Assembly: GCF_000299335.2 (NCBI RefSeq) | Contig: NZ_CP004387.1 | Location: 930,001-994,000 of the forward strand | Direction of reading: 5' to 3' | Source of the DNA: Isoalcanivorax pacificus W11-5 | GTDB taxonomy: Bacteria > Pseudomonadota > Gammaproteobacteria > Pseudomonadales > Alcanivoracaceae | Length of the DNA stretch: 64,000 nucleotides | Shown here: in pieces, positions 1-64,000 of the stretch | Numbering within the stretch: the first letter of the stretch is position 1 | Layout of the letters: every line of letters begins with the position of its first letter | Translations under genes and position numbers: made by a program | Notes under the pieces: generated by a model | The model's database searches: none | The model's input: the letters and a program-made list of their open reading frames with translations, nothing else | Told to the model about the DNA's origin: nothing

Positions 1-2
1 TG

Positions 3-2279
3 TTCGGCACGCCCTATGCGCATGCGTTGCTGGACCGTGATGGCCGCCTGCTGGCGGCGACCATCGCGCCGGATGAGCAGTGGCGTTTCTCGCCGGTGGA
101 GACAGCGCCCCCGCGTTTTGCCCGCGCGCTGGTGACCTTCGAGGACAAACGCTTTTTCTGGCATCCCGGTGTGGACCCGCTGGCGATTGTCCGCGCCACG
201 CGCGACAACCTGCGCCATGGCCGCGTGGTCAGCGGCGGCAGCACTCTGACCATGCAACTGGCGCGGCAGATTGCCGGCCATGATGCCCGCACCCTGGCGG
301 CCAAGCTGGATGAAGCTTGGCTGGCGCTGCGGCTGGAGCTGCATTACAGCAAGGAGGCGCTGCTGGCGCTGTACGCCAGCCACGCGCCGTTTGGCGGTAA
401 TGTGGTGGGCCTCAATGCCGCCGCCTGGCGTTACTTCGACCGCCCGCCGGCGGAACTGAGCTGGGCCGAGGCGGCCATGCTGGCGGTGCTGCCGAACAAC
501 CCCGCGTTGCTGCACCCCGGCCGCAACCGCGAGGCACTGCAGGCAAAACGGGACCGGCTGCTGGCCGCGCTGCACGCACAGGGCGACATGAGCGATCTGG
601 ATTTTCGCCTCGCCCTGGCCGAGCCGTTGCCGTCCTCGCCGCGTCCGCTGCCGCGTCTTGCGCCGCATCTTCTGGCGACGTTGCAACAGCAGCATGGTGA
701 TGGCTTTTTCCACACCACCCTGAGCCGCGACCTGCAACAGGGCGTGATGCAGATTGCCGCACGCCACGGCCAGCGGCTGGGCCGCGAAGGGATATCTGAT
801 CTGGCGGTGCTGGTGCTGGATCATCGCGATGGCCAGGTGCGTGCCTACGTCGGTAACCATGCGGCCGGAGAAGTGAATCGTGAAGGCGGCATGCTGGACC
901 TGATCCAGCGCCCACGCAGCAACGGCAGCCTGCTGAAACCGTTTCTGTATGCGCTGATGTTGCAGGAAGGGCAATTGCTGCCGCAGACGCTGGTGGCGGA
1001 TATCCCGACCCAGTTTGCCGGCTACAGCCCGGAGAACTACGACCGCGATTACCGCGGCGCGGTGTCCGCCAGGGCGGCACTGGCGCGTTCGCTGAACGTG
1101 CCGATGGTGCGCCTGCTGCGCCAGTATGGCGTCGAGCGCTTTCATGACCAGCTCACGGCGCTGGGCCTGACCACCCTGTTCCGGGCACCGGCGGATTATG
1201 GCCTGACGCTGATCCTCGGGGGCTCGGAAGCGACACTGTGGGAGTTGACCGGCCTGTACATGAACCTGGTCATCAGCGCCCGCGACGGTATCGATGCGCG
1301 GCCACGCCGGCCGCAATGGCTACTGGAGGAAACGCCCGCCCCCTTGCCCCCGGTCATCGGCCAGGGCGCCGCCTGGCTGACCCTGCAGGCGCTCACCGAC
1401 GTGGTGCGGCCGGGCGAGGACAGTGTCTGGCGCGAGTACGCTTCCAGCCAGCCGATTGCCTGGAAAACCGGCACCAGTTTCGGGCTGCGTGATGGCTGGG
1501 CAATTGGCAGTAACGGCGAGTACACAGTCGGCGTCTGGGCCGGCAATGCCGAGGGACAGGGCGTGCCGGGGCTGACCGGCACCACCGCTGCCGCGCCGGT
1601 GATGCTGGAAGTGTTCAGCCTGCTCGGTGTGACACCCTGGCTGCGCACCCCGCACTGGGCATTGCAGGATATCGCTGTCTGCGCCGACGACAGTTTGCTG
1701 CCGCAGGGCGACTGCCCGACCCGTGTCGTCAAGGCGCCGCGCGACAGTCATTTTGAACAAGTCTCCTCGCATTACCGGCGCATTCATGTGGACAGTGCCG
1801 GCTACCGCGTGCACGCCGGCTGCGAAAATCCGCTGCGCATGCAGACGCGCGCGCAATTCCTGCTGCCGGCGGCGCAGGAGTTTTTCTGGCGCCGGCATCA
1901 TCCGGAATACCGGCCGCTGCCGCCCTGGCGCGAGGATTGCCTGGCACGGCTGGCAGACTTTACCGACGATCACCCCATTGCGCTGCTGTACCCGCAGGAC
2001 GGCACCCGGGTGATGCTGCCGGTGGACCTGGACGGCCGCCTGGGCCGGGTGATGTTCCGCGCCGTGCACCGCGACCCGCGCGCGCGGCTGCAATGGCATC
2101 TGGACGACACCTATCTCGGTGAAACACGCCACTTTCATGAGCGGGCGTTGTTGCTGACACCTGGCTGGCACCAGATTGTGCTGATCGATCAGCATGGCCA
2201 GCGTCTCGCGCAATGGGTGAAGGCCCTCGCCCGCGATGACCAGGCCGTGAACAGGCCTGTTGACCTCAATCAGCATTGA
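3..2279 (+). CDS. pbpC: Penicillin-binding protein 1C (5' end outside window)
   Basis: Bifunctional peptidoglycan synthase, inner-membrane anchored and acting in the periplasm. The reading frame is open from base 3, so the N-terminus, including the membrane anchor, lies upstream of the window. Visible in order are the glycosyltransferase domain with EDKRFFWHPGVD and GGSTLTMQLAR, the transpeptidase domain with SLLK (SxxK), SLN (SxN) and KTGTS (KTG), and a C-terminal region matching the PBP1C C-terminal domain in position and size. About 758 codons are present, close to a complete family member. No partner gene is visible; in many bacteria the gene upstream encodes an alpha-2-macroglobulin, which would be outside the window. 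Confidence in the family is high. Confidence 0.93.
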   Translation, partial: FGTPYAHALLDRDGRLLAATIAPDEQWRFSPVETAPPRFARALVTFEDKRFFWHPGVDPLAIVRATRDNLRHGRVVSGGSTLTMQLARQIAGHDARTLAAKLDEAWLALRLELHYSKEALLALYASHAPFGGNVVGLNAAAWRYFDRPPAELSWAEAAMLAVLPNNPALLHPGRNREALQAKRDRLLAALHAQGDMSDLDFRLALAEPLPSSPRPLPRLAPHLLATLQQQHGDGFFHTTLSRDLQQGVMQIAARHGQRLGREGISDLAVLVLDHRDGQVRAYVGNHAAGEVNREGGMLDLIQRPRSNGSLLKPFLYALMLQEGQLLPQTLVADIPTQFAGYSPENYDRDYRGAVSARAALARSLNVPMVRLLRQYGVERFHDQLTALGLTTLFRAPADYGLTLILGGSEATLWELTGLYMNLVISARDGIDARPRRPQWLLEETPAPLPPVIGQGAAWLTLQALTDVVRPGEDSVWREYASSQPIAWKTGTSFGLRDGWAIGSNGEYTVGVWAGNAEGQGVPGLTGTTAAAPVMLEVFSLLGVTPWLRTPHWALQDIAVCADDSLLPQGDCPTRVVKAPRDSHFEQVSSHYRRIHVDSAGYRVHAGCENPLRMQTRAQFLLPAAQEFFWRRHHPEYRPLPPWREDCLARLADFTDDHPIALLYPQDGTRVMLPVDLDGRLGRVMFRAVHRDPRARLQWHLDDTYLGETRHFHERALLLTPGWHQIVLIDQHGQRLAQWVKALARDDQAVNRPVDLNQH

Positions 2280-2349
2280 GGTCGTATGATCCCGGTTTCG
2301 TTTTGCGTCCGGTGACGCATTGTCTGTTTTCTGCCCGGATAGGTTGTTC

Positions 2350-4176
2350 ATGTTTCGCTGGTTCGAACAACGGCTGCCGCCGTTCCCCCCTGAAACGCCG
2401 GAGACGCCGCCGGCCACCCTGTTTGCCTTCTGTCGTCACTACACCCGTGGGGCCGGGCCGTACCTGATTGCCAGTGCCGTACTGATGGCGGTGATCGCGC
2501 TGATCGAAGTGTGGATGTTCGGCTTCCTCGGCAACATCGTCGACTGGCTGTCGCTGCAGGATCGCGCCACCTTCCTGGACCGCGAGGGTGTTCATCTCGC
2601 CTGGATGGCGGCGCTGGTGCTGGTCGGTCTGCCGCTGGCGGTGGTGCTGCATTCGCTGGTGCTGCACCAGACGCTGATGGGCAATTACCCGATGCGCATT
2701 CGCTGGCTGGTGCACCGTTATCTGCTCGGCCAGTCAATGGATTTCTATCAGGATGAATTCGCCGGCCGCATTGCCACCAAGATGATGCAGACCGCGCTGG
2801 CGGTGCGCGAATCGGTGATCAAGCTGATCGACGTGCTGAACTATGTGGCGGTGTATTTCCTCGGCACCCTGCTGATCATCGGCAGCGCCGACTGGCGGCT
2901 GGCGACGCCACTGGTGATCTGGCTGGTGTGCTACATCCTGTTCCTGCGCGTGTTCGTGCCGATGCTCGGCCGCGTGGCGGAGAAACAGGCAGATGCCCGC
3001 TCGGTGATGACCGGTCGCATCGTCGACAGCTACACCAACATCCAGACCGTGAAGCTGTTTTCCCACGCGCGCCGTGAGGCGGCATATGCCCGCGAGGGCA
3101 TGGACGGCTTCCTGACCACGGTCAACCAGCAGATGCGCCTGGTGACGGTGCTCAATGGCGTGCTCTACAGCCTCAACTCGCTGCTGCTGTTCTCGGTGAC
3201 GGCGCTGGCATTGTGGTTGTGGCTGGGGGAATACGTCAGCGTCGGCGCTGTGGCGGTGGCGCTGGGCCTGGTACTGAGACTGTGGGGGATGTCGCAGTGG
3301 GTGATGTGGGAAACAGCCGGGCTGTTCGAGAACATCGGTACCGTGCAGGATGGCCTGGGTACGATTGCCCGGCCGCACACGGTGCAGGACAAAGCCGGCG
3401 CAACGGCCCTGGATGTGCCACGCGGTGAAATCCGCTTTGAGCATGTCGCGTTTCATTATGGTCGTGATGCGGGCCTGTTTGATGACCTGGACCTGACCAT
3501 CCGTGCCGGTGAAAAAGTCGGCCTGGTGGGCCGTTCCGGTGCCGGCAAGTCGACGCTGGTCAGCCTGCTGCTGCGCTTCCATGATGTGCAGGGCGGCCGC
3601 ATCCTGATCGATGGCCAGCCGATCGACCAGGTGACACAGGAGTCGCTGCGCGCCAATATCGGCATGGTCACGCAGGACACCTCGCTGCTGCATCGCTCGG
3701 TGCGTGACAACATTCGCTACGGGCGGCCGGACGCCACCGAAGAGCAGGTCATCGATGCGGCGAAACGCGCCCACGCGTGGGAATTCATTCCGGCGCTGAG
3801 TGATATCAAGGGCCGCACCGGGCTGTCGGCGCACGTCGGCGAGCGCGGGGTCAAGTTGTCCGGCGGCCAGCGCCAGCGGGTGGCGATTGCCCGCGTGGTG
3901 CTCAAGGATGCGCCGATCCTGATACTGGATGAGGCGACCTCGGCACTGGATTCTGAAGTGGAGACCGCGATCCAGGAAAACCTGGCGCAGTTGATGGAAG
4001 GCAAGACAGTGATCGCCATTGCCCACCGGCTGTCCACCATCGCGGCGATGGACCGGCTGGTGGTGATGGACCAGGGCCGTATCATCGAGCAGGGCAGCCA
4101 TGATGAACTGGTGGCGCGCGGTGGCGTGTATGCGCAGCTCTGGCAGCGCCAGTCAGGAGGGTTCCTGGCGGACTAG
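2350..4176 (+). CDS. ABC exporter, fused permease-ATPase (MsbA/MdlB type)
   Basis: A half-transporter of 608 residues, expected to act as a homodimer in the inner membrane and export a hydrophobic or lipid-like substrate. The N-terminal half has about six hydrophobic segments. The nucleotide-binding half has Walker A GRSGAGKST (residues 394-402), a Q-loop in VTQDTSLL, the signature LSGGQRQR, Walker B ILILDEATSALD and the H-loop IAHRLSTI. The ATG at 2350 was preferred over a TTG at 2320 because GGATAGG precedes it at suitable spacing. It follows pbpC by 70 bp and could be co-transcribed with it. The substrate cannot be told from sequence. It is not placed next to lpxK, so calling it msbA would be unsafe. 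Confidence 0.9.
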   Translation: MFRWFEQRLPPFPPETPETPPATLFAFCRHYTRGAGPYLIASAVLMAVIALIEVWMFGFLGNIVDWLSLQDRATFLDREGVHLAWMAALVLVGLPLAVVLHSLVLHQTLMGNYPMRIRWLVHRYLLGQSMDFYQDEFAGRIATKMMQTALAVRESVIKLIDVLNYVAVYFLGTLLIIGSADWRLATPLVIWLVCYILFLRVFVPMLGRVAEKQADARSVMTGRIVDSYTNIQTVKLFSHARREAAYAREGMDGFLTTVNQQMRLVTVLNGVLYSLNSLLLFSVTALALWLWLGEYVSVGAVAVALGLVLRLWGMSQWVMWETAGLFENIGTVQDGLGTIARPHTVQDKAGATALDVPRGEIRFEHVAFHYGRDAGLFDDLDLTIRAGEKVGLVGRSGAGKSTLVSLLLRFHDVQGGRILIDGQPIDQVTQESLRANIGMVTQDTSLLHRSVRDNIRYGRPDATEEQVIDAAKRAHAWEFIPALSDIKGRTGLSAHVGERGVKLSGGQRQRVAIARVVLKDAPILILDEATSALDSEVETAIQENLAQLMEGKTVIAIAHRLSTIAAMDRLVVMDQGRIIEQGSHDELVARGGVYAQLWQRQSGGFLAD

Positions 4177-4233
4177 GGCCAGCGGCAGGTGGATCTAGTG
4201 TCGACAGGCCCTGAATAACGACAAGGAGGGGAC

Positions 4234-4878
4234 GTGAGCCCGGAGGAACAGCAAGGATTCGCGGAGGAATTTCTGCGCCACTGGCTGGCCGGCGGTTTTG
4301 GCAGCATGACCAAGCGCGAGACAGAGCTGCTGGTGTTCCACCTGCTGCGTGAGCGGGGCGAGTACCGGGGCCTGTCCGCCTATGCACTGGCGGCGCGGCT
4401 GCGCATTCCCGAGCGCCGCATCCGCACCCTGCGGCTGGAATCGGCGCTCAAGTACGAGGACATCAACAGCAAGGCGGTGCTGGGCCGCATTGTGCAGCGG
4501 CTGGTGGCACAGGATGTGCTGGCCACCTTCGAGGGTGGCAAGGTCTCGGTGGCACTGGAAGACCCGGTCGAGCAGCGTGAGCTGGAACACTTTCTGAAAA
4601 GCCGTGGCCACCACGCCGAGTACACGCTCAACACCGAATTGCTGCGCATCGCGCCGGTGCGGTTGCTGGAGCTGATGCTGGACAATATGGAACGTGGCGA
4701 GCGCGAGTTCGAGAAGCTGGTGCGTCGCCATGTCGACGACAAGGCCGCCAGTGCCCGCCTGCTCGACAAGGCGCTGACGCTGCGACAGAAGTTCGACCGG
4801 CTGCGTGAGGAAACACTCAACAGCCAGACACTGGTGGCATTGATGGGGGATGCTGCGAAAGTCTTTGCGGGGGGGTAG
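4234..4878 (+). CDS. Conserved hypothetical protein, possible HTH region
   Basis: A 214-residue soluble protein starting at GTG after an excellent ribosome-binding site (AAGGAGG, 4222-4228). I do not recognise a named family. It is charged and mostly helical in appearance. The segment LSAYALAARLRIPERRIRTL (about residues 48-67) looks like a helix-turn-helix or winged-helix element. There is no signal peptide or membrane segment. It sits between an ABC exporter and a palindromic repeat pair. Its codon use matches the surrounding high-GC genes, so it is probably a resident gene. Function unknown. Confidence 0.75.
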   Translation: MSPEEQQGFAEEFLRHWLAGGFGSMTKRETELLVFHLLRERGEYRGLSAYALAARLRIPERRIRTLRLESALKYEDINSKAVLGRIVQRLVAQDVLATFEGGKVSVALEDPVEQRELEHFLKSRGHHAEYTLNTELLRIAPVRLLELMLDNMERGEREFEKLVRRHVDDKAASARLLDKALTLRQKFDRLREETLNSQTLVALMGDAAKVFAGG

Positions 4879-4883
4879 CGAGA

Positions 4884-4919
4884 GGTCTGACGTCGGACGT
4901 CTGACGTCGGACGCAAAAC
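4884..4919. repeat. 7-bp GACGTC tandem palindromic repeat, left arm of pair 1
   Basis: A short tandem array of the 7-bp unit GACGTCN (alternating CGGACGT and CTGACGT), ending in GCAAAAC. An inverted partner lies at 5005-5041; the two share about 28 bp in opposite orientation and flank roughly 85 bp of unique sequence. The same motif family occurs at 18537-18658. It lies just after a stop codon. Each arm can fold on itself because the unit contains the palindrome GACGTC. Confidence 0.8.
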
Positions 4920-5004
4920 CGGGGAGCATCTGGTGATGTCAGTTGTGCCATGGGTGTGCACAAGTGCCGAGACAGGCATCTGGACCTTCGGGTACCACGC
5001 CTAT

Positions 5005-5041
5005 GGTTTTTTGCGTCCGACGTCAGACGTCCGACGCTTTT
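5005..5041. repeat. 7-bp GACGTC tandem palindromic repeat, right arm of pair 1
   Basis: Inverted partner of the array at 4884-4919, reading GGTTTTTTGCGTCC and then GACGTC units. It ends about 20 bp before the start of the next gene, so it lies in that gene's 5' untranslated region or promoter. A T-rich stretch beside the palindrome gives it some resemblance to a terminator on one strand. Confidence 0.8.
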
Positions 5042-5063
5042 CAGCAAGGGAGAAGAGGGGACC

Positions 5064-5417
5064 ATGATTACACGAGAGCAGGCGGAGCATTTTGCCCGCG
5101 AATGGATCGATGCCTGGAACAGCCATGACCTGGGGCGCATCCTGTCCCACTACAGCGAGGATTTCAGCATGTCCTCGCCGCGTATCGTGCAGATTGCCGA
5201 TGAGCCCTCCGGCACCCTGCAGGGCAAGGACGCCGTCGGTGCCTACTGGGGCAAGGCGCTGAAACTGCTGCCCAACCTGCATTTCGAATTGCAGGACATT
5301 CTCGTCGGCACCGACAGTGTGACGCTCTATTACCACGGCACCTCCGGCATGGCTGCCGAAGTGTTTTTCTTCAATGAACGGCATCAGGTGTGCCGCGCCT
5401 ACGCGCATTACGCGTAA
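5064..5417 (+). CDS. NTF2-like/SnoaL-fold protein
   Basis: A 117-residue protein of the nuclear-transport-factor-2-like fold, a small cone-shaped fold used both by enzymes and by ligand-binding proteins. The start MITREQAEHFAREWIDAWNS followed by LGRILSHYSEDFSMSSP is the usual first helix and Asp-rich turn. GKDAVGAYWGKALKLLPNLHFEL and the later beta strands complete the domain. The ATG at 5064 was chosen because GAGGGG precedes it; upstream in-frame codons would run into the palindromic repeat. The substrate is unknown. A second NTF2-like gene follows at 5679. Confidence 0.8.
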   Translation: MITREQAEHFAREWIDAWNSHDLGRILSHYSEDFSMSSPRIVQIADEPSGTLQGKDAVGAYWGKALKLLPNLHFELQDILVGTDSVTLYYHGTSGMAAEVFFFNERHQVCRAYAHYA

Positions 5418-5533
5418 CGGGTGTGCACCCTGGCGGACAGCGGCCTGTGGTGGCCTGTCGCTGACATATCCTGACAGGACACGTCAGTCACTCATGGTAT
5501 GACTGTCACTCTGTCGAATTTCCGGCATCCCGA

Positions 5534-5580
5534 ACGACCACAGCAAGACGCCCGCAGAAGGGGCGTCTTGCTGTGGTCGT
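5534..5580. terminator. Perfect 20-bp stem, 7-nt loop hairpin
   Basis: Positions 5534-5553 and 5561-5580 are perfect reverse complements (20 bp) around the loop GCAGAAG at 5554-5560. It lies in the 261-bp gap between two NTF2-like genes. No long T run follows on either strand, so it is not a canonical rho-independent terminator. A transcript end, an RNase III site or a structured small RNA are all possible. The stem is certain; its function is an inference. Confidence 0.6.
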
Positions 5581-5678
5581 GCGCGTGGTGGGCCTGAAGC
5601 GGGGTTGATGTCAGGCTGCGCGGCGATCGGGACTGGATCTGACAGGATCAGGCAATCCGTACATTGATGGAGGGGAGT

Positions 5679-6134
5679 ATGTTGAACCGTCCGGAAGCCC
5701 GTATCAGGCTGGCCTCTGAACATACCGATACCCAGGAACTGACGCAGTTTGTGCTGGAGATGGAACAGGCGTTCAATCGCAAGGACGCCGAGCGGGTCTG
5801 CCGCGACATCACCCGCGATGCAGTCTGGGTAGATCCGGCCGGGGTCGTGCTGGAAGGCTGGTATCGCATCTTTGAGGCACGCAAGAGTCTGTTTGACGGC
5901 CCGTTGCGCGAACTGCGTGCCCGCTACAGCATTGAATACATCCGTTTCCCGGCCCCGGATGCGGCGCTTGTGCACCTGGTGCAGGAGCCGTTGGATGAGC
6001 ATGGCCAGCCGCTCAGCGGTGCACGGGCCTGCCGTAGCCTGTATGTCATGGTGCGGCGGGACGGGCGCTGGTGGCTCTCGGCAGTGCAGAATACCGAATT
6101 GCCGACCCCGCAGGCGCTGCGGGAAAGTGCATGA
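5679..6134 (+). CDS. NTF2-like (SgcJ/DUF4440-type) protein
   Basis: A 151-residue protein with the second NTF2-like fold in this stretch. LTQFVLEMEQAFNRKDAERV gives the N-terminal helix, ITRDAVWVDPAGVVLEGWYR the next strands, and VRRDGRWWLSAVQNTELP the typical C-terminal strands. The ATG at 5679 follows GGAGGGGA; a TTG and an ATG slightly upstream in frame are less well placed. It lies 15 bp before an ABC transporter ATPase, so the two are probably in one transcription unit. Whether it serves the transporter is unknown. Confidence 0.78.
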   Translation: MLNRPEARIRLASEHTDTQELTQFVLEMEQAFNRKDAERVCRDITRDAVWVDPAGVVLEGWYRIFEARKSLFDGPLRELRARYSIEYIRFPAPDAALVHLVQEPLDEHGQPLSGARACRSLYVMVRRDGRWWLSAVQNTELPTPQALRESA

Positions 6135-6149
6135 TCATAAGGAGGACGC

Positions 6150-7093
<944 letters not shown>

Positions 7094-7094
<1 letters not shown>

Positions 7095-7855
7095 TGAACC
7101 GTTATGCGATCCGCGCCATTTACCGGTTCGAGATGGCCCGCACGTTCCGGACACTGATGCAGAGCATCGCCTCGCCGGTACTGTCCACCTCGCTGTATTT
7201 CATCGTGTTCGGTTCCGCCATCGGCTCGCGCATGGTGGAAATTGACGGCATCGGCTACGGCGCCTTTATCGTGCCGGGCCTGATCATGCTGATGCTGCTG
7301 ACCGAGAGCATTTCCAATGCGTCATTCGGCATCTACATGCCGCGCTACGCGGGCACCATCTATGAGGTGCTGTCAGCGCCGGTATCCTATGTGGAAGTGG
7401 TGATCGGCTATGTCGGTGCAGCGGCGACCAAGTCGGTGATGCTGGGATTGCTGATCCTGCTGACGGCGCGGTTATTTGTGCCGTTCGAGATACAGCATCC
7501 GGTATGGATGGTGGCGTTCCTGATTCTCACGGCGGTCACCTTCAGCCTGTTCGGTTTCATTATCGGCATCTGGGCCGACGGCTTTGAAAAGCTGCAGATC
7601 ATCCCGCTGATGGTGGTGACGCCGCTGACCTTCCTGGGGGGCACTTTCTATTCAATCAGCATGCTGCCGCCGCTGTGGCAGAAGATCACGCTGTTCAACC
7701 CGGTGGTGTACCTGATCAGCGGCTTTCGCTGGAGTTTCTACGGCGTCTCGGATGTGGATGTGGCGGTCAGCTTCGGCATGACGCTCGCCTTCATGCTGAC
7801 CTGCGTGCTGGTCATCTGGTGGATTTTCCGCACCGGCTACCGCCTGAAACAATGA
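7094..7855 (+). CDS. yadH: ABC-2 type transporter permease (YadH-like)
   Basis: An inner-membrane permease of 253 residues with about six hydrophobic segments, partner of the ATPase encoded immediately upstream. The pattern of an N-terminal cytoplasmic helix ([15 protein letters not shown]), the [12 protein letters not shown] segment and the late [19 protein letters not shown] segment matches the ABC-2 membrane protein family. It converges with mscK, leaving 17 bp between the stop codons. Confidence 0.9.
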
Positions 7856-7872
7856 CGCAACCTGGGGCCTGT

Positions 7873-10800
7873 TCACACCTGGGCGGGGCCGCCATCCTGC
7901 TGTGTACGGATGGCGATCTCCTCGCCCACCTTGTTCTTGATGAACACATCCAGCTGATTGAATGCAATCTCCAGCCCGTTCTCGCGGCACAGTGCGTCAA
8001 TGCGGCGCAGCAGTTCATCGCCGGCCGGTACCCGGTCACTCAGTTCATGCACATGCAGCCGCAGTTCGTGATCCAGTGAGCTGGCACCGAAGGCCGTGAA
8101 CAATGCCAGCGGCGCGGGTGTCTTCATGACGCGCGGGTTCTCGCTGGCGGCCTGCAACAACACCTTGCGTGCCAGTTCCAGATCGCTGCCGTAGGCGAAA
8201 CCGACCTGGATCACCAGCCGTGTCACGCTGTCGCTCAGTGACCAGTTGATCAGCCGGTCGGTGACGAACGATTTGTTCGGGATGATGATTTCCTTGTTGT
8301 CGAAATCGCGGATGGTGGTGGCGCGGATGCGTATCCGGTTGACCGTGCCGGACAGGTCGCCGATGGTCACCAGGTCGCCGATGCGTACCGGGCGCTCGAA
8401 CAGGATGATGATGCCGGAGACGAAATTCCCGAACACTTCCTGCAGGCCAAAACCCAGGCCGACACCGAGTGCCGCCACCAGCCATTGCAGCTTGGACCAG
8501 GACACGCCCAGGGAGCCCAGCGAGACCAGGATGCCGACGGCGGTCAGGGTATAGGCCAGCAGCGAGGTGATGGCGTAGGCGCTGCCGGGGCGCAGCGCCA
8601 GCCGCGACAGGATCATCACTTCCAGCAGGCCGGGCAGGTTGCGCGCCATCATCAGTGCGACCACCAGGAAGATCAGCGCGAACAGCACATCGCCGAGGCT
8701 GGTGCTCACCTCGCGCGCTTGTGCGCCTTCCCCCAGTGTCTGTTGCCACAGCGTCACATTGTCGAGGTAGGACATGGCGCCAATAAGATCCGCCCACACC
8801 CAGTAGATGGCGACGCCGAAGGCCAGCAGGAGGAACAGGTTGGCCAGACGCAGCGACTGGGTATTGACCAGTTCCAGGTCCATCGGCGGTTCTTCCACCA
8901 CTTCCGGTTGCTCCCCGGCTTCGGCGGCTGCCTTCTGCTCGCGCTGTTCCTCGCGCCGGGCCAGCGCGCGCCGGTAGGCGAGGCGCCGTGCCGCCAGTGT
9001 CAGGCCGCGCCGCACCGTGGCACCGATCAGCAGCCACAGCAGCAACAGGTAAAAGGTATCCACCAGCCGGCCGCCCAGTTGCACCGCCGTGTAGTAGTAC
9101 CCCACCGCGCCGAGCACAGTCAGGATCAGCGGTATCAGTGCCACCGTGGCCACGGTGGTGTAGCGCACCAGGCGCACCTTCTGTTTGCTCGGGTAGTGCT
9201 CGGCCAGCCGCCACAGCAGTACCGCCAGCAACGGCCCGCTGACCAGCACCACCAGCAGGCCGAGTATGTCGTCGGCGAGCAGTTCCGGGGCACGCTCGCC
9301 AATGGCGATGACAATGCCCAGCGGCAGGAATGCCAGTGCAGTGAACAGGGTCTGCCGGCGCAACAGGCGCACGTTATCGGCGGGCCAGCGGAAGTGGCGC
9401 GTGATCACGCTGTCCTTGCCCAGCAGCCGCAGCAGGGTGCCGAACACCAGCACAATCATCGAGACTTTCATCAGCACTGCGCCGATCAGCACCGCGCCGG
9501 GGGTGTCCCCGCTGCGCAGTACCAGGCCCAGGGTGACCAGTACCAGCGGCAGCGGCGCGGTAAGCAGCAGGGTCAGCCACAGGGCCAGCGGCGTGTGTTG
9601 CTGCGAATCCTGTTTCAGAAAACCGACGTCCTGATGCAACACCTTGAGCCGTGTCTTGATGCTGCGCCGGCGCCACAGCAGCACCAGTGCCACCAGCGCG
9701 GCGAATGCGACCACCGGCCAGAGGGCCTGGAAGCGTTCCAGTGCCTGCTGCCAGTAGCTGTTGTGCAACAGATTGCGCCACTCCCGCGCCAGCGTGCCGG
9801 GGGACTCGCGCAAGGTGCTCAGGCTCAGCGGCCGGCTGCTGGGCATCCAGAACAGCTGCTGCTGGATGGTGTCGCGGGCGGTGCGCCGCGCCGCGTCCAG
9901 TTGTGCACGCACGGTGGTGGCGTTGATCGACAGGGTCAGCAGCCGCGACAGTTCCGGGTCAAGCTGTTGCAGCAGTTCCTTGCGCACGTTCAGCAGCGAC
10001 AGCAGGGCGGCGCGGATATCGGTGTTGTCTGTCTCGGCAGTACCAGCGAGCAAGCGGTTGGCGGTGGCGCCGGTATCCAGCAGCGCTTCGCGCTGATCGG
10101 TGATCTGGAACTGTTCCAGACGCAGCTCGGCGATATCCGGCGTGGCCACACCACTGTCATCCAGCCGTGGCAGCAGGCGTTGTTGCTGGTAGAGGATGCG
10201 CGACAGCAGCAGGCTGCCCTGCAGGGCAGCCACCTGTTCGGTCAGTGACCGTTCCAGTTGCCGTACCTTGTCGAGCTGGTTGCGCAATTGCAGGTTCACG
10301 CGCAGTTGCTCGTTGACCTGTGCGGTGACGGTCAGTATCCGTTCGGCCAGCGCCTGGTTCTGTGCGAGCTGGTCACGCAGCAGCGGGCTGTCGGGCAGCG
10401 CGGCGATCTGTTCGCTGGCGGCCTCAATGGCCGCGCGGGTGCGTACCTGGCGCTTCTGTTCCAGCACCGATTGCAGGACGCCCAGGCGGGTGTCGTCGTC
10501 ATCGATGCGGCGTTGCAGCAGCGCGGCCTGCTGGCTGGCCAGAGTCTGCAGGTCGGAATTGGCCTGCAATTCAATGCGGCGCAATTCCAGCCGGCTGTTC
10601 AGTGCCGCAATCTGCGCCCGCAGGCGGGTGGTGGTGGCGGTGTTGTCGAGGGCGTCGTCACGCACGTTGAGCTGGATCAGCGTGCTGCGGGCTGCTTCCA
10701 GTTCGTCCAGGGTGCTGGCAATCGCGTTCTGCGCCCGCTCCGGCAGCATCTGGTTGCTGCTGACATCGCTGGTGGCGTCGGACAATTGTTCCTGCAGCTG

Positions 10801-11190
10801 TTCCTGCCGTTCCAGCAGGCTGAGCAATTCTGCCACCAGGGCGTCGATGTCGCGGGCTTCATAGTCGCGCCGCAAGGCGTCCGGATCGCTCGGCGTAAAG
10901 CGGCTGAGCTCGCGGCTGATGCGCAATGTCTCGGTCGGCGCGCGGGCCAGCCGTTCAGCGACCTGCTGCTGGCGTTTTTCGTTGTCTGCCAGTTCGTTGA
11001 GCCATTGCAGGGTCTGCGTCAGTTCGTCGCGCAGGGCCGCCTTGTCCGCATCCAGCGATTGCGGATCGCCGAGGTTGTCGATCTGGCGCTGGACATCGGC
11101 GATACCGGGCAGGTCGGTGTCCGCAGCGTGGGCGGGGAAAGTGAAGAATACACAGAGCAGCAACAGCAGATGCGAAAAGCCTGGTTTCAT
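7873..11190 (-). CDS. mscK: Large mechanosensitive channel, MscK/KefA type
   Basis: A 1105-residue inner-membrane channel of the MscS superfamily that opens under membrane tension. The N-terminus MKPGFSHLLLLLCVFFTFPAHAA is a signal peptide. A long coiled-coil periplasmic region follows (about 30-480), then multiple membrane segments, then the MscS pore and cytoplasmic domain near the end. GLGFGLQEVFGNFVSG is the conserved pore-proximal motif and PVRIGDLVTIGDLSGTVNRI the MscS beta domain. The ATG at 11190 follows AGGA at 7 nt and gives a clean signal peptide, so it was preferred to a TTG 18 bp upstream. Length matches the MscK/KefA class. Whether K+ gates it, as for E. coli MscK, cannot be read from sequence. 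Confidence 0.92.
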   Translation of the reverse strand: MKPGFSHLLLLLCVFFTFPAHAADTDLPGIADVQRQIDNLGDPQSLDADKAALRDELTQTLQWLNELADNEKRQQQVAERLARAPTETLRISRELSRFTPSDPDALRRDYEARDIDALVAELLSLLERQEQLQEQLSDATSDVSSNQMLPERAQNAIASTLDELEAARSTLIQLNVRDDALDNTATTTRLRAQIAALNSRLELRRIELQANSDLQTLASQQAALLQRRIDDDDTRLGVLQSVLEQKRQVRTRAAIEAASEQIAALPDSPLLRDQLAQNQALAERILTVTAQVNEQLRVNLQLRNQLDKVRQLERSLTEQVAALQGSLLLSRILYQQQRLLPRLDDSGVATPDIAELRLEQFQITDQREALLDTGATANRLLAGTAETDNTDIRAALLSLLNVRKELLQQLDPELSRLLTLSINATTVRAQLDAARRTARDTIQQQLFWMPSSRPLSLSTLRESPGTLAREWRNLLHNSYWQQALERFQALWPVVAFAALVALVLLWRRRSIKTRLKVLHQDVGFLKQDSQQHTPLALWLTLLLTAPLPLVLVTLGLVLRSGDTPGAVLIGAVLMKVSMIVLVFGTLLRLLGKDSVITRHFRWPADNVRLLRRQTLFTALAFLPLGIVIAIGERAPELLADDILGLLVVLVSGPLLAVLLWRLAEHYPSKQKVRLVRYTTVATVALIPLILTVLGAVGYYYTAVQLGGRLVDTFYLLLLWLLIGATVRRGLTLAARRLAYRRALARREEQREQKAAAEAGEQPEVVEEPPMDLELVNTQSLRLANLFLLLAFGVAIYWVWADLIGAMSYLDNVTLWQQTLGEGAQAREVSTSLGDVLFALIFLVVALMMARNLPGLLEVMILSRLALRPGSAYAITSLLAYTLTAVGILVSLGSLGVSWSKLQWLVAALGVGLGFGLQEVFGNFVSGIIILFERPVRIGDLVTIGDLSGTVNRIRIRATTIRDFDNKEIIIPNKSFVTDRLINWSLSDSVTRLVIQVGFAYGSDLELARKVLLQAASENPRVMKTPAPLALFTAFGASSLDHELRLHVHELSDRVPAGDELLRRIDALCRENGLEIAFNQLDVFIKNKVGEEIAIRTQQDGGPAQV

Positions 11191-11282
11191 TGTCGGATCC
11201 TGTGACAAAGGCAGCCTCGGCCATCATCGCAGAAAATGCCCGCGCTGCCAGTGTGCAAACGGTTACAGGTTTTGGCTGCCCG

Positions 11283-12221
11283 CTAAAGGCAGCTTTCGCG
11301 AGCCGGCGTGTCGGCGACGGCCTGTTCCAGTTGCTGCAGGCGCTCGGCGCTGTGTGTGCTTTGCCGGGCGCCGGCCAGTGCGGTATCGGTGGCACAGCCC
11401 TGGCCGGCCAGGGCCAGCGCCAGGTTGTGCCAGGCGGCGAACTCGGACGGCCGGGCCCGGGTGGCCGCGCGCCAGGCGTGGATGGCGTGCTGCGCACGGC
11501 CCACCGCCCAGAGGTGATTGCCGAGGGCGAACTGCACCAGGTAGTCGTTCGGAAAGCGTTCCCCCGCCGCGTCCCAGTACGCCGTGGTGGCGCTGGCTCC
11601 GGCGGTGCCCGCAAGCTCTTCCAGCGCGCGCACCAGCGCCACCGGCCGGGCGCCAGCCGGCAGTGTGCCCGGCGGTGTCACGACCCAGCCCTGGTAGTCC
11701 GCCCGTGCCCAGGTGCGCACGAAGCGGTTCCAGTTCTCCGGTTCGGCTTCGCGGGTATCGGTGTTGAGCAGCACGGTGGCGCCCCGGTCGCGATACCCGG
11801 TCACCACTGCAAAGTGCCAGCGCGGGTAGAAAGAGAAGGCCAGGTTCTGCATCACCAGCACCGGCAGGCCGGCATCCAGTTGCTGCAGCAGCGCCTCCGG
11901 CGTGTTGACCGGGTACACCAGGCGTTCACGGGCGCGGGCGGCGGCCACCAGTTCCATCGCCAGGCTGCCACGACGTGCCGGCAGCCACACTTCATCCACC
12001 AGGGCCTGATCATCGACCCGGACACCGGCGCTGCCGAGTACGGTGGCCAGCGCCGCCGGGCCGCACTGATATTCTTCCTGCGGGAAAAACGGCACATCCG
12101 GCACCTGCTGTGCGGCCGGCATGTGGCTGTCCAGTGGCGCCAGGCTCTGGCAGGCGCCGAGCAGCAACGCGACAGGCAAAAAAAGAGCAGCGCGCAGGCT
12201 GCTCTTTCTGTTCGTGGTCAT
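11283..12221 (-). CDS. PA2778-family lipoprotein cysteine peptidase (C39-like) with TPR-like tail
   Basis: A 312-residue lipoprotein. The N-terminus has a lipobox LLGAC with Cys24 as the predicted lipidated residue. A papain-like C39 peptidase domain follows: PFFPQEEYQCGPAALATVL carries the catalytic Cys and PRWHFAVVTGY the catalytic His. The C-terminal third (FPNDYLVQFALGNHLWAVGR and AFAAWHNLALALAGQ-like helices) looks like tetratricopeptide repeats. It lies 19 bp downstream of the PA2779-family gene, the pairing known from Pseudomonas. The physiological substrate is unknown. The ATG start lacks a strong ribosome-binding site, so translational coupling to the upstream gene is likely. Confidence 0.85.
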   Translation of the reverse strand: MTTNRKSSLRAALFLPVALLLGACQSLAPLDSHMPAAQQVPDVPFFPQEEYQCGPAALATVLGSAGVRVDDQALVDEVWLPARRGSLAMELVAAARARERLVYPVNTPEALLQQLDAGLPVLVMQNLAFSFYPRWHFAVVTGYRDRGATVLLNTDTREAEPENWNRFVRTWARADYQGWVVTPPGTLPAGARPVALVRALEELAGTAGASATTAYWDAAGERFPNDYLVQFALGNHLWAVGRAQHAIHAWRAATRARPSEFAAWHNLALALAGQGCATDTALAGARQSTHSAERLQQLEQAVADTPARESCL

Positions 12222-12240
12222 GCTGGTACGCGGTGTCACG

Positions 12241-12666
12241 TCAGATCGCGGGGAAAACGTTGGTGACACCCAGCAGATCAAGAATGATCAGCAGTACCAG
12301 GATAAACACCAGCACGCCCAGTGCGCCTTCACCGGCCGGCAGGTCCTCGGCCTGATCGGCGAGGCTGGCCAGTTCGCTGTCGCTCAGGCGGTCCAGGCGT
12401 TCATCCACCTGTTCCGGCGCCACGCCGAAACGCTCCAGCGTGCTGCTGGCATCGTCACGGGCAAGGGCGGCGTGGATGCGGGCTTCGTTTTCCGCACGGC
12501 TTTCCTGTTGCAGGACTTCCGCTGTGCCGATCATGCCCTGGCCGGCCCCTGTGACAGCAGCGTGCGCGGCGGGGACCAGCAGTGTCTGCATGGTGACAAA
12601 CAGGACGGCCAGCATGCGGACAAAAACGGATCGTGTTCTGGAGTGCGATCGGAAAGAGGTCGTCAT
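12241..12666 (-). CDS. PA2779-family membrane-associated protein
   Basis: A 141-residue exported protein with an N-terminal signal sequence (VRMLAVLFVTMQTLLVPAAHA) and a C-terminal hydrophobic helix (GVLVFILVLLIILDLLGVTNVF). The central part is charged and helical (RLDRLSDSELASLADQAEDLPAGEG). This arrangement and the adjacent cysteine peptidase fit the PA2779 family. An AAGGAAG ribosome-binding site precedes the ATG. Function is unknown; conserved pairing suggests it presents to, or is processed by, the neighbouring peptidase. Confidence 0.85.
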   Translation of the reverse strand: MTTSFRSHSRTRSVFVRMLAVLFVTMQTLLVPAAHAAVTGAGQGMIGTAEVLQQESRAENEARIHAALARDDASSTLERFGVAPEQVDERLDRLSDSELASLADQAEDLPAGEGALGVLVFILVLLIILDLLGVTNVFPAI

Positions 12667-12976
12667 GGCAGCTTCCTTTCGTTGCTCGGGGTATGGGTTG
12701 GGACATTAACACATCCGTATTGCGCTGCCGGGCCTGTCGGTTGGGGTTTTGCAATTTTTTTGCGCGATGGCGCACGGTCGGGCGAAGCGTGAAAGAGTGT
12801 CAAATCCGGCGCGCGCGGTGCTTTTTGTGCAGTGTGTTTCGGCGGCGGCAAGGCGCCTGGCCGGGCGGCGTTTGCACGCGTGAAGGTGGCGTGGCAAGGT
12901 GGCTCCGCTGATGATGGCCGGTCGGGTAAGTGCTGACTGACAGCGCCAGCGCCTGACTGACCGGCATCGTCCTTTT
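12667..12976. other. Intergenic stretch, no gene recognised
   Basis: About 310 bp between the divergent PA2779-family gene and the MITE-like element. No reading frame here has a plausible start with homology that I recognise. It should carry the promoter of the minus-strand PA2779/PA2778 unit, but I could not pick a convincing -35/-10 pair. Confidence 0.5.
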
Positions 12977-13128
12977 CAGGGTGTTGAAAAAGTCTCTTTG
13001 AGACTTTTTCAAGCCACCTTTGCGGCACAGGTCCGCAAAGGTGGGCACGGAAAATCAATCGCTTATCGCGTTTGATTTTGCTGACGGCTTGATTGAGCCG
13101 CCAGCACAGACTGTTTTTCAACAGCCTG
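12977..13128. mobile_element. MITE-like element, intact copy
   Basis: A 152-bp element without coding capacity, bounded by imperfect terminal inverted repeats of the form CAGGNTGTTGAAAAA (left end 12977-12994, right end 13109-13128). Inside are two perfect hairpins: GAAAAAGTCTC/GAGACTTTTTC around TTT (12985-13009) and a 12-bp stem CCACCTTTGCGG/CCGCAAAGGTGG (13014-13025 with 13033-13044). A same-length, about three-quarters identical partial copy lies at 55787-55905. The right end is only 37 bp before ectD, so the element may influence that gene's expression. No clear target-site duplication was seen. Confidence 0.7.
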
Positions 13129-13164
13129 TTTATGTGCGTTTTTTCACAGACAGGAGATCGGATC

Positions 13165-14202
13165 ATGTCAGCTACCCCGACCGCCGGTGCGCCGGTCATG
13201 GACGATGTGTCCCGCCCGGTGCCCCTGGACCCTTATCCCTCACGCTTTGCCCGCGCCGCTGATCTGCCGGCCATGTTTCCCCGGCGTGAGCCGGTGGTGC
13301 ATGCCCGTTACCAGCAACGCTGGGACGGCCCGCTTGATGAAGTGGCGCTGTCTCACTATGAACGGGACGGTTTTTTGTGGTTCGAGGGTTTTTTTTCCCG
13401 CGAACGGGTGGAACCTTTTTTTGATGAGCTGTTGGCCTTGTCGCAAGACAGTGAGTTGATGGACTCGGATCAGGTGATCCGCGACCCGGACAGTGGTGAA
13501 CTGCGTTCGGTATTTGCCATGCATGAACTGTCGGAGCGTTTTGACCGGCTGACCCGCGATCCGCGCATTCTTGGCATGGTGCGCCAGTTGCTGGGGGGTG
13601 AAGTGTATATCCACCAGTCGCGGGTGAATGACAAGTATGGCTTCCAGGGCAGTGGTTTCGACTGGCACTCGGATTTTGAAACCTGGCACATGGAAGACGG
13701 CATGCCGCGCATGCGCGCGGTGAGTGCCTCGCTGATGCTGACCGACAACAACGAATTCAATGGGCCGTTGATGCTGATTCCCGGCTCGCACCAGTATTTT
13801 GTCCCGTGCCTGGGCACCACACCGCCGCACAACTGGCGCCGGTCATTGCAGGCGCAGCAGCTTGGCGTGCCGCCGCAGCAGGCGCTGGCCAGGCTGTCCC
13901 GGGATGGCGGCATCCGTGCCCCGAAAGGGCCTGCCGGTTCGCTGTTGCTGTTTGAATGCAATGTGCTGCATGCGTCGAACCGCAACATGTCACCCTGGCC
14001 GCGCTCGAATCTTTTTTTCGTCTACAACAGCATCGATAACGCACCCGTGGCGCCGTACTGCGGCCAGCCGCCGCGGCCACGTTTCCTCGCGACGCGGGCC
14101 GATCCGCCTGCGGAGCAGGCCGTGCCGCAACATCACGGGCGGCGGACGGGCGGGATCAAGCCCCTGGACATGTATGAGTACTTTACGCCGCTGGGGGAGT
14201 AG
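13165..14202 (+). CDS. ectD: Ectoine hydroxylase
   Basis: A 345-residue Fe(II)/2-oxoglutarate dioxygenase that converts the compatible solute ectoine to 5-hydroxyectoine in the cytoplasm. The EctD signature FDWHSDFETWHMEDGMP is present. The iron ligands are His168 and Asp170 in WHSD and His269 in LHASNRN. Upstream, QSRVNDKYGFQGSGF is also typical. The ATG at 13165 follows CAGGAG. No ectABC genes are in the window, so the ectoine must be made from genes elsewhere or taken up. A MITE-like element ends 37 bp before the start. The 3' end overlaps the convergent oxidoreductase gene by 20 bp. Confidence 0.93.
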   Translation: MSATPTAGAPVMDDVSRPVPLDPYPSRFARAADLPAMFPRREPVVHARYQQRWDGPLDEVALSHYERDGFLWFEGFFSRERVEPFFDELLALSQDSELMDSDQVIRDPDSGELRSVFAMHELSERFDRLTRDPRILGMVRQLLGGEVYIHQSRVNDKYGFQGSGFDWHSDFETWHMEDGMPRMRAVSASLMLTDNNEFNGPLMLIPGSHQYFVPCLGTTPPHNWRRSLQAQQLGVPPQQALARLSRDGGIRAPKGPAGSLLLFECNVLHASNRNMSPWPRSNLFFVYNSIDNAPVAPYCGQPPRPRFLATRADPPAEQAVPQHHGRRTGGIKPLDMYEYFTPLGE

Positions 14203-15289
14203 TCATGACTGGAAAGCGTGCCATGAAACGGCGGTCGATGCGGTCCTTCACATGCCACAGCCAACGGCCGCCGGCGGACAGTCGCCGGCCACGGCTGCCG
14301 GTAGCGTAGCGCTCCCCGGCCGACAGCAGCGACAGGAACCGTTGCTGCGGGCGCCAGTGCTGCAGAGGCCGGTCTTGCCAGGCGGCGATCAGGTTATGCC
14401 GCAGCACCGGCGCCTGGCGTACTGCGTAGACCCCCGCGCGCGGTACCGGGCCGGGCTCCGGCCAGGCGCAGTCGCCGGCGGCGAACACCGCGTGGTCGTT
14501 GATGCTCTGCAGGGTGTCCTGCACGCGCACGAAACCGGCGTCGGTGACCGAAAGGCCGCTGTCGCCTGGCCAGGCGGCGCCGACGGCGCCCGTGCACCAG
14601 AGCAGGAAATCACAGGGATACGGCTGTTCGTGCTCGCCGTAAAGGTGACTGGCGGTCACCCGCTGTATCGGTGTGCTGGTGTGCAGGGCAATGCCATAGT
14701 GATCCAGGGCACGCTGCATGCGCCGGCGCACGCCAGCCGGGTAGCCGGGCAGCAGGCCGCCGGCACTGAACAGCGACAGTTGTACGGGCAGGCGTTGCTG
14801 GCGTAGCGCATGGGCAATTGCCAGGACCATTTCCGTGCCGCCGGCGCCGGCGCCGACCACGGCAAGGCGCAGTGGCCGCGGTTGCCGGGGCAGGGTTGCC
14901 AGCAGATGCTGCCAGCGGGCAAGGAAACCGGACACCGGCTTGACGGCAATGGCGTGTTCGCGGGCGCCGGGCACCGTGTCCAGTGCCGGTTGCGCGCCGA
15001 TATCCAGGCTCAGCAGGTGGTAGGGCAGGCGGCGGCCATCGTCCAGCAACAGGTGCCGGCCGGTGCGATCAATGCCGGTGGCGGCCTGTTCGATGAAGGT
15101 CACGCCGCAGCGCTGGCACAGCGCTGCCAGATCGATGTGCGCTTCACGGCTGTGATAGTGGCCCGCGACCACGCCGGGCAGCATGCCGGAGTAGGGGGTG
15201 AAGCGGGCCGGCGACACCAGGGTCGTCGGCCCGGGTAATGGGCCCTGGCTGAGCAGCAGGGCGTGGGTATGACCACCGCCGGCCAGCAC
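14183..15289 (-). CDS. FAD-dependent pyridine nucleotide-disulfide oxidoreductase
   Basis: A flavoprotein of about 368 residues. The first FAD-binding motif is seen as VLAGGGHTHALLL, the second nucleotide-binding motif as LAVVGAGAGGTEMVLAIAHAL, and the late FAD motif as DHAVFAAGDCAWPEPG. It resembles the NDH-2-like oxidoreductase module that in some bacteria is fused to selenophosphate synthase (SelD), but no SelD domain is present here. The start is uncertain: GTG at 15289 begins almost directly on the dinucleotide-binding strand, and no ATG lies in frame just upstream. The electron donor and acceptor cannot be inferred. Confidence 0.82.
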   Translation of the reverse strand: MLAGGGHTHALLLSQGPLPGPTTLVSPARFTPYSGMLPGVVAGHYHSREAHIDLAALCQRCGVTFIEQAATGIDRTGRHLLLDDGRRLPYHLLSLDIGAQPALDTVPGAREHAIAVKPVSGFLARWQHLLATLPRQPRPLRLAVVGAGAGGTEMVLAIAHALRQQRLPVQLSLFSAGGLLPGYPAGVRRRMQRALDHYGIALHTSTPIQRVTASHLYGEHEQPYPCDFLLWCTGAVGAAWPGDSGLSVTDAGFVRVQDTLQSINDHAVFAAGDCAWPEPGPVPRAGVYAVRQAPVLRHNLIAAWQDRPLQHWRPQQRFLSLLSAGERYATGSRGRRLSAGGRWLWHVKDRIDRRFMARFPVMTTPPAA

Positions 15290-15323
15290 CAGGCCGGCCG
15301 GGGTAGTGCCGGCGCGGATGGGA

Positions 15324-15869
15324 TTATTCCTGTTCGAACAGGGTGTCCAGGCGGGCCTTGTTGCGCTTCACCAGCGCCTTGTCGGCCTCCGGGGCCTTGT
15401 TGCCGATCTCACCCATGAGCGCCTGGCTCTGGGCCAGTTGCTGGCGCAGCATCTGTTTCTGTTCGGCGGGAATATGCGGGTTGTTTTCCAGCTCGGCCAG
15501 TGCGTCTGCCAGGCCGGACTGCATTGACTGGGCATCGGTGCCGGAGGCGTCGAATGCCAGTGCGCTGTAGGCGTTCATGATCTTGATCGTGGTGTCGGCC
15601 CATTGTTCGCTGCTGCTGAAACCGTGCCGCCGGAGAATGCGACTGGCTTCCGGGTGTTCTTCCACCGCCTGGATCATCTGCTCACGCATCGAGCCACCCT
15701 CTTGCGGGTTGAAACCGCCCATCTTGTCAGCTTCCGGGTGGGCGTCGGACCATTCCTGGCCTTCCTTGGCGGCAGCCATCCAGCGGTCCAGGGTGTCCTG
15801 GGTCAGATCAGCGGCGTGGGTGCCGAGGGTCAGCGCGAACAGTGCGCTGGCAATCACGAGGCGAAACAT
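15324..15869 (-). CDS. Exported hypothetical protein
   Basis: A 181-residue protein with a typical signal peptide (MFRLVIASALFALTLGTHAA) and a charged helical mature part, so probably periplasmic. I do not recognise the family. An AGGGAGG ribosome-binding site lies 7 nt before the ATG. It ends 35 bp before the FAD oxidoreductase start on the same strand and may share its transcript. There are no cysteines or metal-binding motifs to suggest a function. Confidence 0.75.
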   Translation of the reverse strand: MFRLVIASALFALTLGTHAADLTQDTLDRWMAAAKEGQEWSDAHPEADKMGGFNPQEGGSMREQMIQAVEEHPEASRILRRHGFSSSEQWADTTIKIMNAYSALAFDASGTDAQSMQSGLADALAELENNPHIPAEQKQMLRQQLAQSQALMGEIGNKAPEADKALVKRNKARLDTLFEQE

Positions 15870-15909
15870 GGGGAAACCTCCCTGTCAGATAGGAAAACGA
15901 TAGCGGTGC

Positions 15910-16719
15910 TCAGCCGACATTGAGCTGGCCCCGAAGATAGCACACTGCCTGTCCGCTGATATGTACTCGCTTTGCAGGATGGTCTTCCGCCGATACAGCA
16001 CAGCGGACAGCGCCGCCCCGTGCGGAAATCTGCCGGGCCTCCAGCTGCCTGCGGCCGAGCCGCCCGGCCCACAGCGGGATCAGGGTGCAGAAAGCGGAGC
16101 CGGTGACCGGGTCTTCGTTGAGGCCCTGGCGTGGTGCGAAAAAGCGGCAGACAAAATCACTCTCCGTGCCAGGCGCGGTGACGGTGACAGCGAACCAGTC
16201 CGGCACTGTGGCGAGCAGGGCAAAATCCGGTTGCAGTGCACGGACGCAGGCTTCGTCCGGCAACAGCACCACGAGATCGCGGGCGGCACCGACGTACAGT
16301 GGGTCGGCGGTAGCGCCCAATGCCTTCAGCACGGTGGCCACGCTGTTGCTGTGGGCGACGGGTTCGGGCGGCCGGGCAGGGAAGTCCAGCGTCAGCCAGT
16401 CACCGTCGCGGACGACGGTGAGCTCACCGCTGGCGGAAGCGAAACGCACGCTGTCGCCGGCGTGCCCCAGTGCGTTGAACAGCACCCAGGCGGCGGCCAG
16501 TGTCGCGTGGCCGCACAGGTCCACTTCCACTGCGGGGGTGAACCAGCGAATACGATAGTGATCCTGCTCCGGCGCAAAAAAAGCGGTTTCGGACAGGTTG
16601 TTTTCCGCTGCGATGCGTTGCATCTGCGCGTCCGGCAGCCAGGCTGCCAGTGGCACCACACCGGCGGGGTTGCCGCCGAACAGCTGATCGGTAAAGGCGT
16701 CTATGTGGTAATAGTCCAC
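15910..16719 (-). CDS. PhzF-family isomerase/epimerase-like protein
   Basis: A 269-residue protein of the PhzF (phenazine biosynthesis-like, diaminopimelate epimerase fold) family. Diagnostic motifs are YYHIDAFTDQLFGGNPAGV at the N-terminus, NNLSETAFF with the catalytic Glu, DLCGHATLAAAWVLF, and the late GDPVTGSAFCTL. The start is GTG with GGAG 8 nt upstream. No phenazine pathway genes are nearby, so this is probably one of the many PhzF-like proteins of unknown substrate. It lies 14 bp downstream of the cNMP-binding protein gene on the same strand. Confidence 0.88.
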   Translation of the reverse strand: MDYYHIDAFTDQLFGGNPAGVVPLAAWLPDAQMQRIAAENNLSETAFFAPEQDHYRIRWFTPAVEVDLCGHATLAAAWVLFNALGHAGDSVRFASASGELTVVRDGDWLTLDFPARPPEPVAHSNSVATVLKALGATADPLYVGAARDLVVLLPDEACVRALQPDFALLATVPDWFAVTVTAPGTESDFVCRFFAPRQGLNEDPVTGSAFCTLIPLWAGRLGRRQLEARQISARGGAVRCAVSAEDHPAKRVHISGQAVCYLRGQLNVG

Positions 16720-16733
16720 GTTCTGGCTCCGGT

Positions 16734-17516
16734 TCAGCCCGACAGGGCGACGACCTGATTATTCAACTGCACGATCTGCCGCGCCATATCGGTGAGCAGG
16801 CCGTGGATCATCGACGGATTGGAGCGGATCAGCTGCCGGAACTGGTCTTTCGGCACCTTCACCACGGCGCAGCGGGTTTTCGCCCGCACGGTGGCGGTGC
16901 GCGGTGATTGCGTCAGCAGCGCCAGGGCGCCGAGCACTTCGCCTTCGCCGACATGGCCGACAACGACGTTGTCCACCAGCACGTCTGCGTCACCCTCGAA
17001 CAGGCTGAACACGTAATCGGCGTTGTCGCCCTGGCGGATAATCGCATCGCCCGGCTGGAAATAGGCAAAGCCGGGTGTCGCCTGCGGGCCTTCTTCCACC
17101 TGCGCGGCCAGCAGCCGCACCAGCATGCCCTGCTGGGTCATCAACAGTTGTGTCCAGAGCCGGGCGCGCTGTTCATCGGCGAGCAGGGTGCGTACCAGTG
17201 CCAGGGTATCGAAGCCGAGCAGCAGCACGGCGCTTTCTGCGTGATAACGGATGCCTTCCCCGGAGGCGTCCGGTAACACCAGGTCGCCCTCGTCCCAGGT
17301 CAGCAGCCGCCGCTGCTGGCACTCCATGCCGAGCATGCCACCCTTGACCAGATAGGTGCGTGACGGGTCCATGCCATGGGCAAAGGCGTTATCGGTGGCG
17401 GCGAGGTGCAGTGGTTCGCCGTCGAGTGGCAGATCTTGCATCAGTTCACGGGCCAGGCGTTTGTACTGCCGGACCAGTGCGGAGAAACCGCTGGTAGGTT
17501 CCACGATGGACAGCAT
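16734..17516 (-). CDS. Cyclic nucleotide-binding domain protein
   Basis: A 260-residue protein. The C-terminal part (about residues 155-250) is a cNMP-binding beta-roll: YFQPGDAIIRQGDNADYVFSL, then GHVGEGEVLGALALLTQSPRTATVRAKT. The last is the phosphate-binding cassette region, with G-E-x-L-G-x and the R-T-A-T motif. The N-terminal half also resembles a degenerate roll (YLVKGGMLGMECQQRRLLTWDEGDLV). There is no helix-turn-helix, so it is not a CRP-type regulator. The ATG at 17516 follows CGGAG. Likely a cNMP sensor with an unknown partner. Confidence 0.82.
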   Translation of the reverse strand: MLSIVEPTSGFSALVRQYKRLARELMQDLPLDGEPLHLAATDNAFAHGMDPSRTYLVKGGMLGMECQQRRLLTWDEGDLVLPDASGEGIRYHAESAVLLLGFDTLALVRTLLADEQRARLWTQLLMTQQGMLVRLLAAQVEEGPQATPGFAYFQPGDAIIRQGDNADYVFSLFEGDADVLVDNVVVGHVGEGEVLGALALLTQSPRTATVRAKTRCAVVKVPKDQFRQLIRSNPSMIHGLLTDMARQIVQLNNQVVALSG

Positions 17517-17692
17517 TGATTGACTCCGTTTTTCCCCCGGAAAACGAACGCGCCGACAAGCCCCCCGGGCGCGTTCCCACAGGCAGAGTATGCCGGCGGG
17601 ATAAGTCAGTAAAGACACGGTCACCGGACGCAGTGCATCCGGTGTGCGAGAAACGTGAAGTGAGTCGAACTTCTGCTGTTGTCGCCGGCCGT

Positions 17693-18517
17693 TTATCCGA
17701 ACTGGCGTGGCAGGAAGCGGGCCGGTTCTTTTTTGCGGGCGGCCTGCATCGCACGGCGCTGATTCTTGCCGCGCAGCAGGCGGAACTGGAGTTTGCTTTC
17801 CACATCGAAGGCGACGTCTTCCGGGGCCTGCCAGGTGTCGCGGAACAACTGTTTGGTGGCAGCCAGTGCATCCGGTGAACGGGTCAGCAGTTCCTGCGCC
17901 AGTGCCTCGGCCTCGGCCAGCGGGGTGTCGCTGACGCCAGTGACCAGGTTCAGGTGCAGGGCTTCTTCACCGTCGATGATGCGGCCGGTCATGGCCAGTG
18001 CCTTGGCCACGTCCAGTGGCACCAGTTCGCGCAGCGTGACGCTGCCGGTCATGTCCGGGATCAGGCCCCACTTGATTTCCATCACCGAGAATTCGCAGTC
18101 CGGCGTGGTGAAGCGGAAATCCGCCGCCAGCGCGATCTGCAGGCCACCGCCGAAGCAGTGGCCGTGGGTGACGGCGATCACCGGCACCGGCAGCGTGCGC
18201 CAGGCCCAGCACGCCTGCTGGAAGATGTTGGTGCTGCGGCCACCCCATTTGACGAAGGCGCGCAGGATGCCGAGCGGCTTGCTCATGACGCTGGCGAAAT
18301 CCAGGCCCGCACAGAACGCCTTGCCTTCGCCCTGCAGGATCACGGCACGCACACTGCGGTCCTTGCGCAGGCTTTTGGCCGCCTCGACCAGCGCGTAGAG
18401 CATGTCCAGGTCCAGGCCGTTGTATTTTTCCGGGCGGGCCAGGTGCACATAGGCGATGCCGGTGTCGGTGCGCTGGAGGGTGACGCGCTGCCGGAAGGTG
18501 GTGGGCGTGTCGGACAT
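17693..18517 (-). CDS. Crotonase (enoyl-CoA hydratase/isomerase family)
   Basis: A 274-residue crotonase-fold enzyme acting on a CoA thioester. GKAFCAGLDFASVMSKPLG and HGHCFGGGLQIALAADFRFTT form the two oxyanion-hole segments, and MEIKWGLIPDMTGSVTLREL lies in the active-site region. It reads like the group annotated as crotonase/enoyl-CoA hydratase family protein, and the exact reaction is not determinable. The ATG at 18517 follows GAGG. An extension further upstream in frame would run into the palindromic repeat and was not used. Confidence 0.88.
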   Translation of the reverse strand: MSDTPTTFRQRVTLQRTDTGIAYVHLARPEKYNGLDLDMLYALVEAAKSLRKDRSVRAVILQGEGKAFCAGLDFASVMSKPLGILRAFVKWGGRSTNIFQQACWAWRTLPVPVIAVTHGHCFGGGLQIALAADFRFTTPDCEFSVMEIKWGLIPDMTGSVTLRELVPLDVAKALAMTGRIIDGEEALHLNLVTGVSDTPLAEAEALAQELLTRSPDALAATKQLFRDTWQAPEDVAFDVESKLQFRLLRGKNQRRAMQAARKKEPARFLPRQFG

Positions 18518-18536
18518 GTTGGTGGCCTCGGTGGGT

Positions 18537-18572
18537 GGTCTGACGCCGGACGTCAGACGTCGGACGCAAAAC
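18537..18572. repeat. 7-bp GACGTC tandem palindromic repeat, left arm of pair 2
   Basis: Same motif and same ending (GCAAAAC) as the array at 4884-4919, with a few substitutions. It lies about 20 bp upstream of the crotonase start. Between this arm and its inverted partner is a 16-bp perfect palindrome of GGGCGGGC and GCCCGCCC. Confidence 0.8.
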
Positions 18573-18611
18573 ACAGGGCGGGCGCCCGCCCACCACTGCC
18601 TGTCTTCATTT

Positions 18612-18658
18612 GTTTTAAGCGTCAGACGTCCGACGTCAGACGTCCGACCGCTTTTTTT
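18612..18658. repeat. 7-bp GACGTC tandem palindromic repeat, right arm of pair 2
   Basis: Inverted partner of the arm at 18537-18572, with GCGTCAGACGTCC units and then a run of seven T. It abuts the gatB stop codon. For plus-strand reading it has the form of a terminator (palindrome then T run), but gatB is on the minus strand, so it would not serve gatB. Confidence 0.8.
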
Positions 18659-20114
18659 ATTTCAACCTCTCCTGCAACAACGCATTCACCTGCTGCGGAT
18701 TCGCCTTGCCCTGGGTCAGTTTCATCACCTGGCCGACGAAGAAGCCGAACATCTTCTTCTGCTTGCCTTCGTCGGCGGCGCGGAAGGCGTCTGCCTGGGC
18801 GGCGTTGTCGGCAATCACCTGGTCGATGATCTTTTCCAGTTCGCCGGAATCCGACATCTGTTTCAGGCCGCGTGCTTCGATGATCTGGTCGGGGCTGCCT
18901 TCGCCGTGCCAGCAGGCGTCAAATACCTGCTTGGCAATTTTTGATGAAATCGTGCCGTCGAGGATGCGCTGGATCATCTGGCCGAGATAGGCGGCGCTGA
19001 CCGGGCACTGGTCGATGGTGATGTCCGCCGCGTTCAGCCGCGCGGCCACGTCACCGATGACCCAGTTGGCAGACAGCTTGGCGTCGCCGGAGGTCGTCAC
19101 CACGGCTTCGAAGTAGTCGGCCACGGCGCGGTCGCCGGCGAGGATGCCGGCGTCGTAGTCGGACAGGCCGTACTGGTCGATAAAGCGGGCCTGGCGGGCA
19201 TCCGGCAGTTCCGGCAGTTCGGCGCGCAGCGCCTCGATGTCTGCATCGGTGATGATCACCGGCAGCAGGTCAGGGCAGGGGAAGTAGCGGTAGTCGTTGG
19301 CGTCTTCCTTGCTGCGCATGCTGCGGGCGGTGTGGGTGTCGCCGTTGTACAGGCGGGTTTCCTGCACCACCTTGCCGCCGTCTTCGAGCAGGTCGATCTG
19401 CCGTTCGACTTCCAGTCTGATCGCGGCTTCCATGAACTTGAACGAGTTCAGGTTCTTGGTTTCGGTGCGGGTGCCGAGTGTCTCGTCGCCCTTTTTGCGC
19501 ACCGAGACGTTCACATCAAAACGCATGGAGCCCTGTGCCATGTGACCATCGCAGATGCCGACGGAGGTGACCAGGCTGTGCAGCTTGCGGGCAAAGGCGA
19601 CGGCTTCTTCGGCGCTGCGCATGTCCGGTTCGGTGACAATTTCAATCAGTGGCGTGCCGGCACGGTTGAGGTCGATGCCGGTCATGCCCTGGCCGTTTTC
19701 GTCAAAAAAGTCTTCGTGCAGTGACTTCCCTGCGTCTTCTTCCAGATGGGCATGATGAATGCGCACGGTCTTGCGCGTGCCGTCTTCCAGTTGAATCTCC
19801 ACCGCACCGGCACCGACGATCGGCTCGGCCAGCTGGGTGGTCTGGTAGCCTTTCGGCAGGTCCGGGTAGAAATAGTTTTTTCGCTCGAACACGGAGCGCT
19901 TGGCAATGTGTGCATCAATTGCCAGGCCGAATTTCACCGCCTTGCGAATCGCTTCCAGGTTGGTCACCGGCAGCGTGCCCGGCATCGCCAGGTCCACCAG
20001 GCTGGCCTGGCTGTTCGGCTCCGCACCGAACGCCGTGGATGACCCGGAAAAAATTTTTGATTGCGTGGAAAGCTGAACGTGGATTTCCAGCCCGATCACG
20101 GTTTCCCAGCTCAT
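18657..20114 (-). CDS. gatB: Asp-tRNA(Asn)/Glu-tRNA(Gln) amidotransferase subunit B
   Basis: The tRNA-binding and kinase subunit of the GatCAB amidotransferase, which converts misacylated Glu-tRNA(Gln) or Asp-tRNA(Asn). It has 485 residues. [22 protein letters not shown] is the conserved N-terminus, [19 protein letters not shown] and [14 protein letters not shown] are GatB motifs, and the C-terminal YqeY-like domain runs to the end. The ATG overlaps the gatA stop by 4 bases, consistent with the operon gatC-gatA-gatB. Confidence 0.97.
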
Positions 20115-21571
20115 GCGTCACCTCCGAAGGCCGGCTGTTGCTGATGCCAGTCGGTGGCCTGCTGGAAGCGGTGTGCCACGTTCAGTATCTGGCCTTCGCG
20201 GAAATAGTTGCCGATCACCTGCACGCCCACCGGCAGGCCGTCGATCAGGCCGGCCGGCATGGACAGCGCCGGCAGGCCGGCCAGGTTGACGGCGATGGTG
20301 AAGACGTCCGCCATGTACATGGTGACCGGATCATCACTTTTGGCGCCCAGACCGAACGCCAGTTCCGGCGAGGTCGGGCCCATGATCACATCGACTTGTT
20401 CGAAGGCACGGGCGAAATCGTCGCTGATCAGGCGGCGCACTTTTTGCGCCTTCAGGTAGTAGGCGTCGTAGTAGCCGTGCGACAGCGCGTAGGTGCCGAC
20501 CAGGATGCGGCGTTTCACCTCGGCACCGAAGCCTTCCGAGCGTGAGCGCTTGAACATGTCTTCCAGGTCCTGCGGGTCGTTGCAGCGGTAGCCGTAGCGC
20601 ACGCCGTCGAAGCGCGACAGGTTGGAGGAGGCTTCCGCCGGGGCGATCACGTAGTAGGCCGGCACCGACAGGTCCACGGATGGCAGGCTGATCTCCACCA
20701 GCGTGGCGCCCTGTTTTTCCAGCTCGCGGAGGGCGGCGTGGGTGCTGTCGGCGATGCGGCCGTCCAGGGTGGTCGGGAAGAATTCCTTCGGCAGGCCGAT
20801 GCGCAGGCCGGTGAGTGGCTTGTCCAGGTCGGCGCTGTAGTCGTCCACCGGGCGGTCGACGCAGGTGGAATCGCGCGGGTCATGGCCGGCCATGGCCGAC
20901 AGCAGCAGCGCGCAGTCGGCGGCGCTGGTGGCCATCGGGCCGGCCTGATCCAGGCTGGAGGCGAAGGCGATCATGCCCCAGCGAGAGACGCGGCCATAGG
21001 TGGGTTTCAGGCCGGTGATACCGGTCAGGGCCGCCGGCTGGCGGATCGAGCCGCCAGTGTCGGTGCCGGTGGCAGCCGGTACCAGCCGGGCCGCGACGGC
21101 AGCGGCGGAGCCGCCGGAAGAGCCACCCGGGACCCGGGTGAGGTCCCACGGGTTCTTCACCGGGCCGTAGTAGCTGGTTTCGTTGGAGGAGCCCATGGCG
21201 AACTCGTCCATATTGGTCTTGCCCAGCACCACGGCGCCGCCGGCCTGCAGTTTCTCGACCACGGTGGCGTCATACGGGGCGTTGAAGTTGTCGAGCATGC
21301 GCGAGCCGCAGCTGGTGCGTACGCCACGGGTGCAGAAGATGTCCTTGTGGGCGATCGGCAGGCCGGTCAGCGGGCCGGCCTCGCCGCGCGCACGCGCGGC
21401 GTCAGCGGCGTCGGCCTGCGCCAGTGCCTGCTCGGCGGTAATGCTGATAAAGCTGTTCAGTTCAGGGTCAAGTGACTGAATTCGCTTGATAAAGTGCTCG
21501 GCCAGCTCGCGGGCGGAATAGTCGCCCCGGGCCAGGCCGGCCTGTAGTTCGGTGAGGGTCTTGCGGTGCAT
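20111..21571 (-). CDS. gatA: Asp-tRNA(Asn)/Glu-tRNA(Gln) amidotransferase subunit A
   Basis: The amidase subunit of GatCAB, 486 residues, releasing ammonia from glutamine. It is an amidase-signature enzyme with a Lys-cis-Ser-Ser triad: LPIAHKDIF carries the Lys, [19 protein letters not shown] the glycine/serine region, and [18 protein letters not shown] the nucleophile region. It lies between gatC and gatB on the same strand and overlaps gatB by 4 bases. Confidence 0.97.
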
Positions 21572-21649
21572 GTCGTGTCCAGCGTCTTTTATTTAGTGGC
21601 GGCGCGCATCGGGGCAGCGCGGTGCGGTGGAGGTGTCACGGATGGCGCA

Positions 21650-21937
21650 TCACTCGATGACGCGCGGCACCAGGTAGCAGCCGTCCCCGGTGGCCGGGGC
21701 CAGCGGCTGCACGATGGCGCGGATATCCCCCTCGGTCACCACGTCGGCGCGCAGGGTCTGGGCCACGTCCATGGGATGGGCCATCGGCGCGACATCGCCC
21801 ACATTGGCGTCCTGCAACTGGTTGACCATGTCCAGGATGCTGTTGAGACGGTCGGTCAGCGCAGCGCTGTCGGTCGGGTCCAGGTGCAGCCGCGCGAGAT
21901 GGGCCACGCGTGCCAGGGCCTGAGGGTCGAGGGCCAT
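21650..21937 (-). CDS. gatC: Asp-tRNA(Asn)/Glu-tRNA(Gln) amidotransferase subunit C
   Basis: The small 95-residue subunit that holds GatA and GatB together. ALARVAHLARLHLDPTDSAALTDRLNSILDMVNQLQ and APMAHPMDVAQTLRADVVT are typical. The ATG at 21937 follows AGGAG at 8 nt. It is the first gene of the gatCAB operon, divergent from mreB across a 230-bp region. Confidence 0.95.
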   Translation of the reverse strand: MALDPQALARVAHLARLHLDPTDSAALTDRLNSILDMVNQLQDANVGDVAPMAHPMDVAQTLRADVVTEGDIRAIVQPLAPATGDGCYLVPRVIE

Positions 21938-22075
21938 GAAAATTTCTCCTGAAAAGCGGCTCCTGAGAAGAGGCGCCTGATTCGAATCGTGCACGGGTCA
22001 CGATCCGTGCCGGGGAAACCGCAAAAACTACCACATTCGCCCCGATCGAGGCCATATCGGCCGGGATCCGTCTGC

Positions 22076-23211
<1,136 letters not shown>

Positions 23212-23275
23212 TCGCTCCCGGCCGCGGCGGCCAGCGCGTGCAGGCCGCCGCTGTACGGATTCAGGAGGCCGGTCG

Positions 23276-24172
23276 TTGAATCTCTTTTCTGAAACACCCA
23301 ATCCCGGCTACCGTCTGCTGGTGGCACTGGTCATCGGCATGGCACTGATGCTGCTGGATCAGCGCACCGACCGTGTGGATGCGGTGCGTCACAGCATTGG
23401 TTATCTCACCGCTCCCGTGCATTACCTTGCGCACATGCCCGGCGCAATCGGCAACTGGCTGTCCGGCCAGGCGCGTTCGCGCGGCGATCTAATGGACGAC
23501 AACGAACGGCTCACCCGGCAACTGCTGATCCTGCAACAGCGCGTGCAGCGGCTTGCCGTGCTGGAAGCGGAAAACACGCGCCTGCGTGAATTGCTCAACT
23601 CGTCGGCGCAACTGGATTCCGGCGTGCTGGCGGCGGAAATCATCGGCATTGAACCGGACCCGTCGCGTCAGGAACTGGTCATCAATAAAGGCACGCACGA
23701 TGGCGTCTATCGTGGCCAGGCTGTGCTGGACGCCAGCGGTCTGCTGGGCCAGGTGGTGGAAGTGGGGCCGTTCACTGCGCGCGTGCTGTTGATCACCGAT
23801 GCCAGCCATGCGTTGTCGGTGCAGGTGAACCGCAATGGCGTGCGTGCCATCCTCGCCGGTTCCGGGCAGCCGGGCCGCGTGCGATTGTTGTTTGTGCCGG
23901 ATACCGCAGATATCCAGGAAGGCGATCTGCTGGTGAGCACGGGGCTGGACCAGCGTTTTCCGCGCGGCTATCCGGTCGCGCAGGTGGAACGTGTGGAGCA
24001 TGATCGCTCGGCGTCATTCGCCACGGTGGAGGCACGGCCGACAGCACGCATTGATCGCGCCAGCCATGTGCTGCTGGTGGAAGGCCCGCCGCGTGACGTG
24101 CCGGCGCCGACACAATCGTCGTCTGAGGATCCCACCATCATGGCCGAAGGCCAGTCCGGAGAGAGGCCGTGA
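23276..24172 (+). CDS. mreC: Rod-shape determining protein MreC
   Basis: A bitopic inner-membrane protein of 298 residues linking MreB to the periplasmic wall machinery. A single membrane segment (LLVALVIGMALMLLD) is followed by a coiled coil (NERLTRQLLILQQRVQRLAVLEAENTRLRELL) and the periplasmic beta domain (VINKGTHDGVYRGQAVLDASGLLGQVVEVG). It starts at TTG after AGGAGG at 8 nt. Its stop overlaps the mreD ATG (TGATG). Confidence 0.95.
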   Translation: MNLFSETPNPGYRLLVALVIGMALMLLDQRTDRVDAVRHSIGYLTAPVHYLAHMPGAIGNWLSGQARSRGDLMDDNERLTRQLLILQQRVQRLAVLEAENTRLRELLNSSAQLDSGVLAAEIIGIEPDPSRQELVINKGTHDGVYRGQAVLDASGLLGQVVEVGPFTARVLLITDASHALSVQVNRNGVRAILAGSGQPGRVRLLFVPDTADIQEGDLLVSTGLDQRFPRGYPVAQVERVEHDRSASFATVEARPTARIDRASHVLLVEGPPRDVPAPTQSSSEDPTIMAEGQSGERP

Positions 24173-24663
24173 TGCGTGAACGCAAGGCGTCCGGCACCGG
24201 CGCCATCCTCGTCACCATTCTGCTGGCCGGCCTGCTGGCGATCCTGCCGTTGCCGGATGCCCTGGCGCTCGGGCGGCCGGAATGGCTCACCCTGGTGCTG
24301 GTCTACTGGGTCATTGCCCTGCCACAGCGGATCGGTGTGTTCTGGGGTTTCGGGGTTGGATTGTTTCAAGATGTGTTGACCGGCAGCGTGCTCGGGCAGC
24401 ATGCCGTCGCCCTGGCGGTGGTCGCCTATATCGCGCTGGCGGTGCACAAGCGGCTGCGGGTGTTCCCGCCGCTTCAGCAGGCGGTGGTGGTGTTCCTGCT
24501 CATTGGCACCGGCAGCCTGCTGGCCTACATCGTGCAGAATGCGGTGGGGCGGGCGCTGTTGCCGCCAGTCTGGGTGCTGTTGCCGGCGCTGGTGTCGGCG
24601 CTGATCTGGCGCCCGGTGTTTGCCGTGCTGCGCTGGACCCGTCGCCGCTTTTTGGTGCGTTGA
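24172..24663 (+). CDS. mreD: Rod-shape determining protein MreD
   Basis: A small inner-membrane protein of 163 residues with about five hydrophobic segments and the conserved GFGVGLFQDVLTGSVLGQHA motif. It belongs to the elongasome with MreB and MreC. The ATG overlapping the mreC stop was chosen; a GTG one codon earlier is also possible. Confidence 0.93.
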   Translation: MRERKASGTGAILVTILLAGLLAILPLPDALALGRPEWLTLVLVYWVIALPQRIGVFWGFGVGLFQDVLTGSVLGQHAVALAVVAYIALAVHKRLRVFPPLQQAVVVFLLIGTGSLLAYIVQNAVGRALLPPVWVLLPALVSALIWRPVFAVLRWTRRRFLVR

Positions 24664-25260
24664 GTGCGCGCGCTGTATCTTGCCTCCGCCTCGCCACGAC
24701 GTGCCGAACTGCTGGCGCAGATTGGCGTGCGGTTCTCTCGCCTGGTATTTCCCGGTATTAATGAGACTCCCCGTGCGGGCGAAGCACCGGCAGACTATGT
24801 GCAGCGCATGGCGCGCGAAAAGGCCATCGCCGGCCGTGCCGCGCTGGACGGCGTGCCGCAGGCTGCGGTGCTCGGCGCTGACACCTCGGTGGTGCTGGGC
24901 GAACGGATTCTCGGCAAGCCCGCCGACCGTGACGACGCCCGGCAGATGCTGCAGGCGCTCTCCGGCACCGTGCATGAAGTGCTCTCGGCGGTGTCGGTGC
25001 TGACGCCGGATGGCCAGCAGACGCGGCTGTCGACCACACGGGTCTGGTTTCGTGACCTCGACAGCGCGGAGATCGACACCTATCTGGCCACCGGCGAACC
25101 TTTTGACAAGGCCGGTGCCTATGGCATCCAGGGCTGTGGTGCGGTGCTGGTGGACGCATTGCACGGCAGCTACAGCGGCGTGGTCGGGCTTCCCCTGGCG
25201 GAAACCCGTGCACTGCTGCACTGGGCGAATGTTCCTTACTGGCAGCAGGACCCGGCGTGA
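24664..25260 (+). CDS. maf: Maf-like nucleoside triphosphate pyrophosphatase
   Basis: A cytoplasmic house-cleaning pyrophosphatase of 198 residues that hydrolyses modified or canonical dTTP/UTP. LYLASASPRRAELLAQIGV is the signature Maf motif, and GADTSVVLGERILGKP and DKAGAYGIQG are the other conserved blocks. The GTG start directly follows the mreD stop, and the stop overlaps the yhdP GTG by 4 bases. In many gammaproteobacteria rng (RNase G) follows maf; here it does not. Confidence 0.94.
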   Translation: MRALYLASASPRRAELLAQIGVRFSRLVFPGINETPRAGEAPADYVQRMAREKAIAGRAALDGVPQAAVLGADTSVVLGERILGKPADRDDARQMLQALSGTVHEVLSAVSVLTPDGQQTRLSTTRVWFRDLDSAEIDTYLATGEPFDKAGAYGIQGCGAVLVDALHGSYSGVVGLPLAETRALLHWANVPYWQQDPA

Positions 25261-28200
25261 CCCGATCCCCTGCGCGCAACCGGCTGCGCAGACAATTTGA
25301 ACGACTCCGCACGTACCTCTGGTGGCTGGTCACCCTGGTGCTGCTGTTGCTGGCTGTCTATGTGGTGCTGGCACGGCAGCTGATGACCATGGCACCGGAT
25401 TTCCGCGAGCCGTTGCAGAATCTGGTGGCCGACCGCCTCGGCACCCCCGTGACCATCGGTGGCCTGCGTGGCTACCTCGATGGCGTTTCCCCCGTGTTTG
25501 TCCTGCAGGATGTGCAACTGCCCGCCGCCGATGCCGATGGGGCGCCGTTGACGCTGCGCCATGTGGAACTGGGCATCGACCTGTGGCGCACCCTGCTGGC
25601 GCGTGAGCTGCGCCTGCACCAGCTCTGGATTACCGGCCTGGACCTGCATCTGGTGCGTGACGAGGACGGCCGTATCCATCTGCGGGGCCTGGAAGCCTTT
25701 GGCGGTGACAACGACAACCCGGAAGGGGTGCGTGACCTGCTTGATCTGGTCTACCGGCAGCAGCGGCTGGTGCTGGATGATGTCCGCGCCCGCGTCGACT
25801 GGCCGGGGCTGCCGCCGCTGCGCTCTGAAGATGCGTCGCTGGCACTGGTAAAAGAAGGACGCAGCCGTCATCTGGCGCTGCGGTTCTCGGCCCGGGACCG
25901 TCCGTTCCGGCTTGATGCCCGGCTGACGCTGCGTGGAGAGGCCTACGCGCTGAATGAGGTGAGCGGCGACGGTTACCTGCGGGTCGAAGGCGCACAACTG
26001 GAATACTGGCTGCCCGAACGCTGGCCGTTGCCGATCAAACCGGAGGCGGCGGCCGGCCGGGTGGAATTCTGGGGCGCGCTGCACGAGGGCACGGTATCCG
26101 AGGCCAGCGCGGTGCTGGCCACGCGCGATGTCAGGCTGCGTCACAACGAGCACCCGCAGAGCTGGATTCTCGACCGGCTGAATGCGCGCTTTGCCGTGCG
26201 CCGCGTGGAAGACGGGTATCAACTGATGCTCGACGAAGTACGGGGCCAGACCGAACAGGTCGGGGAGTTGCGGGCCGGCCCGCTGGCACTGTGGTGGGAC
26301 GGGCGCATCAGCCGCGATACCGCCTGGCGCCTGCGTGCGGAGAGTCTGAACGCCGCTGCGCTGCGTGAACAGTTGCTGGCCTGGCCGTTCCCGCTGCCCG
26401 CCAGCGTAGCGACCGTGCGCGAAAAACTGGTGGCGCTGGCACCGTCCGGACAGGTGCCGGCGCTGTATCTGGCCGGCAGTGGCGCCCGCATTACGGCCTT
26501 CAATGGCCGCTTCATGGCGCTTTCGGTGGCGGCCAATGACCGCCAGCCCGGTGCTCAGGGTGTCAGCGGCTGGATCGCGGGCACCCCCCGGCAAGGGGTG
26601 GCGAGCCTGCGCAGCCCCTCGCTGGTGCTGGATATGCCGGCCCTGTTCGAGCAGCCGCTGGCGGCATCGCTGGGTGGCCTGTTGCAGTGGCAACGCGATG
26701 AACAGGGCGGGTTGATCCTTCGCAGCGGCGTGCTGCGCGCCAACAACGCCGACGCCAGTGGCGAGGCGCTGCTGTCCCTGGCGCTGGCGCCGGAGCAGGT
26801 GCCGCAGCTCAGCCTGCGGGCGGAAATCCGGGATGGCAACGCCGCCCGCGCCGCGCGCTACATTCCCCGCGAACGCATGAGCGACGGCCTCAGTGCCTGG
26901 CTTGGCCAGGCGTTTATCGGTGGCACTCTGGAGCGGGGCCGCATTCTCTACGAAGGCCCGCTGCGGTATGACCGGACACGCCAGCAGGAGCGTACCCAGC
27001 AGATGGCGTTCACGGTGCGTGACCTGGGCCTGCATTTCCTGGACGGCTGGCCGGCGGTACAGGGCATTGAGGGCACGGTGCTGATCAACGGCCTGGAGAT
27101 CAGTGGCCGGGACCTGCAGGCGCGCTATATGCAAAGCGACGTGCGGAATGCCAGCGTCGACGTGGTCGATATTCTGCCGCAAGCGCGGCCGCTGCTGGTG
27201 ATCAGTGGTGAAGTGTCCGGCCCGGCCACGGACCTGCAGACCCTGCTCCGCGATACGCCGCTGAAAGAACAGGTGCCGCAGACGCTGAACGACTGGGATA
27301 TCCGGGGCGGCGCCCTGGCTGGCCATCTGCTGCTGCACTTGCCGCTGAGCGCCGGCGACCCGCGTCGCGAGGTGCTGGTGGAAGCGCGTGCCAGCCAGGT
27401 GAACCTGCATTCCGGCGGCTGGCGGCTGGCGGCCACCAGCCTCACCGGCGCAGGCAGTTTCAGCCTGCGCGGTGGCCTGCAATTGCCGGCGCTGACCGGT
27501 GAGCTGTTTGGCTCGCCGGTGAAAGGCAGTGTGCGCACCGACGCCGAGGCGCTGCGTATCAGCGCCCAGGGTGCGGTGCCGATGCCGGTGCTGCGCAACT
27601 GGCTGGACAAACCCTGGCTGGCACCGCTGGACGGCACGCTGGGCTACCGTGCCGGGCTGTCGCTGCCGCGCGGTGGCGGCACGGTGCGGCTGCAGGTGGA
27701 TTCTGATCTGGAGGGTGTCAGCGCGGCGCTGCCGTCGCCGCTGGGCAAGACGGCCGGCGAGCGCCGTGCCGCGCAACTGGTGCTGACCGTGCGTGACGGG
27801 GTCCAGCGCTACAACCTGCTGCTGGCAGACCTGCTGGCAGCACAACTGCAACTGGACCGGGGCGGCGCACTCAGCCGTGGTGCGCTGCGCTTTGGCGCGC
27901 GGGGTGTGGCATTGCCGGACACCGGCCTGCGCATCGATGGCTGGCTGCCGACCCTGGACCCGGTGCCCTGGGGGCTGATGATCGCTGCCGGTGAGGGGCC
28001 ATTCGCCGGCGGTGATGGCGGCACCCCGTTGCCGCCTCTGAGCCTGGCGGTGGATACCAATGCCCTGCGGGTGCAGGGCCAGGACCTGGGGCACGGCAGC
28101 CTGTCGGTGCAACAACTGGAAACCGGCTGGCACCTGGCGCTGGGCAGTTCACCGCTGGCCGGCGAAGTGTTTCTGCCGCGTGATTACACGCTGCGTGGCG

Positions 28201-29216
28201 AGCAACCGCTGGTGGTCGATATCGAACGGCTGCGGTGGCCGTTCGGGGATGCCGTCCCGGCGGATGAGCGTGGGCTGGATGAATTGTCCCTGCAGCAGCT
28301 GGACCCGCTGCGCGTGCCGGTGGCGGATATCAGCCTGCGCAACGTGTCCATCCAGGGGCGCGACTACGGCCAGTGGCAGGGACAGGTGCGGCCCACCGAC
28401 GGTGGGGCACGTATCCTGGCACTCAGTGGCCGCTGGCAGGACACGACATTCAGCGGGGAACTGGACTGGCAGCGCGAAGGCGCGGATGGCAACACCCGCA
28501 GCGGGCTCACGGGTGCCTACAACAGCCGCAACCTGGCTGCCCTGCTCGGCAATTTCGGGCTGGAATCCTTTATCGAAAGCCAGGAGGCCTCGGGCAGCGT
28601 GGATGTCACTTGGCATGGTTCGCCGCTGGATTTCGATTACCGTCGCCTGGGCGGTGCGCTGTCGGTGGACATCGCCAACGCATTGCTGCCGAGCACAGAC
28701 CGGCGCACCTCGGCGCTGCGGCTGCTGGGCCTGATCAACATCGGCAACACCATCAACCGCCGTCTGCGGCTGGATTTTTCCGATGTGATCAGCGAAGGGC
28801 TGGTGGCGGATCGCATTCGTGGGCAATTCAGCTTTGATGGCCCGCGCATCAGCACGGATAACCTGCGCATCCGTTCACCGGCGGCGGAGTTCGCCATCGC
28901 CGGGACACTGGCGCTGGATGCCCAGACCATGGATTACGGCATTGAAGTGACGCTGCCGTTGTCGAGTAACCTGTATGCAGGTTGCCTGGCCGGCCCGGCG
29001 GCCTGCGCCGGTATCTTCGTGGTGGAGCGCCTGTGGGGCGACCGGCTGGAGAAGATGACATCGATGGGCTACCGCGTGACCGGTAGCTGGGACAACCCGA
29101 AAGTCGAGGAAGTGCAGGGCATGTTCGAACGCGCGGGCTCGCGGGTCGACAGCCTTGAGCGGGTCGACAGCCCTGAGCGGGTCGACAGCCTTGAGACATC
29201 ACCGCAGAGCCCATAA
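25257..29216 (+). CDS. yhdP: AsmA-like lipid-transport protein YhdP
   Basis: A very long envelope protein of 1319 residues of the AsmA/TamB-like class, implicated in phospholipid movement between inner and outer membranes. A single N-terminal membrane helix (LWWLVTLVLLLLAVYVVLA) anchors it, and the rest is a repeated beta-rich groove ending in AEFAIAGTLALDAQTMDYGIEVTLPLSSN. The GTG start overlaps the maf stop (GTGA). At the extreme C-terminus three perfect or near-perfect 18-bp repeats encode RVDSLE/RVDSPE. Confidence 0.93.
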   Translation: MTRSPARNRLRRQFERLRTYLWWLVTLVLLLLAVYVVLARQLMTMAPDFREPLQNLVADRLGTPVTIGGLRGYLDGVSPVFVLQDVQLPAADADGAPLTLRHVELGIDLWRTLLARELRLHQLWITGLDLHLVRDEDGRIHLRGLEAFGGDNDNPEGVRDLLDLVYRQQRLVLDDVRARVDWPGLPPLRSEDASLALVKEGRSRHLALRFSARDRPFRLDARLTLRGEAYALNEVSGDGYLRVEGAQLEYWLPERWPLPIKPEAAAGRVEFWGALHEGTVSEASAVLATRDVRLRHNEHPQSWILDRLNARFAVRRVEDGYQLMLDEVRGQTEQVGELRAGPLALWWDGRISRDTAWRLRAESLNAAALREQLLAWPFPLPASVATVREKLVALAPSGQVPALYLAGSGARITAFNGRFMALSVAANDRQPGAQGVSGWIAGTPRQGVASLRSPSLVLDMPALFEQPLAASLGGLLQWQRDEQGGLILRSGVLRANNADASGEALLSLALAPEQVPQLSLRAEIRDGNAARAARYIPRERMSDGLSAWLGQAFIGGTLERGRILYEGPLRYDRTRQQERTQQMAFTVRDLGLHFLDGWPAVQGIEGTVLINGLEISGRDLQARYMQSDVRNASVDVVDILPQARPLLVISGEVSGPATDLQTLLRDTPLKEQVPQTLNDWDIRGGALAGHLLLHLPLSAGDPRREVLVEARASQVNLHSGGWRLAATSLTGAGSFSLRGGLQLPALTGELFGSPVKGSVRTDAEALRISAQGAVPMPVLRNWLDKPWLAPLDGTLGYRAGLSLPRGGGTVRLQVDSDLEGVSAALPSPLGKTAGERRAAQLVLTVRDGVQRYNLLLADLLAAQLQLDRGGALSRGALRFGARGVALPDTGLRIDGWLPTLDPVPWGLMIAAGEGPFAGGDGGTPLPPLSLAVDTNALRVQGQDLGHGSLSVQQLETGWHLALGSSPLAGEVFLPRDYTLRGEQPLVVDIERLRWPFGDAVPADERGLDELSLQQLDPLRVPVADISLRNVSIQGRDYGQWQGQVRPTDGGARILALSGRWQDTTFSGELDWQREGADGNTRSGLTGAYNSRNLAALLGNFGLESFIESQEASGSVDVTWHGSPLDFDYRRLGGALSVDIANALLPSTDRRTSALRLLGLINIGNTINRRLRLDFSDVISEGLVADRIRGQFSFDGPRISTDNLRIRSPAAEFAIAGTLALDAQTMDYGIEVTLPLSSNLYAGCLAGPAACAGIFVVERLWGDRLEKMTSMGYRVTGSWDNPKVEEVQGMFERAGSRVDSLERVDSPERVDSLETSPQSP
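29141..29194 (+). repeat. 18-bp tandem repeat at the yhdP C-terminus
   Basis: Three copies of an 18-bp unit beginning GCGGGTCGAC (29141-29158, 29159-29176, 29177-29194), with one difference in the middle copy. In frame they encode RVDSLE, RVDSPE and RVDSLE. Copy number could vary by slippage without a frameshift because the unit is a multiple of three. Confidence 0.9.
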
Positions 29217-29236
29217 ATCTCTCCCGAGAGGTACAC

Positions 29237-30082
29237 ATGCGTCTTGCCGCGATCCAGTATTGCGCCGGAGCAGATGTGCAGGAGAACCTGCGCGAAGCGG
29301 GTACGCGCATTGCCGAGGCCGTCGAGGGCGGTGCCCGGCTGGTGGTCCTGCCGGAAAACTTTGCCTGCTATGGCGGCGATTACCGCGCGCTGGCCGGGCA
29401 CGGCATTGATACCGTGACCGGCTGGCTCGCCACGCAGGCCCGCGAACAGGGTATCTGGCTGCTCGGCGGCAGCCTGCCGCTGGCGGTACGGCCCGACGGG
29501 GAGCCGGTGCCGGCACCCCGTGTCCGCGCCGCCTCGCTGCTGGTCGGCCCGGACGGTACCCTGCGTGCCCGGTATGACAAACTGCACCTGTTCGACGCAC
29601 TGGTGCCTGATGCCCAGGGCAGCTACTGCGAATCACGCCAGTTCGAGCCGGGCGACCGGCTGGTGACGGTGCCGGTGGAACAGTTCACGCTGGGCATGGC
29701 GGTCTGTTACGACCTGCGCTTCCCATCCCTGGCGCGGGCACTGGCGGACCGCGGCAGTAACCTGCTGGTGTATCCGAGCGCCTTTACCGCCGTGACCGGC
29801 GCTGCGCACTGGGAACTGCTGCTGCGCGCCCGGGCGGTGGAAACCGGCTGCTATGTGCTTGGCGTGAACCAGTGCGGCCAGCACAGCGAACGCCGTGCCA
29901 GCTACGGCCACAGCATGCTGGTGGACCCCTGGGGGCGCGTGCAGGCCACGCTTGGCGACGGCCCCGGCGTGCTGCTCGGCGATGTGCTGCACAACGAGAT
30001 TGACGATGTACGACACCGGCTTCCGGTGCACACTCACCAGAGATTGCTGACAGGTCTGCCTGATGACATCCGTGATAACTGA
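29237..30082 (+). CDS. Carbon-nitrogen hydrolase (nitrilase superfamily, Nit/omega-amidase type)
   Basis: A 281-residue cytoplasmic amidase-like enzyme with the Glu-Lys-Cys triad visible in [19 protein letters not shown] and AVCYDLRFP. Family members with this motif pattern (Nit1-like) hydrolyse deaminated glutathione or omega-amides. It lies 20 bp after yhdP, and its 3' end overlaps the tldD start by 20 bp, an arrangement conserved in this gene cluster. Confidence 0.92.
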
Positions 30083-31583
30083 TCCTGCTTCCCTGGCCAC
30101 CCGCGACAGCGCGGCGGCCCTGCATGTGACACCCACCCCGTCTGCGGCGGATGCGCTGAAAGTGGCCGAACAGGTACTGCTGGCCCCCGCGCAACTGACC
30201 GACACCGCGCTGAACCGCCTGCTCAGTGCCACGCTGGCCCCCGGGGTGGATTACGCCGACCTGTATTTCCAGCACAGCCGCCACGAAGGCTGGGTGCTGG
30301 AAGACGGCGTGGTACGCGACGCCAGCTATAACCTTGAGCGCGGCACCGGCGTACGCGTCATCAGTGGTGACCGCACCGGCTTTGCCTACAGTGACGAGAT
30401 CGCGCTGCCGGCGCTGGACCGGGCCACAGGGGCTGCGCGCGCCATCGCCCGCAGCGGCGGCCAGGGCACGGCACCGGCGTTGAAAGCGGTGACGGCACCG
30501 TCGCTGTATGGCGCCTTTGACCCGCTGGCCACCTGGCCGGCACAGCGTAAAGTGGCTTTCCTGGAACGGCTCGACAAGCTGGCGCGCAGCCTCGACCCGG
30601 CGGTGACCGAAGTCACGGTGTCGCTGAACGCGGTGCATGAGGTGATGCTGGTGGCCGCGACCGATGGCACGCTGGCAGCGGATGTGCGGCCACTGGTGCG
30701 GCTGGGCATTTCCGTGCAGGCGGAGCGCAATGGCCGGCGCGAGCGCGGCTCGTCCGGCGGTGGCGGCCGGGTTGATTACGACTGGCTCGAAGCCGGCGGC
30801 CGGGCCGAAGGCTGGGTGCGCGATGCAGTGCGCCAGGCGCTGGTGAACCTGGAGGCGCAGCCGGCGCCGGCCGGCACCATGCCGGTGGTGCTCGGCCCCG
30901 GCTGGCCGGGCGTGTTGTTGCATGAGGCTGTCGGTCACGGCCTGGAAGGAGACTTCAACCGCAAGGGCACCTCGATGTTTGCGCGCCGCATGGGCGAGCA
31001 GGTGGCCTCGAACCTGTGCACCGTGGTTGACGATGGCACCCTGCTGGGGCGCCGGGGCTCTCTCAATGTCGACGACGAAGGCACGCCGACCTCCTGCACG
31101 ACGCTGATTGAAAACGGTCGTCTGGTCGGGCACATGCAGGACAAGCTCAACGCGCGCCTGACCGGGCAGCGCCTGACCGGCAACGGCCGTCGCGAATCCT
31201 ATGCACACTTGCCGATGCCGCGCATGACCAACACCTACATGCTGCCGGGCAAGGATGATCCGGCTGACATCGTGGCGTCACTGGAACGCGGTATCTATGC
31301 CGTCAACTTTGGTGGCGGCCAGGTCGATATCACCTCCGGGCGTTTCGTGTTTTCCACCAGCGAAGCCTATCTGGTCGAGAAAGGCCGTATCGTTGCGCCG
31401 GTGCGCGGTGCCACGCTGATCGGCAGTGGTGCGGAAGTGATGCAGGCGATTTCCATGGTCGGCAACGATCTTGCACTGGATACCGGCATCGGTGTGTGCG
31501 GCAAGGAAGGCCAGTCCGTACCGGTGGGTGTTGGCCAGCCGACCTTGCGCATTGAAGCGCTCACGGTGGGCGGCACGGCGTAA
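30063..31583 (+). CDS. tldD: Metalloprotease TldD
   Basis: The 506-residue metal-binding subunit of the TldD/TldE (PmbA) protease, which degrades or matures unfolded and modified peptides. The HExxxH-type zinc motif is [21 protein letters not shown]-like and [20 protein letters not shown] regions are typical. The ATG used gives a somewhat long N-terminus, and a later start would also be possible. Its partner pmbA lies at 32731. Confidence 0.95.
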
Positions 31584-31602
31584 ATCCTGTTCTGAGGTAA
31601 CC

Positions 31603-32064
31603 ATGTCGAAGGTGGGTGAAGTCCTTGCGCGCATGCGTCTGTTCGATGGCATGAGCGAAGAAGATCTGCAGCAGGTGGAAAAGCTCGTATTCGTCAACCG
31701 CTTCAACGGCGGTGATGTGGTCTGCCGCGAAGGTGATCACAGCGATTTCATGTGCTTTGTGGTGCGTGGCAAGCTGGAAATCAGCAAGCGCGGTGCGGAA
31801 GGCAAGGATGTGGTGATCGCGCATCTGCGCGCGGGTGATTCACTCGGCGAAATGGCGCTGGTGGATCATGAACCGCGCTCCGCATCGGTGCAGGCCACGG
31901 AAGACAGCACCGTGATTGTGCTGACCCGCAAGGGCTTCGAGCACCTGCGCAAGCGGTCGCCAGGGGCGGCCAATGTGGTGCTGGAAAATATCGCGCGTTT
32001 GTTGAGCAGCAATTTGCGGCGCACGTCGGCGCAACTGGCGCAGTATATGTTGCCGTTGGGGTGA
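31603..32064 (+). CDS. Small cyclic nucleotide-binding protein
   Basis: A 153-residue protein made almost entirely of one cNMP-binding beta-roll: RFNGGDVVCREGDHSDFMCFVVRGKLEISKR, then LRAGDSLGEMALVDHEPRSASVQA. The latter carries the phosphate-binding G-E-M-A-L and R-S-A-S residues. A short helical tail follows, with no DNA-binding domain. The ATG follows GAGGT at 5 nt and lies 19 bp after tldD, so they are probably co-transcribed. Its effect and partner are unknown. Confidence 0.85.
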   Translation: MSKVGEVLARMRLFDGMSEEDLQQVEKLVFVNRFNGGDVVCREGDHSDFMCFVVRGKLEISKRGAEGKDVVIAHLRAGDSLGEMALVDHEPRSASVQATEDSTVIVLTRKGFEHLRKRSPGAANVVLENIARLLSSNLRRTSAQLAQYMLPLG

Positions 32065-32143
32065 TGTGCCGCCAGGCCTGCAGGGCCTGGACCGGGTGAG
32101 TGGCGCCGCTGGCGCTACCCACCAGTTGTCATGAAGCGCGCCG

Positions 32144-32692
32144 TCAATAGAGCGGTGCGTTACGCTCAAGCTCATTGAGATAGTTGTAGAACTTGCGTCG
32201 CTCGCGTTTGAATTTTTCTTTCGCCGCATTATCCGGTTCGACGCCTTCCGGAGCGCGGCTGGCCAGGTAGTTGCGCAGCAGGTTGCGCAGGTGCTGGCGA
32301 TCGGCGGCGGCGTAGGTGGTCATGATTTCGTCGAGGACCGGTTGCGCGGCACGGGTGTCGGCGCAGGCATCCAGCCGTTCCATCCAGTCCAGCAGGCGCT
32401 TGTGGCGCAGTGGATCGGTGAGCGCGGCGAGGGCCTGCTGGATGGCGTCGCCGTCGGCGGTGCGCATCAGCTTGCCGACGTATTGCGCGTGCCGGCGCCG
32501 GGCCTCGTGGGAAGTGATGCGGCGGCTTTCGTCGATGGCGCGCAGCAGGGGTTCGTTCAGGGGGAGCCGGGCCAGTTCGGCCGGTTTCAGGTTCATCAAC
32601 TGCTCGCCGACCTGCTGTAACGCGTCGACCTCGCGCTTGAGCTCGGATTTGCTGGGCAGTAGGTCGTCGCTATACTCGTCCATAACTTTCAT
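32144..32692 (-). CDS. darP: Ribosome-associated protein DarP/YjgA
   Basis: A 182-residue protein of the YjgA/DUF615 family, which promotes late 50S ribosomal subunit assembly in E. coli. KSELKREVDALQQVGEQLMNL and the C-terminal KEKFKRERRKFYNYLNELE are diagnostic. ATG codons at 32692 and 32683 are both possible. It is divergent from pmbA, as in many gammaproteobacteria. Between it and the convergent cNMP gene is a small GC hairpin (CCAGGCC/GGCCTGG, about 32072-32090) without a T run. Confidence 0.93.
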   Translation of the reverse strand: MKVMDEYSDDLLPSKSELKREVDALQQVGEQLMNLKPAELARLPLNEPLLRAIDESRRITSHEARRRHAQYVGKLMRTADGDAIQQALAALTDPLRHKRLLDWMERLDACADTRAAQPVLDEIMTTYAAADRQHLRNLLRNYLASRAPEGVEPDNAAKEKFKRERRKFYNYLNELERNAPLY

Positions 32693-32730
32693 TTTCTGCT
32701 GCGGTCGCTGGCCGCCAAGTTTACTTGCCC

Positions 32731-34101
32731 ATGCCCATGAACGAAATGTCCATCTCCGCGACCACCCTTGCCCAGCCTGACGAAAGTGAGCTTGATACCC
32801 TGCGAGAGCGTGCCCGGCGGGTACTGGCCGAGGCCGAGCGCCAGGGAGCCACCGCCGCCGAGGTCGGCATCAGCGCCGGTCAGGGGCTGTCGGTGACGGT
32901 GCGCCTGGGCGAGATCGAAACGCTGGAATTCCACCGCGACCGCGCCGTCTCGGTCACCCTGTTCGTTGGCCAGCGCAAGGGCTCGGCCAGCAGCAGCGAT
33001 GATTCCGAGGACAGCATCCGCGAAACTGTGGCAGCGGCACTGGCCATTGCCGGGCAGACCGGTGAGGACCCGCACAGTGGCCTGGCGGAGCCGGAACTGC
33101 TGGCCCAGGACATCCCGGACCTGGATTTGTGCCATGTATGGCCACTGACCCCCGCCGACGCCATTGAGCAAGCGCAGCAATGCGAGGCTGCCGGGCGCAC
33201 CGACGAACGCATCGTCAATTCCGAGGGCGCCTCGGTGTCCAGTTCGGTCAGCGTGCGGGTCTACGCCAACAGCAACGGCTTTCTCGGTGCCTACGCCGGT
33301 TCCCACCACAGCCGCTCCTGTGTGCTGGTGGCCGAGCAGGACGACGCCATGCAGCGTGATTACTGGTACGACAGCCAGCGTGATCCGGCGGCGCTGATGG
33401 CGCCGGCGGAAGTAGGCCAGCGTGCCGCATCACGCACCCTCGCGCGGCTGGGTGCCGCGCGCCCTGCTACCGGGGAATATCCGGTGCTGTTCGCTCCGGA
33501 AGTGGCGCGCGGGCTGATCGGGCATTTCACCTCGGCGATCAGCGGCGGCGCCCTGTACCGGAAAGCGTCGTTCCTGCGTGACCGGCTTAACAGCCAGGTG
33601 TTCCCGGAATGGGTCACTATCGCCGAGCAACCACGGCTGCGCGGCGGTGCCGCCTCTGCGCCGTTTGACAGTGACGGCATCGCTACCCGCGATCAGGCGT
33701 TTGTCGAACAGGGCATGCTGGTGCGCTATGCGCTGGGCCTGTACGCCGCCCGCCGCCTGGGGCTTGCACCCACCGGCAACGGTGGCGGCGTGCGCAACCT
33801 GCGCATCACGCACGGTGACGAAGACCAGGCCGCATTGTGCCGCCGTATGGGCAACGGCATTCTGGTCACCGAGGTCATGGGGCAGGGAGTGAATCTGGTG
33901 ACGGGGGATTATTCACGCGGCGCGTCCGGTTTCCGCGTTGAAAACGGCGAGATCTCCGAGCCGCTGGAAGAGTTCACCATCGCCGGTCATCTCGGTGACA
34001 TGTTCGCCTCCCTGGTGGCCTCTGGCAGCGACGTGGACCAGCGCGGCCACATCCACTGCGGCAGCCTGCTGCTGGCACCGCTGAAAATTGCAGGAAGATA
34101 A
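32731..34101 (+). CDS. pmbA: Metalloprotease PmbA/TldE
   Basis: A 456-residue partner of TldD; it lacks the zinc motif itself. VEVGISAGQGLSVTVRLGEIETLEFHRDRAVSVTLF-type beta strands, LAPTGNGGGVRNLRI and the ending GSDVDQRGHIHCGSLLLAPLKIAG are characteristic. The start is uncertain among ATG codons at 32731, 32737 and 32746, since no strong ribosome-binding site is seen. Confidence 0.94.
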   Translation: MPMNEMSISATTLAQPDESELDTLRERARRVLAEAERQGATAAEVGISAGQGLSVTVRLGEIETLEFHRDRAVSVTLFVGQRKGSASSSDDSEDSIRETVAAALAIAGQTGEDPHSGLAEPELLAQDIPDLDLCHVWPLTPADAIEQAQQCEAAGRTDERIVNSEGASVSSSVSVRVYANSNGFLGAYAGSHHSRSCVLVAEQDDAMQRDYWYDSQRDPAALMAPAEVGQRAASRTLARLGAARPATGEYPVLFAPEVARGLIGHFTSAISGGALYRKASFLRDRLNSQVFPEWVTIAEQPRLRGGAASAPFDSDGIATRDQAFVEQGMLVRYALGLYAARRLGLAPTGNGGGVRNLRITHGDEDQAALCRRMGNGILVTEVMGQGVNLVTGDYSRGASGFRVENGEISEPLEEFTIAGHLGDMFASLVASGSDVDQRGHIHCGSLLLAPLKIAGR

Positions 34102-34132
34102 AAGCAGCTTCATCAAAAAAACGGAGTTTTTT

Positions 34133-34939
34133 ATGACCAACCCATATCAACAACCTTCAGCCGATCTGATGCCGGAAGGCACCGCCGGGGATCGACTGTT
34201 GCAGATCAATGCGCCGCGCAGCCGTGATATCGGGGCCGGCTGGCGCTGGTTCTCGGACGCCTGGCGGGTGTTCAAGAGTGCCTGGGGTACGATTTTGCTG
34301 GCGCTGCTGGTGGCCTGGTTGTTGTCGATGGCGGCGCAGTTTGTCCCGCTGCTGGGCATGTTCCTCGGCTTTCTGATTGCGCCGTTCCTGTCTGCCGGGC
34401 TGCTGGTGCTGTTGTACAAGGCAGATGAACAGCGTGGCCCCACGGTGGGGGATATCTTCACTCCGTTCAGTACGCATTTTGTACCGCTGCTGCTGGTGGG
34501 GCTGATTTACCTCGGGCTGTTCATCGGTGTGCTGATCATTGGCGGGGTTATCGGCTATCTGATGTTCGGCGATGCGCTTGCCGGCATGGCCGACAGTGTT
34601 GCCGGCATGGAGCAGGGTGTCATGCCGCCGGACATGGCGTGGATGAACATCGCATTGCTGGGTCTGATTGTGATGGCGCTGATGATCCCGGTCATGGCGG
34701 CTTTCTGGTTTGCGCCGGCGCTGGTGGTAATGGGCGACTACGGCCCGGGCCAGGCGCTCAAGGCCAGCCTGGTCGGCTGCCTGCGCAACATTCTGCCGAT
34801 GCTCTGGTACAGCGTGATCATGGTGGTGTTGCTGGTGCTGGCGATGATTCCGGTGGGGCTGGGGTTGATCGTGCTGCTGCCGGTGCTGGTGGTGACCTAT
34901 TACAGTTCGTTCCGCGATATCTACACCGACACGCTCTGA
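34133..34939 (+). CDS. BPSS1780-type integral membrane protein
   Basis: A 268-residue inner-membrane protein with about six hydrophobic helices and the conserved RSRDIGAGWRWFSDAWRVFK start and late CLRNILPMLWYSVIMVVL helix of the BPSS1780/YciC-like family. Function unknown. The ATG follows GGAG. A strong bidirectional-looking terminator lies directly after its stop. Confidence 0.85.
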   Translation: MTNPYQQPSADLMPEGTAGDRLLQINAPRSRDIGAGWRWFSDAWRVFKSAWGTILLALLVAWLLSMAAQFVPLLGMFLGFLIAPFLSAGLLVLLYKADEQRGPTVGDIFTPFSTHFVPLLLVGLIYLGLFIGVLIIGGVIGYLMFGDALAGMADSVAGMEQGVMPPDMAWMNIALLGLIVMALMIPVMAAFWFAPALVVMGDYGPGQALKASLVGCLRNILPMLWYSVIMVVLLVLAMIPVGLGLIVLLPVLVVTYYSSFRDIYTDTL

Positions 34940-34945
34940 AAGAAA

Positions 34946-34972
34946 AACGGGAGGGAGCCACTCCCTCCCGTT
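34946..34972. terminator. Rho-independent terminator between convergent genes
   Basis: A 12-bp perfect stem (AACGGGAGGGAG/CTCCCTCCCGTT) with the 3-nt loop CCA. On the minus strand it is followed by TTTTTCTTT, making it a good terminator for the npr operon. On the plus strand only a weak TTATTG follows. It overlaps the npr stop codon. Confidence 0.85.
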
Positions 34973-35249
34973 ATTGCTCCTCGTCGAAACGCCGCGCGAA
35001 CAGGTCGCGCAATTCGTCCATTGCTTCGGCGGCATGCTCGCCCTGCACGATCACTTCCACGGTACTGCCGCAGCTGGCCGCCAGGGTCAGCAGGCCCATC
35101 ATGTTTTTCGCATCCACTTCCCGATTGTTGAACCGTATGCGGATGCTGGCGTTGTAGCGTGACGCCACGCTGACCACCTTGGCCGACGCACGGGCGTGCA
35201 GGCCAAGGCGGTTGATGATATGCAGTTCGGCATGCAGGGCGTCGGGCAC
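34971..35249 (-). CDS. ptsO: Nitrogen-PTS phosphocarrier NPr
   Basis: A 92-residue HPr-like protein of the nitrogen phosphotransferase system. It passes phosphate from EI-Ntr to PtsN. The active-site His18 is in INRLGLHARASAKVV. The GTG start follows AAGGAG at 7 nt. Last gene of the rpoN-hpf-ptsN-rapZ-npr series; a terminator stem overlaps its stop. Confidence 0.95.
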   Translation of the reverse strand: MPDALHAELHIINRLGLHARASAKVVSVASRYNASIRIRFNNREVDAKNMMGLLTLAASCGSTVEVIVQGEHAAEAMDELRDLFARRFDEEQ

Positions 35250-35297
35250 CTGGGGCTCCTTGAATAATGGATGAGCGGGACGGGCAACGGTTGCCGG

Positions 35298-36149
35298 TCA
35301 CTCCAGTTGCAGGTGCCGTACCTGGGCCGGCCAGCCGGCCTTGCGCAGACGTTCGGCCAGATGTTCCACCAGGTACACGGACCGGTGGCGGCCACCGGTG
35401 CAGCCGATGGCCACGGTCATGTAGCTGCGGTCGTTGGCTTCATAACGCGGCAGCCAGCGCAGCAGCCAGTGTTCCAGGTCGTCCAGCAGTTGCGCACTGT
35501 CGGGCTGGGCGTCGAGGAAATCGATAATGGGAGGCTGGCGGCCGTCGAACGGCCGCAGCGCCGGGTCCCAGTGCGGGTTGGGCAGCATGCGCGCGTCGAA
35601 CACCAGGTCGGCATCCGGCGGCACGCCGTTCTTGAAACCGAACGATTCCAGCAGCAGTGACAGCCGGCCTTCACGTTGCGCCACGCGCATGCGGATCAGG
35701 TTGCGCAGGCTGTGCGGGTCCAGGTGGCTGGTGTCCACCAGCAGGTCGGCGGCGCCCTGGATGCTGGCCAGCAATTCGCCTTCGTGTCCGATGGCTTCCG
35801 AGAGAGACATGTTCTGGTCGCTCAGCGGGTGCCGGCGGCGGGTGGCGCTGAAACGGTTGAGCAGGGTGTCGTGGTCGGCGTCGAGGTAGATGACTTCGCA
35901 CGCCACGCCCTGTGCTTTCACCTGCGCCAGCAGTTCGGCGAAGCAGGGGAGCTGGCTGCGCAGGTTGCGTGCGTCAATGCCGACGGCGACGCGCTGGATA
36001 TCGTGGTTTTCTTCGCGCAATTGCGTGGCCAGCGTCGGCAACAGGCCCAGCGGCAGGTTGTCGACACAGTAGAAGCCCAGGTCTTCCAGTGCCTGCAACG
36101 CGGTGGTCTTGCCCGATCCGGAGCGGCCGCTGAGGATCAGCAGTTTCAT
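35298..36149 (-). CDS. rapZ: RNase adapter protein RapZ
   Basis: A 283-residue nucleotide-binding protein that in enterobacteria targets the small RNA GlmZ to RNase E and so controls glucosamine-6-phosphate synthase. Walker A is GRSGSGKT (residues 8-15). IGCTGGRHRSVYLVE in the C-terminal domain is the conserved RapZ block. Order with ptsN and npr is conserved. Confidence 0.95.
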   Translation of the reverse strand: MKLLILSGRSGSGKTTALQALEDLGFYCVDNLPLGLLPTLATQLREENHDIQRVAVGIDARNLRSQLPCFAELLAQVKAQGVACEVIYLDADHDTLLNRFSATRRRHPLSDQNMSLSEAIGHEGELLASIQGAADLLVDTSHLDPHSLRNLIRMRVAQREGRLSLLLESFGFKNGVPPDADLVFDARMLPNPHWDPALRPFDGRQPPIIDFLDAQPDSAQLLDDLEHWLLRWLPRYEANDRSYMTVAIGCTGGRHRSVYLVEHLAERLRKAGWPAQVRHLQLE

Positions 36150-36208
36150 GCAGCAGTCTCCCGTGAACGCCGCACTGCGGCGGCTGACGACATACGGCAG
36201 TCAGGGTA

Positions 36209-36682
36209 TCAGGAAGCGAGTTGCAGTTCTGCCTCGGAATCGACGGCGGTGCGATAAAGATGGCTGGCGGAATTGGCGCCACGCAGGCCGTCGCGGAAGC
36301 TTTGTTCGTTAAAGAGGGCGGCGAGGTGGCTGAGCGTCTTGAGGTGTTGTTCGGGGTTGTCTTCGGGGACCAGCAGCACGAACACCAGGTCCACCGGGCG
36401 GCCATCGACGGCATCGAAATCGATCGCTTCGTCGAGGCTGATCAGCATGCCGACCGGCTGCTGGCAGGAAGCCAGACGGCAATGGGGAATGGCGATGCCT
36501 TCCCCAATGCCGGTACTGCCAAGGCGCTCACGGGCAATCAGGGCTTCGAAGACCTGTTGCTCCCCCAGTTCCGGGTTGCCCTGTGCGGCAAGCTGGGCAA
36601 CCTGATCCAGCAGGCGCTTTTTGCTGGCGCCATGCAGGTGATAGTGGGTTCTTTCCGGAGTGAGCAGTTCCCGTACGCGCAT
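36209..36682 (-). CDS. ptsN: Nitrogen-PTS enzyme IIA (PtsN)
   Basis: A 157-residue EIIA-Ntr regulator, phosphorylated on His67 in GIAIPHCRL by NPr. It controls potassium and nitrogen-related functions through protein contacts. The domain runs over the entire length and there is no fused EIIB. It lies between hpf and rapZ, all on the minus strand with short gaps. Confidence 0.95.
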   Translation of the reverse strand: MRVRELLTPERTHYHLHGASKKRLLDQVAQLAAQGNPELGEQQVFEALIARERLGSTGIGEGIAIPHCRLASCQQPVGMLISLDEAIDFDAVDGRPVDLVFVLLVPEDNPEQHLKTLSHLAALFNEQSFRDGLRGANSASHLYRTAVDSEAELQLAS

Positions 36683-36703
36683 GATGGTGCCTGATCGAGT
36701 CGG

Positions 36704-37003
36704 TTAGTGGCCGTGGTTACGGTTGACCGACTTCTCCTTGTGTTTGAGGATCTGTCGGTCGAGTTTGTCAGTCAGCATGTCAATCGCGGCATACATGTCT
36801 TCCGCCTCGGCGGTGGCGAACACCTCGCCGCCTGCGATGCGGATGGTCGACTCCGCCTTGTGCGTCTTCGGCTCCGGCGACAGGATCACCTGGATACTGG
36901 TGATGTGGTCGAAGTGGCGCTCAAGGCGGTTGAATTTCTCGTTCACGTATTCACGCAGGGCGTCGGTGATATCCAGGTGATGGCCGCTGATATTGATCTG
37001 CAT
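36704..37003 (-). CDS. hpf: Ribosome hibernation promoting factor
   Basis: A 99-residue short HPF/YhbH protein that binds the 30S subunit in stationary phase and helps form 100S dimers. MQINISGHHLDITDALREYV and FATAEAEDMYAAIDMLTDKLDRQI are diagnostic. The ATG at 37003 gives the standard N-terminus. Confidence 0.95.
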   Translation of the reverse strand: MQINISGHHLDITDALREYVNEKFNRLERHFDHITSIQVILSPEPKTHKAESTIRIAGGEVFATAEAEDMYAAIDMLTDKLDRQILKHKEKSVNRNHGH

Positions 37004-37100
37004 GGGCTGACTCCTGTACAAGCTGTGTGATCCGCCGTCCTGCGGGGCCGGAGTGTAGCCTGTTCCTGAGGCGCTTGGTACCGCTGACGCTCCTGAGGCG

Positions 37101-38549
37101 CTACACCAGCCGCTTGCGCTCGCTGGACGCCGGAATTCTCATCGCCTCCCGGTACTTGGCGACTGTGCGTCGTGCCACCTGAATCCCCTGTTCGTTGAGC
37201 AGGCTGGCAAGCCGGCTGTCGCTCAGCGGCTTGCGTGGACTCTCGGCGGCAATCAGCTTCTTAATGATGGCACGAATGGCGGTACTTGAACATTCGCCGC
37301 CGCCGTCCGTTCCCACATGGCTGGAAAAGAAGAATTTCAGTTCAAACATGCCCCGTGGCGTGAACATGTATTTCTGGCTGGTGACGCGGGAAATGGTCGA
37401 TTCGTGCATCTCCACGGCGCTGGCGATGTCGGCCAGCACCAGCGGTTTCATGGCCTCTTCACCGTATTCGAAGAAGCCCTGCTGCACCTCGACGATGCGC
37501 GAGGCCACCTTGAGCAGTGTCTCGTTGCGACTTTGCAGGCTTTTCAGGAACCAGCGCGCTTCCTGTAACTGGGCGCGCAGGTAGCTGTTGTCCTCTTCGC
37601 GCTGGCTCTTGCCGGCCAGGCTGGCGTAGTGGCTGTTCAGGCGCACTTTGGGCAGGGCCTCGCCATTCAGTTCCACCAGCCAGCGGCGGCCGCGCCGGCG
37701 CACGATCACGTCCGGCACGATGTAGTCGCGTTCACCGCTGCTGATGCTGTCGCCGGGATGTGGATTGAGGCTGCGCAACAGACGGATCACCTCGATCATC
37801 TCGTCTTCGTTGACAGCCAGGTGCCGGCGCAGGGTGGCGAACTCGCGGCTTTCCAGCAGTGGCAGGTGACGGGTCAGGGTCAGCGCCTGCTCGCGCCAGA
37901 GGGTGTCTTCGGGCAACTGGCGCAACTGGATGGCCAGGCACTCGGCCAGGTCGCGGGCGGCCACGCCGGGTGGATCGAACTGCTGTACCCGGTGCAGCAC
38001 GGCGATCACTTCGTCTTCTTCGGGGAAGCTGTCGTCGGGGGCGTCGTCGCCGAGCATCTGGCGGGTGGCCTCGGCGATGTCCTCCAGCGTGCTGGTCAGG
38101 TAACCACGGTCGTCCAGGGATTCGATGATGGCGTAGGCGATGGCGCGGTCGGCGTCGCTGATGACGGCCAGGTTGAGTTGCCAGAGCAGGTGTTCATCGA
38201 GGGAGGTGGTGCCGGCGGTGCGCTCTTCCCAGGCGTCCATGTCGTCGTCGCTGGCGCCCGCACCGGAGGATTCGGTGTACGGGTCTTCCCAGTCGGTGTC
38301 GACTTCACTGTCGAGCTGGGCCAGGGTCTCCGGGTCTTCGCCCGTGACTTCGGCCAGCTCCGTGTCGTCGCTGGTGTCCTGGTCGTAGGGGTCGTTCTCT
38401 TCCAGTTCCAGCAGCGGGTTGGTGTCCACCGCTTCCTGGATCTCCTGGCGCAGGTCAAGCGTCGACAACTGCAACAGGCGAATCGCCTGCTGTAGTTGTG
38501 GCGTCATGGTCAGGTGCTGACCTATCTGTATCTGCAGACCCGGTTTCAT
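37101..38549 (-). CDS. rpoN: RNA polymerase sigma-54 factor
   Basis: A 482-residue alternative sigma factor. The Gln-rich activator-interacting region ([29 protein letters not shown]) is at the N-terminus, then an acidic linker, the core-binding domain, a helix-turn-helix ([20 protein letters not shown]) and the C-terminal RpoN box [12 protein letters not shown]. The translation start has no strong ribosome-binding site. A -24/-12-type element precedes it (38603-38618). Confidence 0.97.
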
Positions 38550-38602
38550 GCGGATTTGCACTGCCCCCGAAGTGGTACGAAACGAGGGGCAGCATAGCAA
38601 CT

Positions 38603-38618
38603 AGCAATTTCCGTGCCC
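38603..38618 (-). promoter_or_regulatory. Sigma-54 (-24/-12) promoter upstream of rpoN
   Basis: On the minus strand the sequence GGGCACGGAAATTGCT matches the -24/-12 consensus (TGGCAC-N5-TTGC) at all positions but the first. GG and GC are 10 bp apart, as required. A start about 12 bp downstream would give a leader of roughly 40 nt before the rpoN ATG. It suggests that rpoN responds to its own product, directly or through competition. Confidence 0.6.
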
Positions 38619-38778
38619 ATTCTTGAAAAAAACAAGGGGAAGGGGTAGGGCGTTGATTTTGCACCGAAGTGGTGCATTGGCGGGTGGTGCGGAAGGTGTG
38701 CGGGGGCTGCCGGCTCAAAAACAAAAGCTCGTAGCCCGCCGCTCGCAGCTCCCTGGCTGCACGCCCGGCGGGCGTGCT

Positions 38779-39504
38779 TCAAAGCCTGAAATCGGCGCCG
38801 AGGTAAACGTCGCGCACCTTCTGGTTGGCCAGGATGGTGTCGGCATCGCCGGCGGCGATGATGTGGCCTTCGCTGACGATGTAGGCGGTGTCGCAGATAT
38901 CCAGTGTCTCGCGCACGTTGTGGTCGGTGATCAGGACGCCGATGCCACGGTCGCGCAGGTGGCGGATGATGCCCTTGATGTCGTTCACGGAGATCGGATC
39001 AACACCGGCGAAGGGTTCATCCAGCAGGATGAAGTGCGGATCGGTGGCCAGGCCACGGGCGATCTCGGCGCGGCGGCGTTCGCCACCGGAGAGGCTCATG
39101 CCCAGGCTGTCGCGCAGGTGGGTGATGTGGAATTCCTGCAACAGCTCTTCCATGCGCTGTTCGCGCGCACGCTTGTCCAGGTCCTTGCGGGTTTCCAGGA
39201 TGGCCATGATGTTGTCGGCCACGGACAGGCGGCGGAAGATGCTGGCTTCCTGCGGCAGGTAGCCGATGCCGCGCCGGGCGCGGCCGTGCATCGGCAGGGC
39301 GGTGATATTGTCGCTGTTGATGGTGATGTAGCCGGCGTCCGGCGGCACCAGGCCAACGATCATATAAAAGCAGGTGGTCTTGCCGGCCCCGTTCGGGCCG
39401 AGCAGGCCGACCACCTGGCCGGCTTCCACCTGTAACGAGACGTCTTCGATGACACGGCGTCCCTTGTAGCTTTTTGCCAGGTTGTGGGCACTGAGCAGAT
39501 TCAC
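38779..39504 (-). CDS. lptB: LPS export ABC transporter ATPase LptB
   Basis: A 241-residue cytoplasmic ATPase that powers lipopolysaccharide extraction by LptB2FG. It has Walker A GPNGAGKT, the signature [16 protein letters not shown] and Walker [16 protein letters not shown]. The GTG start overlaps the lptA stop by 4 bases. It ends the Kdo/Lpt series, with rpoN 230 bp downstream as in many gammaproteobacteria. Confidence 0.96.
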
Positions 39505-40010
39505 TGCGTTCCCTCTTCCGTGGGTGTGTTGTCGCCGCTGCTGCCCTGGGTATCACCGGCCGGGATCACCAGGCGCACGCGCTGGTCACCGCCGCCGCTG
39601 GCTTCCACGTTGCGGGTGCCCAGGTCGTAGAGCACGCTGGCGCCCTCGAAGGTGCGGCCTTCGTGACGGATGTAGGCATCTTCGGTCAGGGTGATCGTCT
39701 GGGCGGCCACATCATAAATGAGGGTGCGACCGCGTGCGTCCAGGGCGTCACCCTCGCGCAGGCGCACCGGCGTACCGGTGGCTTCGACCCGCTGTAGCGC
39801 GCCGTCTTTCAGGCGCAGTTCGATGCGCTCGGCATTGACCCGGCGATTGCCCTGCACCAGTTCGGCGTTGCCCTCATAGATGCCGATGCCGTCCTGCTGG
39901 CGGAATTCGGCGCGGTCGGCAGTCACTGTGACTTCGCCCTGCGGCGGCGCTGCGGAGGCGGCCAGGGGCAGTAACAAGGCCAGCAGCAGGTCAGGACGCA
40001 GGCATCTCAT
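39501..40010 (-). CDS. lptA: LPS transport periplasmic protein LptA
   Basis: A 169-residue periplasmic beta-jellyroll bridge protein. A signal peptide ([15 protein letters not shown]) is followed by the OstA/LptA domain ([39 protein letters not shown]). It carries LPS from LptC toward LptD. The start overlaps the lptC end by 20 bp. Confidence 0.94.
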
Positions 40011-40548
40011 AACGGCTTTCCACTCGTTCTCTCAGTTTCAGGACACCCGTGGCCAGGTTGGCCTCCATGGCGCCCGCGCGGGTACTGCCCGACGGATGGG
40101 TGATCTGCACCGCGCCCGGCGCGCTGATCTGCTCCTGGCCAGGGCGATAGACCAGTTCGCCGGTCTCCAGCAGCATCGGTTGCGCGCCGTGGTGGCGGGC
40201 GCTGACGCTGCCGAGCAGGCGAATGTGGCGTCCCTGTTCGGTGACCTGGCCTTCCTCGGACAGCACTTCCCAGGCCAGTGCCGGATCGTGCAGCGCCAGG
40301 CGCGGGCGTTTGAGCAGGGTTTCGCCCAGGCCGTCCATCTCCTTCAGTTCCTCGGCGTGCAGGTCGTACTCCAGCAGGCCTTCGGGGGTGAAGCTCTGGG
40401 CGCTGATCTGCTCGGCGATCACCAGTGGCGTGTCCACTTGCGAGCCGAGCAGTTCCGGTACGCGGTCTTCCCACTCGTGCAGTGTCATCAGGACGATCAG
40501 CCCCAGCAGGATCAGGCCGGTGGCGCTGAGCAGGCCCTGACGTCTCAT
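39991..40548 (-). CDS. lptC: LPS export protein LptC
   Basis: A 185-residue bitopic inner-membrane protein with one N-terminal helix (LSATGLILLGLIVLMTL) and a periplasmic jellyroll (SAQSFTPEGLLEYDLHAEELKEM). It passes LPS from LptFG to LptA. It overlaps kdsC upstream by 4 bases and lptA downstream by 20. Confidence 0.93.
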   Translation of the reverse strand: MRRQGLLSATGLILLGLIVLMTLHEWEDRVPELLGSQVDTPLVIAEQISAQSFTPEGLLEYDLHAEELKEMDGLGETLLKRPRLALHDPALAWEVLSEEGQVTEQGRHIRLLGSVSARHHGAQPMLLETGELVYRPGQEQISAPGAVQITHPSGSTRAGAMEANLATGVLKLRERVESRYEMPAS

Positions 40549-41084
40549 GCGCCCGGCTCGCTGCGCGGCAGGGCGGAGACGATGAAATCACACATTTCGC
40601 GTACGGCGCCTTCGCCGCCACGGCGCCGGGTGATCATATCGGCCACCTGCTGCGCACATTGATGGGCGTTGGGCACGGAGAAGGCCACGGCGGCCCATTC
40701 CAGTGCCGGCACGTCCGGTTCATCGTCGCCGGCGTAGCCCACCTGGCTGGCGTCCAGGCCCAGCTGGTCGGCCAGCGCGCGCAGTGCCACGCCCTTGTCT
40801 TCACGGCCCTGGATAACGTGTTCGATGCCCAGGTCGCTGGCGCGGCGGGCCACCATCAGCGAGCTGCGGCCGGTGATGATGGCAAGCTGCACGCCGGCGC
40901 GGGCCAGCTGCTTGAGGCCGTGGCCGTCGAGCGTGTTGAAAATCTTCACGCGCTCGCCTTCCGGGCCATAGTGCAACTCGCCGCTGGTCATGATGCCGTC
41001 CACATCGAACGCCATCAGTTTCAGGCGCCGTGCTTTCGCCCGCAGGGCGGCCGGGCCGATGCCCACGTTATCGTCGCTGTGCAT
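40545..41084 (-). CDS. kdsC: 3-deoxy-D-manno-octulosonate 8-phosphate phosphatase
   Basis: A 179-residue HAD-family phosphatase making Kdo for LPS. LMAFDVDGIMTSGELHYG carries the Asp nucleophile motif DVDG. IITGRSSLMVARRASDLGI and the late YAGDDEPDVPALEWAAVAFSVPNA are family blocks. It overlaps kdsD by one base. Confidence 0.95.
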   Translation of the reverse strand: MHSDDNVGIGPAALRAKARRLKLMAFDVDGIMTSGELHYGPEGERVKIFNTLDGHGLKQLARAGVQLAIITGRSSLMVARRASDLGIEHVIQGREDKGVALRALADQLGLDASQVGYAGDDEPDVPALEWAAVAFSVPNAHQCAQQVADMITRRRGGEGAVREMCDFIVSALPRSEPGA

Positions 41085-42055
41085 CAGACGACTCCCGCGC
41101 GCAGCAGATCATGCATGTTCAGTGCACCCACCGGGCGCCCGTCCTCGTCGACCACGATCAGGCCGTTGATCTTTTTCTGTTCCATCACTTTCAATGCCTC
41201 GGCGGCCAGGTGGCCGGTGTGGATTACCACCGGGCCGGCGGTCATCACGGCGCTGATGGGGCTCTCGCGCAGATCAACCTGCGGCTGGTCGAGCACCCGG
41301 CGCAGGTCACCGTCGGTGAAAATGCCGGCCAGACGGCCGTCGGTGTCGGTGATGGCGGTCATGCCCAGGCCTTTCTGGCTGACTTCCAGCAGCGCATCGC
41401 GCAGCGGGGTGTCGTGGCTCACGCAGGGCAGGCGCTCGCCAGCGTGCATCACGTCATCGACGGTCAGCAGCAGGCGCCGCCCGAGACTGCCGCCCGGATG
41501 TGACAGGGCAAAGTCCTCGGCGGAAAAACCGCGCGCTTCCAGCAGCGCGATAGCCAGGGCATCGCCCATGGCGAGCGCGGCGGTAGTGCTGGAAGTGGGG
41601 GCCAGGTTGTGCGGGCAGGCTTCCTCGCGCACGGTCACCGGGATATGCACTTCGGCCTGCCGTGCAAGGGTGGACTCCGGCCGGCCGGTGATGCTGATCA
41701 GCGGGATGCCACGGCGCTTGAGCACCGGCAGGATCGCCAGCACTTCATTGGTTTCGCCGGAATTGGACAGCGCCAGCACCACATCGTCGGGGGTGATCAT
41801 GCCCAGATCGCCGTGGGAGGCTTCGGCCGGATGGACAAAGAAAGACGGTGTGCCGGTACTGGCCAGCGTGGCAGCGATCTTGTCGCCAATGTGTCCGGAT
41901 TTGCCCATGCCGGTGACGATCACCCGGCCGCTGCAGTGCAGCATCAACTCGCAGGCGCGGTCGATATGGGCATCAATGGAGTCGATCAGCTCAGCCACAG
42001 CGTCGGCTTCGAGGCGCAACACACGGCGAGCGGTATCCTGAAAGCGTTTGCTCAT
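41084..42055 (-). CDS. kdsD: D-arabinose 5-phosphate isomerase
   Basis: A 323-residue enzyme making arabinose 5-phosphate for Kdo synthesis. The N-terminal SIS domain (GRVIVTGMGKSGHIGDKIAATLASTGTPSFFVHPAEASHGDLGMI) is followed by two CBS domains. The ATG at 42055 follows AGGAG at 6 nt. It is the first gene of the kdsD-kdsC-lptC-lptA-lptB unit. Confidence 0.95.
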   Translation of the reverse strand: MSKRFQDTARRVLRLEADAVAELIDSIDAHIDRACELMLHCSGRVIVTGMGKSGHIGDKIAATLASTGTPSFFVHPAEASHGDLGMITPDDVVLALSNSGETNEVLAILPVLKRRGIPLISITGRPESTLARQAEVHIPVTVREEACPHNLAPTSSTTAALAMGDALAIALLEARGFSAEDFALSHPGGSLGRRLLLTVDDVMHAGERLPCVSHDTPLRDALLEVSQKGLGMTAITDTDGRLAGIFTDGDLRRVLDQPQVDLRESPISAVMTAGPVVIHTGHLAAEALKVMEQKKINGLIVVDEDGRPVGALNMHDLLRAGVV

Positions 42056-42079
42056 GTTGTCTCCTGCGGAAGGGCGCGC

Positions 42080-42104
42080 ATTATACATGCCTGCGCCCAT
42101 GCGC
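42080..42104 (-). promoter_or_regulatory. Candidate promoter of the kdsD-lpt operon
   Basis: On the minus strand a perfect TATAAT (42080-42085) is preceded at 15-bp spacing by TTGCGC. A start near 42073 would leave a leader of about 18 nt with the AGGAG of kdsD. The -35 and spacer are suboptimal. Confidence 0.5.
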
Positions 42105-42191
42105 AACGCTGCCATCGGGTCAGATTGTGCCCACTGCGCGCAAACCGGCCTAGGGGCGCCCGGCGTACAAGTGTTACAAAATGAGGCGCCC

Positions 42192-42245
42192 GCAGGAGGC
42201 GCCCGGCTAGGGGCGCCAGCAGGAGGCGCCCGGCCAGGGGCACCT
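42192..42245. repeat. 27-bp GC-rich tandem repeat upstream of the kds/lpt operon
   Basis: Two adjacent 27-bp copies beginning GCAGGAGGCGCCCGGC (42192-42218 and 42219-42245), differing at three positions. Further GGCGCC-rich fragments lie just before (42150-42191). The whole gap between kdsD and yrbG is rich in the palindrome GGCGCC. No gene is seen here. Confidence 0.75.
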
Positions 42246-42279
42246 GTCGAGAGGCAGCAAGCCGGGACGCATCCGTCAA

Positions 42280-43221
42280 TCAGCTCTGCATCACCAGCAG
42301 GCCGAGGTAAGCGCCATAGGCTGCCAGCAGCACGCCCCCTGTCACTCGCCCCATGGTGCGCCGCCGCGCCAGCAGCATCGCCAGCATCAGCAGCACCGTG
42401 ATGCCCAGCATGGCCGGGTAGTCACGGTGTACCAGTGACGGCTCGATCAGGCCGGGTGCCACCAGTGCCGGGACCGGCAGTACTGTCACCAGGTTCATGA
42501 TGTTGGAGCCGACCACATTGCCGATGGCCAGGTCAGCATGCTTGCGCAGCGCCGCCGCCACCGAGGCGGCCAGCTCCGGCAGGCTGGTGCCTACCGCCAC
42601 CAGCGTCAGGCCGATGACCGTTTCACTGACGCCCAGCGTGCGGGCGAGTTCCACGGCCCCCCACACCAGGATCCGGGCGCTGATCAGCAGTACCAGCAGG
42701 CCACTGATGAACAGCCAGAGATCGGCGCCGGTGGTGCTGCCGTGTTCCGGGATCTCGCCTTCATCGCCCACCTGGCCCCGGCGGAACTGCCACATCAGCG
42801 CAATCAGCGCCAGCAGTGCGCCGATCAGGATGACGCCGTCCAGGCGGCTGAGCTGGCCGTCGTACATCAGGGCGCCGGCCAGCAATGCCACCAGCAGGCA
42901 GGCGGGCATGTCCTGGCGCAGGGTGTCGCGGTGCAGCAGGATCGGGCTGACCAGCAGGGTGATGCCCAGCACCATGCCGATATTGGCGATGTTGGAGCCG
43001 AGGGCGTTGCCGATCGCCAGATCGCTGCTGCCGGTCAGCGCCGCCGCCGTCGACACCAGGATTTCCGGGGCGGAGGTGCCCAGTGCCACCAGCGTCAGGC
43101 CGACGGTCATCGGCGTCATGCCCAGGCGCAGGGCGAGCCCGGAGGCGCCGCCGACAAAGCGGTCGGCACTCCAGACCAGGGCGATCAGCCCGGCAATACA
43201 GGCCAGTATGGCAAGCAACAT
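42280..43221 (-). CDS. yrbG: Calcium/sodium antiporter family protein YrbG
   Basis: An inner-membrane cation/Ca exchanger of 313 residues with two inverted halves. The alpha repeats are GLTLVALGTSAPEILVSTAAAL with AIGNALGSNIANIG, and GLTLVAVGTSLPELAASVAAAL with AIGNVVGSNIMNLV. It is next to the Kdo/Lpt genes, as yrbG is in E. coli. The transported ion is not proven. Confidence 0.94.
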   Translation of the reverse strand: MLLAILACIAGLIALVWSADRFVGGASGLALRLGMTPMTVGLTLVALGTSAPEILVSTAAALTGSSDLAIGNALGSNIANIGMVLGITLLVSPILLHRDTLRQDMPACLLVALLAGALMYDGQLSRLDGVILIGALLALIALMWQFRRGQVGDEGEIPEHGSTTGADLWLFISGLLVLLISARILVWGAVELARTLGVSETVIGLTLVAVGTSLPELAASVAAALRKHADLAIGNVVGSNIMNLVTVLPVPALVAPGLIEPSLVHRDYPAMLGITVLLMLAMLLARRRTMGRVTGGVLLAAYGAYLGLLVMQS

Positions 43222-43444
43222 GGAACCTCCGGCGGGGGTATCAATCTGAATGCATCAGACACATGGCAATCTGTAATCGCCATGGGGCGGCGCCATTAAA
43301 GAGGCTCGCCGCCGTACGGGCAACCCTGTGGCGGGCAATCCCGTGCGGAACACTGGACAGCTTCCGGCGCGCCTGTTTGGATAGCGCCTCGATCATGGAA
43401 ACCGTCGCTGTGTCCTGGTATGCAGCGTGAAGGAGAACCAACCG

Positions 43445-44104
43445 ATGAAACGTCTCTGGCAACAACTGCTCTCGATCCCGCTGCTGGTGCTTGGCCTGAG
43501 CACACTGGCCCAGGCCCAGGACCCGGACGATGTGATCCGCGACGCGGTGGAATCGCTGACCCAGCGTATCGATGCCGAGCGTGAGCGCATGAGCCGCGAT
43601 CCGGCCTACACCCGCATGGTCGTGACCGAGGAACTGGAAAACCTGGTGGACTTCCGCCGTATCACCCGGCTGGTGATGGGCGAGCACTTCGATGCCGCCA
43701 GCCGCGACCAGCGCAATGCCTTCCTGGAGCGCTTCCGTGCCAGCCTGGTGCAGACCTACGCCGCCGGCGTGACCATGTACACCGGCCAGCAGATCCAGGT
43801 GCTGCCAATGGGTGAGGGGGATGTGCGCGGCAACCGGGCCAGGGTGCAGATGGAGTTCACCACCGACAGCGGGCGCGTGGTGCCGATTGCCTACACTCTG
43901 TTCCAGAGTGACGACCAATGGCGGGTGGATAACGTGATCGTCAACGGCCTGAATCTGGGCCGGGTGTTCCGCGCCCAGTTCGAGCAGGCCATGGCCCAGT
44001 ACAACGGCGACATCGACCAGGTGATTGCGAACTGGTCCGCAGAGGTCGAGGTGGAAGGCGCGAACCCGGCCGAAGCGGTGGAAGAGGCTACCGGCGGCGC
44101 CTGA
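43445..44104 (+). CDS. mlaC: Phospholipid-binding protein MlaC
   Basis: A 219-residue periplasmic lipid shuttle of the Mla system, with a signal peptide (LLSIPLLVLGLSTLAQAQ) and the MlaC fold (LENLVDFRRITRLVMGEHFDAASRDQRNAFLERFRASLVQTYA). The ATG at 43445 follows AGGAG. In E. coli it sits in mlaFEDCB. Here mlaF, mlaE, mlaD and mlaB are all absent between yrbG and ibaG. Confidence 0.93.
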   Translation: MKRLWQQLLSIPLLVLGLSTLAQAQDPDDVIRDAVESLTQRIDAERERMSRDPAYTRMVVTEELENLVDFRRITRLVMGEHFDAASRDQRNAFLERFRASLVQTYAAGVTMYTGQQIQVLPMGEGDVRGNRARVQMEFTTDSGRVVPIAYTLFQSDDQWRVDNVIVNGLNLGRVFRAQFEQAMAQYNGDIDQVIANWSAEVEVEGANPAEAVEEATGGA

Positions 44105-44156
44105 TTTTTCCCCGCAAAAGCCGTATCATGGCGCCCTTTCACCAGAACGAGGCGCC

Positions 44157-44414
44157 ATGATGAATCCCGAACAGGTGCAAGCCCTGCTAGAGGCAGGTAT
44201 CGAGGGCGCGCAGGTCAGCGTACAGGGCGGCGGCAGTCGTTTCGATATCGCTGTGGTGGCCGAGGCCTTCGACGGCCTGTCCCGTGTGCGTCGGCAGCAG
44301 CTGGTCTATGGCTGCATCAACGCCAGTATTGCCGACGGCACCATCCATGCCGTGACCATCCAGACCTATACCCCGGCCGAGTGGGACAAAGCCCAGCGCA
44401 TGGGCCTGGCCTGA
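44157..44414 (+). CDS. ibaG: BolA-family protein IbaG
   Basis: An 85-residue BolA-like protein, a partner of monothiol glutaredoxin in iron-sulfur handling. GGGSRFDIAVVAEAFDGLSRVRRQQLVYGCI is the BolA core. Position directly before murA is conserved. Two adjacent ATG codons (44157, 44160) are possible starts. Confidence 0.92.
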   Translation: MMNPEQVQALLEAGIEGAQVSVQGGGSRFDIAVVAEAFDGLSRVRRQQLVYGCINASIADGTIHAVTIQTYTPAEWDKAQRMGLA

Positions 44415-44428
44415 TCCGCTCCCGCTAA

Positions 44429-45715
<1,287 letters not shown>

Positions 45716-45733
45716 CAAGGCTGAACCACGCCC

Positions 45734-46393
45734 ATGGCCACTGAACGACCGCTGACCATTGCCCTGTCCAAGGGCCGGATTCTCAAGGAGACGCTGCCGC
45801 TGCTGCAAAAAGCCGGCATTGAAATGCTTGAGGACCCGGAAAAATCCCGCAAGCTGGTGTTCGACACCACGCGTGAGGACGTGCGCATCATCATCCTGCG
45901 CGCCACCGACGTGCCGCCCTATGTGCAGTACGGCGCCGCCGATATCGGTGTGGCCGGCAAGGACGTGCTGATGGAGCATGGCGCGGCGGGTATTTATGAG
46001 CCGCTGGACCTGGATATTGCCCGCTGCAAACTGATGGTGGCAGGGCCGGTGAACGCCGAACCCGTCACCGGACGGTTGCGGGTGGCGACCAAGTTCGTGA
46101 ATGTTGCACGGCGTTATTTTGCGGCCAGCGGCCGGCAGGCCGACGTGATCAAACTGTATGGCGCGATGGAACTGGCACCGATTGTTGGCCTCGCGGACCG
46201 TATCGTCGACGTGGTGGACACGGGCAACACCCTGCGCGCCAACGGCCTGGAGCCGACCGAGCTGATCGCCTACATTTCCAGCCGCCTGATCGTGAACCGG
46301 GCCAGCATGAAAACCCGCCATGCGGATATCCAGCGCATCATCGACGTGATGGATGCTGCCGTGCAGGCACGCAAGGCCGAGGCCAGCGCATGA
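45734..46393 (+). CDS. hisG: ATP phosphoribosyltransferase, short form
   Basis: The first enzyme of histidine biosynthesis, 219 residues. It is the short HisG(S) type without the C-terminal regulatory domain, so it should need HisZ encoded elsewhere. [16 protein letters not shown] and [17 protein letters not shown] are typical. The stop overlaps the hisD ATG (ATGA). Confidence 0.96.
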
Positions 46394-47709
46394 AAACCCA
46401 CCGTCTCGCCACCACCGATGCCGACTTCGACCTGCGCCTGGCACAGCTTACGGCGTGGAGCGAGGAGCGTGACGCGGAAGTGGGTGCGCGTGTCAGCGAC
46501 ATCATCCGTGCCATTCGCGAGCGCGGTGATGCGGCGCTGATCGAATTCACCAACCGTTTTGACCGCCGCGATGTGCGCGATATCAGCGAACTGGTGATCG
46601 GCGCCGAAGCATTGCAGGCCGCACTGCACCGCATTCCCGCCGCGCAACGCACTGCCCTGGAAGCTGCCGCCGCGCGCGTGCGCGATTACCACCAGCGGCA
46701 GAAGCAGGAGTCCTGGCAATACCGCGATGCCGACGGCACGCTGCTTGGCCAGCAGGTGACACCGCTGGACCGCGCCGGCCTGTATGTGCCGGGCGGCAAG
46801 GCCGCTTACCCCAGCTCTGTATTGATGAACGCGCTGCCGGCAAAAGTGGCGGGTGTTGGCGAAGTGGTGATGGTCTCGCCCGCGCCGGACGGCGTGGTCA
46901 ATGACACCGTGCTGGCCGCTGCCGCCGTGGCCGGCGTGGACCGTGTGTTCACCATCGGCGGGGCGCAGGCGGTGGCCGCGCTGGCCTGGGGCACGGCCAC
47001 CGTGCCGGGCGTGGACAAGATTGTCGGCCCCGGCAATATCTACGTGGCGGAAGCCAAGCGCCAGGTATTCGGCAAGGTCGGCATCGACATGATTGCCGGA
47101 CCGTCTGAAATCCTGGTGGTGTGCGACGGCAAGACCGACCCGGACTGGATCGCCATGGATCTGTTCTCCCAGGCGGAACATGACGAAGAGGCGCAGGCAA
47201 TATTGGTCTCGCCAGACGCCGCGTTTCTCGACCGGGTGGCCGACAGCATGGCGCGGCTGGTCGGCACGCTGGAGCGTGAGCAGATCATCCGCACGTCCAT
47301 GGCCAACCGTGGCGCCCTGATCCTGGCGCGTGACCTGGACGACTGCCTGGATATTGTTAACCGGCTGGCGCCAGAGCACCTTGAGTTGTCCATGGACGAT
47401 GCCGAGACCTGGGCAAAAAAAGTGCGCCATGCCGGCGCCATTTTCCTCGGTCGTCACACACCGGAAGCGCTGGGCGATTACTGTGCCGGCCCGAACCACG
47501 TGCTGCCGACCTCGGCCACCGCGCGTTTTTCGTCGCCACTGGGCGTGTACGATTTTCAGAAACGCAGTTCACTGATCGGCTGTTCTCCGGAAGGGGCGAG
47601 CCGCCTGGCGGACATCGCCTCGCCACTGGCGCGCAGTGAAAGCCTGACAGCGCATGCGCGCAGTGCGGAATACAGAATCCTGAAGACCCCCGACGCCAAA
47701 AAATCATGA
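46390..47709 (+). CDS. hisD: Histidinol dehydrogenase
   Basis: A 439-residue zinc enzyme carrying out the last two oxidations of histidine synthesis. [40 protein letters not shown] and the late [20 protein letters not shown] are diagnostic. It overlaps hisG upstream and hisC downstream by 4 bases each. Confidence 0.97.
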
Positions 47710-48764
47710 GCAGATACTGGAGCGAGTTCGTTCACCATCTTGAGCCGTATGTGCCCGGCGAACAGCCGAAAATGGCCCGGCTGGTGAAGCTGAACACCAA
47801 TGAAAATCCCTATCCGCCGTCAGACAAGGTGCTCAAGGCGATTGCCGGGGCCACCGATGAGGCGCTGCGCCTTTATCCTGACCCGGACGCTTCCGCACTG
47901 AAGCAGGCGATTGCGGACTTTCATGGCGTGCAGGCCAGCCAGGTGTTTGTCGGCAATGGCTCCGACGAAGTGCTGGCCCATCTGTTCATGGGGTTTTTCC
48001 GGCAGCCGCAACCGCTGCTGTTTCCGGATATCACCTACAGTTTCTACAAAGTCTATTGCGGCCTGTACGACATCGATTACCGCACCGTGCCGCTGCGTGA
48101 GGATTTCAGCCTGGCGCTGGCGGATTTTGACAGCCACAACGGCGGCATCATTTTCCCCAACCCGAACGCACCCACCGGCCGCCTGTTGCCGCTGGCGGAC
48201 ATTGAGGCGTTGCTGCAACGCAATACCGAATCATTGGTGGTGGTGGATGAAGCCTATGTGGATTTCGGCGGTGAAAGTGCGATTGCGCTGGTGAACCGGT
48301 ACCCGAACCTGCTGGTGGTGCAGACGCTGTCCAAGTCGCGGTCACTGGCCGGGTTGCGGATCGGTTTTGCGGTCGGCCAGGCGCCGTTGATCGATGGCCT
48401 GGAACGCATCAAGAACAGCTTCAATTCCTACCCGCTGGACCGGCTGGCGATTGCCGCCGGTGTGGCGTCGTTCGAAGATCACGCCGCATTCGAGGAAAGC
48501 CGGCAGCGCATTATCGCCAGCCGTGACGCGCTGACGGCGGCATTGACGGAGCGCGGTTTCCGGGTGCTGCCGTCTGCGGCCAACTTCATTTTTGCCAGCC
48601 ATCCCCGGCATGCGGGGGACGCGCTGGCGGCGGCACTGCGCGAGCATGGTGTGATTGTGCGGCACTTTGGCAAACCGGCGCGCATTGCGCCGTACCTGCG
48701 TATTACCATCGGGACAGAAGAGCAGAATGCTGCCTTGCTGGCGGCGCTGGATCAGACACTCTGA
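47706..48764 (+). CDS. hisC: Histidinol-phosphate aminotransferase
   Basis: A 352-residue PLP-dependent aminotransferase. [15 protein letters not shown] is the N-terminal substrate segment, the PLP lysine is Lys210 in [15 protein letters not shown], and [11 protein letters not shown] and [15 protein letters not shown] are family motifs. It ends the murA-hisG-hisD-hisC unit and converges with degS. Confidence 0.95.
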
Positions 48765-48797
48765 CGGCAACGGGGCGGCCTGCGCGGCCCCGGTCTC

Positions 48798-49904
48798 TCA
48801 GGTTTCACTGGCCGGTGGCCGCGTGCCGATTTCCACCGTCACGACCGTTTCCTCGCGATTGCGGATCACCGTCAGCTCAAGCCGGGTGCCGGGGCGTGCG
48901 GCTGAAATGATGTTCATCGCTTCATAGCCATCGCGCAGCAACTGGCCCTCGATACCCACCAGTACATCGCCCGGACGAATCCCGCCCTGGTGTGCCGGGC
49001 CCTGCAGGGCCACTTCCTGAATCAGTCCGCCACGCACTTCGCGCAGGCCGAGGTCGGTGGCCATCGAGGGCGTGACATCCTTCACCGTGACACCCAGCCA
49101 GCCACGAATCACACGGCCATGCTCGATCAGATCGTTCATCACATTGCGCGCGGTGGTGGCGGGCGTGGCGAAGCCGATACCTTCCCAGCTCCCGTCGGTG
49201 GAGAGAATGGCGGTATTGATGCCGATCAGATTGCCGCGCGTATCAATCAGCGCGCCCCCGGAGTTACCCCGGTTGATGGCAGCGTCGGTCTGGATGAAAT
49301 TCTCGAACGTGGCGATGCCCAGATTGCTGCGGCCGGTGGCGCTGGCGATACCCATGGAGACGGTCTGGCCGACACCGAGCGGGTTGCCGATCGCCAGCAC
49401 CACGTCGCCCACCCGTACCGGGCCATCATTGCTGAGGCTGACCACCGGCAGGTTCTCCAGCGAAATGTGCAGCAGCGCCAGATCGGTTTCCGGATCGGTG
49501 CCGACCACCCGCGCGGGTGACTCGCGGCCATCCAGCAACGCCACCAGGATTTCATCGGCGTCGCGGATCACGTGATAGCTGGTCAGCAGGTAGCCATCGG
49601 GGGAAACGATGACGCCCGACCCGAGGCTGGAAAGAATGCGCTCGCGCCGTGGTTCCTGCATGTACTGTTCCAGCAGCGGCGCGGGCAGTTCGTTATTGGA
49701 GCGGGTCACAATCTGCGTGGTATAGATATTCACCACCGCCGGTGCCGCCTTGGCCACCACATCGGCATAGGACGTCACTACCGGGGGAGAGGCCAGATGG
49801 CCGCCGGGCTGGCCGTTGGGGCCGTTCTGGTTCAGCCAGAGGACGGCAAGCCCCACCACGATGCCGGTCAGCACCGGCCCGGCCAGAAATTTCAGCACCT
49901 TCAT
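48798..49904 (-). CDS. degS: Membrane-anchored serine protease DegS/AlgW type
   Basis: A 368-residue periplasmic protease anchored by an N-terminal helix (FLAGPVLTGIVVGLAVLWL). The chymotrypsin-like domain shows the triad His in TSYHVI, Asp in TDLALL and Ser in GNSGGALID. A single PDZ domain (GGLIQEVALQGPAHQGGIRPGDVL) follows. One PDZ plus an anchor fits DegS/AlgW, the sensor that starts sigma-E activation by cleaving RseA/MucA, rather than DegP/DegQ. Next to zapG, as in E. coli. Confidence 0.94.
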   Translation of the reverse strand: MKVLKFLAGPVLTGIVVGLAVLWLNQNGPNGQPGGHLASPPVVTSYADVVAKAAPAVVNIYTTQIVTRSNNELPAPLLEQYMQEPRRERILSSLGSGVIVSPDGYLLTSYHVIRDADEILVALLDGRESPARVVGTDPETDLALLHISLENLPVVSLSNDGPVRVGDVVLAIGNPLGVGQTVSMGIASATGRSNLGIATFENFIQTDAAINRGNSGGALIDTRGNLIGINTAILSTDGSWEGIGFATPATTARNVMNDLIEHGRVIRGWLGVTVKDVTPSMATDLGLREVRGGLIQEVALQGPAHQGGIRPGDVLVGIEGQLLRDGYEAMNIISAARPGTRLELTVIRNREETVVTVEIGTRPPASET

Positions 49905-50031
49905 GTCAGGTATCCTGCGACGGACATTGTGCGGCGGCGCGTGCCCCCGCGTACACTTGGCGGCAAGTGTAGCAGAGCCGTGAAGAAGGCGGCGACCGGC
50001 GCGCCGACGGCAGGCAACAGGAGTGATACCG

Positions 50032-50787
50032 ATGGTAAGACGTGACGACATGCTCAAGGCACTGGACACCCTGCTCAAACCGCAGCAGTTCCGTGATTAT
50101 TGCCCGAACGGGCTGCAAGTGGAGGGGCGCGAGCAGATTCGCCGCGTGGTGACCGGTGTGACCGCCTGCCAGGCGCTGCTGGATGCCGCACTGGTAGAAG
50201 ACGCCGACGCGGTGCTGGTGCATCACGGCTACTTCTGGAAAAACGAGGACGCCCGCATCCGTGGCATGAAGCGCCAGCGGCTGCACACGCTGCTGAAAAA
50301 CGACCTGAACCTGTTTGTCTACCACCTGCCGCTGGACGCGCACCCGGATCTGGGCAACAACATCCAGCTCGCGCGCCGGCTGGGGCTGGCCGTGACCGGC
50401 TGGCTGGGCGAGGGCGACAGCGCACTGGGCCTGGTCGGCCGCCTGCCGGAACCGATGCCGGCGGCGGATTTCGCCGCCCTGGTGGAGGACGCGCTGGGAC
50501 GCGACACCCTGCATATCGGCGAGTCCGAAGACGAGATCGACTCCATCGCCTGGTGCACCGGGGCGGCACAGGGGTTTATCGAGCAGGCCCAGGCCGTCGG
50601 CGTGGACGCGTATCTCAGTGGCGAAATTTCCGAGCCCACCGTGCACTTTGCCCGGGAAACCGGCATCCACTATTTCGCCGCCGGCCACCATGCCACCGAG
50701 CGTTACGGTGTGCAGGCGCTGGGCGAATGGCTGGCCCGGCAGTTCGATATCGAACACATTTTCATCGACATCGATAACCCGGTCTGA
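50032..50787 (+). CDS. NIF3-family (YbgI-like) dinuclear metal protein
   Basis: A 251-residue NIF3/DUF34 protein, sometimes annotated GTP cyclohydrolase I type 2. Metal-binding motifs are VLVHHGYFWKNE and the C-terminal GHHATERYGVQALGEWLA. YCPNGLQVEGREQI is the conserved start. The ATG follows AGGAG at 9 nt. The biochemical role is not settled for the family. Divergent from degS. Confidence 0.93.
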   Translation: MVRRDDMLKALDTLLKPQQFRDYCPNGLQVEGREQIRRVVTGVTACQALLDAALVEDADAVLVHHGYFWKNEDARIRGMKRQRLHTLLKNDLNLFVYHLPLDAHPDLGNNIQLARRLGLAVTGWLGEGDSALGLVGRLPEPMPAADFAALVEDALGRDTLHIGESEDEIDSIAWCTGAAQGFIEQAQAVGVDAYLSGEISEPTVHFARETGIHYFAAGHHATERYGVQALGEWLARQFDIEHIFIDIDNPV

Positions 50788-50885
50788 CACCTCCCGGCCA
50801 CGTGCTGCCGGTCATGCCGCCGGCTACTGGCACCATGCTATGATCCGCGCCTTTGTGCGCAGTGCCCGGTCGGGCGGAACAGAAC

Positions 50886-51794
50886 ATGAAAGTGCTTGTA
50901 GTCTACAACCCGGCGGCCGGGGGCGGCCGGGAAGCTCTCCTGAAACAACTGGTGCGTGCGCTCACCGCACGCCACGCTGACGTCGAGGTGTACCGCACCC
51001 GAGCGCCGGGCGACGCTACCCGCCACCTGCAAGAGCGCGCCCACCAGGGCGATGTGGTCGTGGCGGTGGGTGGCGACGGCACCACCAACGAAGTGCTCAA
51101 TGGCCTGGCCGGGAATGTCCCGCTGGGGATTTTTGCCACCGGTACGGCCAACGTGCTGGCGCGCGAACTGGCATTGCCGAAACACCCGGAACAGGCTGCC
51201 GATGTAATCGTCCAGGGTGTCAGCATGCCGGTCTGGCCGGGTGACCTGAACGGGCGCCGCTTCCTGATGTGGGTCGGGGTGGGGTATGACGCCTGGGTGG
51301 TGCAGGCCACCGACCTGACGGTCAAGCGCCGTTTCGGCAAACTCGCCTATGTGCTGGCCATGTTCAGCCAGATTCGCCGTTATGGCAGCCAGCGCTACCG
51401 CTTCCTGCTGGATGGCCGCGAATACCTGGCGTACTCGGCGGTGATCGCCAATGCCCGTCACTATGGCGGCAGCTTCATCCTGACCCGTCAGGCAGACCTG
51501 ACCCGGCCGGCACTCCAGGTGCTGCTGTTCACCCGGCCGGACCGGGGGCAATTGCTGAAATGCCTGCTGGCGCTGCCGTTTGGCGCCATGGAGCGGGTGC
51601 CCGGTGTGGTGTCAGTGAGCGCCCGCGATATTCAGGTGGCTGTGCCGCCAGGGGGTCTGGACGAGCCATTGCAGGCGGATGGCGACCCCGCCGGCGTGCT
51701 GCCGGCGGCGGTGACGGTGGCGGAAAGGCCCGTGCTGGTCAGAGTGCCGGCGGCGACGGCCGCACGCTTCGACGCGAGGCGGCAGCCCGGCTGA
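50886..51794 (+). CDS. Diacylglycerol kinase-type lipid kinase
   Basis: A 302-residue protein with the DAGK catalytic domain: VVYNPAAGGGREALLKQLV, then the nucleotide motif VAVGGDGTTNEVLNGLAG and GTANVLARELALP. It probably phosphorylates a lipid such as diacylglycerol or a related lipid; the exact substrate is unknown. The ATG at 50886 lacks a strong ribosome-binding site. It converges with zapG, with the stop codons adjacent. Confidence 0.88.
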   Translation: MKVLVVYNPAAGGGREALLKQLVRALTARHADVEVYRTRAPGDATRHLQERAHQGDVVVAVGGDGTTNEVLNGLAGNVPLGIFATGTANVLARELALPKHPEQAADVIVQGVSMPVWPGDLNGRRFLMWVGVGYDAWVVQATDLTVKRRFGKLAYVLAMFSQIRRYGSQRYRFLLDGREYLAYSAVIANARHYGGSFILTRQADLTRPALQVLLFTRPDRGQLLKCLLALPFGAMERVPGVVSVSARDIQVAVPPGGLDEPLQADGDPAGVLPAAVTVAERPVLVRVPAATAARFDARRQPG

Positions 51795-51795
51795 G

Positions 51796-52368
51796 TCAGC
51801 GGGCTGCGCGCCGTGGCGGCTCGCCGTCCACGGAACAGCCCTGGTCTTCGCAGCCCTCGGCATAGTCGCGAGGGGGCTCGACGCGGGCGTCTGTCTCTTC
51901 CGGGGTGGTGATGGAGAGGTCGTCCACGGGCGAGAAGGGGCCTTCGGGTACGTGGTTGCGCAACCCGAAGTCTTCCGCCAGGGTGCCCTGGGCCGAGGGG
52001 GCATAGTCCAGCGGCTGGGTGACACTGGCCGGCACATCCTTGTTGTCGCCTGGATAGCCGGGCAGGCTGTCGAGGGATTTCGCCATCGCCAGCCGGCGGC
52101 CCTGCTCGCTGCACAGCGTGCGCGCGCCTGCCGACAGATGCTCATGCACGGCGCGGTAGGAGGCTGTCATCTGGTTGACCAGCTCAGCGGTACGCAGGAA
52201 ATGGTTGTCCACCTCGTCCCGGTGCCGGGCCAGATTGGCCAGGGCCTCGTCCCGTTCCTGACGCAACTGGCGCTGCTGGCGGCGGGCCGGCATCAGCAGG
52301 AACGCGAGCGCTGCGCCGACAACGCCACCCATCACGAACGGCAGCAGGACAGCGGCAAGATTTTCCAT
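51796..52368 (-). CDS. zapG: Z-ring/envelope protein ZapG (YhcB, DUF1043)
   Basis: A 190-residue inner-membrane protein with one N-terminal helix (VLLPFVMGGVVGAALAFLLM) and a cytoplasmic coiled coil (RRQQRQLRQERDEALANLARHRDEVDNHFLRTAELVNQM). YhcB/ZapG links cell division and envelope synthesis in E. coli. Its location between degS and zapE is the conserved arrangement. The C-terminal tail is longer and more acidic than in E. coli. Confidence 0.9.
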   Translation of the reverse strand: MENLAAVLLPFVMGGVVGAALAFLLMPARRQQRQLRQERDEALANLARHRDEVDNHFLRTAELVNQMTASYRAVHEHLSAGARTLCSEQGRRLAMAKSLDSLPGYPGDNKDVPASVTQPLDYAPSAQGTLAEDFGLRNHVPEGPFSPVDDLSITTPEETDARVEPPRDYAEGCEDQGCSVDGEPPRRAAR

Positions 52369-52534
52369 GATTCACTCCTTGGCCTGGCGGTGGCACCCGA
52401 TAGCCGGGGACCACAGCGTGCACGCTATTGCAGCACAGCTTCCTCACCAGCGCCAAGCACACTGCCGCTGTAATTGTTAGAATTCTTGGCATTCGGCGAA
52501 CCTCGCCGCACACCCCTGAGACAGGAGCTGCAGC

Positions 52535-53176
52535 ATGTCGCGCGCCAGCATTGAGAAAGTGTCCCTGAACGGGCCGGCCGGAACCCTGGAGGCGGTGCTG
52601 GAGGCCAGCGGTGAGGCGCCCTCGTTCATGGCCATCGTCTGCCACCCGCATCCGCTGTTCGGCGGCACCATGAACAACAAGGTGGTGACCACCCTGTGCC
52701 GGGCCTGCCGTGATGCTGGCGGCGCGGTATTACGGTTCAATTTCCGGGGCGTGGGGGCCAGCCAGGGAGCCTACAGTGACGGCATCGGTGAATGCGAGGA
52801 CCTGCTCGCGGCCGAATCCTGGCTGAGCCAGCGCTATCCCGGACTGCCGCTGTGGCTGGCGGGGTTCTCCTTCGGCAGTTTTGTCGCCGCGCGCGGCGCA
52901 CGCATTCTGGCCGACAACAACCGTCCCGTGCAGCATCTGTTCCTGGTGGCGCCGCCGGTGCATCACTACGATTTCGTATCGATAGATCGCGTCGACTGCC
53001 CGGTCACCGTGGTCCAGAGCGAAGACGACGAGGTGGTGCCCGCCGAGCAGGTGTTCGCCTGGCAGCAGCAGACACCGCTGGCCCCTGACCTGATCCGCTT
53101 CAGTGATGCAGGGCATTTCTTCCATGGCCGCCTGATACAACTGGCGGAGGTGGCGCGCAGCCGTCTGCCGGAATAG
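52535..53176 (+). CDS. Alpha/beta hydrolase, COG2945 type
   Basis: A 213-residue alpha/beta hydrolase. VCHPHPLFGGTMNNKVV and LRFNFRGVGASQGAY are the oxyanion and strand motifs, the nucleophile elbow is GFSFGSF, and DAGHFFHGRL carries the catalytic His. The substrate is unknown. It is placed between zapG (divergent) and zapE. Confidence 0.87.
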   Translation: MSRASIEKVSLNGPAGTLEAVLEASGEAPSFMAIVCHPHPLFGGTMNNKVVTTLCRACRDAGGAVLRFNFRGVGASQGAYSDGIGECEDLLAAESWLSQRYPGLPLWLAGFSFGSFVAARGARILADNNRPVQHLFLVAPPVHHYDFVSIDRVDCPVTVVQSEDDEVVPAEQVFAWQQQTPLAPDLIRFSDAGHFFHGRLIQLAEVARSRLPE

Positions 53177-53324
53177 GGCGCGCCCGCTACGTCGCGGCCA
53201 ACGGCGTCGGGGGCTTTTCGAGTACGGATCACAGGCCATCATCCAGGGCGCGCGCTGCCCGGCAAATTGCCAAGCCCCGATGTCAGCGCTACATTGAGCG
53301 CCCCTTTGCCCTCTGGGCGGACCC

Positions 53325-54407
53325 ATGACACCTCTTGAACATTACAAACGGGACCTGGAACGCCCCGACTTTTTTCACGACGTGGCCCAGGAGCGTGCGG
53401 TGCGGCGCCTGGATGCGTTGTATGAAAAGCTGATCGAGCCGCCGCGCCGGGGCGGGCTGTTCGGCCGCCGGCGGGAGCGTGCCCCGGTCAAGGGCCTGTA
53501 CATGTGGGGCGGCGTGGGCCGTGGCAAGACCTATCTGATGGATGTGTTTTTTGATGCACTGCCGTTCAAAGAGAAACGGCGCATGCACTTCCACCGCTTC
53601 ATGCAGCACGTGCACCAACAGATGCGCGCCCGTCAAGGACAGAAAAATCCACTGCTGGCCATCGCCCGTGATTTCGCCGGCGACACCCGGGTGTTATGTT
53701 TCGACGAATTCTTCGTCACCGACATCACCGACGCCATGATCCTGGCGACATTGCTGGAGGCCCTGCTGGCTGACGGCGTGACGCTGGTGGCCACCTCGAA
53801 CATCGAACCGGACGGCCTGTACCGTGATGGTCTGCAGCGAGCCCGCTTCCTGCCCGCCATCGCGTTGCTCAAAGAGCACACCGAAGTGCTCAATGTGGAC
53901 GGAGGCACCGACTACCGCCTGCGGCTGCTGGAACAGGCGGAGCTGTACCACTGCCCGCTGGGCGACGCTGCCGACCGGTTCCTGGCAGAACGTTTCGCCA
54001 CGCTGGAAACGGAGCATTGCCGGCAACGCGAACAGGTGGACCTGGACGTGGAAGGCCGGCCGATCCGTGCCGAACGTGTCAGCGAAGACGTCGCCTGGTT
54101 CGAGTTCCGGTCACTGTGTGATGGCCCGCGTTCCCAGAACGATTACATCGAACTGGCGCGTGAGTTTCACACCGTATTGCTGGCCAATGTGGAACGTATG
54201 GGGGTGGCGACGGATGACCTGGCCCGGCGTTTCATCAATATGGTGGACGAGTTCTACGATCGCGGCGTGAAGCTGATCATCACGGCGGAAACCCCGATCG
54301 AGGACCTCTACGCCGGCGGGCGACTGGAATTTGAGTTTGACCGCACCCGAAGCCGGTTGCTGGAAATGCAGTCACGCGAATACCTGGCGCGCGAACACCG
54401 CGCCTGA
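53325..54407 (+). CDS. zapE: Cell division ATPase ZapE (AFG1-like)
   Basis: A 360-residue AAA+-like ATPase that acts on the Z-ring. Walker A is GGVGRGKTYLMD and Walker B VLCFDEFFVTDITDAM. LVATSNIEPDGLYRDGLQRARFLPAI is the following sensor region. Start ATG at 53325. Its closeness to zapG matches E. coli yhcM-yhcB. Confidence 0.94.
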   Translation: MTPLEHYKRDLERPDFFHDVAQERAVRRLDALYEKLIEPPRRGGLFGRRRERAPVKGLYMWGGVGRGKTYLMDVFFDALPFKEKRRMHFHRFMQHVHQQMRARQGQKNPLLAIARDFAGDTRVLCFDEFFVTDITDAMILATLLEALLADGVTLVATSNIEPDGLYRDGLQRARFLPAIALLKEHTEVLNVDGGTDYRLRLLEQAELYHCPLGDAADRFLAERFATLETEHCRQREQVDLDVEGRPIRAERVSEDVAWFEFRSLCDGPRSQNDYIELAREFHTVLLANVERMGVATDDLARRFINMVDEFYDRGVKLIITAETPIEDLYAGGRLEFEFDRTRSRLLEMQSREYLAREHRA

Positions 54408-54473
54408 CGCATTTCCCCGCCGTGACAGGCGGCAGCATCCGGCCGGGCTGACTGAACCTGACTGGAGACTGCA

Positions 54474-55616
54474 ATGATCCCGCGTACGCTGTTCACTTCC
54501 GACCACGAGACTTTCCGCGATACCGTGCGCCGCTTCCTGGAAAACGAGGCGGTGCCGCATCACGAACAATGGGAAAAAACAGGCCAGGTGCCAGCGGAGC
54601 TGTGGCGCAAGGCCGGCGAACAGGGTTTCCTCTGCCCGATGGTGGCAGAAGAGTACGGCGGCATCGGCGCCGATTTTCTCTACAGCGTGGTGGTCAGCGA
54701 AGAAGTCTCCCGCCTGGGCCTGACCGGCATCGGCTGGGGCCTGCACACTGACATCGTGGCGCCCTATATCGAGCACTACGGTTCTGAAGAACAAAAGAAA
54801 AAATACCTGCCGAAAATGGTGACCGGTGAACTGATCACTGCCATCGCCATGTCCGAACCGGCCGCCGGTTCCGACCTCCAGGGCATCAAGACCACTGCCC
54901 AGAAAGACGGCGATCATTACGTTATCAATGGCTCCAAGACTTTCATCACCAACGGCCAGAACGCCGACCTGGTGATCGTGGTGGCCAAGACCGACCCGAC
55001 CAAAGGCGCCAAGGGCATCAGCCTGTTCCTGATCGAAGCCGGCACCCCGGGCTTCGAAAAAGGCAAGAACCTGAACAAAGTCGGCATGAAAGCCCAGGAC
55101 ACCTCCGAGCTGTTCTTCCAGGACGTACGCGTCCCGGCGGACGCCCTGCTGGGCCAGGAAGGCATGGGCTTTATCTACCTCATGCAAGAGCTGCCGCAAG
55201 AGCGCCTGAACATCGCCGTGAACGCCATCTCCATGGCCGAAAGCGCCGTACAACTCACCATCGACTATGTGAAAGACCGCAAGGCGTTCGGCCGCAGCGT
55301 CGCCGAATTCCAGAACACTCAATTCAAGCTGGCCGAACTGCACACCGAAGTCGAAGCCGCGCGCGTCTACCTGGACCGCTGCATCGAACTGCACCTGCAG
55401 AAAAAACTCGACGTGCCGACCGCTGCCGCCGTGAAATACTTCACCACTGACCTGCAATGCAAAGTGATCGACGAGTGCCTGCAACTGCACGGTGGTTATG
55501 GCTATATGTGGGAGTACCCGATTGCGCGCATGTTTGCAGATTCGCGTGTGCAGCGGATTTATGGTGGGACGAACGAGATTATGAAGAGCATTATCAGCAA
55601 GGCGATTCTGGCCTGA
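54474..55616 (+). CDS. Acyl-CoA dehydrogenase
   Basis: A 380-residue FAD enzyme of fatty acid or branched-chain acyl-CoA oxidation. Signature 1 is ITAIAMSEPAAGSDLQGIKTTA, and signature 2 runs through LQLHGGYGYMWEYPIARMFADSRVQR with IYGGTNEIMK at the end. This GYGYMWEYP pattern is close to the long-chain or isovaleryl-CoA dehydrogenase type. No beta-oxidation partner genes are in the window. It is the last core gene before the accessory region. Confidence 0.93.
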   Translation: MIPRTLFTSDHETFRDTVRRFLENEAVPHHEQWEKTGQVPAELWRKAGEQGFLCPMVAEEYGGIGADFLYSVVVSEEVSRLGLTGIGWGLHTDIVAPYIEHYGSEEQKKKYLPKMVTGELITAIAMSEPAAGSDLQGIKTTAQKDGDHYVINGSKTFITNGQNADLVIVVAKTDPTKGAKGISLFLIEAGTPGFEKGKNLNKVGMKAQDTSELFFQDVRVPADALLGQEGMGFIYLMQELPQERLNIAVNAISMAESAVQLTIDYVKDRKAFGRSVAEFQNTQFKLAELHTEVEAARVYLDRCIELHLQKKLDVPTAAAVKYFTTDLQCKVIDECLQLHGGYGYMWEYPIARMFADSRVQRIYGGTNEIMKSIISKAILA

Positions 55617-55786
55617 TGACGTCGGGGCCGGGGCTGTTCCTCTCTGCCAGAGGGGCTGCCCCGCCCCCTAGTTCAGCTCTGTTCCCTTGCTTTTCCCGGC
55701 ACGGCACCTCGTCTTGCGGGTGCAATAGAAGTGACTCGGCCTGTCCAGTGTCGCCAGCAGTTGACCCAGCACCAGCCCTGGTAGGG

Positions 55787-55905
55787 CAAGCTCTCTTTGC
55801 GGCGCAGGTCTGCAACGATGGGCACTGAAAATCAATCGCTAAACCGGCCCGATTGTGCTGACGGCTTGATCAAGTGGTCAGTACAGGCCGTTGTTTAAGC
55901 GTCTG
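55787..55905. mobile_element. MITE-like element, decayed second copy
   Basis: A 119-bp segment that aligns without gaps to 13010-13128, about three quarters identical by hand count (about 29 mismatches). It keeps the inner stem (CTTTGCGGC, CAGGTC), the shared GAAAATCAATCGCT and GCTGACGGCTTGAT blocks and the right terminus. The left terminal repeat is not recognisable. The right end falls within the first codons of a PIN-toxin gene and supplies its stop codon. Confidence 0.65.
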
Positions 55906-55957
55906 CCTTATGGGCAAAGGCAATCAGCAGGCCGGTGTCAGCGACCAGGCACGCCAT
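55895..55957 (-). pseudogene. Truncated PIN-domain (VapC-like) toxin remnant
   Basis: A 20-codon frame starting ATG at 55957 and reading MACLVADTGLLIAFAHKADA before a stop. LVADTGLLIAFA is the N-terminal strand of PIN-domain ribonucleases with the first catalytic Asp, and KAD follows as in VapC proteins. Everything downstream is the MITE-like element. The start overlaps the end of the antitoxin gene, as expected for a toxin-antitoxin operon. It cannot encode an active toxin. Confidence 0.7.
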
Positions 55958-56276
55958 TCATATCCTCCAGCTCCTTCTGGAGTTCGTCAGCACCGTAACG
56001 CACCACCGCCACGCCGTGCGTGCCGCACAACGTGATAAAGGCCTCCTGGGAAAGGCGCGCGATCCTGGCGGCTTTCCCGAGGCTGACGACATCCGTGGCA
56101 AAGAGTTTCAGGGCGAGCGCCGCCAGCACGCCTTCCCGCACGAGGGTTTCATCGAACGGCAACGCAAGGAATACGGGGCGGCCGTGCTTAGCCACCAGAG
56201 CGAGCTCTCCGGCTTCTGCGCCACGGACCAGATCGCCAGTGCGGTCGCGCAGGTCACGTATGCTGAAGGTTTCCAT
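55938..56276 (-). CDS. Antitoxin, Phd/YefM N-terminus with UPF0175-like C-terminus
   Basis: A 112-residue protein. The N-terminal part, METFSIRDLRDRTGDLVRGAEAGELALVAKHGRPVFLALP, is a Phd/YefM DNA-binding antitoxin fold. The C-terminal part, DVVSLGKAARIARLSQEAFITLCGTHGVAVVRY, matches UPF0175/VapB-like helix-turn-helix antitoxins. This looks like a combination antitoxin for the PIN toxin whose remnant overlaps its 3' end. The ATG at 56276 was chosen because an operator-like inverted repeat lies just upstream; an upstream in-frame ATG would run through the operator. Likely autoregulated. Confidence 0.8.
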   Translation of the reverse strand: METFSIRDLRDRTGDLVRGAEAGELALVAKHGRPVFLALPFDETLVREGVLAALALKLFATDVVSLGKAARIARLSQEAFITLCGTHGVAVVRYGADELQKELEDMNGVPGR

Positions 56277-56293
56277 GGCATCACCTGAGAATG

Positions 56294-56321
56294 ATTTGTG
56301 CCCACAAATGCTGGCACAAAT
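56294..56321. promoter_or_regulatory. Operator-like inverted repeat of the antitoxin gene
   Basis: ATTTGTGCC (56294-56302) and GGCACAAAT (56313-56321) are perfect inverted 9-mers with 10 bp between them. A further CACAAAT half-site lies in the spacer at 56303-56309. It sits 17 bp upstream of the antitoxin ATG, the usual place for the operator of an autoregulated toxin-antitoxin operon. Confidence 0.7.
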
Positions 56322-56530
56322 TGACTGGGGGGTGCAATGTGATGCATGTCCGTTGCCCCGCCAGCCCAATGTCCTGGTTCATTCCCTGGTACTGGCTGCT
56401 CAGTCTCCACGCTTCCTCGTTACACGTCTTCGCCTTGCCGGGGTGTGACACCCGTCACGATATCTGCTTGAATCTTTCCAGCGCCGTACACGGGTGGGGG
56501 CGGCTACAACATAAGAAACAGGGATGCACC

Positions 56531-57493
56531 GTGAACCGGCTGGAGCGCCTATATCACATTCATGAGACCTTGCGTGACGCCCGTCATCCGGTGCCGCTGC
56601 GGCGACTGGTTGAGGCAATGGAGGTCACTGAGGGGGCTGCCAGGAAGGATATCCGCTATCTGCGTGATCATTTCCGGGCGCCGATCAAATACGACAGCCA
56701 TCTGAACGGCTATTACTACGACCCGGAGGCTGACGCTTTTGAGCTGCCGGGCCTGTGGTTCACTGCTGCGGAGCTGCACGCTCTGCTGGTGTGCCAGCAA
56801 ATGCTGGAAGGCCTGCAGTTCGACGCCATTGAAGACCTGATGAAGCCGCTCAAGGACCGTATCCGAGAACTGCTGAAAGCAGGAGGGCAAGGGGACGTCG
56901 ATATCAGCACCCGCGTGAAGGTCCAGCCAGTCCATTACCGCAGTGTCCACAGCGCCACGTTCCAGGTGGTGGCGGATGCCCTGATGGCGGGGCGGCAGCT
57001 GAGTTTTGAGTATCAGGCGCGTAGCAAGGCCGAACGCAGAATGCGCCAGGTGAGCCCCCAGCGGCTGCTGTATTACCGGGATAACTGGTACTTGCTGGGC
57101 TGGTGCCACCGGGCCGATGCCCTGCGGCTGTTCTCCCTGGACAAGATCGAGCACCCGGTGGCTCAGGACAGGCAGGCGCTGCAGCGCACCGATGAGGAGC
57201 TGGAGCTGGATACCGAGGGCAGCTTCGGTATTTTTCTGGGCACGGCCCGTGAGCGTGCTCACTTGCGTTTCAATGCCAGCGCGGCCAAGTGGGTCGCGGA
57301 TGAGCGCTGGCATCCGGACCAGCATGGGGAGTGGCACGGAGAGCATTACCACTTGACGGTCCCTTACGCCAATCCCACGGAACTGATCAAGGAAATCCTG
57401 CGGCATGGGGCGGATGTGGAGGTGCTGGGGCCACTGGAATTGCGAGAAGCGGTGGCTGAAAGGTTGCGCGAAGCGGTGAAGCGGTACGGTTAG
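56531..57493 (+). CDS. WYL-domain transcriptional regulator
   Basis: A 320-residue regulator. The N-terminal helix-turn-helix (RLERLYHIHETLRDARHPVPLRRLVEAMEVTEGAARKDIRYLRD) is followed by a WYL domain with the namesake residues Trp186-Tyr187-Leu188 in DNWYLLGWCHRADALRLFSLDKI. The WCX region follows, ending ILRHGADVEVLGPLELREAVAERLREAV. It starts at GTG after AGGGA. WYL proteins sense nucleic-acid or nucleotide ligands and often control defence loci. It is encoded directly before the tracrRNA/cas9 genes on the same strand as cas9. Confidence 0.9.
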   Translation: MNRLERLYHIHETLRDARHPVPLRRLVEAMEVTEGAARKDIRYLRDHFRAPIKYDSHLNGYYYDPEADAFELPGLWFTAAELHALLVCQQMLEGLQFDAIEDLMKPLKDRIRELLKAGGQGDVDISTRVKVQPVHYRSVHSATFQVVADALMAGRQLSFEYQARSKAERRMRQVSPQRLLYYRDNWYLLGWCHRADALRLFSLDKIEHPVAQDRQALQRTDEELELDTEGSFGIFLGTARERAHLRFNASAAKWVADERWHPDQHGEWHGEHYHLTVPYANPTELIKEILRHGADVEVLGPLELREAVAERLREAVKRYG

Positions 57494-57590
57494 CAGGTGC
57501 TGGGGGGGTACTGTACAAAAGGGTAGTGCCGTTCTGGTACAACGTGGCTTGTTAGGCTTGGGATAGTGGGACAGGAGAATGATGATGAAC

Positions 57591-57618
57591 AAAAAAGAAG
57601 AAAGCCCCCGAAGGGGCT
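57591..57618 (-). terminator. Rho-independent terminator of tracrRNA
   Basis: On the minus strand AGCCCC-TTCG-GGGGCT is followed by TTCTTCTTTTTT. A stable 6-bp GC stem with a UUCG tetraloop and a T-rich tail, 287 bp gap between the WYL gene and cas9. Confidence 0.88.
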
Positions 57619-57693
57619 ATCCAGTATCGGTGATGTCGAGCCGAAGCTCTCATCTTGTTACCGAAGGTCCCCACCATCGGAAAGTTCGATACC
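57591..57693 (-). ncRNA. tracrRNA of the type II-C CRISPR system
   Basis: About 103 nt on the minus strand, opposite to cas9. The anti-repeat (57668-57691) is a 24-nt identical match to the plus-strand CRISPR repeat, so it pairs with the minus-strand crRNA repeat. A CCTT bulge and a second helix (TCGG-T-AAC) follow, completing the usual bulged repeat:anti-repeat duplex. Next are a GAGC-TTCG-GCTC hairpin (57638-57649) and a terminal stem. The promoter is at 57700-57728 and the terminator at 57591-57618. Ends were inferred from these signals, not from RNA data. Confidence 0.88.
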
Positions 57694-57699
57694 GTTGGG

Positions 57700-57728
57700 A
57701 CTCTAGGCGAACATGCTACCACTGTCAA
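57700..57728 (-). promoter_or_regulatory. Promoter of tracrRNA
   Basis: On the minus strand TTGACA (57723-57728, perfect -35) and TAGAGT (57700-57705) with a 17-bp spacer. A start at the G at 57693 would begin the RNA two bases before the anti-repeat. It lies within 85 bp of the cas9 start, inside the cas9 upstream region. Confidence 0.8.
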
Positions 57729-57780
57729 TCGCCTTATTTCCGGGATCAAACAATTTGTAATTGAGTTGAAGGAACCAATC

Positions 57781-60700
57781 ATGCGTTATCGTGTGGGGCT
57801 TGATTTGGGAACCGCGTCCGTGGGCGCTGCGGTATTTTCCATGGATGAGCAAGGCAATCCGATGGAGCTGATCTGGCATTACGAGCGCCTTTTCTCAGAG
57901 CCTCTTGTGCCGGACATGGGGCAACTTAAGCCCAAGAAAGCTGCACGACGTTTGGCTAGGCAGCAGCGCCGCCAGATTGATCGTCGTGCGTCGCGCTTGC
58001 GCCGTATAGCAATCGTATCGCGACGCCTTGGTATTGCCCCCGGTAGAAATGATTCTGGTGTGCATGGGAATGATGTACCCACACTGCGTGCTATGGCGGT
58101 TAATGAGCGCATTGAGCTTGGCCAGTTGCGCGCTGTGTTACTGAGAATGGGTAAGAAGCGTGGTTATGGCGGCACTTTCAAGGCCGTTCGTAAGGTGGGG
58201 GAGGCAGGTGAGGTCGCTAGCGGCGCATCGCGACTGGAAGAAGAGATGGTTGCTTTAGCCTCTGTGCAGAACAAAGACTCGGTGACGGTTGGTGAATATC
58301 TTGCCGCGCGTGTTGAGCACGGGTTGCCAAGCAAGCTGAAAGTGGCCGCAAACAATGAATATTACGCTCCGGAGTATGCACTATTTAGGCAATATCTGGG
58401 GCTGCCTGCGATCAAAGGGAGACCTGACTGCCTGCCAAACATGTATGCATTGCGTCATCAGATTGAACATGAGTTTGAGCGTATATGGGCAACACAATCC
58501 CAGTTCCATGACGTAATGAAAGATCATGGAGTAAAGGAAGAAATCAGGAACGCGATTTTCTTTCAGCGCCCTCTCAAATCACCGGCAGACAAGGTCGGTC
58601 GCTGTTCTCTGCAAACCAACCTGCCGCGTGCGCCACGGGCACAAATAGCGGCTCAGAATTTCCGTATTGAAAAGCAGATGGCGGATCTTCGTTGGGGTAT
58701 GGGGCGCCGAGCGGAGATGTTGAATGACCACCAGAAGGCTGTCATTCGTGAACTGTTGAACCAGCAGAAAGAACTCTCCTTCAGAAAGATCTACAAGGAG
58801 CTTGAGAGGGCCGGCTGCCCCGGCCCGGAAGGCAAGGGCCTGAATATGGATCGTGCCGCCTTAGGCGGCCGCGACGATCTTTCCGGTAATACTACGCTCG
58901 CGGCTTGGCGCAAGCTGGGTCTGGAGGATCGCTGGCAAGAATTGGACGAAGTAACGCAAATTCAGGTGATCAATTTTCTTGCGGACCTCGGCTCACCGGA
59001 ACAACTGGATACGGATGACTGGTCATGCCGATTCATGGGAAAAAACGGTAGGCCACGCAATTTTTCTGATGAATTTGTTGCTTTCATGAATGAGCTGAGA
59101 ATGACAGATGGATTCGACCGGCTTTCGAAAATGGGGTTTGAGGGTGGCAGGTCGAGTTACTCAATCAAAGCACTGAAAGCACTCACCGAGTGGATGATTG
59201 CGCCCCATTGGCGAGAAACACCAGAGACGCATCGGGTTGATGAAGAGGCAGCGATACGGGAATGTTATCCGGAGTCGCTGGCTACGCCCGCACAAGGTGG
59301 CCGACAAAGCAAGCTGGAGCCGCCTCCGTTAACGGGTAATGAAGTCGTCGATGTTGCCCTGCGCCAGGTGCGTCACACTATCAATATGATGATTGACGAC
59401 CTGGGGTCTGTGCCTGCGCAGATCGTGGTTGAAATGGCACGGGAGATGAAGGGCGGCGTCACCCGGCGTAATGATATCGAGAAGCAGAACAAGCGTTTTG
59501 CCAGCGAGCGTAAGAAGGCTGCGCAAAGCATTGAGGAGAATGGTAAAACTCCGACACCTGCCCGAATTCTGCGTTATCAGCTGTGGATAGAGCAAGGGCA
59601 CCAGTGTCCCTACTGTGAATCCAATATCAGTCTTGAGCAGGCGTTGAGCGGCGCATATACAAACTTTGAGCATATTCTACCCCGCACCCTGACACAGATA
59701 GGGCGCAAGCGCTCGGAGCTCGTGCTGGCCCATAGGGAGTGTAACGACGAGAAGGGCAACAGGACGCCGTATCAGGCATTTGGCCATGACGACAGGCGGT
59801 GGCGAATTGTTGAACAGCGTGCCAATGCATTGCCGAAGAAAAGCTCGCGCAAGACGCGGCTGCTATTGCTCAAGGATTTTGAAGGCGAAGCACTGACCGA
59901 TGAGTCCATTGACGAGTTTGCAGATCGTCAACTACATGAAAGCTCGTGGCTTGCCAAGGTTACAACTCAGTGGCTTTCATCACTTGGTAGTGATGTATAC
60001 GTATCGCGTGGATCGCTAACTGCGGAGTTGCGCAGGCGCTGGGGGCTAGACACGGTTATTCCACAGGTGCGCTTTGAATCAGGCATGCCGGTTGTCGACG
60101 AGGAGGGGGCGGAGATCACCCCAGAGGAGTTCGAGAAATTCCGACTTCAATGGGAGGGGCATCGCGTTACCCGTGAAATGCGTACAGACCGTCGTCCGGA
60201 TAAACGTATAGATCATCGCCACCACCTAGTTGACGCCATTGTTACAGCTCTTACCTCAAGGTCTCTCTATCAGCAGTATGCCAAAGCGTGGAAGGTTGCT
60301 GATGAGAAGCAGCGTCATGGCCGTGTTGATGTAAAAGTTGAGCTTCCGATGCCCATTCTGACGATACGGGATATAGCGCTGGAGGCGGTTCGTTCTGTGA
60401 GAATTAGCCATAAGCCTGACCGGTATCCGGACGGTAGATTCTTTGAGGCTACCGCTTATGGTATTGCGCAGAGATTAGACGAGAGATCAGGTGAAAAGGT
60501 GGATTGGCTTGTTTCACGAAAATCTCTGACGGACCTGGCTCCAGAAAAGAAGTCTATAGATGTAGATAAAGTGAGAGCGAATATTTCCCGAATTGTTGGA
60601 GAGGCGATTCGATTGCATATTTCAAATATTTTTGAGAAGCGAGTTTCGAAAGGCATGACGCCACAGCAGGCACTACGTGAGCCGATTGAGTTCCAGGGAA

Positions 60701-61122
60701 ATATTCTCAGGAAAGTGCGGTGTTTCTACAGCAAGGCAGATGACTGCGTTCGGATTGAACATAGTAGTCGCCGAGGGCATCACTACAAAATGCTTCTCAA
60801 TGATGGTTTCGCATATATGGAAGTTCCCTGCAAAGAAGGGATTCTGTATGGCGTACCAAATCTCGTGAGGCCAAGCGAAGCGGTTGGAATTAAGAGGGCG
60901 CCTGAATCCGGAGATTTTATTCGATTTTATAAGGGAGACACCGTCAAGAATATCAAGACGGGTAGAGTGTACACGATTAAACAGATTCTCGGCGACGGAG
61001 GAGGTAAGTTGATCCTTACGCCAGTGACTGAGACTAAGCCGGCTGATTTACTTAGTGCAAAATGGGGACGTTTGAAGGTTGGTGGGCGCAACATACATTT
61101 GTTAAGGCTCTGCGCAGAGTAA
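57781..61122 (+). CDS. cas9: CRISPR-associated endonuclease Cas9, type II-C
   Basis: A 1113-residue RNA-guided DNA endonuclease. RuvC-I is RVGLDLGTASVG with Asp8. The Arg-rich bridge helix is at about 49-75. The recognition lobe follows. RuvC-II is IVVEMARE with Glu551. The HNH domain has CPYC, His631 in FEHILP and Asn655/Asn660 in ECNDEKGNRTPYQ. RuvC-III is HHLVDA with His815 and Asp818. The C-terminal part is the PAM-interacting region. All catalytic residues are present. Length is in the compact II-C range and there is no csn2 or cas4. The ATG at 57781 follows AAGGA; upstream in-frame codons fall in the tracrRNA gene. Base composition is clearly less GC-rich than the core genes, most of all at 60360-61120, suggesting transfer. 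The PAM cannot be inferred here. Confidence 0.96.
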   Translation: MRYRVGLDLGTASVGAAVFSMDEQGNPMELIWHYERLFSEPLVPDMGQLKPKKAARRLARQQRRQIDRRASRLRRIAIVSRRLGIAPGRNDSGVHGNDVPTLRAMAVNERIELGQLRAVLLRMGKKRGYGGTFKAVRKVGEAGEVASGASRLEEEMVALASVQNKDSVTVGEYLAARVEHGLPSKLKVAANNEYYAPEYALFRQYLGLPAIKGRPDCLPNMYALRHQIEHEFERIWATQSQFHDVMKDHGVKEEIRNAIFFQRPLKSPADKVGRCSLQTNLPRAPRAQIAAQNFRIEKQMADLRWGMGRRAEMLNDHQKAVIRELLNQQKELSFRKIYKELERAGCPGPEGKGLNMDRAALGGRDDLSGNTTLAAWRKLGLEDRWQELDEVTQIQVINFLADLGSPEQLDTDDWSCRFMGKNGRPRNFSDEFVAFMNELRMTDGFDRLSKMGFEGGRSSYSIKALKALTEWMIAPHWRETPETHRVDEEAAIRECYPESLATPAQGGRQSKLEPPPLTGNEVVDVALRQVRHTINMMIDDLGSVPAQIVVEMAREMKGGVTRRNDIEKQNKRFASERKKAAQSIEENGKTPTPARILRYQLWIEQGHQCPYCESNISLEQALSGAYTNFEHILPRTLTQIGRKRSELVLAHRECNDEKGNRTPYQAFGHDDRRWRIVEQRANALPKKSSRKTRLLLLKDFEGEALTDESIDEFADRQLHESSWLAKVTTQWLSSLGSDVYVSRGSLTAELRRRWGLDTVIPQVRFESGMPVVDEEGAEITPEEFEKFRLQWEGHRVTREMRTDRRPDKRIDHRHHLVDAIVTALTSRSLYQQYAKAWKVADEKQRHGRVDVKVELPMPILTIRDIALEAVRSVRISHKPDRYPDGRFFEATAYGIAQRLDERSGEKVDWLVSRKSLTDLAPEKKSIDVDKVRANISRIVGEAIRLHISNIFEKRVSKGMTPQQALREPIEFQGNILRKVRCFYSKADDCVRIEHSSRRGHHYKMLLNDGFAYMEVPCKEGILYGVPNLVRPSEAVGIKRAPESGDFIRFYKGDTVKNIKTGRVYTIKQILGDGGGKLILTPVTETKPADLLSAKWGRLKVGGRNIHLLRLCAE

Positions 61123-61127
61123 CATGC

Positions 61128-62039
61128 ATGTCGGAGCAGCACATTCTCCTTGTTGAAAGCCCGTGCGCACTGAATATTCACCTTGAGTGCCTTAAGGTTT
61201 CACGCAAAGGTATGGAGCCTTTAAGGCTCCTGCCTTCTGATATTGCAGTGCTATGTCTGCACCATCATACGGTGCAATTATCGGTTCATGTGTTGCGAAA
61301 GCTGACAGAGGCGGGTGCCGCTATTCTGGTGACGGATGATCGTCACCAGCCCGCAGGATTAATGTTGCAGGATTACGGCCGTCCTAATGCGGTGGTTAGG
61401 CTGCGTCAACAGATCGCATTGGAACAGAGCGGCCAGGACAGGCTGGTCTGGCAGCAGCTGGTTTCATGGAAGCTGCGTACGCAAAGTAGGCTTCTCGGCA
61501 AGTTGGAGCGAAGATCTACCGCCCGGCTTGCGCGCTTGGCCGAGGCTGTAGAGCCGGGCGATGCTGGCCACCTCGAAGGCCAAGGTGCCAGGCTCTATTG
61601 GCGTGATCTTTTTGATGTGCCTTTTAAGCGCCAGAAACGTGGTGCAGAAGACCCGATTAACACCCGCCTCAATTTTGGTTATGCGCTACTTCGATCGTTG
61701 GTGGCGCGTGAGCTGGCATTCGCGGCATTGCGGCCGGAAATTGGCGTTGGGCATCGAAGCACGGAGAATCCTTTCAATCTGGCGGATGACTTCCTTGAGC
61801 CATACCGTTTCCTAGTAGATGAGATTGTGGTGTCTTATCCTCCTGATGAAAATTCAGAGTTTGATGCGCAGAGCAGGAAGCGCCTGATTTCCGATCTTTT
61901 TGAGCAAACGGTCTGCTTGAATGGGCAGGATTTCCGATTACCAGCGGCGATTCGCAAGACGGTAGCGAGCTATCTTCGAATTCTGGAAGCAGGAGGGGGT
62001 GGGCGCAGACGCAAGCTGGAGCTGCCGGAGTGCCCGTAA
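61128..62039 (+). CDS. cas1: CRISPR integrase Cas1
   Basis: A 303-residue spacer-acquisition integrase. The metal-binding residues are Glu150 in HLEGQGARLYW, His209 in GVGHRSTENPFNLADDFLEPYR, and Asp221 (or Glu224) in the same block. DPINTRLNFGYALLRSLVARELAF is the conserved helix. The ATG at 61128 begins MSEQHILLVE; an earlier in-frame ATG lies inside cas9 and was not used. It starts 5 bp after the cas9 stop. Confidence 0.94.
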   Translation: MSEQHILLVESPCALNIHLECLKVSRKGMEPLRLLPSDIAVLCLHHHTVQLSVHVLRKLTEAGAAILVTDDRHQPAGLMLQDYGRPNAVVRLRQQIALEQSGQDRLVWQQLVSWKLRTQSRLLGKLERRSTARLARLAEAVEPGDAGHLEGQGARLYWRDLFDVPFKRQKRGAEDPINTRLNFGYALLRSLVARELAFAALRPEIGVGHRSTENPFNLADDFLEPYRFLVDEIVVSYPPDENSEFDAQSRKRLISDLFEQTVCLNGQDFRLPAAIRKTVASYLRILEAGGGGRRRKLELPECP

Positions 62040-62069
62040 TGCAACATGGCAATCAATGGGTGGAGAGTC

Positions 62070-62378
62070 ATGTGGTTAATCGCCGTATACGACTGCCCCA
62101 TGACCACGCCGGAAGCCCGGCATGATTACACGGTATTTCGCAAGCGCTTGCTGAATCATGCGTTCATACAGGTTCAGTATTCCCTGTATGTGCGTCATTT
62201 TCCGACCATGGCAGCTGCCGAGGCCATGATTCAGCGTCTTAAGCACCAGATTCCCCCTGGGGCCAAGGTGGCCTTCATGCTCATGACGGACAAGCAGTAC
62301 GGTATGACGCGAGAATTTCTTGGGCCAAGGCCTTACCAGCACCGGCCGGATGCTCCAGAGCAGATTATGCTGATCTAG
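62070..62378 (+). CDS. cas2: CRISPR-associated protein Cas2
   Basis: A 102-residue partner of Cas1 in spacer acquisition. MWLIAVYDCPMTTPEARHDYTVFRKRLL carries the ferredoxin-fold start with Asp8. The ATG at 62070 follows GGAGA; an ATG 24 bp upstream has no ribosome-binding site. It ends 68 bp before the first repeat. Confidence 0.92.
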   Translation: MWLIAVYDCPMTTPEARHDYTVFRKRLLNHAFIQVQYSLYVRHFPTMAAAEAMIQRLKHQIPPGAKVAFMLMTDKQYGMTREFLGPRPYQHRPDAPEQIMLI

Positions 62379-62404
62379 CAGATCACTTCGAATCATTGCT
62401 TTAG

Positions 62405-62437
62405 GTAAAGAAAACCCCAACTCCATCAAGGAGTTGG
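62405..62437 (-). terminator. Rho-independent terminator facing the CRISPR array
   Basis: CCAACTCC (62417-62424) and GGAGTTGG (62430-62437) with the loop ATCAA. On the minus strand the stem is followed by GGTTTTCTTT, while on the plus strand no T run follows. It ends 9 bp before the first repeat and so should terminate a minus-strand array transcript. Confidence 0.7.
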
Positions 62438-62446
62438 AGTGATTCA

Positions 62447-64000
62447 GATGCTATCGAACTTTCCGATGGTGGGGAATCGGAACATGCGGGTCCGCGTGCT
62501 GGCCGGACAGTTCGATGCTATCGAACTTTCCGATGGTGGGGAATCGGAACCATCAGCATGGAGCGCAGGCCGTACTGCTCGATGCTATCGAACTTTCCGA
62601 TGGTGGGGAATCGGAACATGCGGAGTACGACATCTATCCGCCAGGTGGATGCTATCGAACTTTCCGATGGTGGGGAATCGGAACTATGTGGCAGGAGCAG
62701 ATGGACCGTCTCCAGATGCTATCGAACTTTCCGATGGTGGGGAATCGGAACGGTGAATGGGGTCACATCGCCTCCCTGAACGATGCTATCGAACTTTCCG
62801 ATGGTGGGGAATCGGAACACCATGACCACGCTGGTGGCAGCTCTGCGAGATGCTATCGAACTTTCCGATGGTGGGGAATCGGAACCTGGTGAAGCACATC
62901 CTTGCCACTCATGAGGATGCTATCGAACTTTCCGATGGTGGGGAATCGGAACGGTGACGCTTGACGGTATCGAGGTTTCCTGGATGCTATCGAACTTTCC
63001 GATGGTGGGGAATCGGAACGATGTAATCCTGATCGATTAGCGCCGGAATGATGCTATCGAACTTTCCGATGGTGGGGAATCGGAACGTACGGGCATTTGA
63101 TTGGAGAGCCAACTGGGATGCTATCGAACTTTCCGATGGTGGGGAATCGGAACACACACAGCCGCACAGCTGCGCCAGCGAGTGATGCTATCGAACTTTC
63201 CGATGGTGGGGAATCGGAACGTGCAGGATCTGATACAGCGGATGCTCAACGATGCTATCGAACTTTCCGATGGTGGGGAATCGGAACAAGGGGGCATTGA
63301 ATGCCGGCAACTCACCCGATGCTATCGAACTTTCCGATGGTGGGGAATCGGAACCCCTCAATGATGTTGTTGAACACCCGCTCAGATGCTATCGAACTTT
63401 CCGATGGTGGGGAATCGGAACCGGAGCCGTAATCGTTCCTATACACCGACCGATGCTATCGAACTTTCCGATGGTGGGGAATCGGAACGTGCTGGCTGCG
63501 CGGGTTGATTCGATTATTGATGCTATCGAACTTTCCGATGGTGGGGAATCGGAACGGTCAACGAGTGCTGCATTCTAATTGCATCGATGCTATCGAACTT
63601 TCCGATGGTGGGGAATCGGAACTGGGCGAAGCCACGGCCGCCTGCCTGGAAAGATGCTATCGAACTTTCCGATGGTGGGGAATCGGAACGGCCCTGAGCG
63701 TCGGGTCGCGCCGGTTCGGGATGCTATCGAACTTTCCGATGGTGGGGAATCGGAACCTGCGGCGTGAGGCTGCCCTGCGGGCTGATGATGCTATCGAACT
63801 TTCCGATGGTGGGGAATCGGAACCGCGACAGGAGCAGGTTGTGGCCCTGGTCCGATGCTATCGAACTTTCCGATGGTGGGGAATCGGAACATGCAGGAGG
63901 GCGTCACGCAGGAGCGCGACGATGCTATCGAACTTTCCGATGGTGGGGAATCGGAACCAAGGAGCGCGTCGATGAATCCGGCGTCACGATGCTATCGAAC
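62447..64000 (-). CRISPR. Type II-C CRISPR array, 24 repeats seen, open at the window end
   Basis: Repeats of 37 nt at 62447 + 67n (n = 0 to 23), the last cut after 13 nt by the window end. All 23 spacers are exactly 30 nt. On the plus strand the repeat starts GATGCTATCGAAC and ends GGGGAATCGGAAC; every complete copy that I read is identical, including the terminal G/C. The expected crRNA strand is minus, judged by the tracrRNA match and the terminator beside cas2, so the crRNA repeat begins GTTCCGATTCCCC. The leader end and newest spacers would then lie beyond the window. Spacer 1 is 62484-62513 and spacer 23 is 63958-63987. Confidence 0.95.

Follow-up and report, generated by a model that had tools for sequence, protein, structure and literature searches.

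A type II-C CRISPR-Cas locus with a deep-branching Cas9 and a candidate WYL-linked site of CRISPR type exchange

The window, by which we mean the whole 64,000-nucleotide stretch analysed here (positions 930001-994000 of a source genome that consists of one contig of 4,168,427 bases), ends in a set of cas genes and a repeat array headed by a gene for a WYL-domain regulator. This raises the question of which kind of CRISPR-Cas system the locus encodes, and whether the regulator belongs to that system or to the place where it stands. The reading we favour, at a probability of roughly 0.8, joins these points in one explanation: a type II-C locus, its Cas9 drawn from a rare and deep branch, which would work by the mechanism set out below, would be controlled by the WYL protein and would form a cassette at a place in the chromosome where CRISPR types are exchanged within the genus.

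Composition of the locus and its tracrRNA

The locus has the content of a type II-C system, namely a tracrRNA, cas9, cas1 and cas2, and an array with 37/30-bp repeat/spacer units (Table 1), which supports the type assigned to it in an earlier, sequence-only reading. The cas9, cas1, cas2 and WYL genes and the array described there are all present, and the genes have open frames. The WYL gene itself lies in front of the boundary drawn at position 57494. A block of lower GC content was confirmed, at 52.3% in 57494-62440 versus 64.5% in positions 1-57000 of the window. In profile searches of the neighbouring genes, neither csn2 nor cas4 was named, in agreement with the proposed absence of both, and Cas1 matches the type II model. 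The array is longer than the 23 spacers first counted. It is cut by the end of the window, and in the full genome it comprises 40 repeats, all identical, and 39 spacers, of which 34 are distinct. The recurring spacers (21=25=32, 24=29=30 and 26=33) are as expected from duplications inside the array.

Table 1. Features of the locus in window coordinates
Feature	Position	Strand	Basis or remark
UPF0175 / Phd-YefM-like antitoxin gene	55941..56330	-	Pfam UPF0175 above cut-off, Phd_YefM below; blastn, tblastn
Palindrome TGTGA-N6-TCAC	56444..56458	.	87 bp before WYL start
WYL-WCX regulator gene	56531..57493	+	GTG start chosen as in relatives; Pfam WYL and WCX above cut-off
Element CTGTACA(A/T)AAGGGTAGTGCC(A/G)TT(C/T)TGG	57511..57537	+	between WYL and cas genes
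tracrRNA (ends approximate)	57592..57693	-	anti-repeat, nexus hairpin, terminator hairpin
tracrRNA intrinsic terminator	57603..57618	-	terminator scan
tracrRNA promoter-like site TTGACA-17-TAGAGT	57700..57728	-	1 found; shuffles mean 0.3
cas9	57781..61122	+	1113 aa, open frame, family match
HNH segment	59605..59742	+	putative zinc ligands C609, C612, H651, C654 flanking catalytic H631; alignment
cas1	61128..62039	+	start set at MSEQHILL; TIGR03639 213.8 bits (cut-off 120)
cas2	62046..62378	+	open frame, family match
Array terminator	62414..62440	-	terminator scan; same place and strand in G006
CRISPR array	62447..64000 (genome to 995100)	-	37-bp repeats, 30-31-bp spacers

The tracrRNA gene sits between the WYL gene and cas9. 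That a tracrRNA exists, as first proposed, is borne out beyond chance; what had to be corrected is its strand, which is the minus strand. A run of 95 consecutive nucleotides is identical in G006, another genome of the genus, the Cas9 of which is 66% identical to that of the window's genome (G000). The RNA has a folding z-score of -3.24 against shuffled sequences. In a five-sequence alignment, with two members almost the same, one or more compensatory changes mark 11 of the 28 predicted pairs; ten of the 11 lie in the nexus and terminator hairpins. Three remoter relatives hold the same RNA ahead of cas9, and a comparison with Rfam gave no match at gathering scores. All five sequences share an unchanged GUAUC at the 5' end and an unchanged GAUAC past the nexus, and these two could close the free tracrRNA.

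The cognate repeat:tracrRNA duplexes have predicted energies of -54 to -57 kcal/mol in all four species tested. As the repeat pairs with the minus-strand tracrRNA, the crRNA is likewise placed on the minus strand. Transcription of the array or the tracrRNA from the plus strand was considered and rejected, since the terminators are on the minus strand and the same-sense pairing reaches -26.8 kcal/mol, compared with -57.0 kcal/mol for the repeat:anti-repeat duplex of the window's species. Should cas9 be transcribed from within 57511-57590, the resulting leader would cross the tracrRNA gene in antisense orientation.

The WYL gene and a proposed exchange of CRISPR types at one site

The WYL protein passes the thresholds of the Pfam WYL (76.1 bits) and WCX (59.4 bits) models and scores 22.8 bits against HTH_11, where the cut-off is 25. 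Members of this WYL family were found in 10 of 46 family genomes (E 1e-20 or better), in every case before cas genes. Two of the ten, in G000 and G006, accompany type II-C. Three accompany type I-E (G023, G040 and G032, where NCBIfam models identify Cse1 and Cas3), and four type I-F (G015, G019, G028 and G024, where they identify Cas3f, and Cas1f in three of the four). The remaining member is that of G005, in which one contig ends in the WYL gene at residue 273 and another starts with a WYL tail (residue 297), behind which stand the type I-E genes cas3 and cse1; we infer that the two contigs belong together and that WYL precedes I-E here as well. The cas genes lie downstream and in the same direction in all ten cases (in G005 across the contig break), although the ten genes represent only a few independent lineages, as three of the I-F and two of the I-E copies are close relatives.

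Two short motifs, both defined from these same sequences after inspection, accompany the WYL genes. The palindrome is located 60-87 bp ahead of the start in 10 of 10 cases. It is rare: a scan of both strands of 222,651 bp of family DNA (in which the window and L009 overlap) gave a single further distinct site, located in and around spacer 5 of the window's array. The second motif, the element that follows the WYL gene, is common to both II-C operons (G000 and G006) and the I-E operon of G005. Its first half and most of its second half are present in the I-E operon of G023, only GTGCCATTTGG resembles it in the I-F operons of G015, G019 and G028, and no clear copy was seen in G024, G040 or G032. 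The palindrome and the element are putative operators.

In the genus, the locus occupies a site flanked by an acyl-CoA dehydrogenase gene on the left and a host-attachment-family gene (Pfam PF10116) on the right. The sister genome G004 is nearly identical to the window in its dehydrogenase (98%) and ZapE (97.5%), and remains about 94% similar up to position 56348, the antitoxin gene being the final common segment; an I-E operon without WYL follows. Its host-attachment gene, 73% identical, is on a separate contig that ends soon after, so that the right edge is not closed. G005 has the same left side, then WYL, then I-E across the contig break; a third contig carries the host-attachment gene, and behind it an AbiEi-like gene and an I-E-like array with 23 copies in register. 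In G003 one small gene separates the two flank genes, in G001 about 0.1 kb does, and in G002 the right-hand flank gene was not found. The states of the site within the genus are thus II-C with WYL, I-E with WYL (given the inferred joining of the G005 contigs), I-E without WYL, or nothing. Two close pairs differ in CRISPR type at this one site: G000 and G004, and G006 and G005 (flank identity 88%).

Identity of the window's WYL protein to its counterpart is 90% for G006 and, over 273 residues, 91% for G005, and the neighbouring dehydrogenase falls below it at 85% and 84%, respectively. G006 shares 66% identity in Cas9, 73% in Cas1 and 92% in Cas2. Between G005 and G006, the WYL tail and the next bases are 73% identical over 148 nt, compared with 91% in the body of the gene, which fits a crossover near the WYL end, albeit over a short stretch. 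By eye, there is no WYL gene beside the cas9 of G388, G262 or G444, the other three members of the Cas9 clade described below; the WYL gene therefore follows the site rather than this Cas9, and does not belong to the II-C module as such.

Together these observations suggest a model, to which we give slightly less than even odds, in which the WYL gene, its palindromic operator and the element before the first cas gene constitute a type-independent control module. The module would be kept while the cas genes and arrays of types II-C, I-E and I-F are exchanged by recombination events within WYL and its flanks, within the genus at the single site between the dehydrogenase and host-attachment-family genes. 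If one regulator and operator do serve three CRISPR types, types could be swapped without loss of control, and this would help to explain why close relatives carry unrelated CRISPR types. The wider company of the WYL gene and the exchange site had gone unremarked in the sequence-only reading. This site, with its type-independent WYL module as proposed, is the part that could surprise a specialist, and we found no paper on this pattern in the literature consulted, which was largely open-access.

The palindrome, TGTGA-N6-TCAC, also fits the CRP consensus. It could accordingly be a CRP/Vfr-type site, with control exerted by cAMP and not by WYL, an explanation that is a serious competitor, though in our view less likely than not. 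CRP control of the E. coli cas genes has been reported with conflicting results (PMC8616872). The position of the palindrome speaks against a CRP site, as by eye it spans the -35 and spacer of the WYL promoter in several species, an arrangement more typical of an autorepressor. The near absence of the pattern elsewhere in the 222,651 bp points the same way, although for a global regulator this is a small sample.

It is also conceivable, and in our view somewhat unlikely, that the WYL gene has no part in cas regulation and is a mere bystander at a defence-rich site, the common promoter sequences reflecting shared descent of the WYL region. The connection between WYL and cas genes is one of sequence, the gene is missing beside three of the five clade members and from the I-E operon of G004, and about 0.8 kb separates it from cas3 in G032 and G040. 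A bystander would not be expected to precede cas genes of type I-E, I-F or II-C, with matching orientation, in 10 of 10 cases among 46 family genomes, or to retain its palindrome while the WYL proteins drop to about 50% identity, or to share the post-WYL element between II-C and I-E operons.

Array polarity, spacer targets and activity

An array transcript able to pair with the tracrRNA would run on the minus strand toward cas2 and end at the array terminator. The far-end repeats are decayed in G006 and G388, while all 40 are perfect in the window's own array. Acquisition in type II-C systems is described as taking place next to cas2 and at the transcript's 3' end (PMC12638026, PMC6008519, PMC8092290). 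This polarity, the terminators and the decayed far-end repeats of the relatives suggest that new spacers are probably inserted on the cas2 side, where the transcript has its 3' end.

Consensus scans of the G000 and G006 arrays revealed no promoter in the repeats, and none was recognised beyond the far array end of G000 (650 bp) or G006. The G388 array has one weak promoter match. A terminator is visible by eye at the G388 array and went unreported by the terminator scan. The repeats of F. columnare also lack the usual promoter (PMC8092290), and as repeat promoters are thus not universal in type II-C, their absence was not taken to exclude this type.

The comparison of spacers with phage and plasmid sequences, and of the flanks of any matches, that the sequence-only reading had proposed was carried out and gave neither a decisive protospacer nor a shared PAM. 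Among the 94 distinct spacers of the G000, G006 and G388 arrays, no convincing protospacer and no PAM motif were found in searches of the own genome, 57 relatives, and phage and plasmid collections (G000 and G006) or phages alone (G388); nearly all spacers were tested within whole-array searches, in part with the best five or fewer candidates per genome scored. The matches were at chance level or came from single spacers. The best was that of G006 spacer 38/41 to Salicola phage CGphi29 (27/30, 3' flank ACAGGAGA); the same spacer matches Klebsiella phage Geezett at 26/30, with flank ACAGGAGA. These flanks were rejected as a PAM because the motif belongs to a widespread coding sequence (at least 120 IMG/VR stretches) and the two flanks look homologous. 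A set of 32 matches at five or fewer mismatches was set aside as not independent, as all 30 of those listed are to spacer 38 of G006, which had itself selected most of the loci concerned; reversed spacers gave 0 matches. For four other spacers or spacer groups, the seeds gave 0 IMG/VR matches, or 3 unconvincing ones for a shortened codon pattern. An isolated 27/30 match to G020 has the flank AATGGCAA, and the G388 array gave 26/29 matches to Alteromonas phage PB15 and Vibrio phage ValSw3-3 (E 4).

Four spacers of G006 are three variants of one phage-like site, and all differences among them are synonymous in one frame. We read this as repeated uptake of spacers by G006 from a single phage-like site, and thus as past activity of a relative's system. 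The window's locus might nevertheless be a dead relic that no longer protects its host, as the spacer searches brought no convincing protospacer and one clade member, G262, is decayed, with cas9 broken in several frames, cas1 shortened and one repeat remaining. We consider this improbable: the three cas genes are open, the catalytic residues of Cas9 are intact and the 40 repeats are identical, a state consistent with a functional locus.

The Cas9 branch, its likely mechanism and known systems

The window's Cas9 scores 391 bits against the NCBIfam Cas9 model TIGR01865 (cut-off 100). Its closest relative of solved structure scores 134.5 bits, and this protein and the hits that follow are II-C enzymes. 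Genome searches returned Cas9 matches in 7 of 193, 27 of 369 and 9 of 390 genomes in overlapping sets; two contig scans with exact short peptide patterns, which miss much, gave 0 matches and 1 match (L053, taken as the contig of G262). Five members of one clade emerged among the genomes searched, G000, G006, G388, G262 and G444, and within the genus G006 is the only one of six other genomes in which this Cas9 was found. Identity to the window's protein is 66% in G006, 42% in G388, 42% in the G262 piece and 38% in G444. Over long alignments in the 49-row set, the clade spans 37-66%, and every other matching row is below 29%. The rows were cut by script with mechanical starts, so that the N-terminus is missing in, for example, G139, G233b, G415, G521 and Pasteurella; G444 stops at a contig edge and G262 is a C-terminal piece only.

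The phylogeny proposed earlier was built from the RuvC-HNH core of the 49 rows. It unites the five clade members with 100/100 support on a stem of 1.29 and nests them among non-II-A rows, far from the two II-A rows, excluding II-A with 100/100 support. This placement agrees with type II-C, in a tree that has 13 of 46 inner branches open, is made without II-B and II-D rows and consists mostly of unnamed rows counted as II-C because they are not II-A; those non-II-A rows with annotated neighbours have cas1 and cas2 and no csn2. In the comparisons made here, the clade thus appears to be a rare, deep gammaproteobacterial branch. The description of the enzyme as compact was not sustained, as at 1113 aa it falls among annotated plasmid Cas9s that group outside II-A, five of which have 1015-1092 aa and one 1148.

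D8, E551, H631, H815 and D818 are kept in every covering row of the alignment and N655 in 48 of 49, in keeping with the catalytic roles first given to them; N660, named alongside, varies between rows. The suggestion that a CPYC motif in HNH forms a metal site has gained weight, as the motif is one half of a complete CxxC...HxxC set. The full CxxC...[H/C]xxC pattern occurs in 7 of 49 rows, comprising all five clade members, a Novosphingobium plasmid Cas9 and G373. Outside the clade this is 2 of 44 rows, and most of the remainder retain the first cysteine, with serine or threonine in place of the second. The alignment thus points to a putative zinc-ribbon site in HNH. An AlphaFold model from three rows was discarded (pLDDT 37.4).

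An early-branching II-D-like identity for this Cas9 is very improbable: a zinc finger in HNH marks Cas9d and related compact enzymes (PMC9755519) and there is a weak IscB match (17.2 bits, cut-off 175), but the ligand spacing of CX2C-X38-HX2C differs from the CX(2,4)C-X(27,31)-CX(2,4)[C/H] given for Cas9d in the same source, the Cas9d (II-D) model reaches 112.2 bits, far below its cut-off of 375, and the clade nests among other non-II-A rows in the tree described above.

On the preferred II-C reading, RNase III would process the repeat:tracrRNA duplex, and Cas9 with the dual RNA would cut both strands of invading DNA next to a 3' PAM, by means of RuvC and a zinc-stabilised HNH. Cas1-Cas2 would insert spacers at the cas2-proximal end. 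The WYL protein, a regulator presumably not tied to type II, would control the cas operon and, via the palindrome, itself, and the whole cassette would reside at the site where the genus exchanges CRISPR types.

The system is ordinary in its parts and likely mechanism; its Cas9 branch stands apart in the comparisons made here. The largely open-access literature consulted yielded no publication that treats this Cas9 in Alcanivorax. Given its distance from the other Cas9s compared, a possibly metal-stabilised HNH and, probably, a PAM of its own, the branch adds to the range of enzymes that merit testing. As in II-C systems of the Neisseria, Campylobacter and Riemerella kind, cas9, cas1 and cas2 stand alone and the tracrRNA lies upstream of cas9. 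The differences from that kind are the Cas9 lineage itself, with its low identity to every other row, the 37-bp repeat, the putative zinc-ribbon HNH and the lack of a recognisable repeat promoter.

WYL proteins are reportedly accessories of Cas13d. The PADLOC 'WYL' models of CRISPR loci likewise describe a WYL-domain protein beside cas genes, as seen here. What sets the present case apart from such loci is that one WYL family stands ahead of types I-E, I-F and II-C, with a common palindrome upstream of it. A fixed place of exchange is also a feature of the in situ shuffling described for CRISPR effector modules (PMC12669027); there, cas9 is swapped within II-C loci, whereas here whole types, II-C and I-E, alternate at one site.

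Cas9 and tracrRNA within and outside the clade

The full CxxC...[H/C]xxC set, a putative zinc-ribbon pattern in the HNH domain, also occurs in two Cas9 proteins from outside the clade of the window's Cas9, one encoded on a Novosphingobium plasmid (L262) and the other in G373 (L099). These two proteins are positioned apart in the Cas9 tree, and therefore the putative ribbon is a feature that has been lost or gained more than once. The tracrRNA contains two segments that do not vary across five species, GUAUC at its 5' end and GAUAC past the nexus. Judged from sequence, this pair could close the free tracrRNA. One relative with a Cas9 of the same clade, G262, has a decayed locus in which cas9 is disrupted in several frames, cas1 is truncated and only one repeat remains; the tracrRNA sequence persists.

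Coordinates of the features discussed
Feature	Location	Strand	Remark
tracrRNA with invariant segments	window 57582-57693	(-)	also in four relatives
Array of G000 (the window's genome)	genome 992447-995100 = window 62447 onward
Array of G006	L024 3674-6823
Look-alike sites of G006 spacer 38/41	L118 2012-2041; L119 1497-1526; L122 onward
Decayed G262 locus	L053 8817-12660
AbiEi-like gene regions	L024 1976-3437 (G006); L282 1353-1892 (G005)
UPF0175/Phd-YefM-like antitoxin gene	window 55941-56330	(-)	between dehydrogenase and WYL genes
G004 type I-E operon	L290 3939-10380

Recurring spacers in two arrays

In the distal half of the window's array, three spacers are present two to three times each (21=25=32, 24=29=30 and 26=33), a recurrence suggesting internal duplications. 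The array of G006, a relative with Cas9 of the same clade, holds four spacers from one site in three variants, and every difference among them is synonymous in a single frame, RSARDYNPLE. The full codon pattern of these spacers had no match in IMG/VR; a shortened pattern returned three matches there, and none among 193 relatives besides the G006 array itself. In G006, spacer 38/41 is similar to an ARAAIAKA-like coding motif that is very common in phages, with matches in Salicola and Klebsiella phages. Among the matches listed, a GGAG stretch often comes directly after the motif.

Genes and operons at the site

By eye, the G006 array is adjoined by the start of an AbiEi-like gene, which neighbours an AbiEii-like gene. 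The same AbiEi-like antitoxin gene (Pfam) adjoins an I-E-like array in G005. The UPF0175/Phd-YefM-like antitoxin gene is common to the window and the sister genome G004. In G004, the closest relative found, the same dehydrogenase gene is followed by a type I-E operon that lacks a WYL gene.
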